NCBI GenBank assembly: GCA_020444325.1
Contig: JAHLLD010000002.1
Coordinates: 412,882-476,881, forward strand
Source of the DNA: a bacterium
GTDB taxonomy: Bacteria; Bacteroidota; Ignavibacteria; SZUA-365
DNA: 64,000 bases
Direction of reading: 5' to 3'
Under the pieces are notes generated by a model. That model saw only the letters and a list, made by a program, of their open reading frames with translations, was not told the DNA's origin and made no database searches. The translations under genes were made by a program, and so were the position numbers. Of the stretch, positions 1 to 64,000 are shown in pieces (positions within the stretch are counted from its first letter, which is position 1; every line of letters starts with the position of its first letter).

Positions 1-299
1 ACGTCGATCACCTGCAGAGGGAAGGAAAAGTCCAGTTCCGCGTACTGCGGCACATAGCCGATGCGTGCGCGCAGCGCGCCGAGTGCGGCTGGCGTATGAC
101 CGAGCGTGCGTACTTCTCCTTCATACGGGGTGAGGAGTCCGAGCGCCGTTTTGACAAACGTGCTTTTCCCCGAGCCGTTGGGACCAATGATGCCCCAGAA
201 GCTGCCCTCGGGAATTTCCACGCTCACGTTTTCGAGAGCGGGGAGGTGGTCATAGCGAACGGAGACGCCGCGGAACGATATGGCTGATGAAGTGGACAT
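1..299 (-). CDS. Zinc/manganese ABC transporter ATP-binding protein (3' end outside window)
   Basis: ATPase of a metal-uptake ABC importer, acting at the inner face of the cytoplasmic membrane. Only about the first 99 residues are in the window. Reading leftward from the ATG at 297-299, the protein has the Walker A motif GPNGSGKS about 35 residues in, and a Q-loop stretch YVPQYAELDFSFPLQVID that is typical of the ZnuC/MntB/TroB group. The Walker B and signature motifs lie beyond position 1. The gene starts 28 bp after the end of a ZnuA-like binding protein gene on the same strand, so the two are probably one operon, with a membrane permease expected further left. The metal cannot be fixed from this part alone; zinc is suggested by the partner's His-rich loop. 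Confidence 0.88.
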   Translation of the reverse strand, partial: MSTSSAISFRGVSVRYDHLPALENVSVEIPEGSFWGIIGPNGSGKSTFVKTALGLLTPYEGEVRTLGHTPAALGALRARIGYVPQYAELDFSFPLQVID

Positions 300-327
300 G
301 TGTATGGTGATGCTGCCGGTTTGCGTG

Positions 328-1230
328 TTACTTCAGCACGCGTGTTATCTCGGCCACATTATAGTGCATAAGTTCGAGATAGTGAAGTGCACTCGCATCA
401 CTGCCAATCGGATCGAGAAGGGCAACGCGCGCGTCGGTAGACTCGGCAAGTACTTCTACGGCATGGGTGGATTTTCGCACGTCGGTGAAAATGGCGTGGA
501 TATCATCGGCGCGCATAAGGTCGATGAGCGCGCCCATTTCCTTCGCACTGATTTCGCGTCCCGGTGTGGCTTCAAGCACGCCGCGCTGCTCGAGTCCGTA
601 CCGCGCTGCGAAATACAGCCACGAACTGTGGTCCGCCACGAAACTGTGCCGCGTCCATCGTGTGCGTGTTTCGCGGATAGACGCATCGAGGGCGGTAAGG
701 GAATCTTCCCATGCCTGCGCGCGGTTGCGGATTCCCTCCGCTTTCTCCGGCAGAAGGGAAACGAGAGCATCGGCGATGCGGCCGGTGGATTCCTTCGCAA
801 AAACGGGATCCAGCCAGAGATGCGGATTTCCCTCCGCATGATGATGTCCGTGCGCATCATCATCGTGTGCGCTCTGCAGCAGGTGCTGTCCCTCTGATAG
901 CGTCAGCACACGCAGTTCGGCATCGGCGTTTGCGAGGAGTTTGTCGGACCAGAATTCGAGTCCCGCCCCCATGAACACAGCCAGGGAGGCATCGGCCGCC
1001 TGGCGGAGCTGCGTGGGACGCAGTTCAAACGTGTGGGGATCGGCACTGCGGGGAAGCAGCACCGCCACGCGTACGTCGTCACCACCGACGGCGCGAACCC
1101 AGTCCCCCAGCGGCGCGATACTGGTGATCACCAGGGGACGCGCATCCTTCTCCTGCCTTTCGCCGCAGGCGGAAAACAGCAGGAGAGCGAGAATGAAAGC
1201 GGGAAATCTGTTCGGGAAATATCTGCGCAT
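328..1230 (-). CDS. ZnuA-like metal ABC transporter substrate-binding lipoprotein
   Basis: Cluster A-I solute-binding protein that captures Zn2+ or Mn2+ outside the cytoplasmic membrane and delivers it to the ABC permease. The 300-residue length is normal for the family. A lipoprotein signal peptide ends at the lipobox FSAC (Cys about residue 22). Family landmarks are ITSIAPLGDWVRAVGGD, the first metal His in SADPHTFELRP, a histidine/aspartate-rich loop (DDDAHGHHHAEG, about residues 124-135) as in zinc binders, NPHLWLDP, the VADHSSWLYFAARYGL segment, and an acidic C-terminal lobe. It is the first gene of a leftward operon followed by the ATPase. An inverted repeat lies just upstream. I see no recognisable Zur box. 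Zinc is inferred from the His loop; manganese is possible. Confidence 0.9.
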   Translation of the reverse strand: MRRYFPNRFPAFILALLLFSACGERQEKDARPLVITSIAPLGDWVRAVGGDDVRVAVLLPRSADPHTFELRPTQLRQAADASLAVFMGAGLEFWSDKLLANADAELRVLTLSEGQHLLQSAHDDDAHGHHHAEGNPHLWLDPVFAKESTGRIADALVSLLPEKAEGIRNRAQAWEDSLTALDASIRETRTRWTRHSFVADHSSWLYFAARYGLEQRGVLEATPGREISAKEMGALIDLMRADDIHAIFTDVRKSTHAVEVLAESTDARVALLDPIGSDASALHYLELMHYNVAEITRVLK

Positions 1231-1257
1231 TGAAGGTTAAGCCGTGCATCAATGAAT

Positions 1258-1281
1258 ATCCCCCAAAATACGCGGGGGGAT
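1258..1281. promoter_or_regulatory. Inverted repeat between divergent metal-transport and propeller genes
   Basis: ATCCCCC (1258-1264) and GGGGGAT (1275-1281) form a 7-bp perfect inverted repeat around a 10-base centre. It sits 28 bp upstream of the ZnuA-like start and 126 bp upstream of the divergent gene. It could be an operator or a hairpin in the 5' leader. No known regulator motif was matched. Confidence 0.3.
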
Positions 1282-1406
1282 CAAGAATGCGAAATCACAC
1301 GCTTCTTACCGTTCTTTCATGTCTGAACCCTTTCATTTTCCGGTCATGGGGTGTATTTTTTACCCTGTTCTGATCCTATCGCCCAATCAAACCAGAGGAC
1401 CTGATC

Positions 1407-3227
1407 ATGAGAGATCGTCTAGTTCCCTCCACGGCCCGCAAAAGCATGCTGATGGCACTTGCGCTGTTGCTCACCGCCGCGTTCACCATGCAGGCGCAGA
1501 CGTGGACATGGAAAAATCCCCTTCCCCACGGTGTGACCAACAACAGTATTCAGCGTCCCGAAGCGGATCACATCATCATCGTAGGGGACCAGGGGAGAAT
1601 CATCCGTTCGACCGATGACGGAGAAACCTGGGATCTGACGGAAAGCAATACGACGATTTCTTTCCATGATCAGAGCTTCATCGACAGCGAATACGGCTGG
1701 GCCTGTGGTGAGGACGGCATCATTTCCCGCAGTACCGATGGCGGACGCACATGGCATCGCCAGAACACCGGCACCACCAAGCGCGTGTACGCCATCAATT
1801 TCTTCAGCCGGCAGACCGGCTGGGCCTGCGGCGTGGGCGGACTCATTCTCTACACCTCTGACGGTGGAGACACCTGGATCAACAAGTCCTACGAAGAGCC
1901 ATTCTTCCTGCGCTCGATTTACTTCGACGACGACCGTCGCGGCTGGGCCATGGGGTGGAACGGACTCATCCTCGAAACCACCAACGGTGGTACGTCCTGG
2001 GTCAAGAAGGATTTCAACCTGCCGGGCAATCCTGAATACATTTACTACGTCGACTCTGACGTCCGCTTCATCTGTGGCGGGAATGGACTCATGCTCAAAA
2101 CCACTAACCGCGGTGAAGACTGGAGCATGATCGAAACCGGTACGGGCGTGACGCTGATCTCGATGTACTTTGTCGGCACCAACGATGGCTGGGCCATCGG
2201 CAAGGGCGGCGTCATCATCAAGACCACTGACGGCGGTGAGACCTGGAACAAGGTGCCCAGCGGCACGAAGAAGGATTTGATGGATGTTTCGTTCAGCGAT
2301 TACGGTACGGGCATTGCTCTGGGCGTCGAAGGTACGCTGCTGCGCTCCACCGATTACGGTGACACATGGTACAGTGTATCGAAGGGACCCCGTTCCTCCT
2401 ACTACCAGGTCGAGTTCAAGGGCAACAGTGGCTGGGCCGTCGGCTTCGACGGTACGGTGCAGTACACCCATGACGGCGGCGACACGTGGACGGATGTCAA
2501 GGTGGCCGATGCCATCGAACTCAACGACATCGCCATGCGTGATGAGAAAAACGGCGTCGTTGTCGGATACGGCGGCTATGTCGCGAAGACGGCTGACGGC
2601 GGCATGAGCTGGCAGCTTGTGCAGAAGGACAAGAATTTCAACATCAACAGTGTTGCGATGTCGGGCGACGTCGGTATCGCGGTTGGTGATGAGGGACACA
2701 TCTGGCGTTCGGTCAACGGCGGCATGTCGTGGACGGCAGCCATGATGCCTGATGCGGTCAGCATGCAGACAGTCGAGCATATCGGCGGAAACTGCTGGCT
2801 GGCGGCGGGCAATGGTCGCATGATGTACCGCAGCTGCGACGACGGCATGACCTGGAAGAATATCGATGTCTCGGCCGTGGCCGACGACAATGCCGACTTC
2901 CTGGGCATCTGCTTCGTCAACGAACGCAGCGGCTGGGTCAGCGGCAAGCGCGGCACCATTCTCTTCACCGACGACGGTGGCGAGACCTGGGGACGCGGAC
3001 GCACGAATCTCTTCCTCCCGCTGGCGGACGTCGATTTTGCTGACGAACTCAACGGCATGGCCGTGGGTCCCGAAGGCACCGTGCTGCTGAGCAACAATGG
3101 CGGTCGCACCTGGACCAAGCTTGATCGCGTGGCCGATGTCGGCCTGATGTCCGTCGAAGCAATCGGAAAGAAGCTGCAGTGGGTCGTTGGTCATAACGGG
3201 ACCATCCTCCGCTGCGACTGGGAATAA
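1407..3227 (+). CDS. Secreted Ycf48-like / BNR beta-propeller protein
   Basis: Exported beta-propeller of 606 residues. The N-terminus is a cleavable signal peptide (hydrophobic MLMALALLLTAAFTMQA, cleavage about residue 31). The rest consists of roughly a dozen repeats of about 45 residues with the pattern GWAxGxxGxIxxTxDGGxTW, the Asp-box/BNR and photosystem II assembly factor (Ycf48/HCF136) type. There is no C-terminal T9SS sorting domain, unlike other secreted proteins here. It ends 9 bp before an ABC ATPase gene, so it may be cotranscribed with that transporter. In non-phototrophs such proteins have no settled function; photosystem assembly is not implied. The fold assignment is firm and the role unknown. 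Confidence 0.82.
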   Translation: MRDRLVPSTARKSMLMALALLLTAAFTMQAQTWTWKNPLPHGVTNNSIQRPEADHIIIVGDQGRIIRSTDDGETWDLTESNTTISFHDQSFIDSEYGWACGEDGIISRSTDGGRTWHRQNTGTTKRVYAINFFSRQTGWACGVGGLILYTSDGGDTWINKSYEEPFFLRSIYFDDDRRGWAMGWNGLILETTNGGTSWVKKDFNLPGNPEYIYYVDSDVRFICGGNGLMLKTTNRGEDWSMIETGTGVTLISMYFVGTNDGWAIGKGGVIIKTTDGGETWNKVPSGTKKDLMDVSFSDYGTGIALGVEGTLLRSTDYGDTWYSVSKGPRSSYYQVEFKGNSGWAVGFDGTVQYTHDGGDTWTDVKVADAIELNDIAMRDEKNGVVVGYGGYVAKTADGGMSWQLVQKDKNFNINSVAMSGDVGIAVGDEGHIWRSVNGGMSWTAAMMPDAVSMQTVEHIGGNCWLAAGNGRMMYRSCDDGMTWKNIDVSAVADDNADFLGICFVNERSGWVSGKRGTILFTDDGGETWGRGRTNLFLPLADVDFADELNGMAVGPEGTVLLSNNGGRTWTKLDRVADVGLMSVEAIGKKLQWVVGHNGTILRCDWE

Positions 3228-3236
3228 GCTGACGCG

Positions 3237-4004
3237 ATGATCCGTGCGCTCGATCTGACGAAACGTTTCGATACGTTTACCGCCGTCGATCATCTGACAC
3301 TTACCGTGGAGCCGGGGGAAATCCTCGGCTTTCTCGGTCCCAACGGGGCCGGGAAAAGTACCACGGTCAAGATGCTGACCGGCATGCTGCAGCCCACGCA
3401 GGGCACGGCGGAAATCGCGGGCTTTGATATCATGAAAGACCCGATGCAGGTCAAGCAGCGCATCGGCTACATTCCCGAAAGCGGGGCGATGTATGAAAGT
3501 CTCACTCCCGCTGAATACCTCGACTTCGTCGCAAGTCTCTACCATCTCGATCCCGAGCTGGCAGAATCCCGTTTCAATGATCTTCTCGATGTCTTCGGCA
3601 TCCTCGATGTGCGCGATCAGCGCATGACCGAGATGTCGAAAGGCATGAAGCAGAAAGTGCTGATCTCTTCGGCACTGATTCATCGTCCCGATGTGCTCTT
3701 CCTCGATGAGCCGCTGAACGGACTCGATGCCAATGCCGCGATGGTGGTCAAGGAACTGCTGCGTAAACTCGCGGCGCAGGGAAAGACCATTTTCTTCTGT
3801 TCCCATATTCTCGAAGTGGTTGAACGCATCTGCACACGCATCGTCATCATCGACAGCGGACAGCAGATTATTTCCGGTACCGCAGAAAGCATCACCCGCG
3901 ATACCGACAGCGCGACACTGGAGGACGCATTCTCCCGCATCACCGGTATTCGTGATGCCGGCGAACTGAGCAACGATTTCCTCGCCGCGCTGGAGCGCGT
4001 GTGA
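3237..4004 (+). CDS. ABC transporter ATP-binding protein (ABC-2 type)
   Basis: Cytoplasmic ATPase (255 residues) energising the permease encoded directly downstream. It has Walker A GPNGAGKST (about residues 35-43), Q-loop region IGYIPESGAMYESLTPAEYL, an atypical signature MSKGMKQKVLISSALIH, Walker B VLFLDEPLNGLDA, and H-loop FFCSHILEV. This matches the CcmA/DRI family that pairs with large one-subunit ABC-2 permeases. It starts 9 bp after the propeller gene and ends 13 bp before the permease, supporting an operon of the three. Substrate is unknown. Confidence 0.9.
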   Translation: MIRALDLTKRFDTFTAVDHLTLTVEPGEILGFLGPNGAGKSTTVKMLTGMLQPTQGTAEIAGFDIMKDPMQVKQRIGYIPESGAMYESLTPAEYLDFVASLYHLDPELAESRFNDLLDVFGILDVRDQRMTEMSKGMKQKVLISSALIHRPDVLFLDEPLNGLDANAAMVVKELLRKLAAQGKTIFFCSHILEVVERICTRIVIIDSGQQIISGTAESITRDTDSATLEDAFSRITGIRDAGELSNDFLAALERV

Positions 4005-4017
4005 TGCCAGGGGAGAT

Positions 4018-5685
4018 ATGGTGATGCGCGAGAAGCATGCATCGATCATAGACCGCATCCTGCAGCGGCTCGACATCGATCCCCGGCAGTTCCGCGCATT
4101 GCTGCGTACGTCGCTGCGTATTGATTTCCGCACCGGACTATTTGCCTCCTCCCGCAAAAAGAAAACGAAGCGGCGTTTCCCCGGACTCTGGCAGATTCTC
4201 GTTTTCTACGGTTTTCTCGGACTCGTCATCACCTTCCTCGTCGTCGCCTCCGACGATCTCTTCTTCTCGAGTACCGCGATGATGACCATCGTGATGTTCA
4301 CCGTGGCGACTTCCATTCTCGTGGAATTTCAGTCCATCGTCGTTGCCCCGGAGGATTACCCGATACTCGCGCACCGGCCGGTGTCGTCGCGTACCTTCTT
4401 CACCGCACGCATCGCAAACATGCTGATTTATCTCAGCGTGATTACGATTGCCATCGGACTCGTTCCTTCGATCGCGTACATGTTCCGCTTCGGTTTCGCG
4501 CCGCATCTGTTCGTCTTCGCGCTGCTTGGCATGCTCGGAGCAGGCACCTTCACTTCCATGGGAATCATCTTCCTGTATGTGAACCTCCTGAAGGTGGTGC
4601 ATCCGAAAAAACTGCGCAGGATATTTTCCTACCTGCAGCTGATACTGTCGTTCATCGTCTACGGCAGCGGCATGATATTCTCGTCGCTGTTCCAGGCGGG
4701 AATGATCAGCGACGTGCACATCACGCATGAAGTTTGGATGCTCCTACTGCCGCCGACATGGTTTTCCAGCCTGATATCACTGGCGCAGGGCGGTAACCCC
4801 TGGCTCAAGGTGGCTTCGATCATGCTCGGGACGGGCATGACGCTCGCATTGCTCACGTATGTGTACGAAAAGCTTTCCCTCGAATATGCCGCCCTGATCG
4901 CAAGGCTCGAGGAAATATCGGAAGACCGCAAACCCGCTCGTCCCTCCCGTGCGCTTTCGCTTCCGATGTTCACACGTAATGAGGGACGCGCTGCAGCGCG
5001 GCTGATCCGCAATCAGTTCAAGTACGATCAGAAATTCCGCATGTCCGTTCTCGCTATCATTCCGCTCACGGTGCTGTACCTGATTGCGGGACTCAGCAGC
5101 GGCGGGGGACTTGCGGATCCTTTCGTTGATCCGGCGGAACACTGGGAAAAAGCCAACCTGCTGTATTTCGCCATGGCATTTTTCCCTGTACTGCTCATGG
5201 CGTCGATGGCGCGCAGCGATTCGTGGCAGGCGTCATGGATTTTTCATGCGACGCCGTCGGACAAGGGGAAAGTGGTGCTTGCGGTGAAAGACGTGCTCGT
5301 GGTGTTCTTCATCATTCCTTACATCATCGGACTCGGCATCGTCTTCGCCTTCAACTTCGAGAGCGTCAAGCACGTGCTTCTGCACATGTTCATCCTGAGC
5401 ATGCTTTCGCATCTCATCCTGCAGGTGCTCGTCATGGTCAATCCCTACCTGCCGTTCTCACGTCCCTCGAAAAAAGGGGAAAGAACCACCGGCGTTTTCG
5501 TCGGCATCATCATCGCAGCCGTGGTGATGACCATCATCATCAATCTGCTCACACGCCTTATCTATCCCTCTGCCTACGCCACAGGCATCACACTGCTCGT
5601 GCTCGCCCTCTGCACGCTGTTTTTCGAACGTCTCGCCGCCGAGCGCGTACGAAAAAAAGCCAGCCGCATGCAATTCGATATGTAA
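4018..5685 (+). CDS. ABC-2 type transporter permease, about 12 membrane segments
   Basis: Integral membrane partner of the preceding ATPase, 555 residues. A basic cytoplasmic N-terminus (with SSRKKKTKRR near residue 46) precedes about six hydrophobic helices, then a cytoplasmic linker around residues 295-330, then about six more helices to near the C-terminus. This two-half layout suits a full-length permease working with one ATPase. Three start codons are close together: ATG 4018, GTG 4021 and ATG 4024. The GGGAG at 4011-4015 is better spaced for ATG 4024, so the true protein may be two residues shorter. Export of a lipid, peptide or antibiotic is possible; the sequence gives no substrate. 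Confidence 0.85.
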   Translation: MVMREKHASIIDRILQRLDIDPRQFRALLRTSLRIDFRTGLFASSRKKKTKRRFPGLWQILVFYGFLGLVITFLVVASDDLFFSSTAMMTIVMFTVATSILVEFQSIVVAPEDYPILAHRPVSSRTFFTARIANMLIYLSVITIAIGLVPSIAYMFRFGFAPHLFVFALLGMLGAGTFTSMGIIFLYVNLLKVVHPKKLRRIFSYLQLILSFIVYGSGMIFSSLFQAGMISDVHITHEVWMLLLPPTWFSSLISLAQGGNPWLKVASIMLGTGMTLALLTYVYEKLSLEYAALIARLEEISEDRKPARPSRALSLPMFTRNEGRAAARLIRNQFKYDQKFRMSVLAIIPLTVLYLIAGLSSGGGLADPFVDPAEHWEKANLLYFAMAFFPVLLMASMARSDSWQASWIFHATPSDKGKVVLAVKDVLVVFFIIPYIIGLGIVFAFNFESVKHVLLHMFILSMLSHLILQVLVMVNPYLPFSRPSKKGERTTGVFVGIIIAAVVMTIIINLLTRLIYPSAYATGITLLVLALCTLFFERLAAERVRKKASRMQFDM

Positions 5686-5711
5686 ACCCTTTTACAGTTC
5701 TGTTTGTTATC

Positions 5712-5740
5712 TTGACTGCGTTGATCATGAGTTTTATCAA
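5712..5740 (+). promoter_or_regulatory. Candidate sigma-70 promoter for the DUF3078 gene
   Basis: TTGACT (5712-5717), a 17-base spacer, then TATCAA (5735-5740). It lies about 90 bp upstream of the start codon. GTTGAT/ATCAAC (5720-5725 and 5736-5741) form an inverted repeat overlapping the -10, possibly an operator. Confidence 0.45.
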
Positions 5741-5831
5741 CGTGGCGTGCATCCTGTCACGTGAAGCGGACGGCTGCTAGCGCATTACGAACTGAGTTCA
5801 TCCATCATTTCCATACAACATGGGTTTACTT

Positions 5832-6701
5832 ATGAAAACCACTGCAATCGTATTTATTCTGGCCATGCTGTTTTCCGCTCCATTGCTGCATGCGCAGGAT
5901 GAGAAAGAAGGACCTGTCGAAGGCTGGAACAACACGCTTGTCGCGGGTCTGAATCTCACGCAGGTGAGCCTGCACAACTGGACACAGGGCGGCGAGAATA
6001 CACTGGCCTGGACCTTTCTCACCAACGGACAGTTCCTGTATTACATGCCAGACTGGAAGTGGAACAACACCTTGAAAATCACGTATGGCAAAACAAAACT
6101 GGGTGATGACCCTTTTCAGAAATCGGAAGATGAACTGTTCTGGGAAAGTGTCTACTCACATAATATCGGGTGGAAGATCGATCCCTATGTCGCCAATCAA
6201 CTGCGAACGCAGTTCGATGACGGCTACACCATCACAAAGGATGACCAGGGGAATGAAATCCGTACGCATTCATCCGGCGCCTTCGATCCGCTGTACCTGA
6301 TACAGTCGGCCGGTTTCACCTACAACATGGGTGAGGCCTTCTTCACGCGCCTCGGTATCGCCTTCAAGGAAACGTTCAGCAGCACGCAGTACGGTTACGC
6401 CGATGACCCCGACACCGAGAACGAAATTGAGGACTTCCGTTTCCAGACCGGTATCGAATCCGCCACGGGCGTGAAAGTCACGGTTATGGAAAACATTCTC
6501 TACACCTCGCAGCTCAACCTTTTTTCCGCCTTCAATCAGATGGACGTATGGGATGTGCGCTGGGACAACACGCTAAGCGCCAAGGTCAACGACTACGTGA
6601 ACGTTTCGCTCAACGTGCTGCTCGTACACGATATTTCGCAGACACGCAGGACGCAGGTCAAGCAGGCGCTGGCCCTTGGCCTCCGCTACACGCTGCTCTG
6701 A
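5832..6701 (+). CDS. DUF3078 family exported protein
   Basis: Exported protein of 289 residues with a signal peptide (TTAIVFILAMLFSAPLLHAQ) followed by the family core GWNNTLVAGLNLTQVSLHNWTQ, in which the NWTQGGEN motif is characteristic of DUF3078. The remainder alternates aromatic beta-strands (YYMPDWKWNNTLKITYG; DPYVANQLRTQF) and ends in an aromatic strand, LGLRYTLL, consistent with an outer-membrane barrel or barrel-like protein. Function of the family is unknown. A second in-frame ATG at 5820 would add four residues (MGLL); neither start has a clear ribosome binding site, and the one used here gives a more standard signal peptide. It is monocistronic, with its own promoter candidate and a terminator at 6732. 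Confidence 0.8.
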   Translation: MKTTAIVFILAMLFSAPLLHAQDEKEGPVEGWNNTLVAGLNLTQVSLHNWTQGGENTLAWTFLTNGQFLYYMPDWKWNNTLKITYGKTKLGDDPFQKSEDELFWESVYSHNIGWKIDPYVANQLRTQFDDGYTITKDDQGNEIRTHSSGAFDPLYLIQSAGFTYNMGEAFFTRLGIAFKETFSSTQYGYADDPDTENEIEDFRFQTGIESATGVKVTVMENILYTSQLNLFSAFNQMDVWDVRWDNTLSAKVNDYVNVSLNVLLVHDISQTRRTQVKQALALGLRYTLL

Positions 6702-6731
6702 TGCGGTCACACAAATTTCGATGAAAAACGG

Positions 6732-6758
6732 AACGCCCTCCAGAAGTGGAGGGCGTTT
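6732..6758. terminator. Intrinsic terminator, likely bidirectional
   Basis: An 11-bp perfect stem AACGCCCTCCA / TGGAGGGCGTT (6732-6742 and 6747-6757) around the loop GAAG, flanked by A-rich and T-rich sequence. It separates the DUF3078 gene from the convergent amylase gene and can serve both. Confidence 0.85.
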
Positions 6759-6782
6759 CACGTAGGGGAGATTTACAGACTG

Positions 6783-9767
6783 CTAACGCAGGATGGAGAA
6801 TGCGCCGGTTGAGGTCCAGCGACTGCCGCTGTGCTGATTGACGGACTCCATCCGCAGGCGATAGTGTCCCGCCGGCAACGCGGCCGTACGTAGCGGCTGG
6901 CTGTGTGTTCCTGCGCTGCGAAGCAGGGCGGGAGTGCGGAGCACCTCGCGTCCCAGCGCGTCAAACACCGTGATGGTCACTTCATGTTCGCTTCCCGGCG
7001 CGCCGCCCAGCGTATAGCGCAACGTGCCATTGCTGCCGGCCGTCAGGGGATTGGGATAGAGCTGCTCGAGTGCAAAATCGCCGATAGCTGCGGGTACTTC
7101 TGCGATGCCGGTGACAATCGGGTAGTACGCGCTGTCAGAGAAAAGCAGGATGCGCGATTGGAACGGCAGCAGGTCGCAGGAAAACGACGCCAGTTGCTCG
7201 CGTGTCAGCGCGAAGGTAGAATCTGCGAGCATGTCATTCAGGTAATAGGTCATGCCATCTTCGAGCGGGGAAGAGAGATTCATTCCCGCTGCTGCGAGAT
7301 CCACGGTGACCGTCACCGGGTTCTGCGTGAAGTTGGCGGTGGTGATGAGGTTCTCATCCGATGCGGGACGCAGGAAGCTGTACACTCCCGGCGTGCCGTT
7401 CGCGATGCGCGTGATACGCGGCGAACGGAGTGAGGAGAAGCGCTTCCGGATGGAAATCAGGTCCCGGTAATAATCGAAGAAATCCGGCCGAGGCGCGACT
7501 ACAAAATCGACCGTGTTGCGCTGTCCCTTCCAGCCGACCTCCTGTCCCGCATACAGCATCGGGATGCCCGGTGCGGAAAACATCACCGCGGCCCCGGGCT
7601 TGGTACGGTCGGTCCGACTGTTGAACAGTTCGGCCACGCGCGTCTCGTCATGATTCTCCATGAAGCGGAAGTAATGCGCATTGGGTCCCGTATAGTGATT
7701 GTAATTTTCGTTGGGGGAATAGTTGCGCGTGCGGTCGTCGAGCGCATCGATGACGCCGTTGCCCATCGTGGTTTTAATTTGCCCGTACCAGTTCCAGTCG
7801 TAGCCTGCGTCGCAGGCGCCTCCACCGTCAGCGTAATTCACTTCGGATCCCGTTCCCGTGCCGTCGGTTTCCCCGAGAATCATGGCGTCGGGTTTGTAGC
7901 GCTTGATTTCCTCGCGGAAGGGACGCCACCAGGTCTTTTCCCCATAGCGGTTTTGCGGACCCCAGTACACATCGAGCCTGAAACCATCCGCTTTGCGATT
8001 CATCAGCCAGAAGCGGTACACGTCCATCATATAGCGCCGCGTGTCTTCATTCCCGAGATTCAGGTTCGCCAGCGACCAGTTCGAGTAGCGCGCGTACAGC
8101 GCATAGCCGTTGTCGGTGACGATGGACTGTCCAAGTCCGCGGTCATCCCCGATCACGCGGTTCTCGATATAGGACCGGTAGCTGGAGTAGTCGCCCCATT
8201 CCCTGATGTCCTGCACCCAGCGATGATTCTCATGCACGTGATTCGGAGTGATATCGAGGATGACGCGCATGTCGTTCGCATGTGCGCTGTCGATCAGTGC
8301 GTCGTAATCCGCGATAGTACCGATGCTCTCATCCACGGTATAGAAATCGATGATGCTGTATCCCCCGTTGAACGAATTGATGCTGCCGGGATTGTTCATG
8401 ATCGGCATGAGCCAGATGGTATTCACCCCGAGCGCTTTCATGCGGGGGATATCGCGCATGACATGTTCGAGGTCGCCGTCGGAGGAATACGCCGGCACGA
8501 AGATTTCGTAGACAATGGCGTCCCGTACCCAGGCGGGATTCTCATCAATGCGTCCGAACGTCGGATCTGCCTCACCGTCTGAGACGCGGATGTAATTTCT
8601 CGCGATGGAGGTATGATGCATGGGATCCAGCACCTCGAGCGTGAAATAATATTCCCCGGGTACGCTCGGTGCGGGAAATTGCAGCATGGGACCGCTCTGG
8701 TTGATGTTCAGCGGAGCGGGATTTTTCTCATCCTCGGATTTCCAGGAATAGGCCAGGTGGTCACCATCGGGATCCGTGCTGGCGAAGCCATTGAGCGATA
8801 CCGTTTCGTTTGAAAATCCGAACTGCATGACGGCTTTCGGAGCGTGATCCACCCATCGGTGGATGATGAGCGGCACGCTGTGCACCGCGCTGCCGTCCTT
8901 CATCCCATGCGCGGTAAACACATTGTCGCCTTCAAACAGCTCCGTCTCCGCGAAAAACGATTCGTTGATCATTCCCGTCTGCAGCGTATCGCCGTTGTCG
9001 CTGACAATAATGATGTCGGTCACGCCGGCCTGCGCCGTATAGCCCTCGAGCAGGAGGGAATCGCGGTACGTGCCCGGATTGTCGCGCGTAAACCACTGCA
9101 GGGGAGAACTCTGCACCGTGATGGAAATCGAATCCGTCGTTGGCTCTATTCCGCTGCCGACGGCGACGAGCGTGATCACATGCTCACCATCTTCCACATC
9201 GGTGAGCAGGAGGTCGAGCGAATGCGTGGCAGCATCATACTGCGAACCGAAGGTGGCGACTTCCGCTCCATCGAGAAGGACGCGCGAGCCCTCGGTGTCG
9301 ATCGACATACCGACGACAGGGAAAACATCCGCCAGCACGCGCACCGAATCCGTGGTCAGGATAGGACCATTGTCCGCGCGCAGGTGCAGGATTGTGGGAC
9401 GCCGCACGTATATGATACTGTTCCCGTATCCCCCGTAGGTGTATGGATTGAGCGGATCCGCCAGCCAGCTGTCCGATTGTCCATTGAGATTGAACTTGTA
9501 CTGATACGAGCCATCAGGTCCCGAACCGCCGCCCACTTCCAGCCGCACGGTTTTCTCCCAGCTGCCGTCTCCCATCTTCGTCATCGTCCACGAGCCCGGA
9601 TTGATGGTCCCGTTGCTGTTATTCGCCCAGTTATTGAATTCCCCCGCCAGGTGCACGAATGTCGGCGAGCCTGCCGAATAGTAGCGGAATGTGACATCGA
9701 CGCTGTCCTGCGCAAACGTGCTGGAAAAAAGCAGGCACAGAAAAAGAAACGAAAACAAGGTGCGCAT
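6783..9767 (-). CDS. Secreted GH13 alpha-amylase family enzyme with T9SS sorting domain
   Basis: Exported glycoside hydrolase of about 994 residues, hydrolysing alpha-glucan outside the cell. After the signal peptide (MRTLFSFLFLCLLFSSTFAQ) comes an early-set/CBM48-like module (FRYYSAGSPTFVHLAGEFNNW), further Ig-like modules, then the GH13 barrel from about residue 425. Catalytic residues are the nucleophile Asp in GFRLDVYWG (about 599), acid Glu in ILGETDG (about 631) and Asp in ENHDETR (about 706). TPNHVHENH is the conserved region I. The last 85 residues (EQLYPNPLTAGSNGTLRY...) are a type A T9SS sorting domain. A longer frame opens at 9857, but the signal peptide fixes the start at 9767. 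Exact glucan specificity is not visible. Confidence 0.93.
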   Translation of the reverse strand: MRTLFSFLFLCLLFSSTFAQDSVDVTFRYYSAGSPTFVHLAGEFNNWANNSNGTINPGSWTMTKMGDGSWEKTVRLEVGGGSGPDGSYQYKFNLNGQSDSWLADPLNPYTYGGYGNSIIYVRRPTILHLRADNGPILTTDSVRVLADVFPVVGMSIDTEGSRVLLDGAEVATFGSQYDAATHSLDLLLTDVEDGEHVITLVAVGSGIEPTTDSISITVQSSPLQWFTRDNPGTYRDSLLLEGYTAQAGVTDIIIVSDNGDTLQTGMINESFFAETELFEGDNVFTAHGMKDGSAVHSVPLIIHRWVDHAPKAVMQFGFSNETVSLNGFASTDPDGDHLAYSWKSEDEKNPAPLNINQSGPMLQFPAPSVPGEYYFTLEVLDPMHHTSIARNYIRVSDGEADPTFGRIDENPAWVRDAIVYEIFVPAYSSDGDLEHVMRDIPRMKALGVNTIWLMPIMNNPGSINSFNGGYSIIDFYTVDESIGTIADYDALIDSAHANDMRVILDITPNHVHENHRWVQDIREWGDYSSYRSYIENRVIGDDRGLGQSIVTDNGYALYARYSNWSLANLNLGNEDTRRYMMDVYRFWLMNRKADGFRLDVYWGPQNRYGEKTWWRPFREEIKRYKPDAMILGETDGTGTGSEVNYADGGGACDAGYDWNWYGQIKTTMGNGVIDALDDRTRNYSPNENYNHYTGPNAHYFRFMENHDETRVAELFNSRTDRTKPGAAVMFSAPGIPMLYAGQEVGWKGQRNTVDFVVAPRPDFFDYYRDLISIRKRFSSLRSPRITRIANGTPGVYSFLRPASDENLITTANFTQNPVTVTVDLAAAGMNLSSPLEDGMTYYLNDMLADSTFALTREQLASFSCDLLPFQSRILLFSDSAYYPIVTGIAEVPAAIGDFALEQLYPNPLTAGSNGTLRYTLGGAPGSEHEVTITVFDALGREVLRTPALLRSAGTHSQPLRTAALPAGHYRLRMESVNQHSGSRWTSTGAFSILR

Positions 9768-10065
9768 AAGTAAACCGGTCCGTTGCGAGTTGAATGATAC
9801 CCCTATAATGCATCCGCTCCGCTGAAAGTTCAAGCCACAGCGCATTGCACCCTGCAAGAACGGCCGATTTCGAGCAGAAAAAGCGGGGAAATGAGTTTTA
9901 GGGTGTATTAAAAATAAATTTTAACATGTCCTAAAATTGCTGTGGACATTCAAAACGGGTCAGGAAAGTTGACTTTCGCGCATGAGATACTGATTTTGCC
10001 CGGGAATGAAATCCCGATGGCTGTGTCTGTAATGTGCATCGGTGTGAAATGATGGGCGGAGTATC
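9768..10065. other. Intergenic region between divergent secreted-protein genes
   Basis: 298 bp, AT-rich around 9890-9950, serving as the 5' region of both the amylase and the FG-GAP gene. On the plus strand TTGACT at 9969-9974 could be a -35, but the -10 at the right spacing (GATTTT, 9992-9997) is poor. No clear promoter for the amylase was found. Confidence 0.35.
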
Positions 10066-11754
10066 GTGAGCAAATCAAGGAGAACTCGGATTCCATTCAG
10101 GTCGGCAATCGCAATCGCGCTTGCCTGCCTGTCCTTCAGCACTCCCGCATTCGGTCAGCTGCAGAAAACGACGGACAATCCTGACTGGGCGATTAGGATA
10201 TTTGACCAGGTGGTACACAAGGAGCATCCGGGATTTGCGCGGTGGTTCTGCAAGCTGGGGGACATCAACCGCGATGGATTCGGTGACTTTGCCGTTGCCA
10301 CGGCCTACGACACGACGTTCATCTTCCTGGGTGGCGATCCCCTCCACCATGAGCCCTATGACACGCTGTACGGTGGCGGCCCTGGGATTGCCACAGCCGA
10401 TTTCAATCACGACGGTTTGCTCGATCTCGTGACGGCGTTGGATTTTATCAACGACGTCGAAGATCCAGCACATAGAGGTTTACTGCGTATCTATATACAG
10501 AAGTCTACGATTCCCTACTTTGGTCCCGAGCCGGAGTACCTTTTGCAAGGCGATTCATTGCAGTTGCTGGGATCTACCTCGTACCATCCGGTGAATAACG
10601 ATTATCGTGCCGCAATTCAAGTGCTCGATTACAACGGGGATCAGAAGGATGATCTCCTCGTGCTTCGCCGAAATTGGGACACTGTTGGATTTCGTTTCGA
10701 GCCCGTCATATTTCTCGGCGACCCGCCGTTTTCGGATGAACCGGACATCGTGATCAACCTGGTCAAGTATGGGAATAGCACGAATATACCCATTGATGTG
10801 CTTGTTGGAGATTTCAACGGTGATGGTTTTGATGATGTGATGTTCGCCGGTGAGGCAAGGAACCCTGATAAACTAATAATATGGGAATTGTATCTTGGAA
10901 ATGCTGAGGGCCGCGCGGACGCTCCAGACAGGATACTGGACGGGGACGACGGGTGGAGCCCCAGTCCCACGTTACCAAGTGCCGTATTTGATGTCAATAA
11001 TGACGGATACGATGATATAGTTGATTCTAATGGACATCGCATTTACGGGGATGCTCTCGTCTTTCATGGACAGCAGGATTTACCTCAGGTGTTCGAGCCG
11101 ACCGATTCCATACCGAATTTCGATCCACGGGATCAGCACATCCTCGGGCCGAAGGTCGTCTATCCTGTAGGAGATATGGATGGAAATGGCATGAAAGATC
11201 TGCTGATAGGTTGGAATACCTACTACTACAACAAAGGCACACTATACCACATGTACCCGATGCACCCGTGGGGATTGGACAAAGTACCAAAAGGCTACCA
11301 GGGTACAACGCCAGAAGCGGATCATGTGCTGGCCCGGGCATACGATGCGGGTGATGTGAATGGTGATGGATATGACGATTTCGCAACGATCGGCGGTGGC
11401 TACGAAACAGGGACACGGTTGGATCACAGATTCCAGATCAACCTCGGGTCGCCCATGCTCGCCACGGGAATTCCATCCCAATCCACCGCGATCCCTCTGA
11501 CCGCCACAGTCTATCCCAATCCATTGGCCACGGGAAGCGAAAATCTCCATGTGCGCATCACCTCGAAAATCGGGGAATCCATCTCTCTCTACGCCTTCGA
11601 CGTACTTGGACGCCTGGTGCACGCCGAGCAACTGACCTCTGACGCAACCGAGACCCTCGTTGCACTCACCGCCGCCCAATGGCAGCCTGGTGTATATCAC
11701 CTCGTGATTGCAACATCACTCGGAAGCATGTACAGGTCATTCACTGTGTTGTGA
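10066..11754 (+). CDS. Secreted FG-GAP/VCBS repeat protein with T9SS sorting domain
   Basis: Exported integrin-alpha-like propeller of 562 residues. The signal peptide (AIAIALACLSFSTPAFGQ) is followed by about seven Ca2+-binding FG-GAP repeats with DxNxDGxxD loops: GDINRDGFGDF, ADFNHDGLLDL, DYNGDQKDDLL, GDFNGDGFDDV, DVNNDGYDDIV, GDMDGNGMKDLL and GDVNGDGYDDF. The C-terminus (ATVYPNPLATGSENLHVRI ... GVYHLVIATSLGSMYRSFTVL) is a T9SS sorting domain, so the protein is predicted to end up on the surface or secreted. The start is GTG at 10066, preceded by GGGCGGAG. It converges on the acyltransferase gene with only 13 bp between them. Role is probably adhesion or surface-related, by analogy. Confidence 0.87.
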   Translation: MSKSRRTRIPFRSAIAIALACLSFSTPAFGQLQKTTDNPDWAIRIFDQVVHKEHPGFARWFCKLGDINRDGFGDFAVATAYDTTFIFLGGDPLHHEPYDTLYGGGPGIATADFNHDGLLDLVTALDFINDVEDPAHRGLLRIYIQKSTIPYFGPEPEYLLQGDSLQLLGSTSYHPVNNDYRAAIQVLDYNGDQKDDLLVLRRNWDTVGFRFEPVIFLGDPPFSDEPDIVINLVKYGNSTNIPIDVLVGDFNGDGFDDVMFAGEARNPDKLIIWELYLGNAEGRADAPDRILDGDDGWSPSPTLPSAVFDVNNDGYDDIVDSNGHRIYGDALVFHGQQDLPQVFEPTDSIPNFDPRDQHILGPKVVYPVGDMDGNGMKDLLIGWNTYYYNKGTLYHMYPMHPWGLDKVPKGYQGTTPEADHVLARAYDAGDVNGDGYDDFATIGGGYETGTRLDHRFQINLGSPMLATGIPSQSTAIPLTATVYPNPLATGSENLHVRITSKIGESISLYAFDVLGRLVHAEQLTSDATETLVALTAAQWQPGVYHLVIATSLGSMYRSFTVL

Positions 11755-11767
11755 GCCGCAGCTTCAC

Positions 11768-13321
11768 TCAGAACAGCGCGGGCTTTGAGTGTTTGCGGTG
11801 GTATGCGAGGAAGGAGGCTGTGCCTTCCTTGCCCATGTAGCGCTCGAGGACGCGGGGGTCGGTGCGTGTGAGGTCGACGAGGATGAGTCCGTCAAGCACG
11901 TCTGAGAAATCCGGATCCACGTTGAAGCCCAGCAGCTGTCCGCCGAGTTTGAGATACTGCTTGAGCAGGATGGGGATGTCTTTCTGATCGGCTTCGATGT
12001 CGGCGATGAGGGAGGAGAGGTCTTTCATCTCGCGTACGACGGTGGACATGGTGGCGGGATCGATGGTCATCGGCACCTGTGCGGGGGGAGTACGCGGCTG
12101 CACGAGACGTGCCCGATCATCCATATTGTGTTTATGCAGAAACTGCATAAGGATGTGCTGCTGTCCCAGTCTGTAAGCCGCCGCGATGCGCCGCGCACTG
12201 CTGTCCCACAGGAACAGGTGCAGGTAATGCGGATCGAAATCGTCGAGATCGAGTGCTTTTCCCGTTCCTTCATGATTTGCGCGAAAGGTGATTTCCCGCA
12301 GGCGGCCGATTTCCTTCATGACTGAGGGAATTGCAGGCGCACCGGCGACATACACTTCGTATTCCCCATGACTGACAAGCAGCGCTTCGGACGGAAGGGC
12401 GTGGATTTCGTCGACAATCGCGGCGGTGGGGACGGGCGGGGCGATGGGACGCAGGTTCACGGTTTTCGCTGCCTGCGCGACTTCGGGATTCCCTGGATTC
12501 TGCAATTCGGTGCGTATGCGCAGGTATGCGGTGGCGTCCTTTGCATTCTTGAAACTGGCCAGCCGCTCCGGGGAAATCACATTGCCGATATGCGCTCGGC
12601 TGCGGAGTCCCTTTTTGTTCACGAACTCATGCGGCAGCCGCGCCGTGCGCAGCATGGGGTGAAGGAGTCCAAGCGCCTGGAACAGTGGTCCATTCTGTCC
12701 CTCGAAAAACACCGGCAGCACCGCCGCGCCACTACGCTGCGCCAGCTGTCCTATACTCTTGTGCCACTCCGGATCAGTCACGCGCCGGTTGCGCAGCGTC
12801 ATGTGCGAGACCGTCCCTGCTGGAAACACGCCAAGTACGCCGCCCTGATCCAACCAGCGCAGCGTTTCCTTCATCGCCGCCAGGTTGGCGCGGGTGGATT
12901 CCTCTTTCCCGAAAGGATCGACCAGTATAAAGAGATCCCGCAGCTGCCGTATCTGTCCCAGGATGAAATTCGCCATGATGCGGACGTCCGGGCGACGCTG
13001 TTTGAGCAGGGAAGCGAGCATGAGTCCTTCAATTCCCCCGAACGGGTGATTCGCCACTACGATCAGGGGTCCCTCAGCCGGAATCCGATCCAGCTGCTCC
13101 TGCTGCGCCTCGCAGGCCACATCCAGCACACGCAGGATGCGATCTTCCGCACTGTCCACATCATCGAGCACCTCCGACGCCTCCGCAATCGCGCTCAGCC
13201 TGTGCAGCGACAGCGCCCGCTCCAGCGCCGGCTGCACACTGCGATACAGCGCCTGCTTGAATAAACTCTCGTCCTGCATCTCAAGGCGGAAACGGTTGTC
13301 GGTCTGCTGGAAGGATATCAT
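11768..13321 (-). CDS. OlsF-like bifunctional acyltransferase (PlsC-type plus OlsB/GNAT-type)
   Basis: Two-domain acyltransferase of 517 residues. The N-terminal half is a lysophospholipid acyltransferase fold: catalytic His in IVVANHPFGGIEG, where the usual HxxxxD acid is Glu (HPFGGIE), then VFPAGTVSH and VLPVFFEGQNGPLFQ. The C-terminal half resembles the OlsB-type N-acyltransferase: REITFRANHEGTGKALDLDD, HYLHLFLWDSSARRIAAAYRLG, then LLKQYLKLGGQLLGFNVDPDF. This order is that of OlsF, which makes ornithine lipids in Bacteroidetes and some proteobacteria (N-acylation by one domain, O-acylation by the other). Related proteins are often called putative hemolysin. An in-frame TTG at 13372 exists, but ATG 13321 is preferred. 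Predicted site is the inner face of the membrane. Ornithine as substrate is inferred. Confidence 0.72.
   Translation of the reverse strand: MISFQQTDNRFRLEMQDESLFKQALYRSVQPALERALSLHRLSAIAEASEVLDDVDSAEDRILRVLDVACEAQQEQLDRIPAEGPLIVVANHPFGGIEGLMLASLLKQRRPDVRIMANFILGQIRQLRDLFILVDPFGKEESTRANLAAMKETLRWLDQGGVLGVFPAGTVSHMTLRNRRVTDPEWHKSIGQLAQRSGAAVLPVFFEGQNGPLFQALGLLHPMLRTARLPHEFVNKKGLRSRAHIGNVISPERLASFKNAKDATAYLRIRTELQNPGNPEVAQAAKTVNLRPIAPPVPTAAIVDEIHALPSEALLVSHGEYEVYVAGAPAIPSVMKEIGRLREITFRANHEGTGKALDLDDFDPHYLHLFLWDSSARRIAAAYRLGQQHILMQFLHKHNMDDRARLVQPRTPPAQVPMTIDPATMSTVVREMKDLSSLIADIEADQKDIPILLKQYLKLGGQLLGFNVDPDFSDVLDGLILVDLTRTDPRVLERYMGKEGTASFLAYHRKHSKPALF
12132..12150. repeat. Dispersed palindrome copy 1 (inside acyltransferase gene)
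   Basis: TTATGCAG-AAA-CTGCATAA: 8-bp perfect arms around three bases, in coding sequence. On the coding strand it is read as LMQFLHK. It matches the core ATGCAG-N3-CTGCAT shared with five other sites in the window. Confidence 0.6.
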
Positions 13322-13663
13322 GTCGGTTCTGCGGATTGGTGAGGAAGGAAGTGCTTCTGTATTCCAGCCCAAATTACCACCGATGCGTTACACAGGTATT
13401 GGGGAATTGTGTGAATACTGTTGAAAAGGGGAATTCGGTACATACTCACGGAAGCAATGCCCAAAACAGCCCGATTCGGGCGCTTATTTTAAATGAACGG
13501 AGAAAAATCGCTGAAAATAGCGAAAAAACGCATGTTGTTACCGCAACCGAATGTGTAGAAATGACCCTACATAAGTTCAATAAAAGCATGAAAATGCCTA
13601 TGTGGTATGTACTGGATTCCATAATAGGGAGTTTGGTAAATAGGGAATTAGGGAATTTGGGTG
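13322..13663. other. AT-rich non-coding region upstream of the acyltransferase gene
   Basis: Visibly lower GC than its flanks. It holds small hairpins: GCCCGA-T-TCGGGC (13469-13481) and TCGCT/AGCGA around 13508-13523, the latter with A-runs that would read as a weak terminator on the minus strand. Around 13640-13660 are short TAGGGAATT-type direct repeats. No convincing gene: the open frames here have no ribosome binding site or recognisable protein. Confidence 0.5.
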
Positions 13664-13692
13664 TTGACTGTAGGGACACGATTACGTATTCT
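13664..13692 (+). promoter_or_regulatory. Candidate sigma-70 promoter of the structured leader/ncRNA
   Basis: TTGACT (13664-13669), 17-base spacer, TATTCT (13687-13692). The predicted start of transcription is near 13699, leading into the structured non-coding region. A second TTGACA at 13704-13709 has no good -10 partner. Confidence 0.5.
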
Positions 13693-13698
13693 TGTCAC

Positions 13699-14227
13699 GG
13701 AACTTGACAGTACAACACCATATGAATCTTTAAATGTTTAATAAAAAGTCAAATGGAAACGTCACAATGCCACTGCAAAGCGGGCAGACTTGGACAGCCG
13801 GTGAGAGGGGAGACGGGGAATCAGGGAGAACGCCGGTCAGGGAGCGGGGAAAGTGTCCATCTTTGTTCGATGCATTGCGTCGTCGCCATTTGCATGCCGT
13901 CTCCGGGGAACCCTCGCAGTCCGGCGCGCAGCCGGAAGCAGTGAATGCCACCGCGCCGCGTCGCGCGACGGGGATGTCCGATCTTGTTGCCGTCCATCGG
14001 ACGGCCGGGAGAGTCCGGACTGCGAGGGTGAGCGGCAATTCAAATGCAAGCCCCCACGGAATCGATGAAGCCACGCAATTTGCCGGACGCGCTGAGGGAG
14101 GGTGCGTCACAGGGAGCGGCAATGCGTCAGTGAACGTCTGCAGCGTTCCGGTTTCCTCAGCTGTGCTGTGGGAGGCGTTTTAGATACCGTTTGAGAGCGC
14201 ATGCGGCGCTCTCGCGGTATCGCTTTT
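13699..14227 (+). ncRNA. Candidate structured leader RNA or ncRNA, no known family
   Basis: About 530 bases without a plausible gene, bounded by a promoter candidate and an intrinsic terminator. Its core is a long imperfect inverted repeat: CCCTCGCAGTCCGG (13911-13924) pairs perfectly with CCGGACTGCGAGGG (14015-14028), and the stem extends through TGCCG/CGGCA and CATTTG (13887-13892)/CAAATG (14041-14046). Inside it GTCCGAT (13975-13981) pairs with ATCGGAC (13996-14002). The terminator ends about 42 bases before the lipoprotein start codon, which is the geometry of a cis-acting attenuator or riboswitch, though a free ncRNA fits as well. I recognise no known riboswitch. Confidence 0.4.
14183..14227 (+). 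terminator. Strong intrinsic terminator ahead of the lipoprotein gene
   Basis: GATACCG (14183-14189) pairs with CGGTATC (14215-14221), and GAGAGCGC (14193-14200) with GCGCTCTC (14206-14213), around loop ATGCG. A short internal loop lies between the two stems. TTTT follows at 14224-14227. Confidence 0.75.
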
Positions 14228-14268
14228 CGATCTCGCATTGATTGTATACACAGGGACCAGGGAATATC

Positions 14269-15321
14269 ATGCGCTCAATCATCATCCTTTGCCTCACCAC
14301 CGCATTCCTCAGCGCCTGCAGTGAAGACACTCCGCAGCCCATAGAACCGGATCCCGTCAACGCGGCTCCGCTCGATACCACGAGTCATATTTTTACCTGG
14401 GAGTTTGACACTGTTGCAGCGCCGCTGTCAGCGATTCATGGTATTGCGGCTGTGGGACCGGACGATATCTGGGTGTCTGGACAGTTTTACTGGTACGATT
14501 CGACAGGCAGAGTGTCCCCCGTGCCGGTCGGGAATGCCGCCCATTGGAACGGGAAGGAATGGAAGTATAAAGGATTCAATTCCATGGGGGGACGCTCCTG
14601 GTATCCGTTGGATGATGCAGCAGCCTTCGGACCAAATAATGTCTGGATCTGTGGAGGATCGCCATATAAATGGGACGGTGCGAAATGGACGCTTTACAAC
14701 TATGACGGATTTTACTTCCACAGCGGAATCAACGATATCTGGGCGTCACCCGATCAGAAACGCGTCTGTGCGGTGGGATACGATAACTCCTGTGTGCTGT
14801 ATGCGCCGGAGAGTGACTCCTTTGAATGGGTGAACATGCCGGGAGAGGATCATCTGTACAAGGTTCATGGGACGGAGGACGGTACGATCTACATCGCCGC
14901 CGGAAATCCGAACATGGGGGATGGACATGTGTACACTATTTCAACGGACGGAACAGTAGAAACGATGTTTCGCTGTCCCTATGGCAGGGTGTCCAACCTG
15001 TGGCATTATCGCGACACGCTGTACATCACATGGAATGAGCATATTCTCAGGCTGGTGGATGCGAAAACGGATAATCTGCTGCCTGTGACGAAGGCGAGGC
15101 ATCATATTTTCGACGTCATCGCCGACGCGCCGAATTCGATCATTGCAACGACGGACTACAACTACATACTGCATTTCAATGGGGCGACCTGGGAGGAAGT
15201 GCATTTCGCCTATCCGGCGATGCTGACGGTGATGGATGCGTCCGTCTGCGGACGGCATGTGTACATCGCTGCCTATGCGCCTGGACAGGTCTGTGTCATC
15301 GCACACGGGACGCGGCAATAA
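14269..15321 (+). CDS. Lipoprotein with WD/propeller-like repeats
   Basis: Predicted lipoprotein of 350 residues. The signal SIIILCLTTAFLSAC ends at a lipobox with Cys at about residue 17, followed by a Pro/Asp-rich linker. The body has repeats of the kind AVGPDDIWVSGQFYWYD, AHWNGKEWKYKGF, AFGPNNVWICGGSPYKWDG and DIWASPDQKRVCAVG, which resemble a beta-propeller of the DxWxxG...WdGxxW type seen in many Bacteroidota/Chlorobiota surface proteins. Start is ATG 14269, with CAGGGA about 7 bases upstream. It follows the terminator at 14183-14227, so its expression may depend on readthrough. No enzymatic motif was seen. A 57-bp gap separates it from the next gene on the same strand. Confidence 0.7.
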   Translation: MRSIIILCLTTAFLSACSEDTPQPIEPDPVNAAPLDTTSHIFTWEFDTVAAPLSAIHGIAAVGPDDIWVSGQFYWYDSTGRVSPVPVGNAAHWNGKEWKYKGFNSMGGRSWYPLDDAAAFGPNNVWICGGSPYKWDGAKWTLYNYDGFYFHSGINDIWASPDQKRVCAVGYDNSCVLYAPESDSFEWVNMPGEDHLYKVHGTEDGTIYIAAGNPNMGDGHVYTISTDGTVETMFRCPYGRVSNLWHYRDTLYITWNEHILRLVDAKTDNLLPVTKARHHIFDVIADAPNSIIATTDYNYILHFNGATWEEVHFAYPAMLTVMDASVCGRHVYIAAYAPGQVCVIAHGTRQ

Positions 15322-15378
15322 CAAACACCGCCGGGTTTCAGGGAGAACACTTCACAAAAACATCTTTGGGAGGATGTC

Positions 15379-18300
15379 ATGAGACGTACATCATTGTACC
15401 TGCTGATCACGTTATTCTGGATGATCGCATTGCGCGCCATGCTCGTTGCACAGGGAGTGCCACAGGCAGAGCACACGCAGAGCACGCATCAGTACATACT
15501 CGGGGAGGCCTACAAGTTGCTGAAATCCGAAGAACCCGGCCTGGCCATGAAGCTCCGGGATCACATCGGTGTTGCCGAGAGCGGGGATGGTCCCTGGCAG
15601 CGCAACACCATCATGGTCGGGGTGTACCGCGAGGATTGTGAGGATATCGTCTACGGCTACGGGGGAGCGGACAGATCGCTCTGGCCGGCAATAGACATCA
15701 ACACACCGGGCAATTGCATCGATGCGGTGTACAAGGAGTTTCGGGCTACCATGTTGGGCGAACCCAGTCTTGCGGAGGGATTCACCACACTGACGCATTT
15801 CTGGGATCCGAATGCCGAGGACAATTATATCGGCAAGGACGGCATCGTGGTGCAGGGAACGGGACTGCTGACCTGCCTCTCGACGCCGAATCAAACGGTG
15901 ACGCTCAGAGTGCAGCACAATGCCTGGGACAAAATGCAGAAACTCGCGCGTCCCAATGGTGTCGCCATCCGCGATTACTGGTGGAAGGAGCAGGACAGGA
16001 TGTATGATGCACAGCAGAGTCTCGTGTGCGTGCTGCCGGAGAAAACGGATGCGAAACAGTGCATGCTCCTCAGCTACAATACACTGGCGGAGCTGTTCAA
16101 CAAGGGCACTTGCGAGATCATGCTGCCAGGGGAACATTTCTGGCGTCACGTCCAGCTGACGGACATGCAGCGGAAGCAGTATGTGTGGGAGATATTCGGC
16201 CGCATGTGCCACCTACTGGCGGACATGAGTGTGCCAGCGCATGTGCATAAGGATATGCACATGGGCAACATGAACATCACCAGGGATGTGAAGCAGCTGG
16301 GGATTAAAATCGGTGAGGTGACGCTGATCGTGGAGGATGAGGACAGCTATGAGACCTGGGTCGGATCTCCGGTCAAGCGCTGGTGGACGGCGGAGATGAT
16401 CAATGACGGACTCATTGATATCAGCAACGCCCAGGATCCGCTGTATCACCTGATGTCCGGCATGCGCAACCTGACGGCGAGCTTCTCCTCGGATGATTTC
16501 AATGGAAGTGGCCCCAGTCTGGGCATCCCCCGGAATACGAGCGATATTCCGGACCGGCATAACATCACGCAGGGACAGCCGAATATCAACAAGCACGCCG
16601 TCATGTGCAGCGTGCGTGATCATACCTTGCCCCATGCCATTCGTGCCACAGCAACGCTCCTGGCCTGGTTTGCCGAGCAGCTGCAGATGGATGAGTATTA
16701 CGAGGTGCGCAATGTGGGAGCGCCTGGGTTTGATGATTTTTTCGCCCGCGAGCATTTCGAGGATCCCTTCCCATCAACTGGAACGGTTTCCGGTACGATG
16801 TTTGCCAAATCAGCAGGCGATGATCTCTCACTGCGTTCGCATACGGAAATGCATCCTGTGACAAACGCAAAATTCAGATTCTGGTCGGACGATGTGCATG
16901 GGATATCCACTATGCATCAGTTTGATGAATACGTTGGAGAAAACCAGGATCGCGTCATCGCAGAATATCGCCAAGCATTTGCATCCAGTACTCCTGCATT
17001 AAATGCACGGGATCAATTCGGATCTGGCTTGCACAATATTTTCCCATCCTTCCTTGATCCTTGGAGCGTTTACTATCCTGATTCCGATGATCGCATGCTT
17101 TGGCAACCGGCGCAGTTCTCAGATTATCATCCCGTTCCCGGACAGGACTACAATGGCGGTATCCACATCAATTGCTACGATACCCAGAAACCCGAACGTG
17201 GCTACTACTCCATTCGTGCATCGAAGCAACTGGATCGCAACTCACATGCACATGCCAGTGACGAATTCGAGGTAGGCGATTATGCGTTTGTCGGTTGGGA
17301 TGTCAGCAATGCGGACATGTACGTCGACCCGCGCAATAAACAGAATCCGCCACATCCTGCGTACCCGAATCCCGAGCAGTATGACACGAAGATTGTTGAT
17401 TTCCTGCAGCCGGGTGCGGTGGTGAATGCGATGTACAAGGCGCATCGCTGTGCGGTACATGCGGTGCCGACAACGCGCAGCAATTCGCAGCGCAAAGTTG
17501 CGCTCGATGCAGCGAACACGTATCACGCGGTGTATGAGAGCAACGATGCGGTGTGGTATGTGCGCAGCACGGATGGAGGAATGACATGGTCGGGAGAGCG
17601 TCGCGTGAGCGAAGCAGGGGAGCAGGCCTCGCGTCCTTCCGTCGCTGCTGCAGGAAATGATGCCTGGATCACGTATGTCGCGGGCGGTGAGGTTGTGCTG
17701 CGCGTCACGGCCGGGGATGGCTGGCATGAGCTGTTCCGTGCGCCGGTGGGGATGGTTGCGGAATGCACGCCGGCCGTGGCGGTTCTGGGTGAGTACGAGG
17801 GCTGCAAGGCGACGGGACCCGTGGTCTGCGCCACGTGGGAGGATCAAGATGTACTCAAATTCTCCGTGTTCCAGCGCGGCAGTGCGATCGTGACCGACCA
17901 GGTGCTCGTCCGTGGCAAACAGCAGACGAATTCCGTCGATCAGCCCCGTTATCCGAGTATCGCCGCCAGTACCATGGCGCCCCGGAAGCCGGGCTTCGAT
18001 CACGGTTTCCATATTGCGTGGATTGAGAACGGGTCTATCTACTATTGCAGGCTCGGCATTGACCGCAAGGCAACGGCAGCGGCGATCGTCGGTTGGTCCG
18101 CAGGCGGAACAGCATACAGGGAGACGGTGCATGCGCGTACGGGCAGTGTCGGCGCGATGTATCCCGCGCGTCATGCGCCGAGCATTGCGGTGACCGAACT
18201 GGGAACAGTGCATGTTGGATTCGATGTGGTCAACAGCTGGTCGACCTGGCCGGGAATGGGAACGAAACCCGGTGGACTCCCTGCCGCTTTCGTCCTTCGG

Positions 18301-19419
18301 GAGCGCATAAATCCCACGTCGATGTTTCCGACATGGAACACCGGAACGAGCGTCGTCAGCACGGGAGGGAGTTCGGCGCAGCTGTGCAGTCCCACCCTCG
18401 GCGCACAGCCGTCATCAGATATCAATGGAAAGCCGATCCGCAGTCTGCGCGTGGCGTTCAATGACCGGCCCGGACTGCTCAACGTCCTTCGCCTCGGCAC
18501 GGCGGTCAACATTCTTGCACATGAAGACGGTATGGACCCGAGCATGACGGTCTGGGGAAATAGCGATGGCTCGCTGCTCGACATGTATTCGGTTGATGGA
18601 CAGCAGCCGTATGACTGGAACGTTCTTGCCTCAAAAAACAATCTCGCGAAGTCGCAGGCATTGCAGCTGAGCTGGCAGAAACAGCTGCTCGCGAAGCGCG
18701 ATGCCGACATTGCGGCACTGGGGATTTCTGACCTGAGACTGGCTGACAACACGGGTGATGAGCAGCCGCTTTCCTGGGAAGCCCCCTGTAACGCTGCCGG
18801 CGACGTCAGCAGTGCGTCCTTTATTCCCTCCGAAGGCACGCATCTGCTGATGACGCTGGAGCGTTTCGCGCACCTGTCCGAGCAGGCCAATGCCGAGGTA
18901 CTGGTGAGCGTGGCGGACGCTCGGACCGATGAAATCCTGCGCGCGGACAGCTTTCCGCTCTGTACCTTCGCCGAAGCCGCCGGTGTCGCGACGCATTCAA
19001 TGGACCTCACCGCGTTTGACGGAGTCGAACTTCGCGTGCGCGCCAATGTCCACACCCATGGGGAGAACTGGGAGATTGCAGCCGTGGATCGCTACGCTGG
19101 TACGGAAGAGGCTGCGGATGACAATGTCGCCAAGAACATGCCGCGTGCGCTTGCCGGTGTGCCTTCGCTCGCGCCAAACCATCCCAATCCCTTCAATCCG
19201 ACCACGGGCATTACATTTTCGCTGCCCCGGGCCGCAGACGTCAGGCTGAATGTCTACAATCTCCTCGGTGAGTTCGTGACTTCGCTCGCCGAGGGACATC
19301 ACGCGGCCGGAACGCACAGTGTGCGCTTCAACGGCAGCGGACTGCCCAGCGGGGTGTATGTCTACCGTCTCGAAAGTGCGGGACACGTGCTCACGCGCAC
19401 GATGCACCTGGTCAAATAG
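15379..19419 (+). CDS. Giant secreted zinc-dependent phospholipase C-like protein with T9SS sorting domain
   Basis: Exported protein of 1346 residues. The signal peptide is followed by an N-terminal region resembling the zinc-dependent phospholipase C/S1-P1 nuclease fold. His residues occur early (TQSTHQYILGEAYKLL), in TLTHFWDPNAEDNY, in HFWRHVQLTD, and in the key helix GRMCHLLADMSVPAHVHKD (about residues 274-292), whose HxxxDxxxPxH pattern is typical of this fold. The middle has a sialidase-like segment (YVRSTDGGMTWSGERRVSE). The end (APNHPNPFNPTTGITFSLPR ... GVYVYRLESAGHVLTRTMHLVK) is a canonical T9SS type A sorting domain. GGGAGG precedes ATG 15379. Phospholipase or nuclease activity is inferred from metal-binding residues only. 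Confidence 0.78.
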   Translation: MRRTSLYLLITLFWMIALRAMLVAQGVPQAEHTQSTHQYILGEAYKLLKSEEPGLAMKLRDHIGVAESGDGPWQRNTIMVGVYREDCEDIVYGYGGADRSLWPAIDINTPGNCIDAVYKEFRATMLGEPSLAEGFTTLTHFWDPNAEDNYIGKDGIVVQGTGLLTCLSTPNQTVTLRVQHNAWDKMQKLARPNGVAIRDYWWKEQDRMYDAQQSLVCVLPEKTDAKQCMLLSYNTLAELFNKGTCEIMLPGEHFWRHVQLTDMQRKQYVWEIFGRMCHLLADMSVPAHVHKDMHMGNMNITRDVKQLGIKIGEVTLIVEDEDSYETWVGSPVKRWWTAEMINDGLIDISNAQDPLYHLMSGMRNLTASFSSDDFNGSGPSLGIPRNTSDIPDRHNITQGQPNINKHAVMCSVRDHTLPHAIRATATLLAWFAEQLQMDEYYEVRNVGAPGFDDFFAREHFEDPFPSTGTVSGTMFAKSAGDDLSLRSHTEMHPVTNAKFRFWSDDVHGISTMHQFDEYVGENQDRVIAEYRQAFASSTPALNARDQFGSGLHNIFPSFLDPWSVYYPDSDDRMLWQPAQFSDYHPVPGQDYNGGIHINCYDTQKPERGYYSIRASKQLDRNSHAHASDEFEVGDYAFVGWDVSNADMYVDPRNKQNPPHPAYPNPEQYDTKIVDFLQPGAVVNAMYKAHRCAVHAVPTTRSNSQRKVALDAANTYHAVYESNDAVWYVRSTDGGMTWSGERRVSEAGEQASRPSVAAAGNDAWITYVAGGEVVLRVTAGDGWHELFRAPVGMVAECTPAVAVLGEYEGCKATGPVVCATWEDQDVLKFSVFQRGSAIVTDQVLVRGKQQTNSVDQPRYPSIAASTMAPRKPGFDHGFHIAWIENGSIYYCRLGIDRKATAAAIVGWSAGGTAYRETVHARTGSVGAMYPARHAPSIAVTELGTVHVGFDVVNSWSTWPGMGTKPGGLPAAFVLRERINPTSMFPTWNTGTSVVSTGGSSAQLCSPTLGAQPSSDINGKPIRSLRVAFNDRPGLLNVLRLGTAVNILAHEDGMDPSMTVWGNSDGSLLDMYSVDGQQPYDWNVLASKNNLAKSQALQLSWQKQLLAKRDADIAALGISDLRLADNTGDEQPLSWEAPCNAAGDVSSASFIPSEGTHLLMTLERFAHLSEQANAEVLVSVADARTDEILRADSFPLCTFAEAAGVATHSMDLTAFDGVELRVRANVHTHGENWEIAAVDRYAGTEEAADDNVAKNMPRALAGVPSLAPNHPNPFNPTTGITFSLPRAADVRLNVYNLLGEFVTSLAEGHHAAGTHSVRFNGSGLPSGVYVYRLESAGHVLTRTMHLVK

Positions 19420-19464
19420 AATCTGCCGGCAGAATACCCACCTACCTACCTTACCTCTGCCACA

Positions 19465-19496
19465 CGAAAAGGCCCCGAATCCTCGGGGCCTTTTCG
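19465..19496. terminator. Bidirectional intrinsic terminator
   Basis: A 14-bp perfect stem CGAAAAGGCCCCGA / TCGGGGCCTTTTCG (19465-19478 and 19483-19496) around loop ATCC, with T-runs on both strands. It lies between the convergent phospholipase-like and LamG genes. Confidence 0.92.
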
Positions 19497-19547
19497 TTTG
19501 TCAGGGTTGTCTGGTTTGTATCAGGAGGTATGGTACGGATTCACGAG

Positions 19548-21656
19548 TCAGGGTGAGCTGATAAGGCGTAATGTCTTGTGATAGCGGCGATTACCGGTGC
19601 GAACTTCAAGCATGTACATGCCCGGCCTGAGCTGTGTCACATCCAGCGAAAGAAGTGATTTCCCGGCCTGCAGATATTCAGGCTCTGTTTCCAGGCAGGT
19701 TCTGCCGAGCATGTCATGGACGCGGAGTGTCACAGGCTGTTCGCTTTCGAGGGAAAGGGAAACCGCGACGCGCGAGGAGGCTGGATTGGGGTACACTTCG
19801 AATGAGACAGTACTGACATCACTGCGATTCACGATCAGTTCCGAAGAGTATTCAAAGCTTCCATCGCGGTCGCGCATTAAGAGACGGTATCTGTGCTCCT
19901 GCGTGGGAAGAACTCGATGCGTCCAGGAATAATCCCGCGGAGCATTGCTCAATCCCGCAGCAGGGACGGTGGCAAGGGTCGTCCATGCTGCCCTGCCGTT
20001 TTCCCTGTACTGAATTTCAAAAGCATGTGAATTGAGTTCGGTGGCCGTACGCCAGTGAAGTATGAGTCCGTCCTCCTTCCATCGTGCGGTGAACCCCGTG
20101 AGTTCTACCGGAAGGGGATTGATGGAAAGATTCACTCCCAGAGCATATTCATAGCTGGAGGTCGTGCCGGTGAGTGTGAACGTGCGGTTCGAGGTATTGT
20201 GCGTCAAACCTGAAACGGGGACTGCTTCCCAGTCAGCATCCGGATCTGTGCGTCGCATGAGCGTCACAGCTGCGGGGGTGCTGATCCCTGAGATAGATGA
20301 ATAATCAATGATCGCGGATGTGGTCACACTGCCAAACAATGTCTGACCCCAGATGATATCTGGTCTCGCATCGATACCGGTGGGAAAGCTTTCTCCGGTG
20401 ATTGCCGGCTCGCTCACATCCCCATAGATGTATGCGATAACATTATTACTGCTGTCGGGAGTCGACGTAATGAATGTCTGCATGCTGGCACCGGATTCCC
20501 CCACGATGACCGGCGTGGTGGTTTTGATGTATACGGGATCCAGCGTGACCGGAATTGTCGATTCCCACCACTGCGATGTTTGCAGATCGTCGCGTACTCC
20601 CAGCCAGGTATCGTATGGGTCCCCATCGACAACGGGGGTCGCGATGGTATCGGCACCGGAGCCGGCCCAGCCGAATTCCAGCTCCAGCGTGTTGCAGGTA
20701 TGCGAGACAATCGCGTTTTCCTGGTTTACTCCTGCGCCGGATACCGTCAGGGTCGGAAGACCGCTCAGTTCATAGCCGTCCCAGTGTTTGTCCGCATCAG
20801 CGATTTCCCAGGGTGACGAAGTCGTAAAGTCTGAAAACGGAATGGCATCACAGAGATTACTCGCGGTGGAGTGTACATCAACGAGCAGGGTGTAGAAGGT
20901 GCCGTTCTGATTCCCGGTGGAATCGTACACGGTTGTCCCGGAAGTATTATTCATCGGATAATACGCGACCAGATCCTGCGTATTGACCGTATGCGCACTG
21001 TGCATCTGCTTGCGGATTTCCTCGCGCGACAGCGCACGTTTCCAGATTCGCACCTCGTCCATCTGTCCGTTAAACAGCCGGTAGTCGGATGGAATGCGTC
21101 CCAGATTCAGGCGCATGCGGCCGTTGTGGGATTTGAGATTGCCGCTGATCTGTCCGGTATTGGCCGATGCTTCCTGCACGCCGTTGATATACAACCGCAT
21201 GCTGGTGTTGCCCTCTGCTGGATTCCCGTCAAAAACTCCGACGAGGTAGTACCAGATGCCCTGTAAGGGTACCGTGGAGGATTGTATGAATTTCCGTGAG
21301 CTGCCGGTGCGGACTGCCCATTCGAACTTTGTATTTCCGCTGTTGTGCTGCAGCCAGAAAATGCCCTCATCGATATCGTCGTGATAATCGATGGTGACCA
21401 GATTTGCCCACTTATTCTGCGTGGGCTCGTGAGGATTTGTGATGGTATTGGTGGGAGGAGTCTCCCAGCGAATCCAGGCGGCAACAGTTATTTCGTCTGT
21501 AAATCCGAAGTCATGCTCCGGGAAATAGACGAAATCACCACCTTCGGTGTAGTCAATGTTGTCGAGAAAGAGTGCCTGTCCGCCTTCCTGTGCACAGGTG
21601 TTGGACAGAGGGAGAAAGAAGGAAATGAAAACCGCGAGAAGAAGTTGACGTTGCAT
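19548..21656 (-). CDS. Secreted LamG/concanavalin-like protein with T9SS sorting domain
   Basis: Exported protein of 702 residues. A signal peptide (LLLAVFISFFLPLSNTCAQ) is followed by a LamG/laminin-G-like jelly roll (DFGFTDEITVAAWIRWETP ... GQMDEVRIWKRALSREEIRKQM), which usually binds carbohydrate or mediates adhesion. Next comes a beta-rich region ending in LPVELTGFTARWKEDGLILHW, the fibronectin-like module that commonly precedes sorting domains. The last 80 residues (FEVYPNPASSRVAVSLSLES ... GMYMLEVRTGNRRYHKTLRLI) are a T9SS type A sorting domain. The start at 21656 has GGAGG six bases upstream; an in-frame extension to 21698 lacks support. It converges with the preceding gene across the terminator at 19465. 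Confidence 0.88.
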   Translation of the reverse strand: MQRQLLLAVFISFFLPLSNTCAQEGGQALFLDNIDYTEGGDFVYFPEHDFGFTDEITVAAWIRWETPPTNTITNPHEPTQNKWANLVTIDYHDDIDEGIFWLQHNSGNTKFEWAVRTGSSRKFIQSSTVPLQGIWYYLVGVFDGNPAEGNTSMRLYINGVQEASANTGQISGNLKSHNGRMRLNLGRIPSDYRLFNGQMDEVRIWKRALSREEIRKQMHSAHTVNTQDLVAYYPMNNTSGTTVYDSTGNQNGTFYTLLVDVHSTASNLCDAIPFSDFTTSSPWEIADADKHWDGYELSGLPTLTVSGAGVNQENAIVSHTCNTLELEFGWAGSGADTIATPVVDGDPYDTWLGVRDDLQTSQWWESTIPVTLDPVYIKTTTPVIVGESGASMQTFITSTPDSSNNVIAYIYGDVSEPAITGESFPTGIDARPDIIWGQTLFGSVTTSAIIDYSSISGISTPAAVTLMRRTDPDADWEAVPVSGLTHNTSNRTFTLTGTTSSYEYALGVNLSINPLPVELTGFTARWKEDGLILHWRTATELNSHAFEIQYRENGRAAWTTLATVPAAGLSNAPRDYSWTHRVLPTQEHRYRLLMRDRDGSFEYSSELIVNRSDVSTVSFEVYPNPASSRVAVSLSLESEQPVTLRVHDMLGRTCLETEPEYLQAGKSLLSLDVTQLRPGMYMLEVRTGNRRYHKTLRLISSP

Positions 21657-21768
21657 GTGCGCCTCCAGATGGTCCGAAGCCGCGCTATCTTTCGTCAAAT
21701 TACGCGTTGATACTTACAGGCGGATGAATTCAGACTTACGATTTCGTAAACAATGAATTCCCTGTGGT

Positions 21769-23622
21769 TTATCCCACCATATTTTCCGGTGCGAGCAGCT
21801 GATCGAGTTCTTCGCGTGAGAGCAGCTTTTTCTCGAGTACGAGCTCGTATACGCCGCGGCCTGATGCCAGCGCTTCCTTGGCAAGACCGGAGCAGGCCTC
21901 GTAGCCGAGGACAGGATTGAGGGCGGTGACGAGTCCGATGCTGTTCTGCACCATTGCACGGCAGTGATCGGCATTGGCGGTGATGCCACTGACGCAGCGG
22001 TGGTTGAGCGTGTTCATGCCGTTTTTCAGCATCTCCATGCTCTCGAAAATGCTCTGCACGATCACGGGTTCGAAGACGTTCAGTTCGAGCTGACCGGCTT
22101 CCACGGCAAGGGTCACAGTGAGATCGTTGCCGATGACTTTGAATGCGATCTGGTTGACAACTTCCGGGATGACGGGATTGACCTTGCCGGGCATGATCGA
22201 GGAACCGGGCTGCATCGGGGGCAGGTTGATTTCATTGAGTCCCGCCCGCGGACCCGACGACAACAGCCTCAGGTCGTTGCAGATCTTGGACAGCTTCGCC
22301 GCCAGCCGCTTGATGGCGGAAGAGAACATGATGAAAGCGCCGGTGTCCTGCGTCGCTTCGACGAGATTCTTTGCCGAACGCACTTCAAAACCACTGACAT
22401 CGCGGAGGTGGGCGACGACTTTCTCTTCGTATCCCTTCACGGCGTTGATGCCGGTCCCGATTGCCGTCGCACCCATGTTGATTTCAAGGAAGAGTTTGAC
22501 GTTCTCATGCAGACGGTCGATTTCCTCTTCCAGCGTCACAGCCCAGGCTTCAAAGGTCTGTCCCAGCGTCATCGGCACGGCGTCCTGCAGCTGCGTGCGA
22601 CCCATTTTCAGCACCCCTGAAAATTCCTCCGCCTTGTTGCGAAACGCCCCGATGAGGTCGCGGAGCACTGCGATGAAGGGTTCGGTGCTGCGCAGCAGGG
22701 CGAGCTTGATGGCAGTAGGATAGGCGTCGTTGGTGGATTGCGAAAGGTTCACATGGTTGTTGGGATGAACGATTTTGTATTCGCCTTTGTCGTAACCGAG
22801 AATTTCGAGCGCCCGGTTGGCGATGACTTCATTTGCGTTCATGTTCGTCGACGTTCCCGCGCCGCCCTGAATCATATCCACTGCGAAATGCGTGTGCAGG
22901 CGACCGTTGATGATGTCCATGCATGCCTGCACGATGCTGTCGGCCACGGGTTTGGACAGCAGTCCGAGATCATGATTCGCCCGCGCTGCTGCGAGTTTTA
23001 CCATCGCAATTCCCTCAATCAGGGAAGGATAGAAGCTGAGCGGCACGCCGCTGATATTGAAATTCTCGGTCGCCCGCAGGGTCTGAATGCCGTAGAAGCG
23101 CTCATGGGGCACGTCGCGGTCGCCGAGCAAATCGTGCTCGCGTCGGGTGCGTCCGCTTTCATACTGCGTCGCCACGTTGGCAACATGCGTGGTAATCTGA
23201 CGCATGCGGCGCGAGATGACTTTCGCCACGCGGGAAAGCACTTTCACACCGATGCTGCCGTGCTCGTCGAACACCTTCGACACACGCTCGCGGCTCAGTG
23301 CAAACACGGTGGTTTTCAGCAGTGCACGCGCAGAAGTGGCATGCGGCGAATCGTCCATCAGCACACCTTCGCCGAGGAAATCCTGCCGGGTGAAAATGGA
23401 GATACGTTTTTCTTCCCCGAAAGGAGTGCGTTTGAACAGCTCCACTTCACCTTCATAGATGATCCAGAGATAGCTTCTGTCCGTATTCTCCGCGAACAGC
23501 AGTTCGTCCTTCGCGAACGTTTTCACCTCGAACTGCTCGAAAAGAATGCTTTTCTGCTCCGGCTCCAGGTCCTGAAAAAGCTCGATGCCAGCTATGAAAT
23601 CATGCATGATTGCGGAATCCAT
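21769..23622 (-). CDS. Cyclic nucleotide-binding domain fused to aspartate ammonia-lyase
   Basis: Cytoplasmic fusion of 617 residues. Residues about 10-135 are a CRP-type cNMP-binding domain (FQDLEPEQKSILFEQFEVKT, IIYEGEVELFKR, ISIFTRQDFLGEGVLMDDSP). No DNA-binding helix-turn-helix follows. Instead residues about 160-617 form a complete class II fumarase/aspartase: GDRDVPHERFYGIQTLRATENF, MNANEVIANRA, HPNNHVNLSQSTNDAYPTA, and the catalytic SS-loop GSSIMPGKVNPVIPE (Ser about 470). The chemistry expected is L-aspartate to fumarate plus ammonia. The N-terminal domain suggests allosteric control by cAMP or another ligand, which is inference. AGGAG eight bases upstream supports ATG 23622. The gene appears monocistronic. 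Confidence 0.9.
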   Translation of the reverse strand: MDSAIMHDFIAGIELFQDLEPEQKSILFEQFEVKTFAKDELLFAENTDRSYLWIIYEGEVELFKRTPFGEEKRISIFTRQDFLGEGVLMDDSPHATSARALLKTTVFALSRERVSKVFDEHGSIGVKVLSRVAKVISRRMRQITTHVANVATQYESGRTRREHDLLGDRDVPHERFYGIQTLRATENFNISGVPLSFYPSLIEGIAMVKLAAARANHDLGLLSKPVADSIVQACMDIINGRLHTHFAVDMIQGGAGTSTNMNANEVIANRALEILGYDKGEYKIVHPNNHVNLSQSTNDAYPTAIKLALLRSTEPFIAVLRDLIGAFRNKAEEFSGVLKMGRTQLQDAVPMTLGQTFEAWAVTLEEEIDRLHENVKLFLEINMGATAIGTGINAVKGYEEKVVAHLRDVSGFEVRSAKNLVEATQDTGAFIMFSSAIKRLAAKLSKICNDLRLLSSGPRAGLNEINLPPMQPGSSIMPGKVNPVIPEVVNQIAFKVIGNDLTVTLAVEAGQLELNVFEPVIVQSIFESMEMLKNGMNTLNHRCVSGITANADHCRAMVQNSIGLVTALNPVLGYEACSGLAKEALASGRGVYELVLEKKLLSREELDQLLAPENMVG

Positions 23623-23782
23623 CACGAAAACTCCTGCTTCGGAAATAGGGTAGGTATGTATTCACCGCGGCGCCAGACGATACGCAGCCGGGAATGATGT
23701 ATGCAATGTACGCAAAAGCGCTGAGACGCAATGCCGGCGGAAGGGAAAGGAGACAGCCGGAATTCCATCATCCGGCGATACT

Positions 23783-25084
23783 TCAGCGCAACTGCAGGCG
23801 ATGCAGATGGATGTGTGTACCGGATCGGAGGAGGAGGAAGTAACTGCCCGGGGACAGCCGGGAAGGGATGTGCAGATGCAGCGCTCCCGTGCGATCACTG
23901 CTGACGCTGCGACGATGAAGATTGCGGCCGGATGCATCGATGATGGAGCACTCCCAGTTCATCGGGGGATTCTCGCCGAGCAGTACGGTGACGGACTCCC
24001 CGCTGCGCAGGGGATTGGGATACAGGCCGGGGAGCGAGGGGATAGGCGGTCGGTCAACGTCCACTGCCATGGCGAGTCCATCACTGCGTGCGAAGGCCAC
24101 CGATCCGAAGTACCACAGGATTTCACCATTGCGAAGAAGCTGGAAATCGGTGATGCGTCCATCGCCATTGCGATAGACCTGGTTCCAGGTGCGTCCTCTG
24201 TCTGCACTGCGAAACAGCTTCTGGTAGTCGTGTTTATCATTCAGCAGGATGTAAATGGAGCCGTCGACGGACCGCACACATTTTTCAATACTGACGGGAA
24301 TGGAAGGGAGTCCCACCCGCGAATCGAACCACGAGTTCCCGCCGTCGCTGCTTCGCACCACGCTCGAATCGTACTGCATGATCATGATGCCGTCACCCAG
24401 CACCCAGGGCGTTGCGGACGGATCAAGGGCCGTATACGGCAGCTGGACGAACGCGTCCATTTCCCATGTCACGAAATGGCACTCACCCGATGCGGTCGTC
24501 GTATAGAGCGTATCCCGTATCAAACGCGAGGTGGAGGTGCTCACGGGAAACGGAAGTTCGGTATCCGTGAGCCGCTCCCAGCTCTCGCCGCTGTCGAGCG
24601 AGCGGAAGTGGATCGGCGAATAGAAACGTGATGAAACCAGCAGGTGCCTCCGCGCAGCGCTCTCGTCGGTGTACATGGATGCGACATACAGTGAGTCGAA
24701 CGAAGGAAGAGGCCTCGCATATATGCTGTCGAGCAGTGCGATCCCGGTATGCGTGAGCACATAAGGGACAGCGCTGTTGAGGGGATCGGCCAGATCGATA
24801 CCATCCCAGAACATCGGTCTCGGAACATCGACCGGCGACCAGTGGATGCCTTCATCCGCACTGTAGTAGAGATCCGTAAAGAATGTGATGGCGTACATGC
24901 CGTTATCCTCCGTCACATACACCGGGAAGTGAATGGGAGCCATGGGCTCGGCGGGACGAGGAATATCCGTCCATCGTACCTGTGCATGGGCTGAAGAGAC
25001 CATGGCGAGGAAGGCCGGACAGATAATGAGGATGTAGAAAAGCCTGCCTCTCAAGACTGCATTCCCGTATGTCGAAGTTCCCAT
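23783..25084 (-). CDS. Secreted BNR/sortilin-like propeller with T9SS sorting domain
   Basis: Exported protein of 433 residues. A hydrophobic signal segment (LFYILIICPAFLAMVSSAHAQ) precedes a propeller with Asp-box repeats: YYSADEGIHWSPVDVPRP, FRSLDSGESWERL, VRSSDGGNSWFDSRV and FRSADRGRTWNQVYRNGDG. From about residue 350 it has a T9SS-type C-terminus (LPGLYPNPLRSGESVTVLLG ... LSPGSYFLLLRSGTHIHLHRLQLR). The propeller may bind glycans or proteins; no catalytic residues were identified. The start at 25084 has no clear ribosome binding site. Its upstream region contains two strong palindromes of the dispersed family. Confidence 0.78.
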   Translation of the reverse strand: MGTSTYGNAVLRGRLFYILIICPAFLAMVSSAHAQVRWTDIPRPAEPMAPIHFPVYVTEDNGMYAITFFTDLYYSADEGIHWSPVDVPRPMFWDGIDLADPLNSAVPYVLTHTGIALLDSIYARPLPSFDSLYVASMYTDESAARRHLLVSSRFYSPIHFRSLDSGESWERLTDTELPFPVSTSTSRLIRDTLYTTTASGECHFVTWEMDAFVQLPYTALDPSATPWVLGDGIMIMQYDSSVVRSSDGGNSWFDSRVGLPSIPVSIEKCVRSVDGSIYILLNDKHDYQKLFRSADRGRTWNQVYRNGDGRITDFQLLRNGEILWYFGSVAFARSDGLAMAVDVDRPPIPSLPGLYPNPLRSGESVTVLLGENPPMNWECSIIDASGRNLHRRSVSSDRTGALHLHIPSRLSPGSYFLLLRSGTHIHLHRLQLR

Positions 25085-25135
25085 ACCATAACCCGCATCG
25101 CTGCATGGAAGTTACATGCGTGTGTCGAAACCCGA

Positions 25136-25170
25136 GCGATACAATATGCAGATACTGCATATTGTATCGC
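25136..25170. repeat. Dispersed palindrome copy 2 (longest, 16-bp arms)
   Basis: GCGATACAATATGCAG (25136-25151) and its exact complement (25155-25170) around ATA. It is intergenic, between the divergent propeller and PIG-L genes, and would form a very stable hairpin in RNA or a cruciform in DNA. Confidence 0.85.
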
Positions 25171-25204
25171 CCGCTGATTCCCCTCCCGGTACCCTTCCGC
25201 AAAT

Positions 25205-25231
25205 GAAAATATGCAGAAACTGCATATTTTC
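25205..25231. repeat. Dispersed palindrome copy 3 (12-bp arms)
   Basis: GAAAATATGCAG (25205-25216), AAA, then its exact complement (25220-25231). It is 34 bp from copy 2 in the same intergenic region and shares the core ATATGCAG-N3-CTGCATAT. Confidence 0.85.
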
Positions 25232-25368
25232 GGCAGAGAGGGTTGCGCAGGGACACCCTTGCATTCTTTCCCGTCTCGTCGTAGTGTGTACCGTAACAAC
25301 ACATCTCATTATTCTGCCTGCGAGCGCCAATCCCTGGAAAGTGCTCACCACAGGCTGAAAGGCTGATC

Positions 25369-26082
25369 ATGAACATCCTGTATATATTTCCGCATCCTGA
25401 CGACGAATCTTTCGGTCCCGCCAGCATCATGCATCAACAGTTGGATGTGGGACACCAGGTACATCTGCTCACGCTCACGCGCGGGGGCGCGACACGTGTG
25501 CGGCATGACCTTGGATTGAGCATCGAGGAAATGGGGGAAATCCGTCTCAAAGAAATGCAGGCGGTTGAAAAGACGCTGCAGCTGTCGTCGATGACCGTGT
25601 GGGATTATCCTGACAGCGGACTCAAGCAGATGGACCCGCGTATACTCGAACGCGCCATCGCCGATTTCATAAGGAAGCTTCAGCCGGACATCATCGTCAG
25701 CTACGCGGTACACGGTATAAGCGGTTTTCACGATCACCTGGTGACGCATGCGATCGTCAAGCGAGTGTACCTGGAACTTCTCGATGAAGGGCTGCCGCTC
25801 CGCCGCCTGGCGCTGCTTACCGTTCCCGACAGTGGAGAGCCGACATTCGAGGACGGCAAGATTCGTCTCAAACATTCCACTCCCGAAGAAATCGGTTGCG
25901 CCCAGCCGTTGCGTCCCGCCGACATCGAAGCCATGAAATCGGCCCTCCGCTGCTACGCCACGTACAAAGACACCATCGAAAAATCGGGCGTGGTGGAGAA
26001 GGTGGGGGATACGCTGTATTTCGAATTGTACATGGAATCATTCAACCCGCCACTTTCGGATATGTGTGCAGGCATTGCCTGA
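25369..26082 (+). CDS. PIG-L/LmbE family deacetylase
   Basis: Zinc-dependent N-acetylglucosaminyl deacetylase-type enzyme, 237 residues, normal for the family and cytoplasmic (no signal). The metal/catalytic motif PHPDDE is at residues 8-13 and the third ligand region is GISGFHDHLVTHAI (about residues 117-130). LLTLTRGGATR is also characteristic. Relatives deacetylate GlcNAc-PI, GlcNAc-malate (bacillithiol) or chitobiose-type substrates; the sequence does not decide between them. No partner thiol-biosynthesis gene is present nearby. The 284-bp upstream region holds the two large palindromes and no strong promoter match. Confidence 0.88.
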   Translation: MNILYIFPHPDDESFGPASIMHQQLDVGHQVHLLTLTRGGATRVRHDLGLSIEEMGEIRLKEMQAVEKTLQLSSMTVWDYPDSGLKQMDPRILERAIADFIRKLQPDIIVSYAVHGISGFHDHLVTHAIVKRVYLELLDEGLPLRRLALLTVPDSGEPTFEDGKIRLKHSTPEEIGCAQPLRPADIEAMKSALRCYATYKDTIEKSGVVEKVGDTLYFELYMESFNPPLSDMCAGIA

Positions 26083-26126
26083 GAACTGCACCTGTCACCG
26101 GATGGCAGCCTTTCTGTCTGTTTTTG

Positions 26127-26155
26127 TTGCATTTAGGATAATTAGTGCGTATTAT
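26127..26155 (+). promoter_or_regulatory. Candidate sigma-70 promoter for the CheR-kinase operon
   Basis: TTGCAT (26127-26132), 17-base spacer, TATTAT (26150-26155), about 48 bp upstream of the CheR start codon. Confidence 0.5.
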
Positions 26156-26202
26156 CTTCTTGTCGAAGCGCGGATAAGTTCAGTCCCCGGAGGGCCTGTT
26201 GT

Positions 26203-27024
26203 ATGGATAGCATTGAATATTCACACGCAATTGTTCATCGGGCCAACATTGACGTCAACGGATACCGGTCTCCCTTTGTAAAGAGGAGAGTGCAGGCACG
26301 TATGTTGTCTACGCACTGTACATCCTTTGAACAGTATCTGAATCTGCTGCATGATGATGTTGACGAGCGGGAGTTGTTTGAGCAGTCATTCTCGATTCCG
26401 CTCTCCAGTTTCAACCGTGATCCCTGGCTGTTTGCAAATATCGAGCATCACGTTTTGCCTGAAATCGTGAGGCAGAAGCAGACACTCGGTCAGCGCACTG
26501 TCCGTATCTGGTCCGCCGGATGCGCTGCGGGTCAGGAGGCATATTCCATTTCAATGCAATTGCTTAAAATGTCCCACTTCAAGGAGGCGGGGTTTCGCGT
26601 GTTTATCCTCGCAACGGATATCGACACCAGGGCCCTGCAGCGTGCGAAGGAGGGACTTTTCAATCCCGATGAAGTCAAGAACCTGCGCTTCGGTGATATC
26701 CAGACGTTCTTTACACGGGAAGGGGCGATGTTTCGGGTCAGCCAGCAACTCAGGGAGATGATCTGTTTTGCAAAGCATGATCTCGTACGGGAGGGGAATC
26801 CCGGACCGCCGGAAGCACTCTTCAATACCTACGATCTCATCCTCTGCAGAAACGTGATGATTTATTATGAACCGCCCATGCAGAAAACCATTGTGCAGCG
26901 GTTGAATTCCGCACTGCAGCATGGCGGCTATCTTGCGCTCGGGGAGTATGAAAATCTCCCCGATACGGCCGAGGGGCAGTACCAGCACTTCGCGCACGGA
27001 CTCCCACTCTACAAAAAGAAATAA
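26203..27024 (+). CDS. CheR-type protein-glutamate O-methyltransferase
   Basis: SAM-dependent methyltransferase of the CheR family, 273 residues. The N-terminal helical region has SFSIPLSSFNRDPWLFANIE, the counterpart of the CheR 'TxFFRDP' motif. The SAM-binding motif is RIWSAGCAAGQEAYSISMQL, followed by ILATDIDTRALQRAKEG and the late motif YDLILCRNVMIYYEP. Classical CheR methylates glutamates of chemoreceptors, but no receptor, CheA, CheW or CheB gene is nearby. Instead two hybrid histidine kinases follow, the first 23 bp downstream, so a non-chemotaxis signalling role is more likely. GGAGGG lies upstream of ATG 26203. Confidence 0.88.
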   Translation: MDSIEYSHAIVHRANIDVNGYRSPFVKRRVQARMLSTHCTSFEQYLNLLHDDVDERELFEQSFSIPLSSFNRDPWLFANIEHHVLPEIVRQKQTLGQRTVRIWSAGCAAGQEAYSISMQLLKMSHFKEAGFRVFILATDIDTRALQRAKEGLFNPDEVKNLRFGDIQTFFTREGAMFRVSQQLREMICFAKHDLVREGNPGPPEALFNTYDLILCRNVMIYYEPPMQKTIVQRLNSALQHGGYLALGEYENLPDTAEGQYQHFAHGLPLYKKK

Positions 27025-27047
27025 TCAGAATCGATCCGAGACAGAAC

Positions 27048-29918
27048 ATGCCATTCCCAAGTATGCATTTTCATTCCCTCCGTGGCAGATTCCTTCTCTC
27101 GCTCCTTCTCATCGGAATTATTCCTCTTTTATGCTTCTTTATCTTCGATTTTTATGGTGAAGTCCACACCATCAATGAGGCCGGGCGACACAAACTCATT
27201 GCAGTCCGGGATTTGAAGATCAGGGAAATCGACTCCTGGCTGGATGAGCGCACGGGAGACATGCAGACCTACGCCACTCTGGCACCTCTGGTCAGGAGTG
27301 CGACACTTCTGCTGCAGGGCGATGGTGTCGCATCCAATGATGGGGAATTCGAAGCGGTGCGGGACTTTCTGCAGGAAATCTGTGACAGATACAGTGCGTA
27401 CAAGACCGGGATGGTCATTGATTTCGAGGAGGGGGTGATCAAACTGAGTTCAGTGCGTAAAATGGAAGGGAACGTCTGGCAATATTTCAATCATGTTCCA
27501 AGGCATATTGACGAGCGTGAGGTCGTTTTTACAGACGCGTTTCCGTCTGCATCAATTGGCGGCCAGCCATCGATGTACTGCGTGATTCCCATTTCCACAC
27601 GACCTGCACGGAGGATGATGCTTGTCCTGCAGATCGATCTTTCGGCATCCCTGACAAGCATGATTCGGAACTCGACAGGACTGGGGGAAACGGGGGAAAC
27701 GCTGATTGTCAATGAAGATGGTGTCGCAGTGACCGCCCTGCGTCACGATGCCGCGGCTGCGCTCAGAAGACGCATTGATGCCGTTCCAGCCTCGCTCGCC
27801 CGCAATGCACAGTCTGGTGTCGTGCAGGCCAAGGATTATCGAGGGGTCGAGGTAATCGCAGCATACAGCTATCTCCCCAGGCTCGGTTGGGGTTTCGTAG
27901 CGAAGCAGGATGTAGAGGAACTGCATCAGCCTTACTATGACAGAATCGGAAACATCGTTCTCGGTTTTCTGACAGCCATCCTGCTTGGCATTCTTGTCGC
28001 GTATTTCCTCACCCGCAGCACAACCGAACCGTTGCGTGAACTGGTGCGATCGGCGCAGCAGATTGCCGGTGGTGAGTATTCTGTCAGGGTGGAAAAGCAA
28101 CGGCTCGACGAACTCGGAAGGTTGCGCAATGCGTTCAACGAAATGGCGCAGAGTATTGAGACCCGTGTTGCCGTCGCCAACAAGGGCACTGGAATAATAA
28201 GTACGGTATCCGTCGTCCGTAATCTGCCGGAATTCGGTGAAGTGCTGTGCAAGGTCTTGAACAGGGAAATGAATGCCATGATTACGGCGTTGTACCTGGC
28301 TGATCGTACGACACAGAAAATGTCGCCGTTCGCTGCGACTGGAAGCGAACTTGCAGTTCTGCCGCAGTTTGACATGCAGCATCCAGGGGGACAACTGGGC
28401 GAGGCCATGCTGCGCTCGAATTTCAGCCTGCTGCGGTTGGAGCAGCCGGACGTTCTAAAGTTTGAAACGATTGCGGGAACCGCACATCCGTCGGAACTGG
28501 CTACTCTGGCGCTGGGCAACGACGAAGACATGCTTGGTGCGCTGCTGATAGCAAAACAGCGGCCGTTCTCCGAGACGGAACGGCAGTCCCTCGCCATGCT
28601 GCAGCAGGAACTGACGTCCATTCTGCAGCGCGTCCAGGCCTGGGAAGTCCGCGAACAACTGACGTCCGAACTGCAGGATAAAAACCAGGAACTCGAATCC
28701 ATGGCCGAAGAACTGCAACAGCAATCCGAAGAGCTGCAGTACCAGAATCAGATGCTGGAGGAACAGAAACGGGAGCTGGAACAGGCCAATGCCATGAAAA
28801 GTCAATTCCTCTCGAACATCAGCCATGAACTGCGCACGCCGCTCAACGCCATCCTCTCACTCTCCCGCGTTCTCGAACAGCGTGCCGACAGTGGAATGTC
28901 GGAAGAAGAGATCAAATACATCTCAATCGTACAGCGAAATGCACAGGAACTGCTCTCGCTGATCAATGATCTTCTCGATCTTGCACGACTGGAAAGCACG
29001 CATATCGAGTCAGAAATTTCAGAATTCAATATCAGCAGCCTGATTGGCGATATCAGCAGAAATCTGGAGACTCTGGCGCAGGACAAAAGCATCGCAATGC
29101 ACATGGAATTCCCTGTCGAACCCGTCGATGTTGCGCTGGATGCAAAGAACGTGCGGCTCATCGTTCAGAACCTGCTTGCAAATGCTTTCAAATTTACAGA
29201 TGCTGGTGAGGTGCGGATCACGGTTGAGGATGCCGGCAGCGAAGTGAAGATCTCCGTTCGCGACACCGGTATCGGTATCGCGAAAGATGACCTGCCGCAT
29301 ATTTTTCAAGAATTCAGGCAGGTTGATGGCAGTACCTCGCGGAGGTATGAGGGTGCAGGACTCGGACTCTCGATCGCGTCGAAAGCGGTAAAACACATGC
29401 GGGGCAGTATCGTCGTGGATAGTGAGCTGGGGAAGGGGTCGTGCTTTACCGTCACCCTTCCGAAGAAAATGCGAAGCAGAATAAAAACTGCTCCACGGGC
29501 TGAGCTGACTCCACTCATAAAACCTGCGCTTGTCGAAGAACGTTCAAAACGGATTCTCATCCTTGAAGACAACGAAGCGATCGTCCTGCAGCTTCGCGCG
29601 GTGCTCGAAGACGAAGGGTTTGAGCTGCTGTCGCTCACGCACGGAGTCAATGCTGTTGAACAGGTACGCAGTTTCAATCCCGATCTCCTCATACTCGACC
29701 TGATGCTCCCGGAGATTGATGGCTTCAGTGTGCTGCAAATGCTGCGTTCCGCTGAACAGACGCAACATCTGCCCGTTCTGGTGCTCACGGCCAAGAATCT
29801 CACGCGCGAAGAAAAAGAACTGCTTGACAGTGACGCGCATCTGCGCCTCATGCTCAAAGGTTCTGTCGGCGAGGAAGAACTTCTTGCAATTCTTTACTCC
29901 ATGCTCAAAGTGAACTGA
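27048..29918 (+). CDS. Membrane hybrid sensor histidine kinase (Cache-like, HAMP, kinase, receiver)
   Basis: Membrane sensor of 956 residues. TM1 is at about 14-34 and an extracytoplasmic Cache-type domain spans about 40-300 (IREIDSWLDERTGDMQTYA; RLGWGFVAKQDVEEL). TM2 is at about 303-325, then HAMP (TEPLRELVRSAQQIAGGEY) to about 380, a GAF-like region, and a coiled coil rich in Glu/Gln (about 535-585). The dimerisation domain has phospho-His 593 in SNISHELRTPLN, followed by the ATPase boxes (NLLANAFKFTDAG, DTGIGIAKDDLPHIF, GAGLGLSIASK). The C-terminal receiver has phospho-Asp 884 in LILDLMLPEIDG. It lies in an operon between CheR and a second kinase. The signal sensed is unknown. Confidence 0.9.
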   Translation: MPFPSMHFHSLRGRFLLSLLLIGIIPLLCFFIFDFYGEVHTINEAGRHKLIAVRDLKIREIDSWLDERTGDMQTYATLAPLVRSATLLLQGDGVASNDGEFEAVRDFLQEICDRYSAYKTGMVIDFEEGVIKLSSVRKMEGNVWQYFNHVPRHIDEREVVFTDAFPSASIGGQPSMYCVIPISTRPARRMMLVLQIDLSASLTSMIRNSTGLGETGETLIVNEDGVAVTALRHDAAAALRRRIDAVPASLARNAQSGVVQAKDYRGVEVIAAYSYLPRLGWGFVAKQDVEELHQPYYDRIGNIVLGFLTAILLGILVAYFLTRSTTEPLRELVRSAQQIAGGEYSVRVEKQRLDELGRLRNAFNEMAQSIETRVAVANKGTGIISTVSVVRNLPEFGEVLCKVLNREMNAMITALYLADRTTQKMSPFAATGSELAVLPQFDMQHPGGQLGEAMLRSNFSLLRLEQPDVLKFETIAGTAHPSELATLALGNDEDMLGALLIAKQRPFSETERQSLAMLQQELTSILQRVQAWEVREQLTSELQDKNQELESMAEELQQQSEELQYQNQMLEEQKRELEQANAMKSQFLSNISHELRTPLNAILSLSRVLEQRADSGMSEEEIKYISIVQRNAQELLSLINDLLDLARLESTHIESEISEFNISSLIGDISRNLETLAQDKSIAMHMEFPVEPVDVALDAKNVRLIVQNLLANAFKFTDAGEVRITVEDAGSEVKISVRDTGIGIAKDDLPHIFQEFRQVDGSTSRRYEGAGLGLSIASKAVKHMRGSIVVDSELGKGSCFTVTLPKKMRSRIKTAPRAELTPLIKPALVEERSKRILILEDNEAIVLQLRAVLEDEGFELLSLTHGVNAVEQVRSFNPDLLILDLMLPEIDGFSVLQMLRSAEQTQHLPVLVLTAKNLTREEKELLDSDAHLRLMLKGSVGEEELLAILYSMLKVN

Positions 29919-29960
29919 GCTTGATGCCCCCCATTCATTTCGTCGGAGACAGTGAACGGT

Positions 29961-32294
29961 ATGCATAGATTTCTTGCCATTGATGATCGCGAAGACAATC
30001 TGATTTCGCTGCAGGCCATTCTCAAAAATGTGAGACCTGAAGACGAAATCATTACCGCGATGTCTGGTGTGGAAGGCATCGAAAAGGCGGTGCGATTGCG
30101 CCCCGACCTGATCCTTCTTGATATCTCCATGCCAGCAATGGACGGCTTTGAGGTCTGCTCACTTCTGAAGAGCAAACCGGAGACCATGTACATCCCCATC
30201 ATACTGCTTACAGCGTATCACACCGACAGCAAGAGCCGGGTGTACGGTCTTGAACAGGGCGCGGAAGCCTTTCTGTCCAAGCCCATCGATGAAGGGGAAT
30301 TGATCGCACAGATCAACGCGATGCTGCGCCTGAAGGTCGCGGAAGAGTCGTTGCGTGTCGAAAATCGCCAGCTGGAAAACCGCGTCCGAGAGCGCACGCG
30401 TGCTCTTGAAAAGAGCCGCAGGCAGTATCAGTTCCTCTTTGACTTTGCCCCTGACATTTACTGCACGCTCGATGATGAAAACCGCATTGTGGCGGCGAAT
30501 CAGTTTGGTGCTTCATATCTCGGCTACCAGAAAGAAGAGCTTCAGGGAAAAGAATTTCTGACGTTGATTCATCAGGACGACAGGAAGGCTGCGCAGCGCA
30601 TTGTTGCGTCTTCCCGAAATCAGGGTGTCCCCTCGAACACCGAACCATTCCGCTTGATGCGAAAGGATGGGAGCTTTCTCTGGGTCTCGTTGCGCGCGAA
30701 CGCCCCGGAACTGCTGCATGAGAGTGAATCAAACGTCCTTCTGATTCTCCACGATGTTACCGAGGAACAGGAAGTGCTTGCGGCGCTTCATCAAAGTGAG
30801 ATGGAATTGCGGACGCTGTACAACAATCTCTCGGTTGGCATCTACCGGAGCACCCGTGATGGACAGATTGTCTTCGCGAATCCCGCCCTGCTTGAAATGC
30901 TGAAATGTGATTCTCTGGAAGAACTGCAGTCCGGCAATCTGCCTGAACAGTTTGCGTACAATCGCACCGAGTTTGAACGGATCATGACCCGGTACAAAGC
31001 CGTCAGTGGCTATGAGACCCGTATTCGTCGGCATGACGGAAGCTGGATCGACGTGCGTGAAAATGCGGTTATCGTCCCGGATGAAGATGGTGAGATTCAA
31101 TATTACGAGGGAACACTTGAGGATATCACTCATAAAGTCAAGGCTGAACGTGACCTGATGGTCAGTGAGCGGCGCTTTCGCGTCCTTGCTGAGACGGCGA
31201 AAGATGCCATTCTCGGTTTCGACAGGGATGGTGGGCTCTTGATCTGGAACAGCGCTGCGGCATCCATGTTCTTTCTCGATTCCGAGTTGCATATGGGCAC
31301 GGCCTGCAAGGGCCTGATTGCGGACCTCGACAGCGATCAACTTCTCGCAATCGCCCAGGATCGGAAAGAGGAATCCTCTCGCTCCCAGGTTGTTGAACGC
31401 ATATGCCGGAGAACGGATGGATCGGAGTTCCCTGCCGACCTCACGTTGTCAGAAATTGAGAGCTTCGACCGCGTACGCGTGTTTGCCGTGGTGCGCGACA
31501 TTACCGAGCGAAAGAAACATGAACGCGAACGTGAAGAGACATTGCGTTTTGCGCAGGAAGCTCTTCGTGTCAAGAGCCTCTTTATCGCAAATATGTCGCA
31601 TGAGATTCGAACACCACTCAATTCGCTTCTCGGTTTCACCTCGCTGCTGGAAGATTCCCTTGCCGACCATCTCAGTGAGGAACAGAAAGAGTATTTCCAC
31701 ATCGTGGAGGAAAGCGGAAGCCGACTTTTCAAAACCGTGCACCATATTCTCGATCTGAGCCACATTGAATCGGGCGGACTGACAGCACACTTCGAGCAGT
31801 TCAGCCTGGCCGAGGTGGTGAAGAATATCAACCGTGAAATGCAAGCCGCTTTTCTGGAGAAAGGCCTCACAAGCGTCCTTATGATTGAAGATGACCCGCT
31901 CATGATCGAAGCGGATCATTACATGGTGTCTCAGACACTCACGAACATTCTTGAAAACGCCATCAAATACTCGGAGCGGGGTGGTATCATCATCCGAGCA
32001 GGGGTTGTAGAGCAGGAGATTCACGTCTCGGTCAAGGATAATGGGGTTGGCATCAGCGAGGATTTCCTGCCGTATGTCTTTACGGAGTTTGCGCAGGAAA
32101 GCCAGGGGTACACCAAGAAATATCAGGGCCTGGGACTCGGACTCGCTCTTGCCAAACGGTATGTCGAACTGAACAATGGCCGCATTGAGGTCGAGAGCGA
32201 GAAGAATAAGGGATCCAAATTTACCCTGGTCTTTCCGGCTTTATCCGAGCACACTGCAGTTTCATCGATCAATGGCAAGGAAAACGCCTCGTGA
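29961..32294 (+). CDS. Soluble receiver-PAS-PAS-PAS histidine kinase
   Basis: Cytoplasmic kinase of 777 residues with no membrane segment. An N-terminal receiver (FLAIDDREDNL; phospho-Asp 54 in LILLDISMPAMDG) leads to a coiled coil. Three PAS domains follow: YQFLFDFAPDIYCTLDDENR, ELRTLYNNLSVGIYRSTRDG and FRVLAETAKDAILGFDRDGG. The dimerisation domain has His 547 in ANMSHEIRTPLNSLL, then the ATPase boxes (LENAIKYSERGG, DNGVGISEDFLPYVF, GLGLGLALAKR). A GTG at 29952 could add three residues, but ATG 29961 fits the receiver fold better. Likely it accepts phosphate from, or relays with, the preceding hybrid kinase. No output DNA-binding regulator is encoded nearby. Confidence 0.9.
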   Translation: MHRFLAIDDREDNLISLQAILKNVRPEDEIITAMSGVEGIEKAVRLRPDLILLDISMPAMDGFEVCSLLKSKPETMYIPIILLTAYHTDSKSRVYGLEQGAEAFLSKPIDEGELIAQINAMLRLKVAEESLRVENRQLENRVRERTRALEKSRRQYQFLFDFAPDIYCTLDDENRIVAANQFGASYLGYQKEELQGKEFLTLIHQDDRKAAQRIVASSRNQGVPSNTEPFRLMRKDGSFLWVSLRANAPELLHESESNVLLILHDVTEEQEVLAALHQSEMELRTLYNNLSVGIYRSTRDGQIVFANPALLEMLKCDSLEELQSGNLPEQFAYNRTEFERIMTRYKAVSGYETRIRRHDGSWIDVRENAVIVPDEDGEIQYYEGTLEDITHKVKAERDLMVSERRFRVLAETAKDAILGFDRDGGLLIWNSAAASMFFLDSELHMGTACKGLIADLDSDQLLAIAQDRKEESSRSQVVERICRRTDGSEFPADLTLSEIESFDRVRVFAVVRDITERKKHEREREETLRFAQEALRVKSLFIANMSHEIRTPLNSLLGFTSLLEDSLADHLSEEQKEYFHIVEESGSRLFKTVHHILDLSHIESGGLTAHFEQFSLAEVVKNINREMQAAFLEKGLTSVLMIEDDPLMIEADHYMVSQTLTNILENAIKYSERGGIIIRAGVVEQEIHVSVKDNGVGISEDFLPYVFTEFAQESQGYTKKYQGLGLGLALAKRYVELNNGRIEVESEKNKGSKFTLVFPALSEHTAVSSINGKENAS

Positions 32295-32400
32295 GCACCA
32301 TCACATAGCCTGATATCCTTGCGGGAGCACAACTTTTTCCGGATTTCCCCGTATTATTCAGGATAGCTCTCATCTCCCCAAAGATATCAGGAGTGTAGAA

Positions 32401-35136
32401 ATGTTCCGTTGGTTTATCCTCGCGCTTTCCGTTCTGTTCATTACAGCGAACAGCACGGCACAGCAACTGCCTAAAATCGATTATGAGAAATACACGCTGT
32501 CGAATGGTCTGCAGGTCATCCTCTGCGTGAACAAGAAAATTCCTGCAGTGAATGTGAATCTCTGGTATCATGTTGGCTCGAAGAACGAGAAGCCTGGAAA
32601 GACCGGATTCGCCCATCTTTTCGAGCACATGATGTTCCAGGGATCCAAGCACGTCGTGGGTGAGTATCTTCAGCTTGCCGAACAGGCTGGCGCGAATCTC
32701 CGCACCGGGGGAGTGAACGGGACAACAAACAATGACAGGACGAACTACTTTGAGACGGTGCCCAGCACTTCGCTCGAGTATGCGTTGTGGCTGGAGTCTG
32801 ATCGCATGGGCTTCCTTGATGACGCACTCACCGAAGAGAAGTTCACCAATCAGCAGGACGTGGTGAAAAATGAAAAGCGGCAGGGTGATAATTCGCCGTA
32901 CAGTGCGGTGAAGTATCTCGTTGCGGATAATCTGTATCCCGCCGGACACCCTTACGCACACACGGTCATCGGCTCCATTGAGGATCTCACAAATGCGACG
33001 CTCGATGACGTCAAGGATTTCTTCAATACCTGGTATGTGCCGAATAACTGCACGCTCACACTCGTCGGCGATTTCGATCCTGCGCATGCAAAGGAACTGG
33101 TACACAAGTACTTCGGTCCGCTTGCGCCGGGCAAGCCGCTGTCGCGTCCGGGAGTGAATATCCCGACCCTCAATCGCAATAAGCAGGTGATGGCGAAAGA
33201 CCGCGTTCCCATGGCCATGCTGCAGCTCGTCTATCCCACGCCACCGATGTTCTCGAAGGAAGAGGCGCCGCTGGATTTTGCCGCATCCATCCTCGGACAC
33301 GGGAAGACCTCGTATCTCAATCGCAGGCTGGTGCGCGATCTGCAGCTTGCCAACAGCGTGCGCATTTCAAACAGCTGCCGGGAAATAAGCGGCGAATTTA
33401 CGATCACAGTCGTCGCGCGTCCGGGAGCGGATCTGGAAAAGATCAAAACAATCGTTGATGAAGAGATGGCGTCCTTCCTCGCCAAGGGTCCCACCGAAGA
33501 GGAAATGCAGCGTATTCGTTCGGAAATGGCGATGGGCTTTTTGCGTGGACTCGAGCGTATCGGAGGTTTCGGAGGTATTGCGGACCGTCTCAATTCGTAT
33601 AACACTTTTCTCGGGGAGCCGGATTATTTCCAGAAGGATTTCGATCGCTATCAGAACGTGAAGGCCGAGGATGTCGTGTCCACGTTCCGCAAGTGGATCG
33701 CGGATGCGCACAGGCTTGAGATATATATCACGCCGGAAACTTCCGGTCGTCCCGATGCTGAAGAATTCGATCGCACGGTCATTCCTTCCACCGATGGACA
33801 ATTGAGTTTCAAGGCACCCGAAACGCAGCGCAGTACGCTGGATAACGGACTCGAAATCGTTGTCACCCCGCGGCCGGACCTGCCTGTGGTTTCCACCAGT
33901 CTGATGATCAAGACGCAGGATGTGCTGGAGACGGCGGAAAAGGCGGGACGCAGCTCGCTGACCGCAGCAATCATGGATGAAGGCACGACCTCACGCGATG
34001 CACTGCAACTGCAGCGCGATCTCGATCAGTATGGATCGAGTCTTCGCGTCAATGGAAGCAAATTCAGTGCCGGCGTCACCCTCAGCAGTCTCGCGAAGAA
34101 TCTCAAACCTTCATTTGCCATCATGGCCGATGTCGTTCTGCATCCGGCGATGGATGAGGAAGAATTCGCCCGTCTGCAGAAGCGATCGCTTGATGGACTC
34201 AAGCGCAGGATGAGTGACCCGGGCAGCATCGCGAACAACATTGCCATGCGCATGCTGTTCGGGGAGAACCATCCCCTCGGACGCAATTCCAGCGGTACGG
34301 AATCTTCGATCAACGCGTTGACCACCTCCGATCTTCGCGAAACCTGGGAGCAATTCTGGAGACCCAACAACGCGGTACTGATGTTTGTCGGTGATATTAC
34401 CATGGACGAAGCGCGCGACCTCGCATCGGAATACCTGGGTGCGTGGGAGAAGGGCGCCATTCCCGACGTCACCATGCCTCCCGCAACAGCACCAGCCGAA
34501 CAGACGGTGTACCTGGTAGACAAGCAGGGCGCACCTCAATCGCAGGTACGCATCTGTTCTGTCGCTCCCGAGCGCCAGACTCCGGACTACTACGCGCTGA
34601 ATCTGGCTAACGGACTGCTGGGCGGCGCATTTTCGTCGCGCCTCAATCTCAATATCCGCGAAGACAAGGGCTACGCGTACGGTGCATTCTGTCACATGGT
34701 CAATGCGAAGGACTATGGCTACTGGTCCGCCATGGCAGGTGTGCAGACGAAATTCACTCCTGAAGCACTGGTTGAATTCCGCAAGGAAATCGAAGGTATC
34801 AGCGGAAGCATTCCTGTCACGCAGACGGAACTTGAGGGAATGCAGAAAAACCTCTCCCGTGGCTATGTGCAGAATTTCGAGAGCAACGACATGGTGCTCG
34901 GACAGATTACGCATGTGCTGGCCATGGGGCTTCCAATCGACGATCTCGACAGATACATCCCCGCCATTGAAAAACAGACACCGTCAACCGTCACCAGCGC
35001 TGCGAAGAAATACTTTAATTTCCCGCACGCCATCACCGTCGTCGTCGGTGATCTCGCTGAAATCGAGCAGGGCATACGAGCCCTCAACTGGGGCAATGTC
35101 GTTGTCGTAGATGCCGAAGGGAATGTGCTCCGCTGA
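32401..35136 (+). CDS. Exported M16 (pitrilysin family) zinc metallopeptidase
   Basis: Exported peptidase of 911 residues with a signal peptide (WFILALSVLFITANSTAQ). It contains two M16 modules in tandem: an active N-terminal unit with the inverted zinc motif HLFEH (His72, Glu75, His76) and a downstream Glu in VVKNEKRQGDN, and a second unit starting about residue 470 (LDNGLEIVVTPRPDLPVVST) that lacks HxxEH. This is the usual arrangement of full-length periplasmic M16 proteins, where the inactive half shapes the peptide chamber. AGGAG lies seven bases upstream of the ATG. It follows the kinase genes by 106 bp and probably has its own promoter. Confidence 0.92.
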   Translation: MFRWFILALSVLFITANSTAQQLPKIDYEKYTLSNGLQVILCVNKKIPAVNVNLWYHVGSKNEKPGKTGFAHLFEHMMFQGSKHVVGEYLQLAEQAGANLRTGGVNGTTNNDRTNYFETVPSTSLEYALWLESDRMGFLDDALTEEKFTNQQDVVKNEKRQGDNSPYSAVKYLVADNLYPAGHPYAHTVIGSIEDLTNATLDDVKDFFNTWYVPNNCTLTLVGDFDPAHAKELVHKYFGPLAPGKPLSRPGVNIPTLNRNKQVMAKDRVPMAMLQLVYPTPPMFSKEEAPLDFAASILGHGKTSYLNRRLVRDLQLANSVRISNSCREISGEFTITVVARPGADLEKIKTIVDEEMASFLAKGPTEEEMQRIRSEMAMGFLRGLERIGGFGGIADRLNSYNTFLGEPDYFQKDFDRYQNVKAEDVVSTFRKWIADAHRLEIYITPETSGRPDAEEFDRTVIPSTDGQLSFKAPETQRSTLDNGLEIVVTPRPDLPVVSTSLMIKTQDVLETAEKAGRSSLTAAIMDEGTTSRDALQLQRDLDQYGSSLRVNGSKFSAGVTLSSLAKNLKPSFAIMADVVLHPAMDEEEFARLQKRSLDGLKRRMSDPGSIANNIAMRMLFGENHPLGRNSSGTESSINALTTSDLRETWEQFWRPNNAVLMFVGDITMDEARDLASEYLGAWEKGAIPDVTMPPATAPAEQTVYLVDKQGAPQSQVRICSVAPERQTPDYYALNLANGLLGGAFSSRLNLNIREDKGYAYGAFCHMVNAKDYGYWSAMAGVQTKFTPEALVEFRKEIEGISGSIPVTQTELEGMQKNLSRGYVQNFESNDMVLGQITHVLAMGLPIDDLDRYIPAIEKQTPSTVTSAAKKYFNFPHAITVVVGDLAEIEQGIRALNWGNVVVVDAEGNVLR

Positions 35137-35179
35137 GCATCGCTCCGGCCGCTGAACGCGGCAGTTTCCACCCTTTCAA

Positions 35180-35209
35180 AGCGCTCCGGTGATCATTCGC
35201 CGGAGCGCT
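35180..35209 (+). terminator. Hairpin terminator candidate after the M16 gene
   Basis: A 10-bp perfect stem AGCGCTCCGG / CCGGAGCGCT (35180-35189 and 35200-35209). There is no T-run after it, so termination strength is uncertain. Confidence 0.5.
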
Positions 35210-35372
35210 CTGCATAGTACCCGATTTATGACCAATAAAATCTCCCCGAGCATGCAACAATGTACCGCCCCGGGCGTATCAATGCGTGCATAATATCCTC
35301 CTTCAGCCCTTTTTCCTTCTGGTCCTTCCACCACCGATCGAAAAGGGCTGAACTTATTTTGGGAGAAATTAA

Positions 35373-35551
35373 GGGGAACACGGATTTTCACGGGTCTTAC
35401 GGATTTTCACGGAGAAAGGGGCAGGCCGAACTTGTATACAAAGATGGCAGTTGAAAACGAATTCCTGATCAGCTGCCGTACTTGTTGACAAATCCGGCTT
35501 CCGACTTTCCTCAGTGAAGATCTGTACGATCCGTGAGAATCCGTGTTCCCC
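35373..35551. repeat. Inverted-repeat (MITE-like) element
   Basis: Two ends about 45 bp long are inverted copies: GGGGAACACGGATTTTCACGG (35373-35393) matches the complement of 35531-35551 with one mismatch, and similarity continues inward to about 35419 and 35507. Each end also contains internal CGGATTTTCACGG-type repeats. The 90-bp centre has no open frame. No target-site duplication is obvious and no transposase is present. The surrounding 35210-35560 stretch has no gene. Confidence 0.6.
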
Positions 35552-35560
35552 CAGATTGAT

Positions 35561-36685
35561 TTACTTAAGTACGCGGCGGTAGCGGATGACGGCGGCGCTG
35601 AAGACGGTGACACCGAAGCCGATCATGGCTGCTGTTTCAGGGAGCAGATACTGAATCGGTGTGCCCTTGAGGTAGATTTCCCGCAAGATCACCATGAAAT
35701 ATCGAAGGGGATTGAGGTAGGTGAAATACTGGATGACATCAGGCATGTTGGCGATGGGGATGAAAAAGCCCGACAACAGGATGGCGAAGATCATGAAGAA
35801 CCAGCCGACGAACAGGGCCTGCTGCTGAGTTTCCGAGATGGTGGAAATGAAAATGCCGACACCGAGAGTGGTGAGGATGAAGATGGCCGACTCAAAGAAC
35901 AGCAGCCACAGGCTGCCTTCAACGCCGATGCCGAAAATCAGGTAGACGAAGCCGATGGCGACGGACATTTCGATGAAGCCCAGGATGCTGAAAGGAATGA
36001 TCTTTCCGAGTATCAGTTGGTACGAGCGAATGGGGGTCACGAGAAGCTGCTCAAGTGTGCCGATTTCCTTTTCTCGCACGATGCCCATGCTCGTCAGGAA
36101 GACGGTGATGATCAGAAGGATGAGGGCGACGATGCCGGGCACGATGTACACCTTGCTTTCCATTTCCGGATTGTACCAGAAGCGGGGCTCTGCGCTGACC
36201 ACGGTGGCCGTGCGGAGGGCACGTCCCATCGACGGCTCCATACGGATGAGATCGACCTGATGCTGCTCGGCGATGGCGGAGAGGTAGCCGATGGCGACAC
36301 CGGCGCTGTTGCCGTCAATGCCGTCGATCAGCAACTGAATTGCGGGACGCTCACCCCCGACGAGATCACGTTGAAAGTGTTCGGGAATCACCAGGGCGAA
36401 CTTGACCTTTCCTTCATCAAGCAAATGCTTGAGGGATGCGTAGTCGTCCTCGATGGCGACGACATTGAAGTATTCCGTGTCGCCGAAATGGCGCAGGAAT
36501 TCCCGGCTCATGGGTGTGCGGTCGAAATCGCAGACGGCGATATCGAGGTTCGTGACATCCGTGGTGATGGCATTCCCGAGAAGCACGAGCTGTATGAAGG
36601 GTATTACAAACAGCGCGGCCATCATCGGACGATCGCGGAAGATCTGACGGAATTCTTTCTGTATGAGATAGTAGATGCGCTGCAT
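35561..36685 (-). CDS. ABC-2 type efflux permease (YbhR/YhhJ-like), second of pair
   Basis: Permease subunit of 374 residues for a dual-permease ABC exporter. One N-terminal helix (PMMAALFVIPFIQLVLLGNAI), a large extracytoplasmic domain (about residues 45-180, AVCDFDRTPMSREFLRHFG), then about five helices starting at VPGIVALILLIITVFLTSMG. The REKEIGTLEQLLVTPI motif just inside the membrane is diagnostic for this family. It is the last gene of the efflux operon, 18 bp after its paralogue. It probably forms a heterodimer with that protein. The element at 35373-35551 lies immediately downstream. Confidence 0.9.
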   Translation of the reverse strand: MQRIYYLIQKEFRQIFRDRPMMAALFVIPFIQLVLLGNAITTDVTNLDIAVCDFDRTPMSREFLRHFGDTEYFNVVAIEDDYASLKHLLDEGKVKFALVIPEHFQRDLVGGERPAIQLLIDGIDGNSAGVAIGYLSAIAEQHQVDLIRMEPSMGRALRTATVVSAEPRFWYNPEMESKVYIVPGIVALILLIITVFLTSMGIVREKEIGTLEQLLVTPIRSYQLILGKIIPFSILGFIEMSVAIGFVYLIFGIGVEGSLWLLFFESAIFILTTLGVGIFISTISETQQQALFVGWFFMIFAILLSGFFIPIANMPDVIQYFTYLNPLRYFMVILREIYLKGTPIQYLLPETAAMIGFGVTVFSAAVIRYRRVLK

Positions 36686-36703
36686 GGCTGCCGTGCTGAT
36701 GTA

Positions 36704-37807
36704 TTATTCGAGTCGCATACTGAAACGCCGCGTCGCGACGAGAAGAAGGAACGTGCCGATCCCTGCGAGGATAAGTGCCTGTGGCCACAGTGCCGATAGT
36801 CCCACGCCTTTGAGCATGATGGCGCGGATGATGATCAGGAAATACGTTGCAGGGAGGATGTTTGCCAGGTACTGCAGCGCCTGCGGCATGCTGGCGATCG
36901 GGAATATGAAACCGCTGAGCATGATGGTCGGGAGAATCGTGGCCATGAGCGTTCCGAACATGGCGATGAGCTGTGTCTTCGCCGCGGTGGATATCATGAG
37001 GCCGAAGCTGAGCGCGACGAAAACATAGATAAGCGACATGAGTCCGAGCAGCAGCAGACTGCCCCGTACGGGCACGGCAAACAGCACCCAGGCACTGACG
37101 AGGATGACTCCGGCATTGAAAAGTCCGAGAAGAATATAGGGGAAAACCTTGCCGAGTACGATCTCCCGCGCATTCACGGGGGAGACGAGTATCTGTTCCA
37201 TGGTTCCGGTTTCCTTTTCCCGCGTGATGGCGATGCTTGTCAGGAGCGCGGATATGAGCATGAGAATAAGTGCCACGAGTCCGGGCACGAAAAAGTTGGT
37301 GCTGTCGAGATCGGGATTGTAGAAAATGCGCGGTGAGAGTTCAAACAGCAGCGGCAGTTCACGATTCATCCGCTGGTTGTAGAGACGCAGTACCTGTGCG
37401 GCATAATTACTGACGAAGGTCCCGACATTGCTGTCGCTCGCATCGATGATCAGCTGGATGGTGCTGCGGTGATTGTTTGCGAGCTGCTTTGAGAAGTCTT
37501 TCGGAATGATGATGACGGTATGGACGTCGCGTCGCATGAAGAGATGCTCGATGTTGTCGCGCTTCACTTCCTGCGTATAGGGCTTGAAGAATCCGTTCTC
37601 GCTGAACGCCTCGATGAGCATGCGACTCTCGGGTGTGCGCGCATCGTCGATGACGCCAAAGCTGATATTCCGCATATCGAGTGTGATGGCGTAGCCGTAC
37701 AGCACAATCATCAGAATCGGCATGAGCAGGATAATCAGCAGCGTTCTCCAGTCACGGAAGATATGTATGAATTCCTTGCGGATGATTGCGAGCAGGCGTC
37801 TGCGCAT
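36704..37807 (-). CDS. ABC-2 type efflux permease (YbhS-like), first of pair
   Basis: Permease of 367 residues with the same plan as its neighbour: helix LLIILLMPILMIVLYGYAI, an extracytoplasmic domain (VIDDARTPESRMLIEAFSEN; QLIIDASDSNVGTF), and a C-terminal helical bundle with the family motif REKETGTMEQILVSPV. The gene start overlaps the ATPase stop by one base (TGATG at 37805-37809), implying translational coupling. With the two ATPases, adaptor and TolC protein it makes up a tripartite exporter spanning both membranes; substrate not evident. Confidence 0.9.
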   Translation of the reverse strand: MRRRLLAIIRKEFIHIFRDWRTLLIILLMPILMIVLYGYAITLDMRNISFGVIDDARTPESRMLIEAFSENGFFKPYTQEVKRDNIEHLFMRRDVHTVIIIPKDFSKQLANNHRSTIQLIIDASDSNVGTFVSNYAAQVLRLYNQRMNRELPLLFELSPRIFYNPDLDSTNFFVPGLVALILMLISALLTSIAITREKETGTMEQILVSPVNAREIVLGKVFPYILLGLFNAGVILVSAWVLFAVPVRGSLLLLGLMSLIYVFVALSFGLMISTAAKTQLIAMFGTLMATILPTIMLSGFIFPIASMPQALQYLANILPATYFLIIIRAIMLKGVGLSALWPQALILAGIGTFLLLVATRRFSMRLE

Positions 37808-38643
37808 CAGGCATCGCCTCCCCGGATACTGGATCCGGCATTGATCGGTGCATCCGGTTCGCCTTGTTCATCAGGTTCGCCTTGTTCATCCGGTTCGCCT
37901 TGTTCATCAGGTTCGTCCTCCGTGACGAGATGCACGAAGAGGTCCTGCATGCTGTCGCGACCGTATTTGCGTTTCAGCTCCGTTGGCGCACCAAGTTCGA
38001 TGATACGTCCTTTGTACATAATGGAAACGCGTCCGCAATACTCCGCTTCATCCATGTAATGTGTGGTGACGAACACGGTTTTCCCGCTGGCGGCGATATC
38101 GTATATGATGCGCCAGAAGTTACGGCGCGATATCGGGTCGACGCCGCCCGTCGGTTCGTCGAGGAAGATGATGGAGGGGTCGTGAAGCAGCGAGACGCTG
38201 AGGGCGAGGCGCTGTTTCCAGCCGAGGGGGAGTGCGCGGGTGATGGTGTTTTCGCGTCCGCGAAGATTCAGTTCGTCGAGCATGCGGTCGGTTTTCATGA
38301 TGATTTCTTCACGTGACAGACCGTACACGCCGCCGTAGAATTCAATGTTCTCTGCAACCGTGAGGTCGTCGTACAGCGAGAATTTCTGGCTCATGTAGCC
38401 GATGGACTGCTTGATGCTGCGGGCCTGTTCTCGGACGTCGAATCCGCCCACGGTCGCCTCCCCGGCACTCGGAGGGAGCAGCCCGCAGAACATGCGAATA
38501 GCCGTCGTCTTACCGGCGCCATTGGCTCCGAGGAAGCCGAATATTTCTCCTCTCTGTACGTCGAGTGAAATACCATCGACAGCGGTGAAGGAACCGAAGC
38601 GTTTGGTCAGTCCGCGCGCGGAGACGGCGAGATCAGTCGACAT
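37807..38643 (-). CDS. ABC exporter ATP-binding protein 2, with repeat-containing tail
   Basis: ATPase of 278 residues: Walker A GANGAGKTT, Q-loop YMSQKFSLYDDLTVAENI, an unusual signature region ITRALPLGWKQRLALSVSLLH in place of LSGG, Walker B IIFLDEPTGGVDP and H-loop VFVTTHYMDEAE. The same signature variation is seen in the second half of YbhF-like proteins. The C-terminus is an acidic tail with three tandem copies of EPDEQG. The start at 38643 overlaps the upstream ATPase gene by 11 bases. A longer in-frame start at 38694 is rejected because it would lie deep in that gene. It likely pairs with the other ATPase as a heterodimer. Confidence 0.88.
   Translation of the reverse strand: MSTDLAVSARGLTKRFGSFTAVDGISLDVQRGEIFGFLGANGAGKTTAIRMFCGLLPPSAGEATVGGFDVREQARSIKQSIGYMSQKFSLYDDLTVAENIEFYGGVYGLSREEIIMKTDRMLDELNLRGRENTITRALPLGWKQRLALSVSLLHDPSIIFLDEPTGGVDPISRRNFWRIIYDIAASGKTVFVTTHYMDEAEYCGRVSIMYKGRIIELGAPTELKRKYGRDSMQDLFVHLVTEDEPDEQGEPDEQGEPDEQGEPDAPINAGSSIRGGDA
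37856..37909. repeat. Three 18-bp tandem repeats in coding sequence
   Basis: GGTTCGCCTTGTTCATCA repeated three times (37856-37873, 37874-37891, 37892-37909), with one base change in the middle copy. In frame they encode the acidic hexapeptide repeats at the C-terminus of the ATPase. The unit is a multiple of three, so copy-number change would preserve frame. Confidence 0.85.
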
Positions 38644-39565
38644 GTTCCGCTCCTTCCTCGATAAGCGAGATGAAGACGTCCTCAAGCGAAGCATCGATGC
38701 GTTTCGCTTCGGACTTCACATCAAAGCGGGATTGGATCTCTCGTGTGAGGTCGTCAGCGGTCACCTCAGCCTCGGTCGTGACATGCAGACTGTCGCCGAA
38801 GGTTTGCACGGAGCGCACACCCGGAGCAAGCGCGAGCTGTTCGTAATCCTTCACAAGCCGCTGATCGTACAGTGCATAAATGGGATACTGCATGGAGTTG
38901 ATCAGCGCATCCGGTGTCCCCTGCGCGAGCGTGCGTCCATCATGCATGATGACGATACGGTCGCATTTCATGGCTTCGTCCATGTACGGGGTACTGACGA
39001 GTATGGTCACCCCCTGGTCGCGCAGTTCCTGGAGGATGTCCCAGAATTCCTTTCGTGACACGGGGTCAACGCCAGTCGTGGGTTCGTCGAGCACGAGAAG
39101 CACGGGGTTGTGTATCAGCGTGCACGACAGTGCCAGTTTCTGCTTCATTCCGCCGCTGAGCCTGCCTGCCAGACGATCGGCGAACGGCTCCAGCCGACTG
39201 AAGCGGTAGAGGCGCTCCATGCGTACCGGAATTTCCTCACGCGGTACGGCAAAGAGGTCGGCAAAGAAACGCAGATTCTGTCCGACCGAGAGGTCCGTAT
39301 AGAGCGAGAAGCGCTGCGGCATGTACCCGGTAATCGCGCGGATGGCCTTGCTCTCGTGCACGGCATCTTTTCCCTCTACCGTAATACGCCCGCTGTCGGG
39401 ACGCAGCAGGGTGACGATGCAGCGCATGGTGGTGGTTTTCCCGGCACCGTCGGGACCAATCAGTCCGAACAGCTCTCCCTTTTCGACCTCGAAGTCGAGG
39501 TTCTGCACTGCGCGGACGGAGCCATAGGATTTTGAGAAGTCCTTCACCGACAACAGCGGTGTCAT
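38633..39565 (-). CDS. ABC exporter ATP-binding protein 1
   Basis: ATPase of 310 residues. It has Walker A GPDGAGKTTT (Asp in place of the usual Asn, as in YbhF-type proteins), Q-loop YMPQRFSLYTDLSVGQNL, canonical signature LSGGMKQKLALSCTLIH, Walker B LLVLDEPTTGVDP and H-loop region VSTPYMDEAM, where the usual His is Pro-preceded and replaced (TPYM for THYM). The C-terminal 80 residues form an accessory domain (SVQTFGDSLHVTTEAEVTAD). It overlaps the adaptor gene by four bases and the next ATPase by 11. The replaced H-loop His suggests this subunit contributes a weak or degenerate ATP site. Confidence 0.88.
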   Translation of the reverse strand: MTPLLSVKDFSKSYGSVRAVQNLDFEVEKGELFGLIGPDGAGKTTTMRCIVTLLRPDSGRITVEGKDAVHESKAIRAITGYMPQRFSLYTDLSVGQNLRFFADLFAVPREEIPVRMERLYRFSRLEPFADRLAGRLSGGMKQKLALSCTLIHNPVLLVLDEPTTGVDPVSRKEFWDILQELRDQGVTILVSTPYMDEAMKCDRIVIMHDGRTLAQGTPDALINSMQYPIYALYDQRLVKDYEQLALAPGVRSVQTFGDSLHVTTEAEVTADDLTREIQSRFDVKSEAKRIDASLEDVFISLIEEGAEHVD

Positions 39566-40455
39566 GATTTACCCTTCTCCATGGTGACAGTGACGGGCAT
39601 GCCGATCTTCAGCAACTGGCGGTCGTTGGGGACAGTGACCTTGACAGGGTAAACGAGTGCGGTACGCGTCTCTTCGGTCAGGATGGATTTGGGCGTGAAC
39701 TCCGCGCTTTCCGAAATCCAGCTGACGGTGCCGTACAGCACCTCGTCACTCCCGTCAATGCGCACGCTGACACGCTGACCGAGCATGACCTCCGGCAGCC
39801 GCTTTTCCGGTATGTAGATTTTTGTCCACAGTTCCGAAAGGTCGGCGATTTCAAAGACCGGGGAACCGATGCCAAGCAGTTCACCGCGGTCGGCGTAGCG
39901 GACAAGCACGTTGCCGTCGAGAGGAGATACGATATCGGCATCGCGCAACTGCTTGCGGACGATATCCTGTCCCGCATCGATCTGGCCCGTCTTGCTCTGC
40001 AGTGCGGCCAGCGAAGCTTCTGCCGCGGCGATTTCCGCTTCGGCGGCTTCGAACTGCGTGCTCAGGTCGTCGACGGCCTGTCGGGTTACGGCTTCCTGTT
40101 TGAGCAGGGCGCGGAAGCGCTCGAGACGTGTTGCGAGATTGTCACGTTGCACGCGTGCGGCATTCAGGCGGGACTTCGCAGCAGTTATCTGATGCGCCAG
40201 TTCCATCTGCTGCGCACCGCTCTGCGCGAGCTGGTAATCGAGCCGCTCGGTTTCCACGCGGGCGAGAAGATCACCACGCTTGACGGTGTTCCCTTCGTCC
40301 GCTTCCAGGGCGATAATGCGTCCCGGGGTCTCTGCGCTCACGCGAACGGTGTTGGCGTCGATGATGCCGGTGTATTGCAGGGCGTCATCATTTCCGTTGC
40401 CGCATGCGGAGAATGCGAGGAGTGTGACGGTGAGTATGATAATGCGCGCTTTCAT
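39562..40455 (-). CDS. HlyD-type periplasmic adaptor lipoprotein (YbhG-like)
   Basis: Membrane-fusion protein of 297 residues linking the ABC exporter to the TolC channel. The lipoprotein signal ends at LLAFSAC. Next come a biotinyl-lipoyl half-motif (GRIIALEADEGNTVKRGDLLARVE), a long coiled-coil hairpin (about residues 75-160), the second lipoyl half (IVSPLDGNVLVRYADRGELLGIG) and a beta-barrel domain with LWTKIYIPEKRLPEVMLGQRVSV. AAGGAG eight bases upstream fixes the start at 40455. It follows the TolC gene by 11 bp and overlaps the next ATPase by four bases. Confidence 0.92.
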   Translation of the reverse strand: MKARIIILTVTLLAFSACGNGNDDALQYTGIIDANTVRVSAETPGRIIALEADEGNTVKRGDLLARVETERLDYQLAQSGAQQMELAHQITAAKSRLNAARVQRDNLATRLERFRALLKQEAVTRQAVDDLSTQFEAAEAEIAAAEASLAALQSKTGQIDAGQDIVRKQLRDADIVSPLDGNVLVRYADRGELLGIGSPVFEIADLSELWTKIYIPEKRLPEVMLGQRVSVRIDGSDEVLYGTVSWISESAEFTPKSILTEETRTALVYPVKVTVPNDRQLLKIGMPVTVTMEKGKS

Positions 40456-40466
40456 TCGGGTACTCC

Positions 40467-41771
40467 TTAATTCCATCCAGTTTCAACGGCAAGTTCGGTG
40501 AGCTTCATGGCATAGCGTATTTCATTCTGTTCGCGCTGCAACCGGGCGGTGGTCGTCGCGGTTTCGGCGTCCACCAGTTCCGTCGCCGTCGCCAGTCCCT
40601 GCGTAAACCGGGCACGGACCAGCTGCTGCTTGGTGGCGTTCTCCTCGACCTGGCGTTCAAGTACGGATCGTGTTGCCTGCAGGACGTCGAGTTCGTTGAC
40701 GATGCGGTCAATACCCGTGAGTATTCTGCCGCGGAGCCGGCTGCGCTTGCTCTCGGTTTCCTTCAACGCGATTTGCTGCTGCGCCACCTCCGCACGATCA
40801 CCTCCCCAGGACCAGAGGTTCCATTGCAGTTTTACGCCGGCAGTGTAATAATCCATCCATTCATTGCTGATCTGATCGACGCCCGGACGTCCATACCGGT
40901 AGGATGCAAAGGCCTGGAGGGAAGGGTAGTAGTCGGCTTCCTCGCTGCGAACGACATCACGGTAGAGCTTTTCCTGCAGCGAGAGGATGCGGAAGTCAGA
41001 ACGTTTCTCAAGCGCCATGTCTCCGAGCTTCCCCGCGCGATACTCCTGAAGCGGCGCTTCGTCGTAGGTGATTTCTTCACTGATGGAAAAACTCCCCGCG
41101 GACTGCACCAGCAGTTCTCCGAGTGTGAGCAGGGTGTTGCGTTCTTCGACAAGCGCTGAACTGCGCTGCAGGTCGAGCGCACTGCGGCGGGTCGAAAGCT
41201 GCAGCGTGTCATAGGCCAGCACCTGTCCCTGGGCATAGAGTTGCTTGAGCGTTTCCAGCTGTTTGCCCAGCCACTGCAGCTGTTCATCATAGATGTGCAC
41301 GCTGCGCCGGGCGAGTTGAGCGCGGCGATAGAGCAGGGCGACGCGGTGACGCAGTGCCGTGCGCGTACCCTGCAGTGCCTCCCGCGCGATACTGCTGCGC
41401 GTTTCCGCGGCGTCCTGCATGGCGGAAAGCCGGAAACCGGAAAACAGCGGGACGCTGGCGGTGAGGGCAGTCTCATACACGTTGCCATCGCCGAAGGAAA
41501 TGCTGCGTGAAAGGACGCCGGGTATTTGAAAATCTATGCTTGCGGTTTCGCTGACATGCGTGTACCCGGCTTCGAAATCGAGCCTGGGCAGCCTGCGGGC
41601 GCGTACCGCGTCAACACCTTGCTCCGCACGCTGCACGGCGAGTTCCGCCAGGTGCACATCCTGGTAATGCTCGAGCGCAAGTGCTTGTGCCTCCGCGAGC
41701 GAAAGTTCGCGCTGCGCAACCGCACTTGTTCCAAGCAGGATGAGGAGGAAGGGAGTGAACAGCCATTTCAT
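40467..41771 (-). CDS. TolC family outer membrane efflux protein
   Basis: Outer-membrane exit duct of the exporter, 434 residues, with signal peptide (WLFTPFLLILLGTSAVAQ). The two internally repeated halves of the family are visible: LSLAEAQALALEHYQDVHLAELAVQRAEQ with YETALTASVPLFSGFRL, and then a second half with LEKRSDFRILSLQEKLYRDVV, YYPSLQAFASY, YTAGVKLQWNLWSWGG and long amphipathic helices. Length is normal for the family. Its ATG overlaps the stop codon of the upstream regulator gene by four bases (ATGA), so regulator and exporter are translated from one mRNA. Confidence 0.92.
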   Translation of the reverse strand: MKWLFTPFLLILLGTSAVAQRELSLAEAQALALEHYQDVHLAELAVQRAEQGVDAVRARRLPRLDFEAGYTHVSETASIDFQIPGVLSRSISFGDGNVYETALTASVPLFSGFRLSAMQDAAETRSSIAREALQGTRTALRHRVALLYRRAQLARRSVHIYDEQLQWLGKQLETLKQLYAQGQVLAYDTLQLSTRRSALDLQRSSALVEERNTLLTLGELLVQSAGSFSISEEITYDEAPLQEYRAGKLGDMALEKRSDFRILSLQEKLYRDVVRSEEADYYPSLQAFASYRYGRPGVDQISNEWMDYYTAGVKLQWNLWSWGGDRAEVAQQQIALKETESKRSRLRGRILTGIDRIVNELDVLQATRSVLERQVEENATKQQLVRARFTQGLATATELVDAETATTTARLQREQNEIRYAMKLTELAVETGWN

Positions 41772-42412
41772 GAGTGCAGCTCCGTTCGTGGTTTGAGTCC
41801 GTTCATCAGTATGTCGTAGATATGACGCTTGCGTTCTTCGAGAAATGCCGTCCGCTGCTCTGCAATCTCAGGCAGTACCGCTGAAATCACCGGGAAGGCC
41901 GCGAAAATATAAATGCAGGATCCCATCACCGTGATCAGCGTCTGTGCGGCGCCGAGGTCCCGAATCTCACCCTGGCGCACCGCTCGCTCGAAGCCCCGGA
42001 TGAATACCTGAGGGACGTTCTTTCCCTCCGGAAGAAAGATCTCCCGCATCTTTGCTCCCAGCAGGGGTTCACCGTCGGCGATGTCGCGCAGAATGAACAG
42101 CGGCAGCGCGGGTTTCTCACTCAGGAGATCCATGTACCGGTCGATGAAGTGCTTCAGCATCTCATCGAACGAAGCGTTTTCAGGAATAGTCGATGCAAGA
42201 CGAAGGAAGAAATGGCGGATGACGAACACGAACACCTCATCGTACAACCGCTCCTTGTTGCGGAAGTAGTAGTGAATCAGCGCCTTGTTCAATCCTGCCT
42301 GATCCGCGATTTCCTGCAGCCGCGCTCCCTGCTTCCCGCGCTTGCTGAATACATCGATGGCGGCCAGGAAAATCTTCTCTTCGCTTTCTGAGTAACTGCG
42401 ATCGCTTAACAT
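41768..42412 (-). CDS. TetR/AcrR family repressor of the efflux operon
   Basis: Transcriptional repressor of 214 residues. The N-terminal helix-turn-helix is EEKIFLAAIDVFSKRGKQGA then LQEIADQAGLNKALIHYYFRNKERLYDEV, the classic TetR pattern, followed by an all-helical ligand and dimerisation domain. It is the first gene of the operon that includes tolC, hlyD, two ATPases and two permeases. Palindromes overlap the promoter region just upstream, so it most likely represses its own operon and is released by an efflux substrate. Ligand unknown. Confidence 0.92.
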   Translation of the reverse strand: MLSDRSYSESEEKIFLAAIDVFSKRGKQGARLQEIADQAGLNKALIHYYFRNKERLYDEVFVFVIRHFFLRLASTIPENASFDEMLKHFIDRYMDLLSEKPALPLFILRDIADGEPLLGAKMREIFLPEGKNVPQVFIRGFERAVRQGEIRDLGAAQTLITVMGSCIYIFAAFPVISAVLPEIAEQRTAFLEERKRHIYDILMNGLKPRTELHS

Positions 42413-42420
42413 ATCCTTAA

Positions 42421-42454
42421 CTGGTTGATTTAACCATACGGTTAAACTGTATGG
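42421..42454. promoter_or_regulatory. Putative TetR-type operator
   Basis: Overlapping inverted repeats: TTAACC-ATAC-GGTTAA (42430-42445), CCATAC/GTATGG (42434-42439 and 42449-42454) and GGTT/AACC (42423-42426 and 42432-42435). They lie between the -10 and the start codon of the regulator gene, where a bound repressor would block transcription. Confidence 0.65.
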
Positions 42455-42457
42455 ACA

Positions 42458-42486
42458 AATATAGACGCCCGGATTGAGGAAGTCAA
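42458..42486 (-). promoter_or_regulatory. Sigma-70 promoter of the tetR-efflux operon
   Basis: On the minus strand TTGACT (42486-42481), 17-base spacer, TATATT (42463-42458). The operator palindromes begin four bases downstream. The same bases can be read as TTTG-N20-TATATTTG, the Bacteroidetes form, so this site alone does not decide the sigma factor type. Confidence 0.7.
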
Positions 42487-42550
42487 ATCCGAGCGAAAAA
42501 AAATTCCAAAATTGGGGTTTCCGGACAGTATTCAGCGATACTTTATACTG

Positions 42551-43927
42551 TCAGCGAAGCACCATCGGATGGGCTGCGTGTATTCCGCCTCCGTGTATCT
42601 CGAGGATATGCATTCCCCTGGGCCAGGAGCTGCAGGGGAGGGACAGAACGTGTCGACCGGCGGGGAGGAGGCGTCCGGCGCAATGTTCTGCCAGGACCTC
42701 CCCTGACAGCGTGACGGCTCGGATGGTAATTGTCGATGCAGCGGGAAGCGAAATTTCAACCGAGATTGCTTCGCGGGCGGGAAGAGGGAATACGCTGCAA
42801 TGCACCCTGTCTGCCTCTTCCGGGAAGGAGGGCACGACGCAGGTCGCAGAATAGTGGCAGCTTCCATCGCGGTCCTGCTGGCGAAGTCGATATGCATATT
42901 CTGCATATTTCGAGACGCTGGTATCGCTCCACCGGTACTGCATGGGACTGCTTCTGCAGCCCTGTCCACGTATGAATCCACGATTCTCCCATTCGCTGAC
43001 TGCGCCGGTGCGCCGCTGCACGTAAAACCCATGGTTATTCAGCTCAATCGCGGTAGTCCATTGTAATTCCACCGCATCGAATTTCCGTGCGGCGCGAAAG
43101 TGCTGCAGCTCCACGGGGAGTGGCTGTGCGGCGATACTGTTGAGGTAGCGCACATCATCGACCGTGAGTTCGAGAAGATTCGCCGTGCTTTTGGCGGCAT
43201 ACCACATGAACGAGTCGATGAGCACGGAATCGGGAAGTCCTGTTTTACTGATATCGTCAGCAACACGAACACCCCCCAGCCAGATGTCACAGCATCCCGC
43301 GGCTACCGTCTGCACGCTATCGTGCACGTAGCTTCGGGATGAGTTTCCATTGTTCCCGTACAGTTCGAAAAGGAAAGCGTTTCCGCGCGCGATCTGCGCA
43401 GCGGGAAGCGGAGTCCATCCCGAGGATCTGCGTACGAGCATGGTCACCGTTCCGGCCGTGTCGATGCTCCAACGCACCCCCATGAACACCTCGGCCGAGG
43501 TAAATCCCCCGTTGTCCGAAAAGCAGCTGCCATTGCCTGCGAACAGGTAGATGTCGCCCGGCAGTCCATCGATGCGCATACTGCAGCGAAGGGTGAGTGC
43601 ATCACCGGGTGCGAAGTCGTACAGCTGCGCTTTGTTGAGTGAAGAACCGGTCGGTGCGCGCAACAGCATCTCGCTGCCGCTGCCGATGGCACTGGCGCCG
43701 GACTGCCTGAGATATACGCCTCCGCCCTGCGATCCTATGCGGACGCGTGTGTCTCCCGAGGGTGGTGCTGGCAGCAGCTGCTTTGTGACGCCCTGTGTGC
43801 AGCTGTCAACGCCCGTTCCAAAATCATAGTACCAGTGCTGCTGTGCTGCCAGCGGTGCCGTGAACGTGCTCACGTACACGATGGCGGCGAGCAGCGCAAA
43901 ACAGAATGCCTGCGTCAAGCCTCGCAT
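42551..43927 (-). CDS. Secreted protein with T9SS-type C-terminus
   Basis: Exported protein of 458 residues with a signal peptide (FALLAAIVYVSTFTAPLAAQ). The N-terminal 250 residues look like a jelly-roll beta sandwich (YDFGTGVDSCTQGVTKQLLP; IGSQGGGVYLRQSG; SMRIDGLPGDIYLFAGNGS; VLIDSFMWYAAKST). A fibronectin-like module follows (LPVELQHFRAARKFDAVELQWTT ... YAYRLRQQDRDG), then a T9SS-like end (CSVFPLPAREAISVEISLPA ... RGMHILEIHGGGIHAAHPMVLR), whose usual YPNP motif is changed to FPLP. No enzyme motif was recognised. It carries one copy of the dispersed palindrome near its fibronectin-like module. Confidence 0.75.
   Translation of the reverse strand: MRGLTQAFCFALLAAIVYVSTFTAPLAAQQHWYYDFGTGVDSCTQGVTKQLLPAPPSGDTRVRIGSQGGGVYLRQSGASAIGSGSEMLLRAPTGSSLNKAQLYDFAPGDALTLRCSMRIDGLPGDIYLFAGNGSCFSDNGGFTSAEVFMGVRWSIDTAGTVTMLVRRSSGWTPLPAAQIARGNAFLFELYGNNGNSSRSYVHDSVQTVAAGCCDIWLGGVRVADDISKTGLPDSVLIDSFMWYAAKSTANLLELTVDDVRYLNSIAAQPLPVELQHFRAARKFDAVELQWTTAIELNNHGFYVQRRTGAVSEWENRGFIRGQGCRSSPMQYRWSDTSVSKYAEYAYRLRQQDRDGSCHYSATCVVPSFPEEADRVHCSVFPLPAREAISVEISLPAASTITIRAVTLSGEVLAEHCAGRLLPAGRHVLSLPCSSWPRGMHILEIHGGGIHAAHPMVLR
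42890..42908. repeat. Dispersed palindrome copy 4 (one degenerate arm, in coding sequence)
   Basis: ATATGCAT-ATT-CTGCATAT: same 8-3-8 layout as the other copies, with one mismatch in the left arm. On the coding strand it is read as KYAEYAY. Confidence 0.5.
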
Positions 43928-43990
43928 TGCGGTCTCCCCATATGTTGTGTGTCAATCGCTGAACATGCTCCCTGTTTCAGCGGTTCGGTG

Positions 43991-44524
43991 TCAACATACG
44001 TCCTGCAGATGTTCGCGGCAAGGCAAACAGAAATCCGCAGGTTTGAGATCGATGTCTTCGACGTAAGTGGAGGAGTTCATCACGCAGGGCAGCTCAAGGC
44101 AGTGCCGGAGTCCGAAGGTGTGCCCGAGTTCATGCAGCGCCTCCTTGAGGCAGCGGGATTGCAGCGTCTCGGCGGCATGCGGCATACCGTAGAATTCATT
44201 GTGGAGGCGGAACGTCGAGAACAGCGCGGCGCGGTTATTGAGCTGCGCCTGCCCGAAGACGAAGGTGAGGACGGGAATGAACAGATCGTATGGGGTGATA
44301 CCGAGGACGCGCTGCTCACCCCGTTCGGGCAGTGAAACCAGGTTCGCAAGCAATTCCGTGCTGTGGTACTGCTTGCGGGACGAGTCGAGTGCGGCATCGA
44401 TATCCATGGGAATCGCCTCTACGCGGCACTGCAGGGGCAGCACCTGTTCCAGTCCCATGATGAGGGACTGGAAAGAGACATCCCGGGGATGCGCGCCGAG
44501 CGGTATAATGCGGACGACCTGCAT
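43991..44524 (-). CDS. Archaemetzincin-type zinc metallopeptidase
   Basis: Compact soluble metallopeptidase of 177 residues. The active site is HELGHTFGLRHC (His131, Glu132, His135, His141), immediately followed by the archaemetzincin cysteine set: Cys142, Cys147, and the CxxC pair Cys166/Cys169, which bind a second zinc. These signatures match archaemetzincin (AMZ, family M54). No signal peptide is seen, so it is probably cytoplasmic. The gene lies 11 bp after the sigma-54 activator gene and looks like the last gene of the redox operon. An in-frame GTG at 44533 is an alternative start; neither has a clear ribosome binding site, suggesting translational coupling. Substrate unknown. Confidence 0.88.
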   Translation of the reverse strand: MQVVRIIPLGAHPRDVSFQSLIMGLEQVLPLQCRVEAIPMDIDAALDSSRKQYHSTELLANLVSLPERGEQRVLGITPYDLFIPVLTFVFGQAQLNNRAALFSTFRLHNEFYGMPHAAETLQSRCLKEALHELGHTFGLRHCLELPCVMNSSTYVEDIDLKPADFCLPCREHLQDVC

Positions 44525-44535
44525 ACTGCGCACGG

Positions 44536-45894
44536 TCAGGGACGCTTCAGACCGTATTTTTCGATTTTGTTGTACAGTGTGACGCGGTCGATATGCAGCT
44601 GCTCGGCCGTGCGCGAAATATTCCAGTCGAAGTTAGCCAGCATACGTTCGATATGTCTCCGCTCCACGTCAGCGAGGGTAACGTCCTCTGAAGACGAGGC
44701 GGGACGTGATGCCATCTGCATCGGAAGATCGTCGGGGGTGATGGTACCCGACTTGTTGATCACCACGGCGCGTTCGATGGCATTGACGAGTTCACGCACG
44801 TTCCCGGGCCAGTCGTATGCTTTGAGAATGTCCATCGCTTCCGGGGCGATGTCGTTCACGGTCCGGTTCATCGTCCTGCAGTGCTTCTCAAGAAAATGCC
44901 GGGCAAGCTGCGGGATGTCCGTCTGCCGTTCTCGCAGAGGGGGAAGGGAAATGGTGAACACATTGATGCGGTAGAATAAATCCTCCCGGAAATTCCCGGC
45001 TTTCACCTCATCTTCGAGGTTCAGGTTGGTCGCGCAGATCAGGCGGAAATCGGCCTTCACCATGCGTTCACCGCCGACGCGGTGAAACTCGCGATCCTCA
45101 AGCACACGGAGGAGGTCGACCTGCGATTTGAGTCCGAGGGTCCCGATCTCATCAAGAAAGAGCGTGCCTCCACGGGCCATCTCGAGCTTCCCCTTGCGAC
45201 GATACTGCGCACCGGTGAACGCACCTTTTTCATGCCCGAACAGCTCGCTCTCCATGAGCGTTTCAGGGATGGCGCCGCAATTGACGGGGATAATGGGGAA
45301 GTACTTGCGTGTGCTGTTCATGTGAATGGCGCGGGCGATCAGCTCCTTGCCTGTGCCGCTTTCGCCGAGGACGAGCACGGTCGAATCGGTCGGGGCGACG
45401 GTCTTTACAAGTTCGAAAACTTTCTGCATCTGCGGACTGTCACCGACGATATCGTCAACGAACTGCAGATGATCGATGCTTTCACGCAGCGCGGTGTTTT
45501 CCCGCTGCAGGCGGATGCGATCGACAGCGTTGCGCACGAGAATGGAAAGTTCGTCCGGATCGACGGGTTTGGTCGTGTAATCGAAGGCCCCGGCTTTGAG
45601 CGCGCGCACCGCGGTATCCACTGTCGCAAACGCTGTGATGATGATGATGATCACATCCTGGTTGAACTCCCGAATCCTGTCCTGCAATGCCAGTCCGTCC
45701 ATCCCCGGCATTTTGATATCGAGCAGAATGATATCGATGTGCTGCTCCTGCATGCGTTTGAGTGCCTCCGCGGCATTTTCCGCGGTGAGCATGCTGTAGC
45801 CGTCATCCTGGAACCATGCTTCGAGTGACTGGCGAACACTCAGTTCATCGTCGACGACCATGATGGTGATTTCAGATGGATCGAATGCGCTCAT
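44536..45894 (-). CDS. NtrC-family sigma-54-dependent response regulator
   Basis: Enhancer-binding transcription activator of 452 residues. Receiver domain with phospho-Asp 59 (IILLDIKMPGMDG) and KPVDPDEL. AAA+ domain with Walker A GESGTGK (177-183), intact sigma-54 contact loop GAFTGA (224-229), Walker B GGTLFLDEIG and arginine-finger region FREDLFYRINVF. The C-terminus is a Fis-type helix-turn-helix (ERMLANFDWNISRTAEQLHIDRVTLYNKI). Its start overlaps the sensor kinase gene by four bases, so the two are a cognate pair. Since the operon begins with a sigma-54 promoter, this protein most likely activates its own operon when phosphorylated. Confidence 0.93.
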   Translation of the reverse strand: MSAFDPSEITIMVVDDELSVRQSLEAWFQDDGYSMLTAENAAEALKRMQEQHIDIILLDIKMPGMDGLALQDRIREFNQDVIIIIITAFATVDTAVRALKAGAFDYTTKPVDPDELSILVRNAVDRIRLQRENTALRESIDHLQFVDDIVGDSPQMQKVFELVKTVAPTDSTVLVLGESGTGKELIARAIHMNSTRKYFPIIPVNCGAIPETLMESELFGHEKGAFTGAQYRRKGKLEMARGGTLFLDEIGTLGLKSQVDLLRVLEDREFHRVGGERMVKADFRLICATNLNLEDEVKAGNFREDLFYRINVFTISLPPLRERQTDIPQLARHFLEKHCRTMNRTVNDIAPEAMDILKAYDWPGNVRELVNAIERAVVINKSGTITPDDLPMQMASRPASSSEDVTLADVERRHIERMLANFDWNISRTAEQLHIDRVTLYNKIEKYGLKRP

Positions 45895-47498
45895 GCGTCC
45901 TCCTGACTGTGCGTATCCGGACCGGAGATCGGGATAATGATGGTAAATTCCGCTCCCTTGCCGGGAGCGCTTTTCAGCGTGATGCGTCCCTCGTGACTCT
46001 GCACGATCCCGTAGGCAATCGAGAGCCCGAGTCCCGTTCCGTGTCCTTCTTCCTTGGTTGTGAAGAATGGCTCGAAAATGCGCTGCTGATCTTCCTGCGA
46101 GATGCCCACGCCGGTATCGGCGATCCGTATCACCGCCTGCGACTCCTGCCGCAGCAGGGCGATGCGCAGCCTGCCGCCCTCGGGCATGGATTCTATGGCG
46201 TTGATAATGATGGCGAGCACGACCTGCTGAATCTGATTCTGATCGCAGTTGACGAGAAGGGCGTCATGCGGGAGCTGTACTTCGAGATGAATCTCGTAGA
46301 GATTGATCTTGTGCTGGACGAGCTTGATCGACTTGTCCACTACTTCGCCCAGGTCTGCCTGGCTATATTTCCCTTCTCCGCCACGGGCGAAGAAGAGCAG
46401 ATTCTTCACGATGTCGCCGCAACGCCGGGCTTCGTCAGCGATCAGCTTGACCTCGTTGCCCATGCGTTCGCAGTGCTCGGCATCAACTTCACCCTTGCCG
46501 AGTCGTTTCTCGATCAGCCTTGCATAGGTGAGGATGCCTGCCAGCGGGTTATTCAGTTCATGCGCGATGATGGAGCTCAGCTTGCCGAGAGACGCCATCT
46601 TTTCCATGTGCATGATCTGTGACTGCACGCGATTGAGCTGCTGTGTCTTTTCCTCAACCTTGTCTTCAAGCGTATTCGACCATTCGACCAGCGCGGATTT
46701 TGCCCTCTGCAGTTCCCCGCTCATTTTATTGAACGAGGTCACGAGCTGCCCGAGTTCGTCTTTCCGTTCAAGGTGAATCTGATGCGAGAGGTCCCCCGCA
46801 GCCACGGCGGATGTACCGGCGATCAGCGATTTCACCGGTTTGTGCACGAAGAAATAGATGAGCAGCACACTGACCCCGGCGAGGATGAGGAACGCCGCGA
46901 GGGAGAGGAGGAAGGCGATGCGCTGCTGTGAGGCAACATGCGCGTCGGTTTCCTCGAGGGACATCTGTACGTCGAGCACGCCGAGCACTGTCTGTTTCGG
47001 ATTGTGTGCGTGACAGGGAGCCGTGGAGCAACCGGGTCGGTTTTCAATGGGAGTGATGAGTCCGAGCACTCGGTGTCCACGCGGGGAGTCATAGATACGC
47101 ATGAACTGATCGCTGCTGGTCTGCGTGAACGTCGACGATTCCCCGTGACACATGGTGCAGGCATCGGCACGCTTGTCGACCTGCGTGCCGGTCTCGCTGC
47201 GATTGGTGGAATAGCGTATGGTCCCGGTCTTGTCATAAATGCGGATTACGTCGAGCCCGGGGGCTTCCCGCATGTTTTTCACTGTTTGCCATATGTTATC
47301 CCTGTCGTTTTCCTGCATGGCATGCAGAAGGGCCGACTTGGAAAAGGTACTTGCGCGTTCGGCGCAGAGATAAATGGTGCGCTCGAGGAAGTTGTACTGC
47401 GCCTCGATATGGAGGTAGCTCACCGACAGCAGTACGATGAACATCGCCGCGAATACCGTTGCAATGATTTTGAAGCTGAGAGAATGATAGAAGCGCAT
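45891..47498 (-). CDS. Sensor histidine kinase with periplasmic haem c-type motifs
   Basis: Membrane kinase of 535 residues. TM1 is at about 9-29. The periplasmic domain has CTMCH (114-118), a canonical CxxCH haem c attachment motif, and CSTAPCH (157-163), a CxxxxCH variant. TM2 is at about 194-216, then HAMP (VKSLIAGTSAVAAGDLSHQI), a coiled coil, phospho-His 313 in IIAHELNNPLAG, and ATPase boxes (DTGVGISQEDQQRIFEPFFT, GTGLGLSIAYG). Two covalently bound haems would let it sense redox state or a gas such as NO, CO or O2; this is inference from motifs. It is directly upstream of, and overlaps, the gene for its response regulator. Confidence 0.92.
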   Translation of the reverse strand: MRFYHSLSFKIIATVFAAMFIVLLSVSYLHIEAQYNFLERTIYLCAERASTFSKSALLHAMQENDRDNIWQTVKNMREAPGLDVIRIYDKTGTIRYSTNRSETGTQVDKRADACTMCHGESSTFTQTSSDQFMRIYDSPRGHRVLGLITPIENRPGCSTAPCHAHNPKQTVLGVLDVQMSLEETDAHVASQQRIAFLLSLAAFLILAGVSVLLIYFFVHKPVKSLIAGTSAVAAGDLSHQIHLERKDELGQLVTSFNKMSGELQRAKSALVEWSNTLEDKVEEKTQQLNRVQSQIMHMEKMASLGKLSSIIAHELNNPLAGILTYARLIEKRLGKGEVDAEHCERMGNEVKLIADEARRCGDIVKNLLFFARGGEGKYSQADLGEVVDKSIKLVQHKINLYEIHLEVQLPHDALLVNCDQNQIQQVVLAIIINAIESMPEGGRLRIALLRQESQAVIRIADTGVGISQEDQQRIFEPFFTTKEEGHGTGLGLSIAYGIVQSHEGRITLKSAPGKGAEFTIIIPISGPDTHSQEDA

Positions 47499-47574
47499 GG
47501 GAACTCCGTCTGAGGGACGGGAAAGCTGTCAGTACAAACTAGGAAAGTCCGTTGCCATCAGCAAACTTCGGACC

Positions 47575-48360
47575 TTATTCTCCGCCAATGAAATTGCTGA
47601 GCAGCTTCCAGTAGCGCTCCTCCCCGAGCATCTGTTCGAGTGAGGAGACAGGAGCGCCACCGTCGTTGAGGCAGGGTCCGACCATGGGGGAGGCGAGCAT
47701 CCGGGTGATACGGTCAGACAGGGTGCGGGCGCGCTTACGGATGCGACGGTCATGATTGCGGGGGGTAGACAGCTGGGCATGGGCGAGGGAAGCGACGGAA
47801 GGGGAGATGGTGACCAGCGCACCTTTTTCATAGGGTGCGGAACGCACGACGTCGGGCGTGGTGCGCAGGAAGGTATTCCTGCACACCACGGTTCCCGACA
47901 CCGGGGCAGAGAGGGGAACTGTGTGGCTCCCACCATAGACCCATCCGAATGTATCCCCTTCCTGCAGTGTCGTATGGTTTGCAACGATCACGATCTGCAG
48001 ATCATCGGGCAAGAGCGCAGCGCCGAATGCATCGAGTCCGCAGGCGACCATGCCGTTGAGCATGACGCGAGCCCAGATATGCCTTGCGCTGTACTGCATG
48101 TTCTCGCACAGGGAAATCGAGCGCAGAGGCGCCAGCAGGGGTTGCAGGCTGTCAGGCACGTCATCCGGGAGCTGAAGATCGACCTTGCGGTAGGTCAGCT
48201 CAGGATGCTCCTGCATGCAGTATGCATCGTGGTCGCGGAGGGCGGCGTCAAGCGGACAGTGTTCACAGTGAAAATTCCTGTCGCAGAGCTTGAAGTTGAG
48301 CACGCCCGCTTCAACCCAGATACATTGTTGTTCCTGCTGCGTATCGATGATAATGCCCAT
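47575..48360 (-). CDS. Soluble GcvH-like protein without lipoyl lysine, with Cys motif
   Basis: Protein of 261 residues with three parts. Residues about 18-50 contain a cysteine cluster (FKLCDRNFHCEHCPLDAALR, then another Cys) that may bind a metal or Fe-S centre. Residues about 92-190 align with glycine-cleavage H protein: YSARHIWARVMLNGMVACGL, then SAPVSGTVVCRN and SAPYEKGALVTISP. The lipoyl-lysine segment (ESVKA in GcvH) is YGGSH, so there is no lysine to modify. The C-terminus has VGPCLNDGGAPVSSLEQMLG, shared with the membrane GcvH-like protein of the operon. Start 48360 leaves a 34-bp gap after the NrfD gene; a longer frame to 48492 would overlap it. Function unknown, probably linked to the redox complex. 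Confidence 0.7.
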   Translation of the reverse strand: MGIIIDTQQEQQCIWVEAGVLNFKLCDRNFHCEHCPLDAALRDHDAYCMQEHPELTYRKVDLQLPDDVPDSLQPLLAPLRSISLCENMQYSARHIWARVMLNGMVACGLDAFGAALLPDDLQIVIVANHTTLQEGDTFGWVYGGSHTVPLSAPVSGTVVCRNTFLRTTPDVVRSAPYEKGALVTISPSVASLAHAQLSTPRNHDRRIRKRARTLSDRITRMLASPMVGPCLNDGGAPVSSLEQMLGEERYWKLLSNFIGGE

Positions 48361-48394
48361 GACGGCAGTCCGTGAGTTGCGTGCTGTTGTGAAA

Positions 48395-49612
48395 TCAGTG
48401 GCGATGCAGTTCGGCCGCGGGGTTTCCCTCAACAGGATGTGCAGCGGTCCGTTCCGGCTCGTCGTTGATACGAAGTACCGTCTCTTCTTCATGTTCCGGA
48501 AAAATCGGCAGGTACTTCACCGCATAGGCGAAGAGGACGAATCCAGCGGTGACAATCGAAATCGTGACCGCGAGTTCGCCGATGGAAGGGAAGTAGGAGG
48601 CGCCGAAGTTGTCGCGATAGTAGGCTTCCAGCGACGTCATCGTCACATTGAGGCGATTGGTCATGAAGCCGAGGACGACCGAAAAGGCCGTGAAGAAGAG
48701 TCCTGCACGCGACTGTCCCCAGCCACGGATATTGAAAAGCAGCAGCGGGACGATGAGCATGAGCGTGACTTCGAGATACAGCATGCTGGTTTCGAACGAA
48801 GGTTCGGCCAGGAAATGCAGTGCGTCGCGGCGGAAAAGGTCGATGCCGCGCATGGTCCAGTACACCAGCAGTACGCCGAGCATGATGCGCGCGAGATCAC
48901 GCAGCAGCGGCGTTTCCAGCGTCTTGCCGAATGCACGGGCACTGAGATAGGATTCGACGATGGTCATGCCGAGTCCGACACCCACGGCGCTGATGAAGAA
49001 AAACACCGGCAGCATGGGGGAGTACCAGAACGCATGCATTTTCTGCGGGACGATCAGGTAGAGAGAGCCGAGGCTGGACTGATGCAGCATCGAGAGCAGG
49101 ATACCCGCGATGATGAGCGGGATGGTGATCGCTTTCATGACTTTCAGCGCGCGATGCAGTTTGAAGCGTTCGAGCACCACGGGTGAGAATTCCAGTGCGA
49201 GCACCGTCGTGTAAATCATCACGCACATGGCGACTTCAAACAGCACCGAATGCGGATTCTGATAGATCAGGGCGTGCCAGATGGCCCAGGGACGACCAAG
49301 ATCGAAAAGCAGTCCCACGATGACCAGACTGTAGCCGAGAAAGGCCGTCAGGATGGCGGGACGCACGATGGGTTTGAAACGTTTGAGATGAAAGATGTAG
49401 ACGATTCCGGCAAGTGTGAATCCACCTGCGGCGAGTCCGACTCCGGTGACGACGTCGAAGCCGATCCACAGACCCCACGGGGTGATGTCGGAGAGGTTTG
49501 TCGCCGCTCCGAGTCCCCAGCCGAAGCGGATAATGGTCGCCGTGAGTCCCCCGAGGAGGAACACGGCTGCCGTGACTTTCCAGAAGGTAATGCGCGGCAT
49601 TGCGAGTTTCAT
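48395..49612 (-). CDS. NrfD/HybB family quinone-interacting membrane subunit
   Basis: Integral membrane protein of 405 residues with about ten helices, starting with FWKVTAAVFLLGGLTATIIRF and including the conserved NITPWGLWIGFDV-like segment (DITPWGLWIGFDVVTGVGLA), HSVLFEVAMCVMIYTTVLALE and SLGSLYLIVPQKMHAFWYSP. These match the HybB branch of the NrfD/PsrC family, which exchanges electrons between the quinone pool and an Fe-S partner without haem. It sits 10 bp after the Fe-S protein gene, its expected electron partner. No hydrogenase, molybdopterin or other catalytic subunit is encoded in the cluster, so the electron donor or acceptor is unknown. Confidence 0.92.
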   Translation of the reverse strand: MKLAMPRITFWKVTAAVFLLGGLTATIIRFGWGLGAATNLSDITPWGLWIGFDVVTGVGLAAGGFTLAGIVYIFHLKRFKPIVRPAILTAFLGYSLVIVGLLFDLGRPWAIWHALIYQNPHSVLFEVAMCVMIYTTVLALEFSPVVLERFKLHRALKVMKAITIPLIIAGILLSMLHQSSLGSLYLIVPQKMHAFWYSPMLPVFFFISAVGVGLGMTIVESYLSARAFGKTLETPLLRDLARIMLGVLLVYWTMRGIDLFRRDALHFLAEPSFETSMLYLEVTLMLIVPLLLFNIRGWGQSRAGLFFTAFSVVLGFMTNRLNVTMTSLEAYYRDNFGASYFPSIGELAVTISIVTAGFVLFAYAVKYLPIFPEHEEETVLRINDEPERTAAHPVEGNPAAELHRH

Positions 49613-49622
49613 GATGTTCTCC

Positions 49623-50528
49623 TCAGGATGATTTCTTGGAACGGTTTTTCTTTACTTCGTCCTCATAGCGTTTGACGTCGTCGCGGCGGTTGGTGATCCA
49701 GTACACGGCACCGAGCGCCACGCCGGCTGTCACGACAATATCAGGAATTTTCTCCAGCACGTTCCAGGTCTTCTGGGGGAGCGCTTCGTCCCCGACCTTG
49801 GTGCTGAAGCCGAGGCTTTCAAAAGAAACACCTGAGATATAAAACACCGAGGTTCCGCCGACTTCCTTCTGTCCGTAGACGCGGGGAACGTAGTCGTCGG
49901 GATTGTCGACGATGCGGCGGCGTGCTTCGGCCAGCAGCTCGTCGCGGTCACCGAAGATCGTGGCTTCGGCGGGACATGCCACCGAACATGCGGAAGCACG
50001 TTTGTCATCATAGTTCGTGGTCATTTCCACGATGGTATCGCGCTCTTCGGCCGTAATCTCGCGTCCATCGACCGTGACGCGTTCGCCACGCTTGTTGACG
50101 ACATAACCTTCCTTGTCCACCGCCATATCGGCCGTGATGTGGCGTTCCTGGTAGCACATCGTGCATTTGCGGACCTTGGGGGAGAGGCTGTCCCATTCAT
50201 ACTTCGGGATGTCAAACGGACAGGCGAGCATGCAGTAACGGCAGCCGATGCACTTGTTGGCATCCCAGGTTACCGCACCGTCTTTTGTTTTCTCCAGCGC
50301 GCCGACGAGGCACACCGACGCGCAGGCGGGATCCTGGCAGTGCCGGCACATCTGGCGGATGTACACTTCGCCGACATCTTCGTTCTCGACGGTTTTCAAC
50401 GTGGTAAAACACTTCGCGCCGAGGCAGGCTTCTTCGTTTTCGGGAAATTTATGAATTTGCTGGCAGGCGTCGCGGCAGGCACCGCAACCGACACATGCCG
50501 TCAAATCCACGAGTATAGCGTGCGACAT
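49623..50528 (-). CDS. HybA/DmsB-like four-cluster ferredoxin subunit with C-terminal anchor
   Basis: Fe-S electron-transfer protein of 301 residues. It has four Cys groups for [4Fe-4S] clusters: CVGCGACRDAC (from residue 12), CRHCQDPACASVC, CIGCRYCMLACPF, and the split CTMC ... CSVACP. There is no Tat signal peptide (HybA proteins normally have one), and a hydrophobic segment, IVVTAGVALGAVYWI, near the C-terminus may anchor it, followed by a basic tail. It would pass electrons to the NrfD-type subunit encoded next. The lack of a signal suggests the cytoplasmic side, or a non-standard topology. It lies 50 bp after the membrane GcvH-like gene. Confidence 0.92.
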   Translation of the reverse strand: MSHAILVDLTACVGCGACRDACQQIHKFPENEEACLGAKCFTTLKTVENEDVGEVYIRQMCRHCQDPACASVCLVGALEKTKDGAVTWDANKCIGCRYCMLACPFDIPKYEWDSLSPKVRKCTMCYQERHITADMAVDKEGYVVNKRGERVTVDGREITAEERDTIVEMTTNYDDKRASACSVACPAEATIFGDRDELLAEARRRIVDNPDDYVPRVYGQKEVGGTSVFYISGVSFESLGFSTKVGDEALPQKTWNVLEKIPDIVVTAGVALGAVYWITNRRDDVKRYEDEVKKNRSKKSS

Positions 50529-50578
50529 TGTTGTCTCCTGGATGAAAGTGGAACAATTCGATTGAAGGTGACCGGTTC

Positions 50579-51253
50579 TCAGCGCAGAAACTGCTCTTCA
50601 AAGGTCTGCAGATGCTCTTCATCGAGATGTTCCAGGGCTCCGGAAACAGGCACACCGCCGTCGAGCATCGACTCTCCGACCGTGGCCGGCTGTGCAATGC
50701 TGCTGCCGAGGAATTCACGGAAACGCTTGATTTCACTTTTAATCCAGCTCACGGCGCTTTCGGCCACGCGCAGCAGGCTCAGGTTTGCGGCGAGTTCCGC
50801 CGGTTCCACCATCATGAGCCAACCCTCGCGATAGGGATTCTCGGCCACAACGCTCGGATTTTCTACCGCATCGCGGTTGATGGCGCGCACGTATCCGCTG
50901 GCGGGAGCCACGAGCGAAACCCTGCGGCTTCCGTGATGCAGCGTGATTACAGGATCGCCCTGACGCACGAATTCCCCGACCATCGGCAGCTGCATGCTGT
51001 CTATGCCGCCGAGCGCTTTCTGTACGAAATCGTCGACGCCGACCTCGAGCTGATCACCGTCCTGCAGACGCGCCCAGGTGTGGCCGGGGTGGAAGAATAC
51101 ACTTTTAGGAATGCGCACGGTTTCTTTACCATGCACGTTGCTGCCTCCTTCAGGAACAGCGCCCATGATGGGATAACGGCGGCTGCGAGCCTGAATGATG
51201 AGATCGATAGCCAGTAGAACGGCCACGAACAAGATGACGAATAAGGCAACCAT
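50579..51253 (-). CDS. Membrane-anchored GcvH-like protein without lipoyl lysine
   Basis: Protein of 224 residues and first gene of the redox operon. An N-terminal helix (VALFVILFVAVLLAIDLII) anchors it. A GcvH-like domain follows: VFFHPGHTWARLQDGDQLEV, GVDDFVQKALGGI, VAPASGYVRAIN and ENPYREGWLMMVEP. In GcvH the lipoyl lysine is in ESVKA; here the position reads HHGSR, without lysine. The C-terminal region TVGESMLDGGVPVSGALEHL matches that of the soluble GcvH-like protein downstream. ATG 51253 has GGAG six bases upstream; an in-frame TTG at 51298 is less likely. The sigma-54 promoter is about 65 bp upstream. A structural or carrier role in the Fe-S/NrfD complex is plausible but unproven. Confidence 0.75.
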   Translation of the reverse strand: MVALFVILFVAVLLAIDLIIQARSRRYPIMGAVPEGGSNVHGKETVRIPKSVFFHPGHTWARLQDGDQLEVGVDDFVQKALGGIDSMQLPMVGEFVRQGDPVITLHHGSRRVSLVAPASGYVRAINRDAVENPSVVAENPYREGWLMMVEPAELAANLSLLRVAESAVSWIKSEIKRFREFLGSSIAQPATVGESMLDGGVPVSGALEHLDEEHLQTFEEQFLR

Positions 51254-51316
51254 GATGAACTCCAGTACTTGGTGGATGGGTGTTGCGACTTTCAACAATC
51301 TTCTGTTGAATTTTAC

Positions 51317-51333
51317 TGCAATTCCCGTACCAA
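51317..51333 (-). promoter_or_regulatory. Sigma-54 (RpoN) -24/-12 promoter of the redox operon
   Basis: On the minus strand TTGGTACGGGAATTGCA fits the sigma-54 consensus YTGGCACGrNNNTTGCW at every defined base except one (T for C in the -24 box), with exact spacing. Transcription would start about 12 bases downstream, near 51306, giving a leader of about 50 bases before the first gene. Confidence 0.75.
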
Positions 51334-51669
51334 ATTGAGAACAAATGCACGAACTTGCGCATGTGCAGTAATATCATATAGATAGATGACAATTCCTTCA
51401 TGCACGGAAATCCGGAAAATTGAGCACTGTAGAAAAAATCAGCAGGGGAAATTGCTCCCCATGAAGAAATGGTGCATTAAATCATGAAAAAACAATGGAC
51501 TAATGTGCTGTTTAAATATTCAACAGCGAGTGAGGAGCAATTCAACAGGGAATTCGAGGCGATCTGAGGGTGGCAGGATTGGCAACTATGGAATTTTTTC
51601 CCTGATATATTGAAACAGACACTTTTCTCCCGTAATTTACGGCGCCCAAATTTTCAGGAGTCTGTTTAT
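51334..51669. other. Regulatory intergenic region between the redox operon and divergent regulator
   Basis: No gene. TGCGCATGTGCA (51356-51367) is a near-perfect 12-bp palindrome and, with TGCAC at 51346-51350, could be an enhancer site for an NtrC-type activator, although it is closer to the sigma-54 promoter than most. The rest is AT-rich (51370-51620). TTGGCA at 51579-51584 has no matching -12 or -10 at standard spacing, so the divergent promoter is not identified. Confidence 0.4.
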
Positions 51670-53100
51670 ATGGAAGGCCTCGACAAGTATCGTGGGATGA
51701 AAATTCTCATTGTGGACGATGAGGAGGATATGTGCATCCTGCTCAAGCGGCTGTTCGAGCGTCATGGACTGATGTCCATGATGGCGATGGATGGGGATTC
51801 GGCGCTCGAGTTGTTTCGCAAGGATGAACCTGATGCGGTGGTCCTCGACATTCTCATGCCGCGGATGGATGGACGCGAGGTCATGCTCCGCATGCGCCGT
51901 ATGAATCCGGAAGTGCCGGTCATCTTCATGACGGCGCTTGCTGGCGTCCCGGGTGCCGTCGATGCGATGAAGGCGGGGGCCTTCGACTATGTCGCCAAGC
52001 CTTTCGAGACGACGGAGATTCTTGAAGTCATTGATCGTGCGCTCGATGAACGTCTGCTTCGCAGGAAGTATCAGGGAAATCAGAGCAGCGCGCCGAAAAA
52101 GCAGGACAGTCTGCTCCAGAACATGGGGACCAGCGATGTGGTGGTGGAATTGACCGCGACGACGAAGCATATCGCACAGTCCCAATTCGACATCCTCATC
52201 CAGGGTGAGGCAGGGACGGGAAAATCGCTGGTTGCCCGTGCTCTGCACGACAACAGCGAGCGTGCGTCAAAGCCTTTTGTTTCCATAGCCTGCGACGCGC
52301 CATCCGAAGAAGTGCTTGAACGTGAGCTGTTCGGATACGAGCGTGGCGCCTTCCCGGAAGCGGAAGATGGCCAGTCGGGGAAATTCGAAGCGGCTCACGG
52401 CGGGACGCTGTTCCTGGACGAAATTTCCGCCTTCCCGCCGCGACTGCAGGGCAAGCTGCTGCGCTGCCTGCAGAATAAGAGCGTGGTGCGTATGGGCAGC
52501 GACGCGGGTATCCCGGTCGATGTGCGGCTCGTGGTCTCCACCAGCAAAGACCTCAATATATTAGTAGAAGAAAAACGTTTCCGTGCGGATCTTTTCTACC
52601 GTCTCAGTGAATTCAGTCTTTTCGTTCCCTCCCTTCGCGAGAGGAAAACAGATATTCCCTACCTTTCAAGCCGCTTCCTGCATCTTAACAATCAGGAACT
52701 GAACAAGGCTATTTCCGGCTTTACACCGAAAGCCATCGAAAAAATGCTGGCCTACAACTGGCCTGGTAACGTCGCGCAGCTGAAATCCGTCGTGCGACGC
52801 GCCGTGATGTTCGCTGAGGAGTTCGTGACCGCTGAACAGCTCGACCTGGAAATGGATGCCGAGCGCCGGGCACGGGCCGCGCTGACCGCGGCTGAAATCG
52901 ATGAAAGCGATCTCGACCAGGGAATCTCACTCAAGGATCACGTGCGCAAGCACACCGCCCACGTCGAACGGCAGATTCTGCTCGAGACGCTCAAGCGTAC
53001 GGGCTGGAACAAGGCCAAGGCGGCTCGCATCCTGCAGATCGATTACAAGACCATGCAGACCAAGGTCAAGGAATACAAATTGCAGGATCCCCAGGCCTAG
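51670..53100 (+). CDS. NtrC-type response regulator with degenerate GAFTGA loop
   Basis: Regulator of 476 residues: receiver (phospho-Asp 60 in VVLDILMPRMDG), AAA+ domain and Fis-type DNA-binding end (LLETLKRTGWNKAKAARILQIDYKTMQ). Walker A GEAGTGKS (179-186), Walker B LFLDE (247-251) and the RADLFYRL arginine-finger region look functional. The loop that contacts sigma-54, normally GAFTGA, is GAFPEA (226-231), with the critical Thr and Gly replaced. Known NtrC relatives with altered loops act without sigma-54 (for example HupR- and TyrR-type). CAGGAG ten bases upstream supports ATG 51670. It is divergent from the redox operon and is followed 16 bp later by a YfcC-type carrier gene. Confidence 0.85.
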   Translation: MEGLDKYRGMKILIVDDEEDMCILLKRLFERHGLMSMMAMDGDSALELFRKDEPDAVVLDILMPRMDGREVMLRMRRMNPEVPVIFMTALAGVPGAVDAMKAGAFDYVAKPFETTEILEVIDRALDERLLRRKYQGNQSSAPKKQDSLLQNMGTSDVVVELTATTKHIAQSQFDILIQGEAGTGKSLVARALHDNSERASKPFVSIACDAPSEEVLERELFGYERGAFPEAEDGQSGKFEAAHGGTLFLDEISAFPPRLQGKLLRCLQNKSVVRMGSDAGIPVDVRLVVSTSKDLNILVEEKRFRADLFYRLSEFSLFVPSLRERKTDIPYLSSRFLHLNNQELNKAISGFTPKAIEKMLAYNWPGNVAQLKSVVRRAVMFAEEFVTAEQLDLEMDAERRARAALTAAEIDESDLDQGISLKDHVRKHTAHVERQILLETLKRTGWNKAKAARILQIDYKTMQTKVKEYKLQDPQA

Positions 53101-53116
53101 GAGCTGAGCTGCGTCA

Positions 53117-54511
53117 ATGTCGCTGGTCAAGAAAGTCCCCAACGTATTTGTCATCGTCTTTTCCCTCATTATTCTCGCGGCCGTGGCAACATGGGTGCTG
53201 CCCGGCGGTGCATTTGATCGTACGTCCGAAGATGTGGGCGGCGTCTCGCGTGAGGTGCTGGTCGAGGGCTCCTATCACGCAGTGGATGCCGTGCCGCAGA
53301 CCTGGGAGGTATTCACGGCGCCGATGGACGGCTTCCTGCGTCTTGCCGAAATTATCGCCTTCATTTTCCTCGTCGGCGGTGCGTTTTCCATACTCAATGA
53401 AACCGGTGCCATCGCGGCAGGAACCAGGCAGCTAGTGCGCAAGCTCGAAGGCAGGGAATTCCTCATCATTCCCATCGTGATGACCTTCTTCTCGCTGTTC
53501 GGCGCGGTGTTCGGCATGTGCGAAGAGGCGATGCCCTTCGTCCTCATCTTCGTCCCTCTTGCTCTCTCGCTCGGCTACGATTCTTTCGTTGGCGTGAGTC
53601 TGACCTTCCTGGCGGCGGGAGTCGGTTTTGCCGGCGCCTTCATTAACCCATTCACGCTGCAGATTGCACAGGGACTCGCAGGCGTACCTCTCGTCTCGGG
53701 CTGGGAATACCGCGTGATCGTCTGGGTGCTGATTACCGGGGGCAGTATCGCCTGGGTGATGGTCTATGCGGCACGAATTAAAAAAGATCCGACCCGCTCG
53801 CTGATGTATGAACTGGACAATGAGCGGCGGAAGGAAATCCAGCAGAAGCAGATGGAGCAGGGGGACTTCTCCGGCAGGCATGTTGCCACGCTCCTCATTC
53901 TCCTCGGTGGCGTCATTGGGATGATTTTCGGCGTGACCATGTATGGCTGGTATATCACGGAGCTGTCGGCGCTGTTTCTTGCCATGGGCGTGCTTGCCGG
54001 TGTGGTGTCGCGGCAGTCGCCCAACGACCTCGCGAAGCATTTCATCATGGGGGTGAAGGACATGACCAGCGCGGCCATGATCGTCGGTTTTGCCGGTGGG
54101 ATTATCGTGCTTCTCGAAGACGGACATGTCATGGATACCATTCTCTACGGGATGTCGCGTGTGACTTCAAACATGCCGCGCATGCTCTCTGCCGACGCCA
54201 TGTATGGCATGCAGATGGCGCTGAACTTCTTCATCCCTTCGGGCTCCACCAAGGCGGCGCTCACCATGCCCATCATGGGTCCCCTCGCAGATCTGTCGGG
54301 ACTGACCCGCCAGACCGCTGTGCTCGCCTATCAACTGGGGGATGGATTCACGAACATGATTATTCCCACCTCCGGTGTCACCATTGGGACGCTCACCATG
54401 GCGAAAATTCCCTACGACCGCTGGTTCAAATGGCATCTCCCCATGCAGGTATTCTTTTTCGTACTCTCGCTGCTTCTTCTCGTCTGGCCCGTGCTTACGC
54501 ACTGGCAGTAG
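53117..54511 (+). CDS. YfcC family (DcuC-like) membrane carrier
   Basis: Membrane protein of 464 residues with about 12 helices, starting VFVIVFSLIILAAVATWVLPGGAF, a typical opening of the YfcC/arginine-ornithine or C4-dicarboxylate anaerobic carrier (ion transporter) families. Further landmarks are FIFLVGGAFSILNETGAI, FFSLFGAVFGMCEEAMPFVLIF, NFFIPSGSTKAALTMPIMGP and LGDGFTNMIIPTSG. The two re-entrant-type segments (EEAMPF and PSGSTKA) are where substrate is bound in this superfamily. It follows the GAFPEA regulator by 16 bp, so the two are probably cotranscribed. Substrate could be a dicarboxylate or amino acid. Its last 17 bp overlap the convergent methyltransferase gene. Confidence 0.85.
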   Translation: MSLVKKVPNVFVIVFSLIILAAVATWVLPGGAFDRTSEDVGGVSREVLVEGSYHAVDAVPQTWEVFTAPMDGFLRLAEIIAFIFLVGGAFSILNETGAIAAGTRQLVRKLEGREFLIIPIVMTFFSLFGAVFGMCEEAMPFVLIFVPLALSLGYDSFVGVSLTFLAAGVGFAGAFINPFTLQIAQGLAGVPLVSGWEYRVIVWVLITGGSIAWVMVYAARIKKDPTRSLMYELDNERRKEIQQKQMEQGDFSGRHVATLLILLGGVIGMIFGVTMYGWYITELSALFLAMGVLAGVVSRQSPNDLAKHFIMGVKDMTSAAMIVGFAGGIIVLLEDGHVMDTILYGMSRVTSNMPRMLSADAMYGMQMALNFFIPSGSTKAALTMPIMGPLADLSGLTRQTAVLAYQLGDGFTNMIIPTSGVTIGTLTMAKIPYDRWFKWHLPMQVFFFVLSLLLLVWPVLTHWQ

Positions 54512-55199
54512 GCGAGGGACGAATAGCAAGCACGATTCTACGCACGAAACGCAATGGCAGGAAGCGCAGCAGCAAGGTGAGAGGCGTGCTCAGCGCGATG
54601 GCAGAAGGGAGCATGCGCAGCAATTGGAAATGCGTCAGCCAGGGACCCGATATCACCTCTGATCCTTCCGGCGCGATGGAGAGGATATCTTTCCAAACGT
54701 GATTATGCCAGTTCGACGGCGCAGTCGCATCTCCGCTCAGTGTGCTTCCCCCGAGGAAAAGAAGGATGCCGTTGTCGTTCACGAGCCTAAGCAGCGCGTT
54801 CATCACATTATGCAGATTCTGCATATTTGCCGTGTTGAGCGGACTGAAACCAATGGCAAACACCACATCGTATCCCCTGAAATCCTCACTCGCCTCAAGT
54901 ATGTCGGCCTGTTCAAAGCGGATGCCGGGATGCAGCGCCCGGGCTTTTTCTATTGCCGCTGTGCTGACATCCACCCCCGTGACCTCGTAGCCCAGCTCTT
55001 GTAGCAGTCCGCTGTAAAAACCCGTACCGCAGCCAACGTCAAGCACCCTCGCTCCGGTCGCAATACCCGCTTTCTGCATAATTGCTGACAGCGCTGCGCG
55101 GGAAACAGCGGGGGAGTAGTACGTGAAATCCCCTTCGCTGTAAAAGCTGTCGTAGTAAGCGGTGATTTCCTGTTGTGTCTGTTCCATTGTCGGCAACAT
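54495..55199 (-). CDS. Class I SAM-dependent methyltransferase
   Basis: Cytoplasmic methyltransferase of 234 residues. Motif I is VLDVGCGTGFYSGLLQELGY, motif post I VTGVDVSTAAIEKAR, then FEQADILEASEDFRGYDVVFAIGF and GILLFLGGSTLSGD. The C-terminus has a basic, hydrophobic segment (TPLTLLLRFLPLRFVRRIVLAI), suggesting loose membrane association or a lipid-like substrate, similar to UbiE/MPBQ-type or phospholipid methyltransferases; the substrate is not determined. Start 55199 is chosen over an in-frame extension to 55358 that would translate a dispersed palindrome. ATG 55187 is an alternative. Its 3' end overlaps the convergent carrier gene by 17 bp. Confidence 0.8.
   Translation of the reverse strand: MLPTMEQTQQEITAYYDSFYSEGDFTYYSPAVSRAALSAIMQKAGIATGARVLDVGCGTGFYSGLLQELGYEVTGVDVSTAAIEKARALHPGIRFEQADILEASEDFRGYDVVFAIGFSPLNTANMQNLHNVMNALLRLVNDNGILLFLGGSTLSGDATAPSNWHNHVWKDILSIAPEGSEVISGPWLTHFQLLRMLPSAIALSTPLTLLLRFLPLRFVRRIVLAIRPSPTASA
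54808..54826. repeat. Dispersed palindrome copy 5 (inside methyltransferase gene)
   Basis: TTATGCAG-ATT-CTGCATAT, in coding sequence and read as NMQNLHN on the minus strand, between motif post I and the late strands of the methyltransferase. Confidence 0.6.
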
Positions 55200-55261
55200 A
55201 CGCAATTCCGGAATTGCTGACACACTGCGACGCGCAGGAGGCTCAACCGGCCTTCCAGCAA

Positions 55262-55280
55262 TTATGCACTTTCTGCATAT
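55262..55280. repeat. Dispersed palindrome copy 6 (upstream of methyltransferase)
   Basis: TTATGCAC-TTT-CTGCATAT, one mismatch in the left arm. It is intergenic, 63 bp upstream of the methyltransferase start and 99 bp upstream of the divergent VPS10-like gene. Confidence 0.5.
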
Positions 55281-55378
55281 TTCATATAGCGGACCTTCAC
55301 GTCTTGGTATCCCAATGAAAATTGTATCTTTCTGAAAGTCCCACCGGGACCTCTTCATTCCCGTACACCTTCCAAAGT

Positions 55379-58300
55379 ATGACTATGAGAACTGCACTAC
55401 ACTTTCTGATGACAGCACTGCTGCTGGTCATGACGACATTTTCCGCAACTGCGCAGGAAGAGGAGGCTGATGAAAGCGCCGCGAAGCTTTCTTCCTCCAC
55501 GCTTTCCGGTTTGAAATTCCGGGGCATTGGTCCCGCGCTGCCTTCGGGACGCATCATCGACTTTGCGGTGCGGCCGGACAATCACGCCGAGTATTATGTG
55601 GCCGTTGCCTCGGGCGGCGTATGGAAAACCGTGAATGACGGGATTTCCTATGCGCCGGTGTTCGACGCGGAAGCGTCGTATTCCATCGGCTGCGTCACCA
55701 TCGATCCGAATAATCCCCACACCGTCTGGGTCGGAAGCGGTGAGAACAACAGCCAGCGCAGCGTCTCGTATGGCGACGGGGTCTATCGCTCCACCGACGG
55801 CGGCAAGAGCTGGAAGAATATGGGACTCAAGAAATCCGAGCATATCGGAAAGATTGTCATCGACCCGACGGACTCACGCGTGGTCTACGTGGCCGCACAG
55901 GGACCGCTCTGGGGTCCGGGTGGCGACCGCGGTCTTTACAAAAGCATCGACGCAGGTGAGAGCTGGACGCCGGTGCTGCAGATATCCGAGAATACGGGCG
56001 TGACCGATGTGGTCATGGATCCGCGCGACAGCCAGGTGCTGTATGCGGCGTCCTATCAGCGTCGCAGGCATGTGTGGACGCTGATCAATGGGGGACCGGA
56101 GAACATGATTTTCAAATCCACCAATGGCGGTGCAGACTGGGACACGCTGAAAACCGGACTGCCCGGCGGAGATGTGGGACGCATCGGACTCGCCGTTTCA
56201 CCGGCAAACCCTGACTATATCTATGCCATAATCGAAGGCGAAAAGGGTGGCATTTTCCGCAGCACCAACCGCGGCGGAAGCTGGGAAAAGCGCGGCAGCT
56301 ATCAGTCCAACAGTGCCCAGTACTACAGCGAACTGGTGTGCGACCCTCTCGATCCCGATAAAGTCTATTCCCTCGACACCTACTCCCGTGTAACCGAAGA
56401 CGGCTTCAAGACCGAGCGTCATCTCGGCAACCGGCACCGGCATGTTGACGACCACGCACTGTGGATTGATCCAGACAATACGGACCACCTGCTCATCGGT
56501 TGCGACGGCGGTGTGTATGACAGTTATGATGGCGGAAAGCAGTGGCGATACAAGTCCAATCTCCCTGTCACGCAGTTCTACCGCGTTTCCGTTGACAATG
56601 CCGAACCGTTTTACAATGTCTATGGCGGGACGCAGGACAATCAGAGTCTCGGGGGGCCTTCACGCACGGTCAACAAGGATGGCATTTTCAACGAGGACTG
56701 GATTTATACCAACGGGGGTGATGGCTTTGAAACGCAGATCGATCCCGTGAATCCTGACATCGTGTATGCACAGTCGCAGTACGGCTTCCTGACACGCTTC
56801 GACAAGCGGAGTGGTGAGAAGCTCGGCATTCAGCCGCAGCCCGCGCCGGGTGAACAGCCCTATCGCTGGAACTGGGATTCTCCGCTGCTCATCAGTCCCC
56901 ACAAAGCCACGCGCCTGTACTTCGCTGCCAACAAGCTTTTCCGCAGTGATGATCGGGGCGAGAGCTGGACCACCATCAGTCCCGACCTCACCCGTCAGAT
57001 CGACCGTAACACGCTGCCCGTCATGGGCAAGGTCTGGGGTCCTGAAGCTGTCGCGAAAAATGCATCCACTTCGCTGTATGGTACCATCGTGGCGCTCGAC
57101 GAGTCACCGAAAGTTGAAGGTCTGCTTTACGTCGGCACCGATGATGGATTGATTCAGGTCAGTGAAGACGGCGGCGCAAACTGGAGGGAAGTGTCGTCCA
57201 TCAAAGGCGTGCCTGAGCGCACGTATGTGAGTTTCCTTCATGCTTCACGGCATGATGCGAATACCGTGTACGCTGCCTTCGACAATCACAAGATGGCCGA
57301 TTTCAAACCGTACGTCTATCGCAGTACGGACAGGGGACGCAGCTGGACCGCGATCGGCGGCACGCTGCCCGACAATGGTCCCGTCTACGCCATCGCACAG
57401 GATCATGTCGACGCAGACCTGCTTTTTGTCGGCACGGAATTCGGCGTGCACGTTTCCACCGATGCAGGCGGCAGCTGGACGCAGCTGAAGTCCGGTCTGC
57501 CCACCATTGCGGTAAAAGACCTGACCATACAGCAGCGTGAGAACGACCTCGTGCTCGGTACCTTCGGGCGCGGCTTCTATATCCTCGATGATTATACGCC
57601 GCTGCGCAGTATCGATGCCGGGCTTCTCGAAGGTGACGCCCACATTTTCCCTGTCAAGGATGCGCTCATGTTCATCGAAGCCACGCATCGCGGCGTGCAT
57701 TCGCAGGGAGAGACCTTCTTCACTGCCCCGAATCCGGACTTCGGCGCCACCTTCACCTACTACGTGAAGGAGGGCATCAAATCGGCAAAAGCCAAGCGGC
57801 AGGCCGAAGCGAAAAAGCTGGAAAAGGAAGGCAAGACGCCGCCGTATCCGGACTGGGAAACACTGCGCGCGGAAGACAATGAGATAGAGGCCTATTTGCT
57901 GTTCACCATCCGCTCGTCCGATGGAAATGTTGTGCGCAAACTGCGCGCTCCGGCAAAGAAAGGCGTGCAGCGCATTACATGGGACTTGCGGTATGCGGGA
58001 CGCACACCAGTGAGCAAGAAGAGCAAGGTGAATGAAGCCGATGCACTGCTCGTGCTCCCGGGCACATACAGCGTGGAGCTTGCATCCGTCGTCGGCGGCG
58101 TGCAGAAAAAGCTTGCGGGTCCCGTACAGTTCACTGCCCGTGTACTCAACAACACCACGCTTCCTGCAGCGGATCGTGCCGCACTCGTGCAGTTCCAGCA
58201 GCGCCTGGGTGAAATCCAGCGTGTGACGCGTGGTGTGCAGAAATATGCCGCGGAGGTGCAGGAACGGCTCGACGCTACAGACAAGGCCCTGCAGATAACA

Positions 58301-58642
58301 CCCGAGGCGGGTCCTGAGCTGGTGAAGCGCTGGAAGGACATGCGTGACAGCATGCTCGACATCAATCGGCGTCTCAACGGCGATCAGACCATCCGTTCAC
58401 GCAACGGCAGTTATGCGCGCTCGGTGGTCGAACGCATCGAATACCTGATGTACTTCATCTATCGTTCGACCTCGGCTCCCGCACCGCAGCATATCAAACA
58501 GGCTGACGATGCAGCATCGCTGATCCGTGCAATCACGGCTGAACTCAAGAAAATCGGAGAAGTGGAACTGCCGCAGCTCGAAACCGAGCTGGAGCAGTTG
58601 GGTGCGCCCTGGACGCCGGGACGGCTTCCCGAACTGCGATAA
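55379..58642 (+). CDS. Secreted VPS10/sortilin-like BNR propeller protein
   Basis: Exported protein of 1087 residues. A signal peptide (LHFLMTALLLVMTTFSATAQ) is followed by a large propeller of the VPS10/sortilin type with repeated Asp boxes: GVYRSTDGGKSWKNMGL, LYKSIDAGESWTPVLQ, FKSTNGGADWDTLKTGLPG, IFRSTNRGGSWEKRG, LFRSDDRGESWTTISPDLT, and VHVSTDAGGSWTQLKSGLP. It opens with the family phrase LKFRGIGPALPSGRI and contains AVASGGVWKTVNDG. The C-terminal 350 residues hold an FnIII-like segment (FTIRSSDGNVVRKLRAPAKK) and a helical tail rich in charged residues, not a T9SS domain. Proteins of this architecture are common in Bacteroidota and Acidobacteria and are often named glycosyl hydrolase without proof. 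Two ATGs, 55379 and 55385, are possible. Confidence 0.85.
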   Translation: MTMRTALHFLMTALLLVMTTFSATAQEEEADESAAKLSSSTLSGLKFRGIGPALPSGRIIDFAVRPDNHAEYYVAVASGGVWKTVNDGISYAPVFDAEASYSIGCVTIDPNNPHTVWVGSGENNSQRSVSYGDGVYRSTDGGKSWKNMGLKKSEHIGKIVIDPTDSRVVYVAAQGPLWGPGGDRGLYKSIDAGESWTPVLQISENTGVTDVVMDPRDSQVLYAASYQRRRHVWTLINGGPENMIFKSTNGGADWDTLKTGLPGGDVGRIGLAVSPANPDYIYAIIEGEKGGIFRSTNRGGSWEKRGSYQSNSAQYYSELVCDPLDPDKVYSLDTYSRVTEDGFKTERHLGNRHRHVDDHALWIDPDNTDHLLIGCDGGVYDSYDGGKQWRYKSNLPVTQFYRVSVDNAEPFYNVYGGTQDNQSLGGPSRTVNKDGIFNEDWIYTNGGDGFETQIDPVNPDIVYAQSQYGFLTRFDKRSGEKLGIQPQPAPGEQPYRWNWDSPLLISPHKATRLYFAANKLFRSDDRGESWTTISPDLTRQIDRNTLPVMGKVWGPEAVAKNASTSLYGTIVALDESPKVEGLLYVGTDDGLIQVSEDGGANWREVSSIKGVPERTYVSFLHASRHDANTVYAAFDNHKMADFKPYVYRSTDRGRSWTAIGGTLPDNGPVYAIAQDHVDADLLFVGTEFGVHVSTDAGGSWTQLKSGLPTIAVKDLTIQQRENDLVLGTFGRGFYILDDYTPLRSIDAGLLEGDAHIFPVKDALMFIEATHRGVHSQGETFFTAPNPDFGATFTYYVKEGIKSAKAKRQAEAKKLEKEGKTPPYPDWETLRAEDNEIEAYLLFTIRSSDGNVVRKLRAPAKKGVQRITWDLRYAGRTPVSKKSKVNEADALLVLPGTYSVELASVVGGVQKKLAGPVQFTARVLNNTTLPAADRAALVQFQQRLGEIQRVTRGVQKYAAEVQERLDATDKALQITPEAGPELVKRWKDMRDSMLDINRRLNGDQTIRSRNGSYARSVVERIEYLMYFIYRSTSAPAPQHIKQADDAASLIRAITAELKKIGEVELPQLETELEQLGAPWTPGRLPELR

Positions 58643-58657
58643 ATTCAGCTTCAGTAG

Positions 58658-58700
58658 AATGCATCCCGGTTCGTCATGTGGCGAACCGGGATGCATTTTA
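58658..58700 (+). terminator. Strong intrinsic terminator
   Basis: A 16-bp perfect stem (58658-58673 and 58682-58697; AATGCATCCCGGTTCG and complement) around an 8-base loop, then TTTTA. It ends transcription of the VPS10-like gene. Confidence 0.9.
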
Positions 58701-58705
58701 TATGC

Positions 58706-58734
58706 TTGACACTGGTCGCCGCGATTTCTATAAT
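58706..58734 (+). promoter_or_regulatory. Perfect consensus sigma-70 promoter
   Basis: TTGACA (58706-58711), exactly 17 bases, TATAAT (58729-58734). It lies just after a terminator and about 30 bp upstream of a small membrane-protein gene, so transcription would start very near 58741. Confidence 0.85.
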
Positions 58735-58764
58735 CCCGTATCGCACACAATCTCTGGAGCAACG

Positions 58765-59001
58765 ATGGATATCTATCTTGCTGGCACCGGTGAAGCAGGG
58801 GATCTGGAAATCACTCTTATCGGACTCGCGATACTCTTTGCGCTCTCCGCCCTGATTTCATGGGGTATTCCGCGGTACCGCAACTATATGCATCAGCGCA
58901 GGCTCGATCGCATGCGCATGGATGATGACGCAGACCATGCTTCAGAAGATGAGCAGCAGCCGGACGCTAGCGGATCGTGGCACTCGGCTGTGACACACTG
59001 A
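58765..59001 (+). CDS. Small single-span membrane protein
   Basis: Protein of 78 residues, not recognised. A short N-terminus (MDIYLAGTGEAGDLE) leads to one membrane helix (ITLIGLAILFALSALISWGI), a basic patch (RYRNYMHQRRLDRMR) and an acidic, hydrophilic tail (DDDADHASEDEQQ). The positive-inside rule puts the tail in the cytoplasm. CTGGAGC about eight bases upstream supports ATG 58765, and a perfect sigma-70 promoter precedes it, which argues that the gene is real and strongly expressed. No family or partner can be named. Confidence 0.6.
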   Translation: MDIYLAGTGEAGDLEITLIGLAILFALSALISWGIPRYRNYMHQRRLDRMRMDDDADHASEDEQQPDASGSWHSAVTH

Positions 59002-59199
59002 TATGCGTGGATGACATTTCGGGTGTGGGTGCGCAGGACAGCCAACTGGTAACCTGGGACCGGGGATAATGATCCCGGAGTGTGCACAAGGGGCCGGGAG
59101 AGGGACAGCCGGGTTGCGTATATAGGGACAGTGTTTTACTTCAAGAAATCCGTCAATTTCCGTATTTTTTGCTTTTGTGACTCTCTGCAACTGGCGGAA

Positions 59200-61077
59200 A
59201 TGATCATACATCGTACGACACTCGTTCTATTCTTTCTCGCCTTCCCGTTGATCGTCTTCGGGCAGACGCGCAACTACGTGATCGAGGTCGGCTCGCTCCC
59301 GTGCGGCCGGATGACCTTGGATGCGCAGCATCTGGCGAACGGCTATATGGAATACGACCTCCGGGAGGAGCGCAGCGTGCGGACGCTCGCAGGCAGGGAG
59401 GAAACCTGGCTGCACACCGTGCATCTGCTGGCGGATACCGCCCTTCGCATTGTTTCTCTCGACGCCATGGAGAAACGCGGGGATACCGAATGGAAGGTGA
59501 AGGGAAGTGCGGTCGGCGATGTACTGTACTTTTCCCGGCAGTTTCCTGATGGAGAGACGCAGCGCTGGAGGGAAGACCGCAGCGCTGTTGCGGATATCCT
59601 GCTTCCGGAACTGCTGCACAGACTGGATGCCCCGCTGCCCGAACAGATGCTTTCCACCCGCAGTTTTGAAGCGGCCCCCGTCGTTCTCGAAATAGCGAGG
59701 ACGCCACAGAATGAATATGTCATCACTGCTGACGGACAGATGGAGATGCTTGTCGAATCGGCAGGACTCCTCCAACAGTGGTCGCGTCCCGAGTACGGTG
59801 TCGTCGTGCGCCGGTCCGAAGTCAATCCCGTACTTCGTCCCTGTGATCTCGGCTGCGGACTGCTCTGGCAGGGTGAACGACTGCAGCTTCCGACACGACC
59901 CGAAAACATCCGCAGCATGGAGTTGCGTGTCATCCTCAAGGCGGGCAGCAACGTACGGCTGTTTCCGGAAGATTCACGCCAGAGTCTGCCCGGGGTCTCG
60001 GGCAGTTCCCTTGATACCGTGCAACTGAGCATTGAACGCAGTTATCAGCGCTTCGAGGATGAGGAACTTCCCTATCGTGATGCCGCACTGAAGCAATATC
60101 TCAAACCGTCGCACTATCTCGCACTCGACAATGAGAACATACGCAAACGGGCGGCGGAACTCCGAAACTGGGAACGCAACGGTGGCATCGTTGCCGAGGC
60201 GATCATGCGCTGGTGCGGTGAGAATTTCGTGCAGGACGAATTCATGCCCATCGTCACAGCGGACAAAATCGTACAGGCGCCGCGCGGCAATGCTGCACAC
60301 GCGGCCCTGCTCTTCGTGGCTCTTGCACGGAAAGCCGGCGTGCCGGCCCGTTTCGTCCTGGGCATGCATCCGCAGGATGGACACTGGCAGAGTACGGTAT
60401 GGGTGGAGGCGTGGACCGGTGACTGGGTGTGCGTCGATCCGATCGCAGGACGCATCATCGAGGATGCCCAGCATGTGAAACTTGTGCATTCCGCCACCTT
60501 CCAGGAGCTGCTCACACTGGCCGGGCAGCTGCGGAACAATGTGCAGCTGCTTGTGGATGAAGTAGAGCGCATCGACGAAAGCGCTGCCGCTGAACTCCCC
60601 ACGGCCATCGTCAACAACGTCTACAGTAACAGGGAATATCGTTGCGAGATCACGGCTCCCTCGGGATGGCTGCTCGAAGAACGTACCGTGGGCAAGGAAA
60701 TCGTTCTCACTGCGGTGCCCGAGCTGGGATCGGAAGTCCACTTCGAACTGCATCTCTTCGCCAATCCCTTCCTGCAGCCGACGGACGCGTTATTTGAAAC
60801 CCGCGTGCGTGCGCTCTCGGCCGTGCTCGCGGATGCGGAAGTGGAAGAAAAGGGAGAAATCCGTTTTGGTGATCGTCGCGCACCATACGTAATCTACAGC
60901 TACAATGATTCGCGTGAAGACTCGGGGGCTGACCGCATTCGCACGGCGGACTGCATGTTCTCGATTCTTCAACGTGGATATCTGCTGCGCTTCACCGCTC
61001 CCGCAGCGCAGTTTTCCCGCTATGCGGATCAGCTGCAGAACATCCTTCAGAGCATGAAACTGTTCGCTTCTCCCTGA
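59200..61077 (+). CDS. Exported transglutaminase-fold protein, catalytic residues apparently lost
   Basis: Exported protein of 625 residues. A signal peptide (TTLVLFFLAFPLIVFGQ) precedes a beta-rich N-terminal region, then a transglutaminase-like core (about residues 320-440). In active members the Cys lies in GxCxxxAxLF and the His in HAWVE. Here these segments read RGNAAHAALLFVALARKAGV (Ala at the Cys place) and STVWVEAWTGDWVCVDP (Thr/Val at the His place), while the Asp (VDP) is kept. The fold looks intact but the triad is not, so it is probably a non-enzymatic binding module. The C-terminal domain resembles PsbP/DUF-type lipid-binding folds but is not assigned. It precedes an alpha-2-macroglobulin gene by 92 bp. 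A longer frame opens at 59080; ATG 59200 fits the signal peptide. Confidence 0.72.
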   Translation: MIIHRTTLVLFFLAFPLIVFGQTRNYVIEVGSLPCGRMTLDAQHLANGYMEYDLREERSVRTLAGREETWLHTVHLLADTALRIVSLDAMEKRGDTEWKVKGSAVGDVLYFSRQFPDGETQRWREDRSAVADILLPELLHRLDAPLPEQMLSTRSFEAAPVVLEIARTPQNEYVITADGQMEMLVESAGLLQQWSRPEYGVVVRRSEVNPVLRPCDLGCGLLWQGERLQLPTRPENIRSMELRVILKAGSNVRLFPEDSRQSLPGVSGSSLDTVQLSIERSYQRFEDEELPYRDAALKQYLKPSHYLALDNENIRKRAAELRNWERNGGIVAEAIMRWCGENFVQDEFMPIVTADKIVQAPRGNAAHAALLFVALARKAGVPARFVLGMHPQDGHWQSTVWVEAWTGDWVCVDPIAGRIIEDAQHVKLVHSATFQELLTLAGQLRNNVQLLVDEVERIDESAAAELPTAIVNNVYSNREYRCEITAPSGWLLEERTVGKEIVLTAVPELGSEVHFELHLFANPFLQPTDALFETRVRALSAVLADAEVEEKGEIRFGDRRAPYVIYSYNDSREDSGADRIRTADCMFSILQRGYLLRFTAPAAQFSRYADQLQNILQSMKLFASP

Positions 61078-61169
61078 CAGGAGCGGACTGAACATCCCTC
61101 ACGCATACCTACCAAGTCTCCTCCAATTTCGCTAGTTTTTGGCATTCCTGTCATTGTCATGGAGCGAGG

Positions 61170-64000
61170 ATGCCGCTTTCCCAACATCCCTTCACATTTC
61201 GTCACGCAGCGATCGCCGCAGCACTGTGTACCCTCATGCTTATCGGCGGATGCAGTTCATCCAATTCCGTTGAAGTCGTGCACTTTTCGCCAGAGGGCGA
61301 GGTCCCGCTGCTTAGTACACTCGAGATTGAGTTTTCCCACGATCTCGCTCCTCCGGACAAGCAGAACGTGTGGCTGAACGATCAGCTCATTCGTTTTTCT
61401 CCGGAAATCAGTGGAAAGTACAAGTGGACGTCCGCCAGGCGGCTGCTGTTCTCACCCGATGTGCCGCTGCAGCCGATGCAGGAATACGAGGCGGAGATTA
61501 CTGATCTGGTGCTGTACAACAGTGGACTCAGTTCGGACTTCGACGATCTGACATTCCGCACACCTGATTTTGACGCGGTGAAAGCCGATGTATTCTGGAC
61601 GCATGTGCCGCATGAATACTACACGGTCACCATACAGGCCAACCTGCATTTCAACTATCCGGTCCAGCCGGATCAATTGCGCGAATTCCTCGAGGTGGAG
61701 CGTGACGGCGAACGCATCGCCGACGTTCGCATCATGTCTGAGCAGCCATCCGAGGTCATTGCGATTTCCATTGGCGAGGTGCAGCAGGAAGATGCCGAAC
61801 AGCGTGTGACGCTCATCGTGCGTGAGGGATTGCAGTCTGTCATCGGACGCAAGCCGCTGGCAGAGACGCGGAAATTCGAAACAAAGCTTCCGCCCATCAC
61901 TCAGCTCGCCGTGACCGGTGTGGCATCGGGATACGACGGCAGCAGCGGATGGATCGAAGTTGCGACCACACAGATGGTCGACGAGGAGGCGCTCCGGAAA
62001 TACGTCCGCGTCGAACCCTCGCAGTCACTCGAGTATTTTGTCAGCGACAATATTTTCCGTATCGAAGGCGCGTTCGAGAACGCGCAGACCGTGGAATTGA
62101 TCGTCGAAAAGGGATTGCCGGGCATGTACGGCGGCGTTCTCGAGCAGGAATACCGTCAGCAGGTGTCCTTCGTCGACGTGGAACCCGCCATCAACTTTAC
62201 GGATCGGCGGGGACAGTACCTGATGCGAAGCGGCGAACACAACGTCGAAGTACGTGCCGTGAACGTCGATGAGATCGAGATCGCGGTCGAGGAGGTCTTC
62301 GCCAATAACGTTCTGCATTTCCTCAACCAGCATCGCTGGTTCGATTACGAATACGGCTACAATCCCAATTTCTACGTCGGCAATTTCGGCAAGGAGCTGT
62401 ACACGGAAACGGTAGAGATGAGCAGCGGTCAGAACTGGCTGGGCAGCCATGTCATCAACCTCGACCGTGTGCTCGAATCCCGTCACCACGGCATCTACGT
62501 GCTTCGGGTCAGCAGCAGCGAAAGCCGTTGGATTCAGGATTCGAAAATCATCGCACTCAGTGATCTTGCGGCCATTGCGCGCGTTGCTGAAGATCAGATT
62601 GTTGTTTTCGTTAATTCCATCCGCAGCGGGATGCCGGTCGAGGGTGTGGACGTAACGATCATCTCTTCGAACAACCAGACCCTGCTCGAGGGACGCACTG
62701 ACCAGGAAGGAACCGTGGTCTTCAGCGATGTGCGTGAGAGGACCGAAGGTTTCACACCGAGTATGGTCACCGCCGTGAAGGGAGATGATTTCAATTTCCT
62801 GGATCTCGAGGACACCTGGGTGGAGACATCGCGTTTTGACGTCGGCGGACTCACACAGCCCTCCAAGGATGTCATCACGTTTTTCTATGGGGAGCGTGAG
62901 CTGTATCGTCCCGGCGAAACGGCGCATGTTTCCGCGATCGTGCGTGCCGAGGATATGAACACGCTCAGTGACATCCCGGTGATCATGAAAGTGCTTTCTC
63001 CCCGGGGTCGCAGTTTCCAGGAGTACAAGCTGGTGCTCAACAGTGAAGGTTCGTTCGAACAGGAAATCGATTTTCCCGATTACGCGCTTACCGGACTCTA
63101 CCGGCTCGAGCTGTATACCGGCGGCGACAAGCTGATCGGTACGTCCTCATTGCGCGTCGAAGAGTTCGCTCCCGACAAGATCCGTGTGCAGCTCAGCTCA
63201 AAACGCGACAGCTATCGTCCCGGTCAGGAAGTATCCGTACACGTGGATGCAGAATATCTTTTCGGTGCCGACGCATCCAATCTCCGCTACGAGGCGGATG
63301 TGCAGCTGCGGCATCGTCCCTATCGCAGCGAGGCCTACCCGAAATATCGTTTCGACCAGAGTTCGGTGCGCAACACGCGCATCGACAATACGGTGATGGA
63401 TGGCACGCTTGACGAGAAAGGGGAGAGCGATCTGCGCTACACCATTCCCACCGACATTAACGCAGGCGGAATCCTGGAAGGTGCGATGTATGTGAGCGTC
63501 TTCGACCTGACGGGGCGGACGGTCAATCGCATGCAGCCCTTCACCGTCCACGCCAACGACGTATACCTGGGCATTCAGTCGAAGGGCAGCTATTTCGGTG
63601 TGGACAAGCCCATCGATTTCCGTTTCATCGCGGTAGATAAAGAGGACCGCGCCAAACGCAATCTGAAAGCTGATGTCAAACTGGTACGTCTCGAATGGCA
63701 GACGGTGCTCAAGAAGGATCATGGCAACCGGTATTATTACGCATCGGAAGAAAAGGAAGTGCTTGAATGGGAGAAGCGGATCACCCTCAACGGTGAAACA
63801 CCATATGATGTTCGGGTCACCCGTTCCGGCAAATATGAACTGCGCCTGTCACGTGCCGGAAGCGACAGCTATCAGAAGACGACATTCTATGCGTACGGCT
63901 GGGCAAGCTCCACCGCCTCGTCCTTCGAGGTAGATAAAGAAGGACGTGTCGATATCGTATTTGACAAGAAGGAATATCGTCCTGGCGAGACAGCGAAAGT
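61170..64000 (+). CDS. Alpha-2-macroglobulin family lipoprotein (3' end outside window)
   Basis: First 943 residues of a bacterial alpha-2-macroglobulin, a periplasmic protease-trapping protein. A lipoprotein signal (LCTLMLIGGCSSS, Cys about residue 28) is followed by successive MG (macroglobulin) beta-sandwich domains: VEVVHFSPEGEVPLLSTLEI, then YTVTIQANLHFNYPVQPDQL, and the MG2-like VITFFYGERELYRPGETAHV, plus ELYTGGDKLIGTSSLRVEEF and KEYRPGETAKV at the window end. The frame is open from ATG 61170 to base 64000. GGAG with five bases before ATG supports the start. The thioester (CxEQ) region and C-terminus lie beyond the window, so thioester status is unknown. Neighbour is a transglutaminase-fold protein rather than the usual pbpC. 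Confidence 0.88.
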   Translation, partial: MPLSQHPFTFRHAAIAAALCTLMLIGGCSSSNSVEVVHFSPEGEVPLLSTLEIEFSHDLAPPDKQNVWLNDQLIRFSPEISGKYKWTSARRLLFSPDVPLQPMQEYEAEITDLVLYNSGLSSDFDDLTFRTPDFDAVKADVFWTHVPHEYYTVTIQANLHFNYPVQPDQLREFLEVERDGERIADVRIMSEQPSEVIAISIGEVQQEDAEQRVTLIVREGLQSVIGRKPLAETRKFETKLPPITQLAVTGVASGYDGSSGWIEVATTQMVDEEALRKYVRVEPSQSLEYFVSDNIFRIEGAFENAQTVELIVEKGLPGMYGGVLEQEYRQQVSFVDVEPAINFTDRRGQYLMRSGEHNVEVRAVNVDEIEIAVEEVFANNVLHFLNQHRWFDYEYGYNPNFYVGNFGKELYTETVEMSSGQNWLGSHVINLDRVLESRHHGIYVLRVSSSESRWIQDSKIIALSDLAAIARVAEDQIVVFVNSIRSGMPVEGVDVTIISSNNQTLLEGRTDQEGTVVFSDVRERTEGFTPSMVTAVKGDDFNFLDLEDTWVETSRFDVGGLTQPSKDVITFFYGERELYRPGETAHVSAIVRAEDMNTLSDIPVIMKVLSPRGRSFQEYKLVLNSEGSFEQEIDFPDYALTGLYRLELYTGGDKLIGTSSLRVEEFAPDKIRVQLSSKRDSYRPGQEVSVHVDAEYLFGADASNLRYEADVQLRHRPYRSEAYPKYRFDQSSVRNTRIDNTVMDGTLDEKGESDLRYTIPTDINAGGILEGAMYVSVFDLTGRTVNRMQPFTVHANDVYLGIQSKGSYFGVDKPIDFRFIAVDKEDRAKRNLKADVKLVRLEWQTVLKKDHGNRYYYASEEKEVLEWEKRITLNGETPYDVRVTRSGKYELRLSRAGSDSYQKTTFYAYGWASSTASSFEVDKEGRVDIVFDKKEYRPGETAK

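Follow-up and report, generated by a model that had tools for sequence, protein, structure and literature searches.

Lipoyl-lysine-free GcvH-like proteins encoded with an NrfD-type quinone module and a diheme two-component system

Introduction

What is the function of two GcvH-like proteins that have lost the lipoyl lysine and are encoded in one operon with an NrfD-type membrane subunit, an Fe-S protein and a two-component system? We address this question for proteins A and B, encoded on the minus strand of the window, by which we mean the whole 64,000-nucleotide stretch of DNA analysed here. A preliminary description, made from the sequence alone, had claimed that both proteins lost the lipoyl lysine in favour of a Gly-Ser motif while keeping the surrounding fold signatures, that both end in a DGGxPVS tail unlike ordinary H proteins, and had suggested that they form a duplicated subfamily with changed function, not the product of random decay. 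It was silent on the operon context, on fusions to receiver (REC) domains and on the Cys4 domain of A, which together hold the bulk of the functional information.

Results

The operon and its promoter

Seven genes follow one another on the minus strand, in this order:

50579..51253, minus strand: protein B, 224 aa, with an N-terminal TM helix, lipoyl-less GcvH-like domain, helix and DGG tail
49623..50528, minus strand: HmcB/HybA-like 4Fe-4S protein (NF045715, HmcB, 227.8 bits vs cutoff 420; no Tat signal seen)
48395..49612, minus strand: NrfD-like membrane quinone subunit (PF03916, 1.8e-21; score/cutoff 327.7/550 for HmcC and 288/450 for the HybB-type model)
47575..48360, minus strand: protein A, 261 aa, with Cys4 motif, lipoyl-less GcvH-like domain and DGG tail
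45891..47498, minus strand: sensor histidine kinase (Pfam HAMP/HisKA/HATPase) with two c-type heme motifs, CTMCH and CSTAPCH, in the periplasmic region
44536..45894, minus strand: sigma-54 response regulator, REC-AAA-Fis
43991..44533, minus strand: archaemetzincin, peptidase M54 (PF07998, 9.4e-22; NF033823, 149.7 vs cutoff 145, met), single copy in the genome

The open reading frames of A and B were both judged real. The start of B at 51253, as placed by the preliminary description, held, and that of A was set by homology at 48360 (261 aa), with a 305-aa ORF opening further upstream. The pair of c-type heme motifs recurs in 71 of 80 long kinases at such loci. A Tat motif is absent from most Fe-S proteins of this first locus type and present in some more distant ones. 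Neither gcvT nor gcvP is found among the operon neighbours, which are NrfD, the Fe-S protein, kinase, regulator and M54; an ordinary GcvH is encoded elsewhere in the genome.

Two elements lie upstream of B:

51317..51332, minus strand: sigma-54 promoter TGGTACGGGAATTGCA, 79 bases upstream of the B ATG
51291..51310, minus strand: 5'UTR inverted repeat TTCAACA-N6-TGTTGAA, perfect over 7 bp, at a single place in the genome

The promoter motif is the sole site of such score in the window and one of 8 strict matches genome-wide, and each of the nine loci compared, from the genus and the family, has a -24/-12-like element between -79 and -84. A shared sigma-54 regulon was rejected, since the seven other strict matches lie at genes without evident link. 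The inverted repeat is similar in relatives; formation of an RNA structure at this site was discarded because its folding z-score was not significant. On the far sides of the operon we additionally observed a divergent sigma-54 regulator with a DcuC-type transporter (51610-54511), kept beside the operon in genus and family, and a protein with a secretion-sorting-like C-terminus (42551-43927), adjoining the M54 gene.

M54 genes are present in 54 of 119 genomes of the class, and 57 of 74, by approximate count, lie within 15 kb of GcvH-like genes. Among ten located away from such genes most adjoin the same kinase and regulator or a Qrc-type cluster, and four have no such partners (L215, L216, L217, L223). 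As a separate observation, M54 is closely linked to this operon type throughout the class.

Fold, lipoyl position and topology of A and B

Agreement between Pfam, PDB sequence alignments and AlphaFold models establishes the GcvH fold of both proteins by sequence and by model prediction. Pfam GCV_H (PF01597) matches B with 4.9e-18 and A with 3.1e-13, and the predicted models (pLDDT 79.6 for B and 80.5 for A) find GcvH structures as their top PDB matches, with a TMt of 0.91 for B. The segments discussed in the following are:

50921..50938, minus strand: degenerate lipoyl hairpin of B (HHGSRR), Ser109 at the lysine position
47923..47937, minus strand: degenerate lipoyl hairpin of A (YGGSH), Ser145 at the lysine position
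50582..50686, minus strand: C-terminal DGG tail of B, from conservation in relatives and A/B profile alignment
47578..47679, minus strand: C-terminal DGG tail of A, from the same two sources
48256..48324, minus strand: Cys4 motif of A, with C13, C26, C32 and C35: CIWVEAGVLNFKLCDRNFHCEHC

In the PDB alignments ESVK lies opposite YGGS in A and HHGS in B, so that both proteins carry serine where GcvH has its lipoyl lysine, as had been claimed. The fold signatures around it were likewise confirmed, with HxW, APxSG and NPYxxGW residues in common with GcvH. Profile-to-profile alignment of A with B spans 187 columns and runs through the tail (E 2e-34). For the tails, no significant Pfam or NCBIfam match to named domains was obtained.

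Basic residues come after the N-terminal helix of B, an arrangement suggesting that its GcvH domain lies in the cytoplasm. From this inferred topology, B is probably membrane-anchored with its domain facing the cytoplasm, and A is probably soluble. The four cysteines of A are invariant in the alignment of A-type proteins (A2), and the motif occurs in 49 of 55 A-type matches; some A-type proteins (L080, L082) lack it. It has no PDB match and no significant Pfam or NCBIfam match; no conserved cysteine is found in the alignment of B relatives. We infer that this module likely binds a metal. A short 64-aa ORF in another genome (G031:C4:12598-12729) consists of the Cys4 motif alone.

Conservation and phylogeny

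Relatives were collected by a search of genome contigs with a 9-row alignment. Among 188 non-redundant relatives the lipoyl column holds G (51), N (37), D (25), K (22), E (18), S (14) and others, compared with K in 23 of 23 ordinary GcvH proteins. Gly-Ser as a family signature therefore failed: it is a local state at a position that is unconstrained across relatives. No column of the hairpin exceeds about 20% lysine in these 188 sequences, and lipoylation at another, conserved hairpin lysine, which would have refuted the claimed loss, is rejected. Modification of the few relatives with lysine in the aligned column (22/188) is not excluded. The DGG tail is found in 150 of 155 non-fused family members and in none of 23 canonical GcvH proteins, and both tail and fold residues are kept across phyla. 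The tail thus held as a feature absent from ordinary H proteins; of the proposed DGGxPVS motif only DGG forms the core, xPVS being partly conserved.

The tree, built from 146 domains, has a branch (support 100/98) that divides the ordinary GcvH proteins from the whole set of lipoyl-less members. A clusters with A-type sequences of other taxa and B falls among B-type proteins; since each lies among its own relatives from other taxa, they are ancient paralogues. The duplication suggested before is thus supported, albeit as an old event, and the tree branch, the conserved tail and fold residues and the cross-phylum synteny support a subfamily with changed function. It should be noted that the tree rests on just 108 columns, with deep forks poorly resolved and the root undetermined.

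Distribution, receiver fusions and a second locus type

All gene classes were present in 28 of 59 loci, a count from which loci at contig ends were not removed. The complete loci include Ignavibacteria-type MAGs, Kryptonium, Poribacteria, an acidobacterial-type genome (HR10; we take HR08 and HR10 to be Acidobacteriota), Bacteroidota (Prolixibacteraceae) and Eisenbacteria; partial loci occur in Calditrichota, Blastocatellia, Terriglobia and Neomarinimicrobiota. The loci were found via B, so that the counts are biased, and many of the genomes are MAGs. In a Poribacteria MAG (L112:9357-11594) we also observed NrfD fused to a multiheme cytochrome c.

REC-GcvH and TM-REC-GcvH fusions, both domains assigned by Pfam, occur in more than ten genera beside diheme kinase, NrfD and HybA; A and B of the window are themselves without REC. 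In fusion loci, including L091:6477-8451, L101, L103 and L086, HybA, NrfD and diheme kinase lie upstream of the fusion, and HybA of L091 carries a Tat-like signal. The inspected receivers of REC-GcvH relatives retain the DD and D residues that a phosphoacceptor should have. In loci of a second type (L084:3333-13386, L085, L092, L094) two GcvH-like genes flank Qrc-type genes, and the same kind of kinase, M54 gene and regulator lies alongside; in L084, QrcA and QrcD score over their NCBIfam cutoffs, QrcB and QrcC under them. Some loci (L124, L130, L161) contain two GcvH-like genes, kinase, regulator and M54 with no NrfD nearby, and some others (L143, L151) contain B, HybA and NrfD with no identified kinase nearby.

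Discussion

We propose that A and B are non-lipoylated GcvH-fold adaptor or regulatory subunits, not acyl or aminomethyl carriers, which would connect two-component signalling with a quinone-linked NrfD module. This reading, in which docking and signal direction are inferred, has in our view as much chance of being wrong as of being right. In such a model the NrfD and HmcB-type Fe-S module would exchange electrons with menaquinone, A and B would serve as its docking link to the neighbouring two-component system, and the kinase would sense periplasmic redox state via its two c-hemes and drive the sigma-54 regulator, which would activate the operon's own promoter, autoregulation being inferred as well. 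Fold, loss of the lysine, tail, operon organisation, promoter motif, tree and REC fusions rest on sequence; membrane topology and metal binding are, like docking and signal direction, inferences. The archaemetzincin would be a conserved accessory, possibly for turnover. The recurrence of the quinone module and the heme two-component partners, together with the REC fusions, speaks for docking or regulation, rather than carrier chemistry, as the role of the GcvH-like proteins. The loci with GcvH-like genes, kinase, regulator and M54 that lack NrfD tie the GcvH-like proteins to the signalling part, and the receiver fusions tie the domain directly to phosphosignalling. The adaptor reading is further supported by a lysine column left unconstrained while fold residues and tail are kept, by the recovery of the seven-gene operon in several phyla, by the Qrc-type loci with their kinase, M54 and regulator, and by the sigma-54 promoter kept in nine loci. 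It is weakened by resting on no interaction, redox or phosphotransfer data, by the absence of REC from A and B themselves and by the 22 relatives with lysine in the aligned column, for which modification stays possible, and the loci without a kinase nearby (L143, L151) favour a structural subunit. It is also possible that kinase and regulator control transcription only, never touching A or B.

The main rival, which we hold to be more probably wrong than right, is that A and B would be purely structural or assembly subunits of a menaquinone oxidoreductase (NrfD plus Fe-S protein, sometimes Qrc), with the two-component system regulating expression only. It is supported by NrfD and Fe-S genes adjoining A/B-type genes in most loci, by the GcvH-like pair flanking Qrc genes in the second locus type, by the inferred membrane anchor of B, and by some Acidobacteriota loci without a kinase nearby. 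Against it, both the REC-GcvH and TM-REC-GcvH fusions and the loci without NrfD point to signalling.

Unlikely, though not without support, is a third explanation, in which A and B carry a cofactor at another residue or via the Cys4 motif of A (as Fe-S or Zn) and pass on electrons, sulfur or an acyl group. The four invariant cysteines of A and the action of the related carrier LbpA in sulfur oxidation (PMC6067878) speak for it; the absence of a conserved hairpin lysine, the lack of conserved cysteines in B, the missing Cys4 motif in some A-type proteins and the possibility that the Cys4 site is equally well a structural Zn site speak against it. That A and B are decayed GcvH copies without specific function, as loss of the lipoyl lysine might suggest, can practically be dismissed, given that the tail, the Cys4 motif, the order of the operon and its promoter are conserved in different phyla and that one old clade stands separate from GcvH.

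Returning to the adaptor reading, a bolder version, which we offer only tentatively and would sooner doubt than accept, regards the lipoyl-free GcvH domain as a new signal-coupling domain, with phosphorylation of REC-GcvH shifting the domain on or off the quinone-linked NrfD/Fe-S module. If true, this would be a direct post-translational link from a heme-sensing kinase to a respiratory complex, and the archaemetzincin would be one more component.

The subfamily and its context are apparently undescribed, as no description was found in the papers searched. This literature contained no paper treating both GcvH and NrfD and none treating archaemetzincin together with a histidine kinase, and searches for GcvH with a receiver domain or with Qrc yielded unrelated papers only. 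The proteins meet general GcvH models (Pfam GCV_H) and are thus easily misread as glycine-cleavage H proteins. The system, shared by several phyla, brings together the redox chemistry of quinones, sensing by c-hemes and control by sigma-54, and the operon places bacterial archaemetzincins, about whose biological role little is known, in a genomic context.

Comparison with known systems

With GcvH (TIGR00527/PF01597), A and B share the fold, the domain length and the HxW, APxSG and NPYxxGW residues, but differ in the missing lipoyl lysine, the added tail and the TM or Cys4 N-terminus; with 63.3 and 41.3, both fall far short of the TIGR00527 equivalog cutoff of 115.85. Models for not_gcvH (TIGR03077) and GcvH_rel_desulf (NF045810) were rejected, with 42.8/144 and 33.9/150 for B and 23.8/150 for A. 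LbpA of sHdr sulfur oxidation (PMC6067878) is likewise GcvH-like, often paired and linked to redox gene clusters. However, its lipoyl lysine is strictly conserved, its cysteine pattern differs, and it belongs to an Hdr-like cluster instead of one with NrfD and kinase. No Hdr-type gene is among the named operon neighbours, and membership of A and B in LbpA was rejected for want of a conserved lipoyl lysine and an sHdr gene cluster.

The Fe-S and NrfD genes find their best named models in the membrane pairs HmcB/HmcC of Hmc and HybA/HybB of hydrogenase-2, yet score under the cutoffs, and the operon is without Hmc cytochrome, hydrogenase or HdrD-like gene. Qrc (QrcABCD) is approached in the second locus type only, where QrcA and QrcD pass; the window operon has neither QrcA nor QrcB, and its NrfD reaches 138.6/570 with the QrcD model. 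The window M54 protein shows the archaemetzincin motif HExxHxxGxxHCx4CxM...CxxC (PMC3427221), except that its last cysteine pair is spaced 16, not 17; at such loci 63 of 64 M54 proteins fit a relaxed cysteine spacing and none has exactly 17. Membrane-fusion proteins, a different family, employ a lipoyl-type fold as an adaptor without cofactor. A and B would represent a testable new use of this fold.
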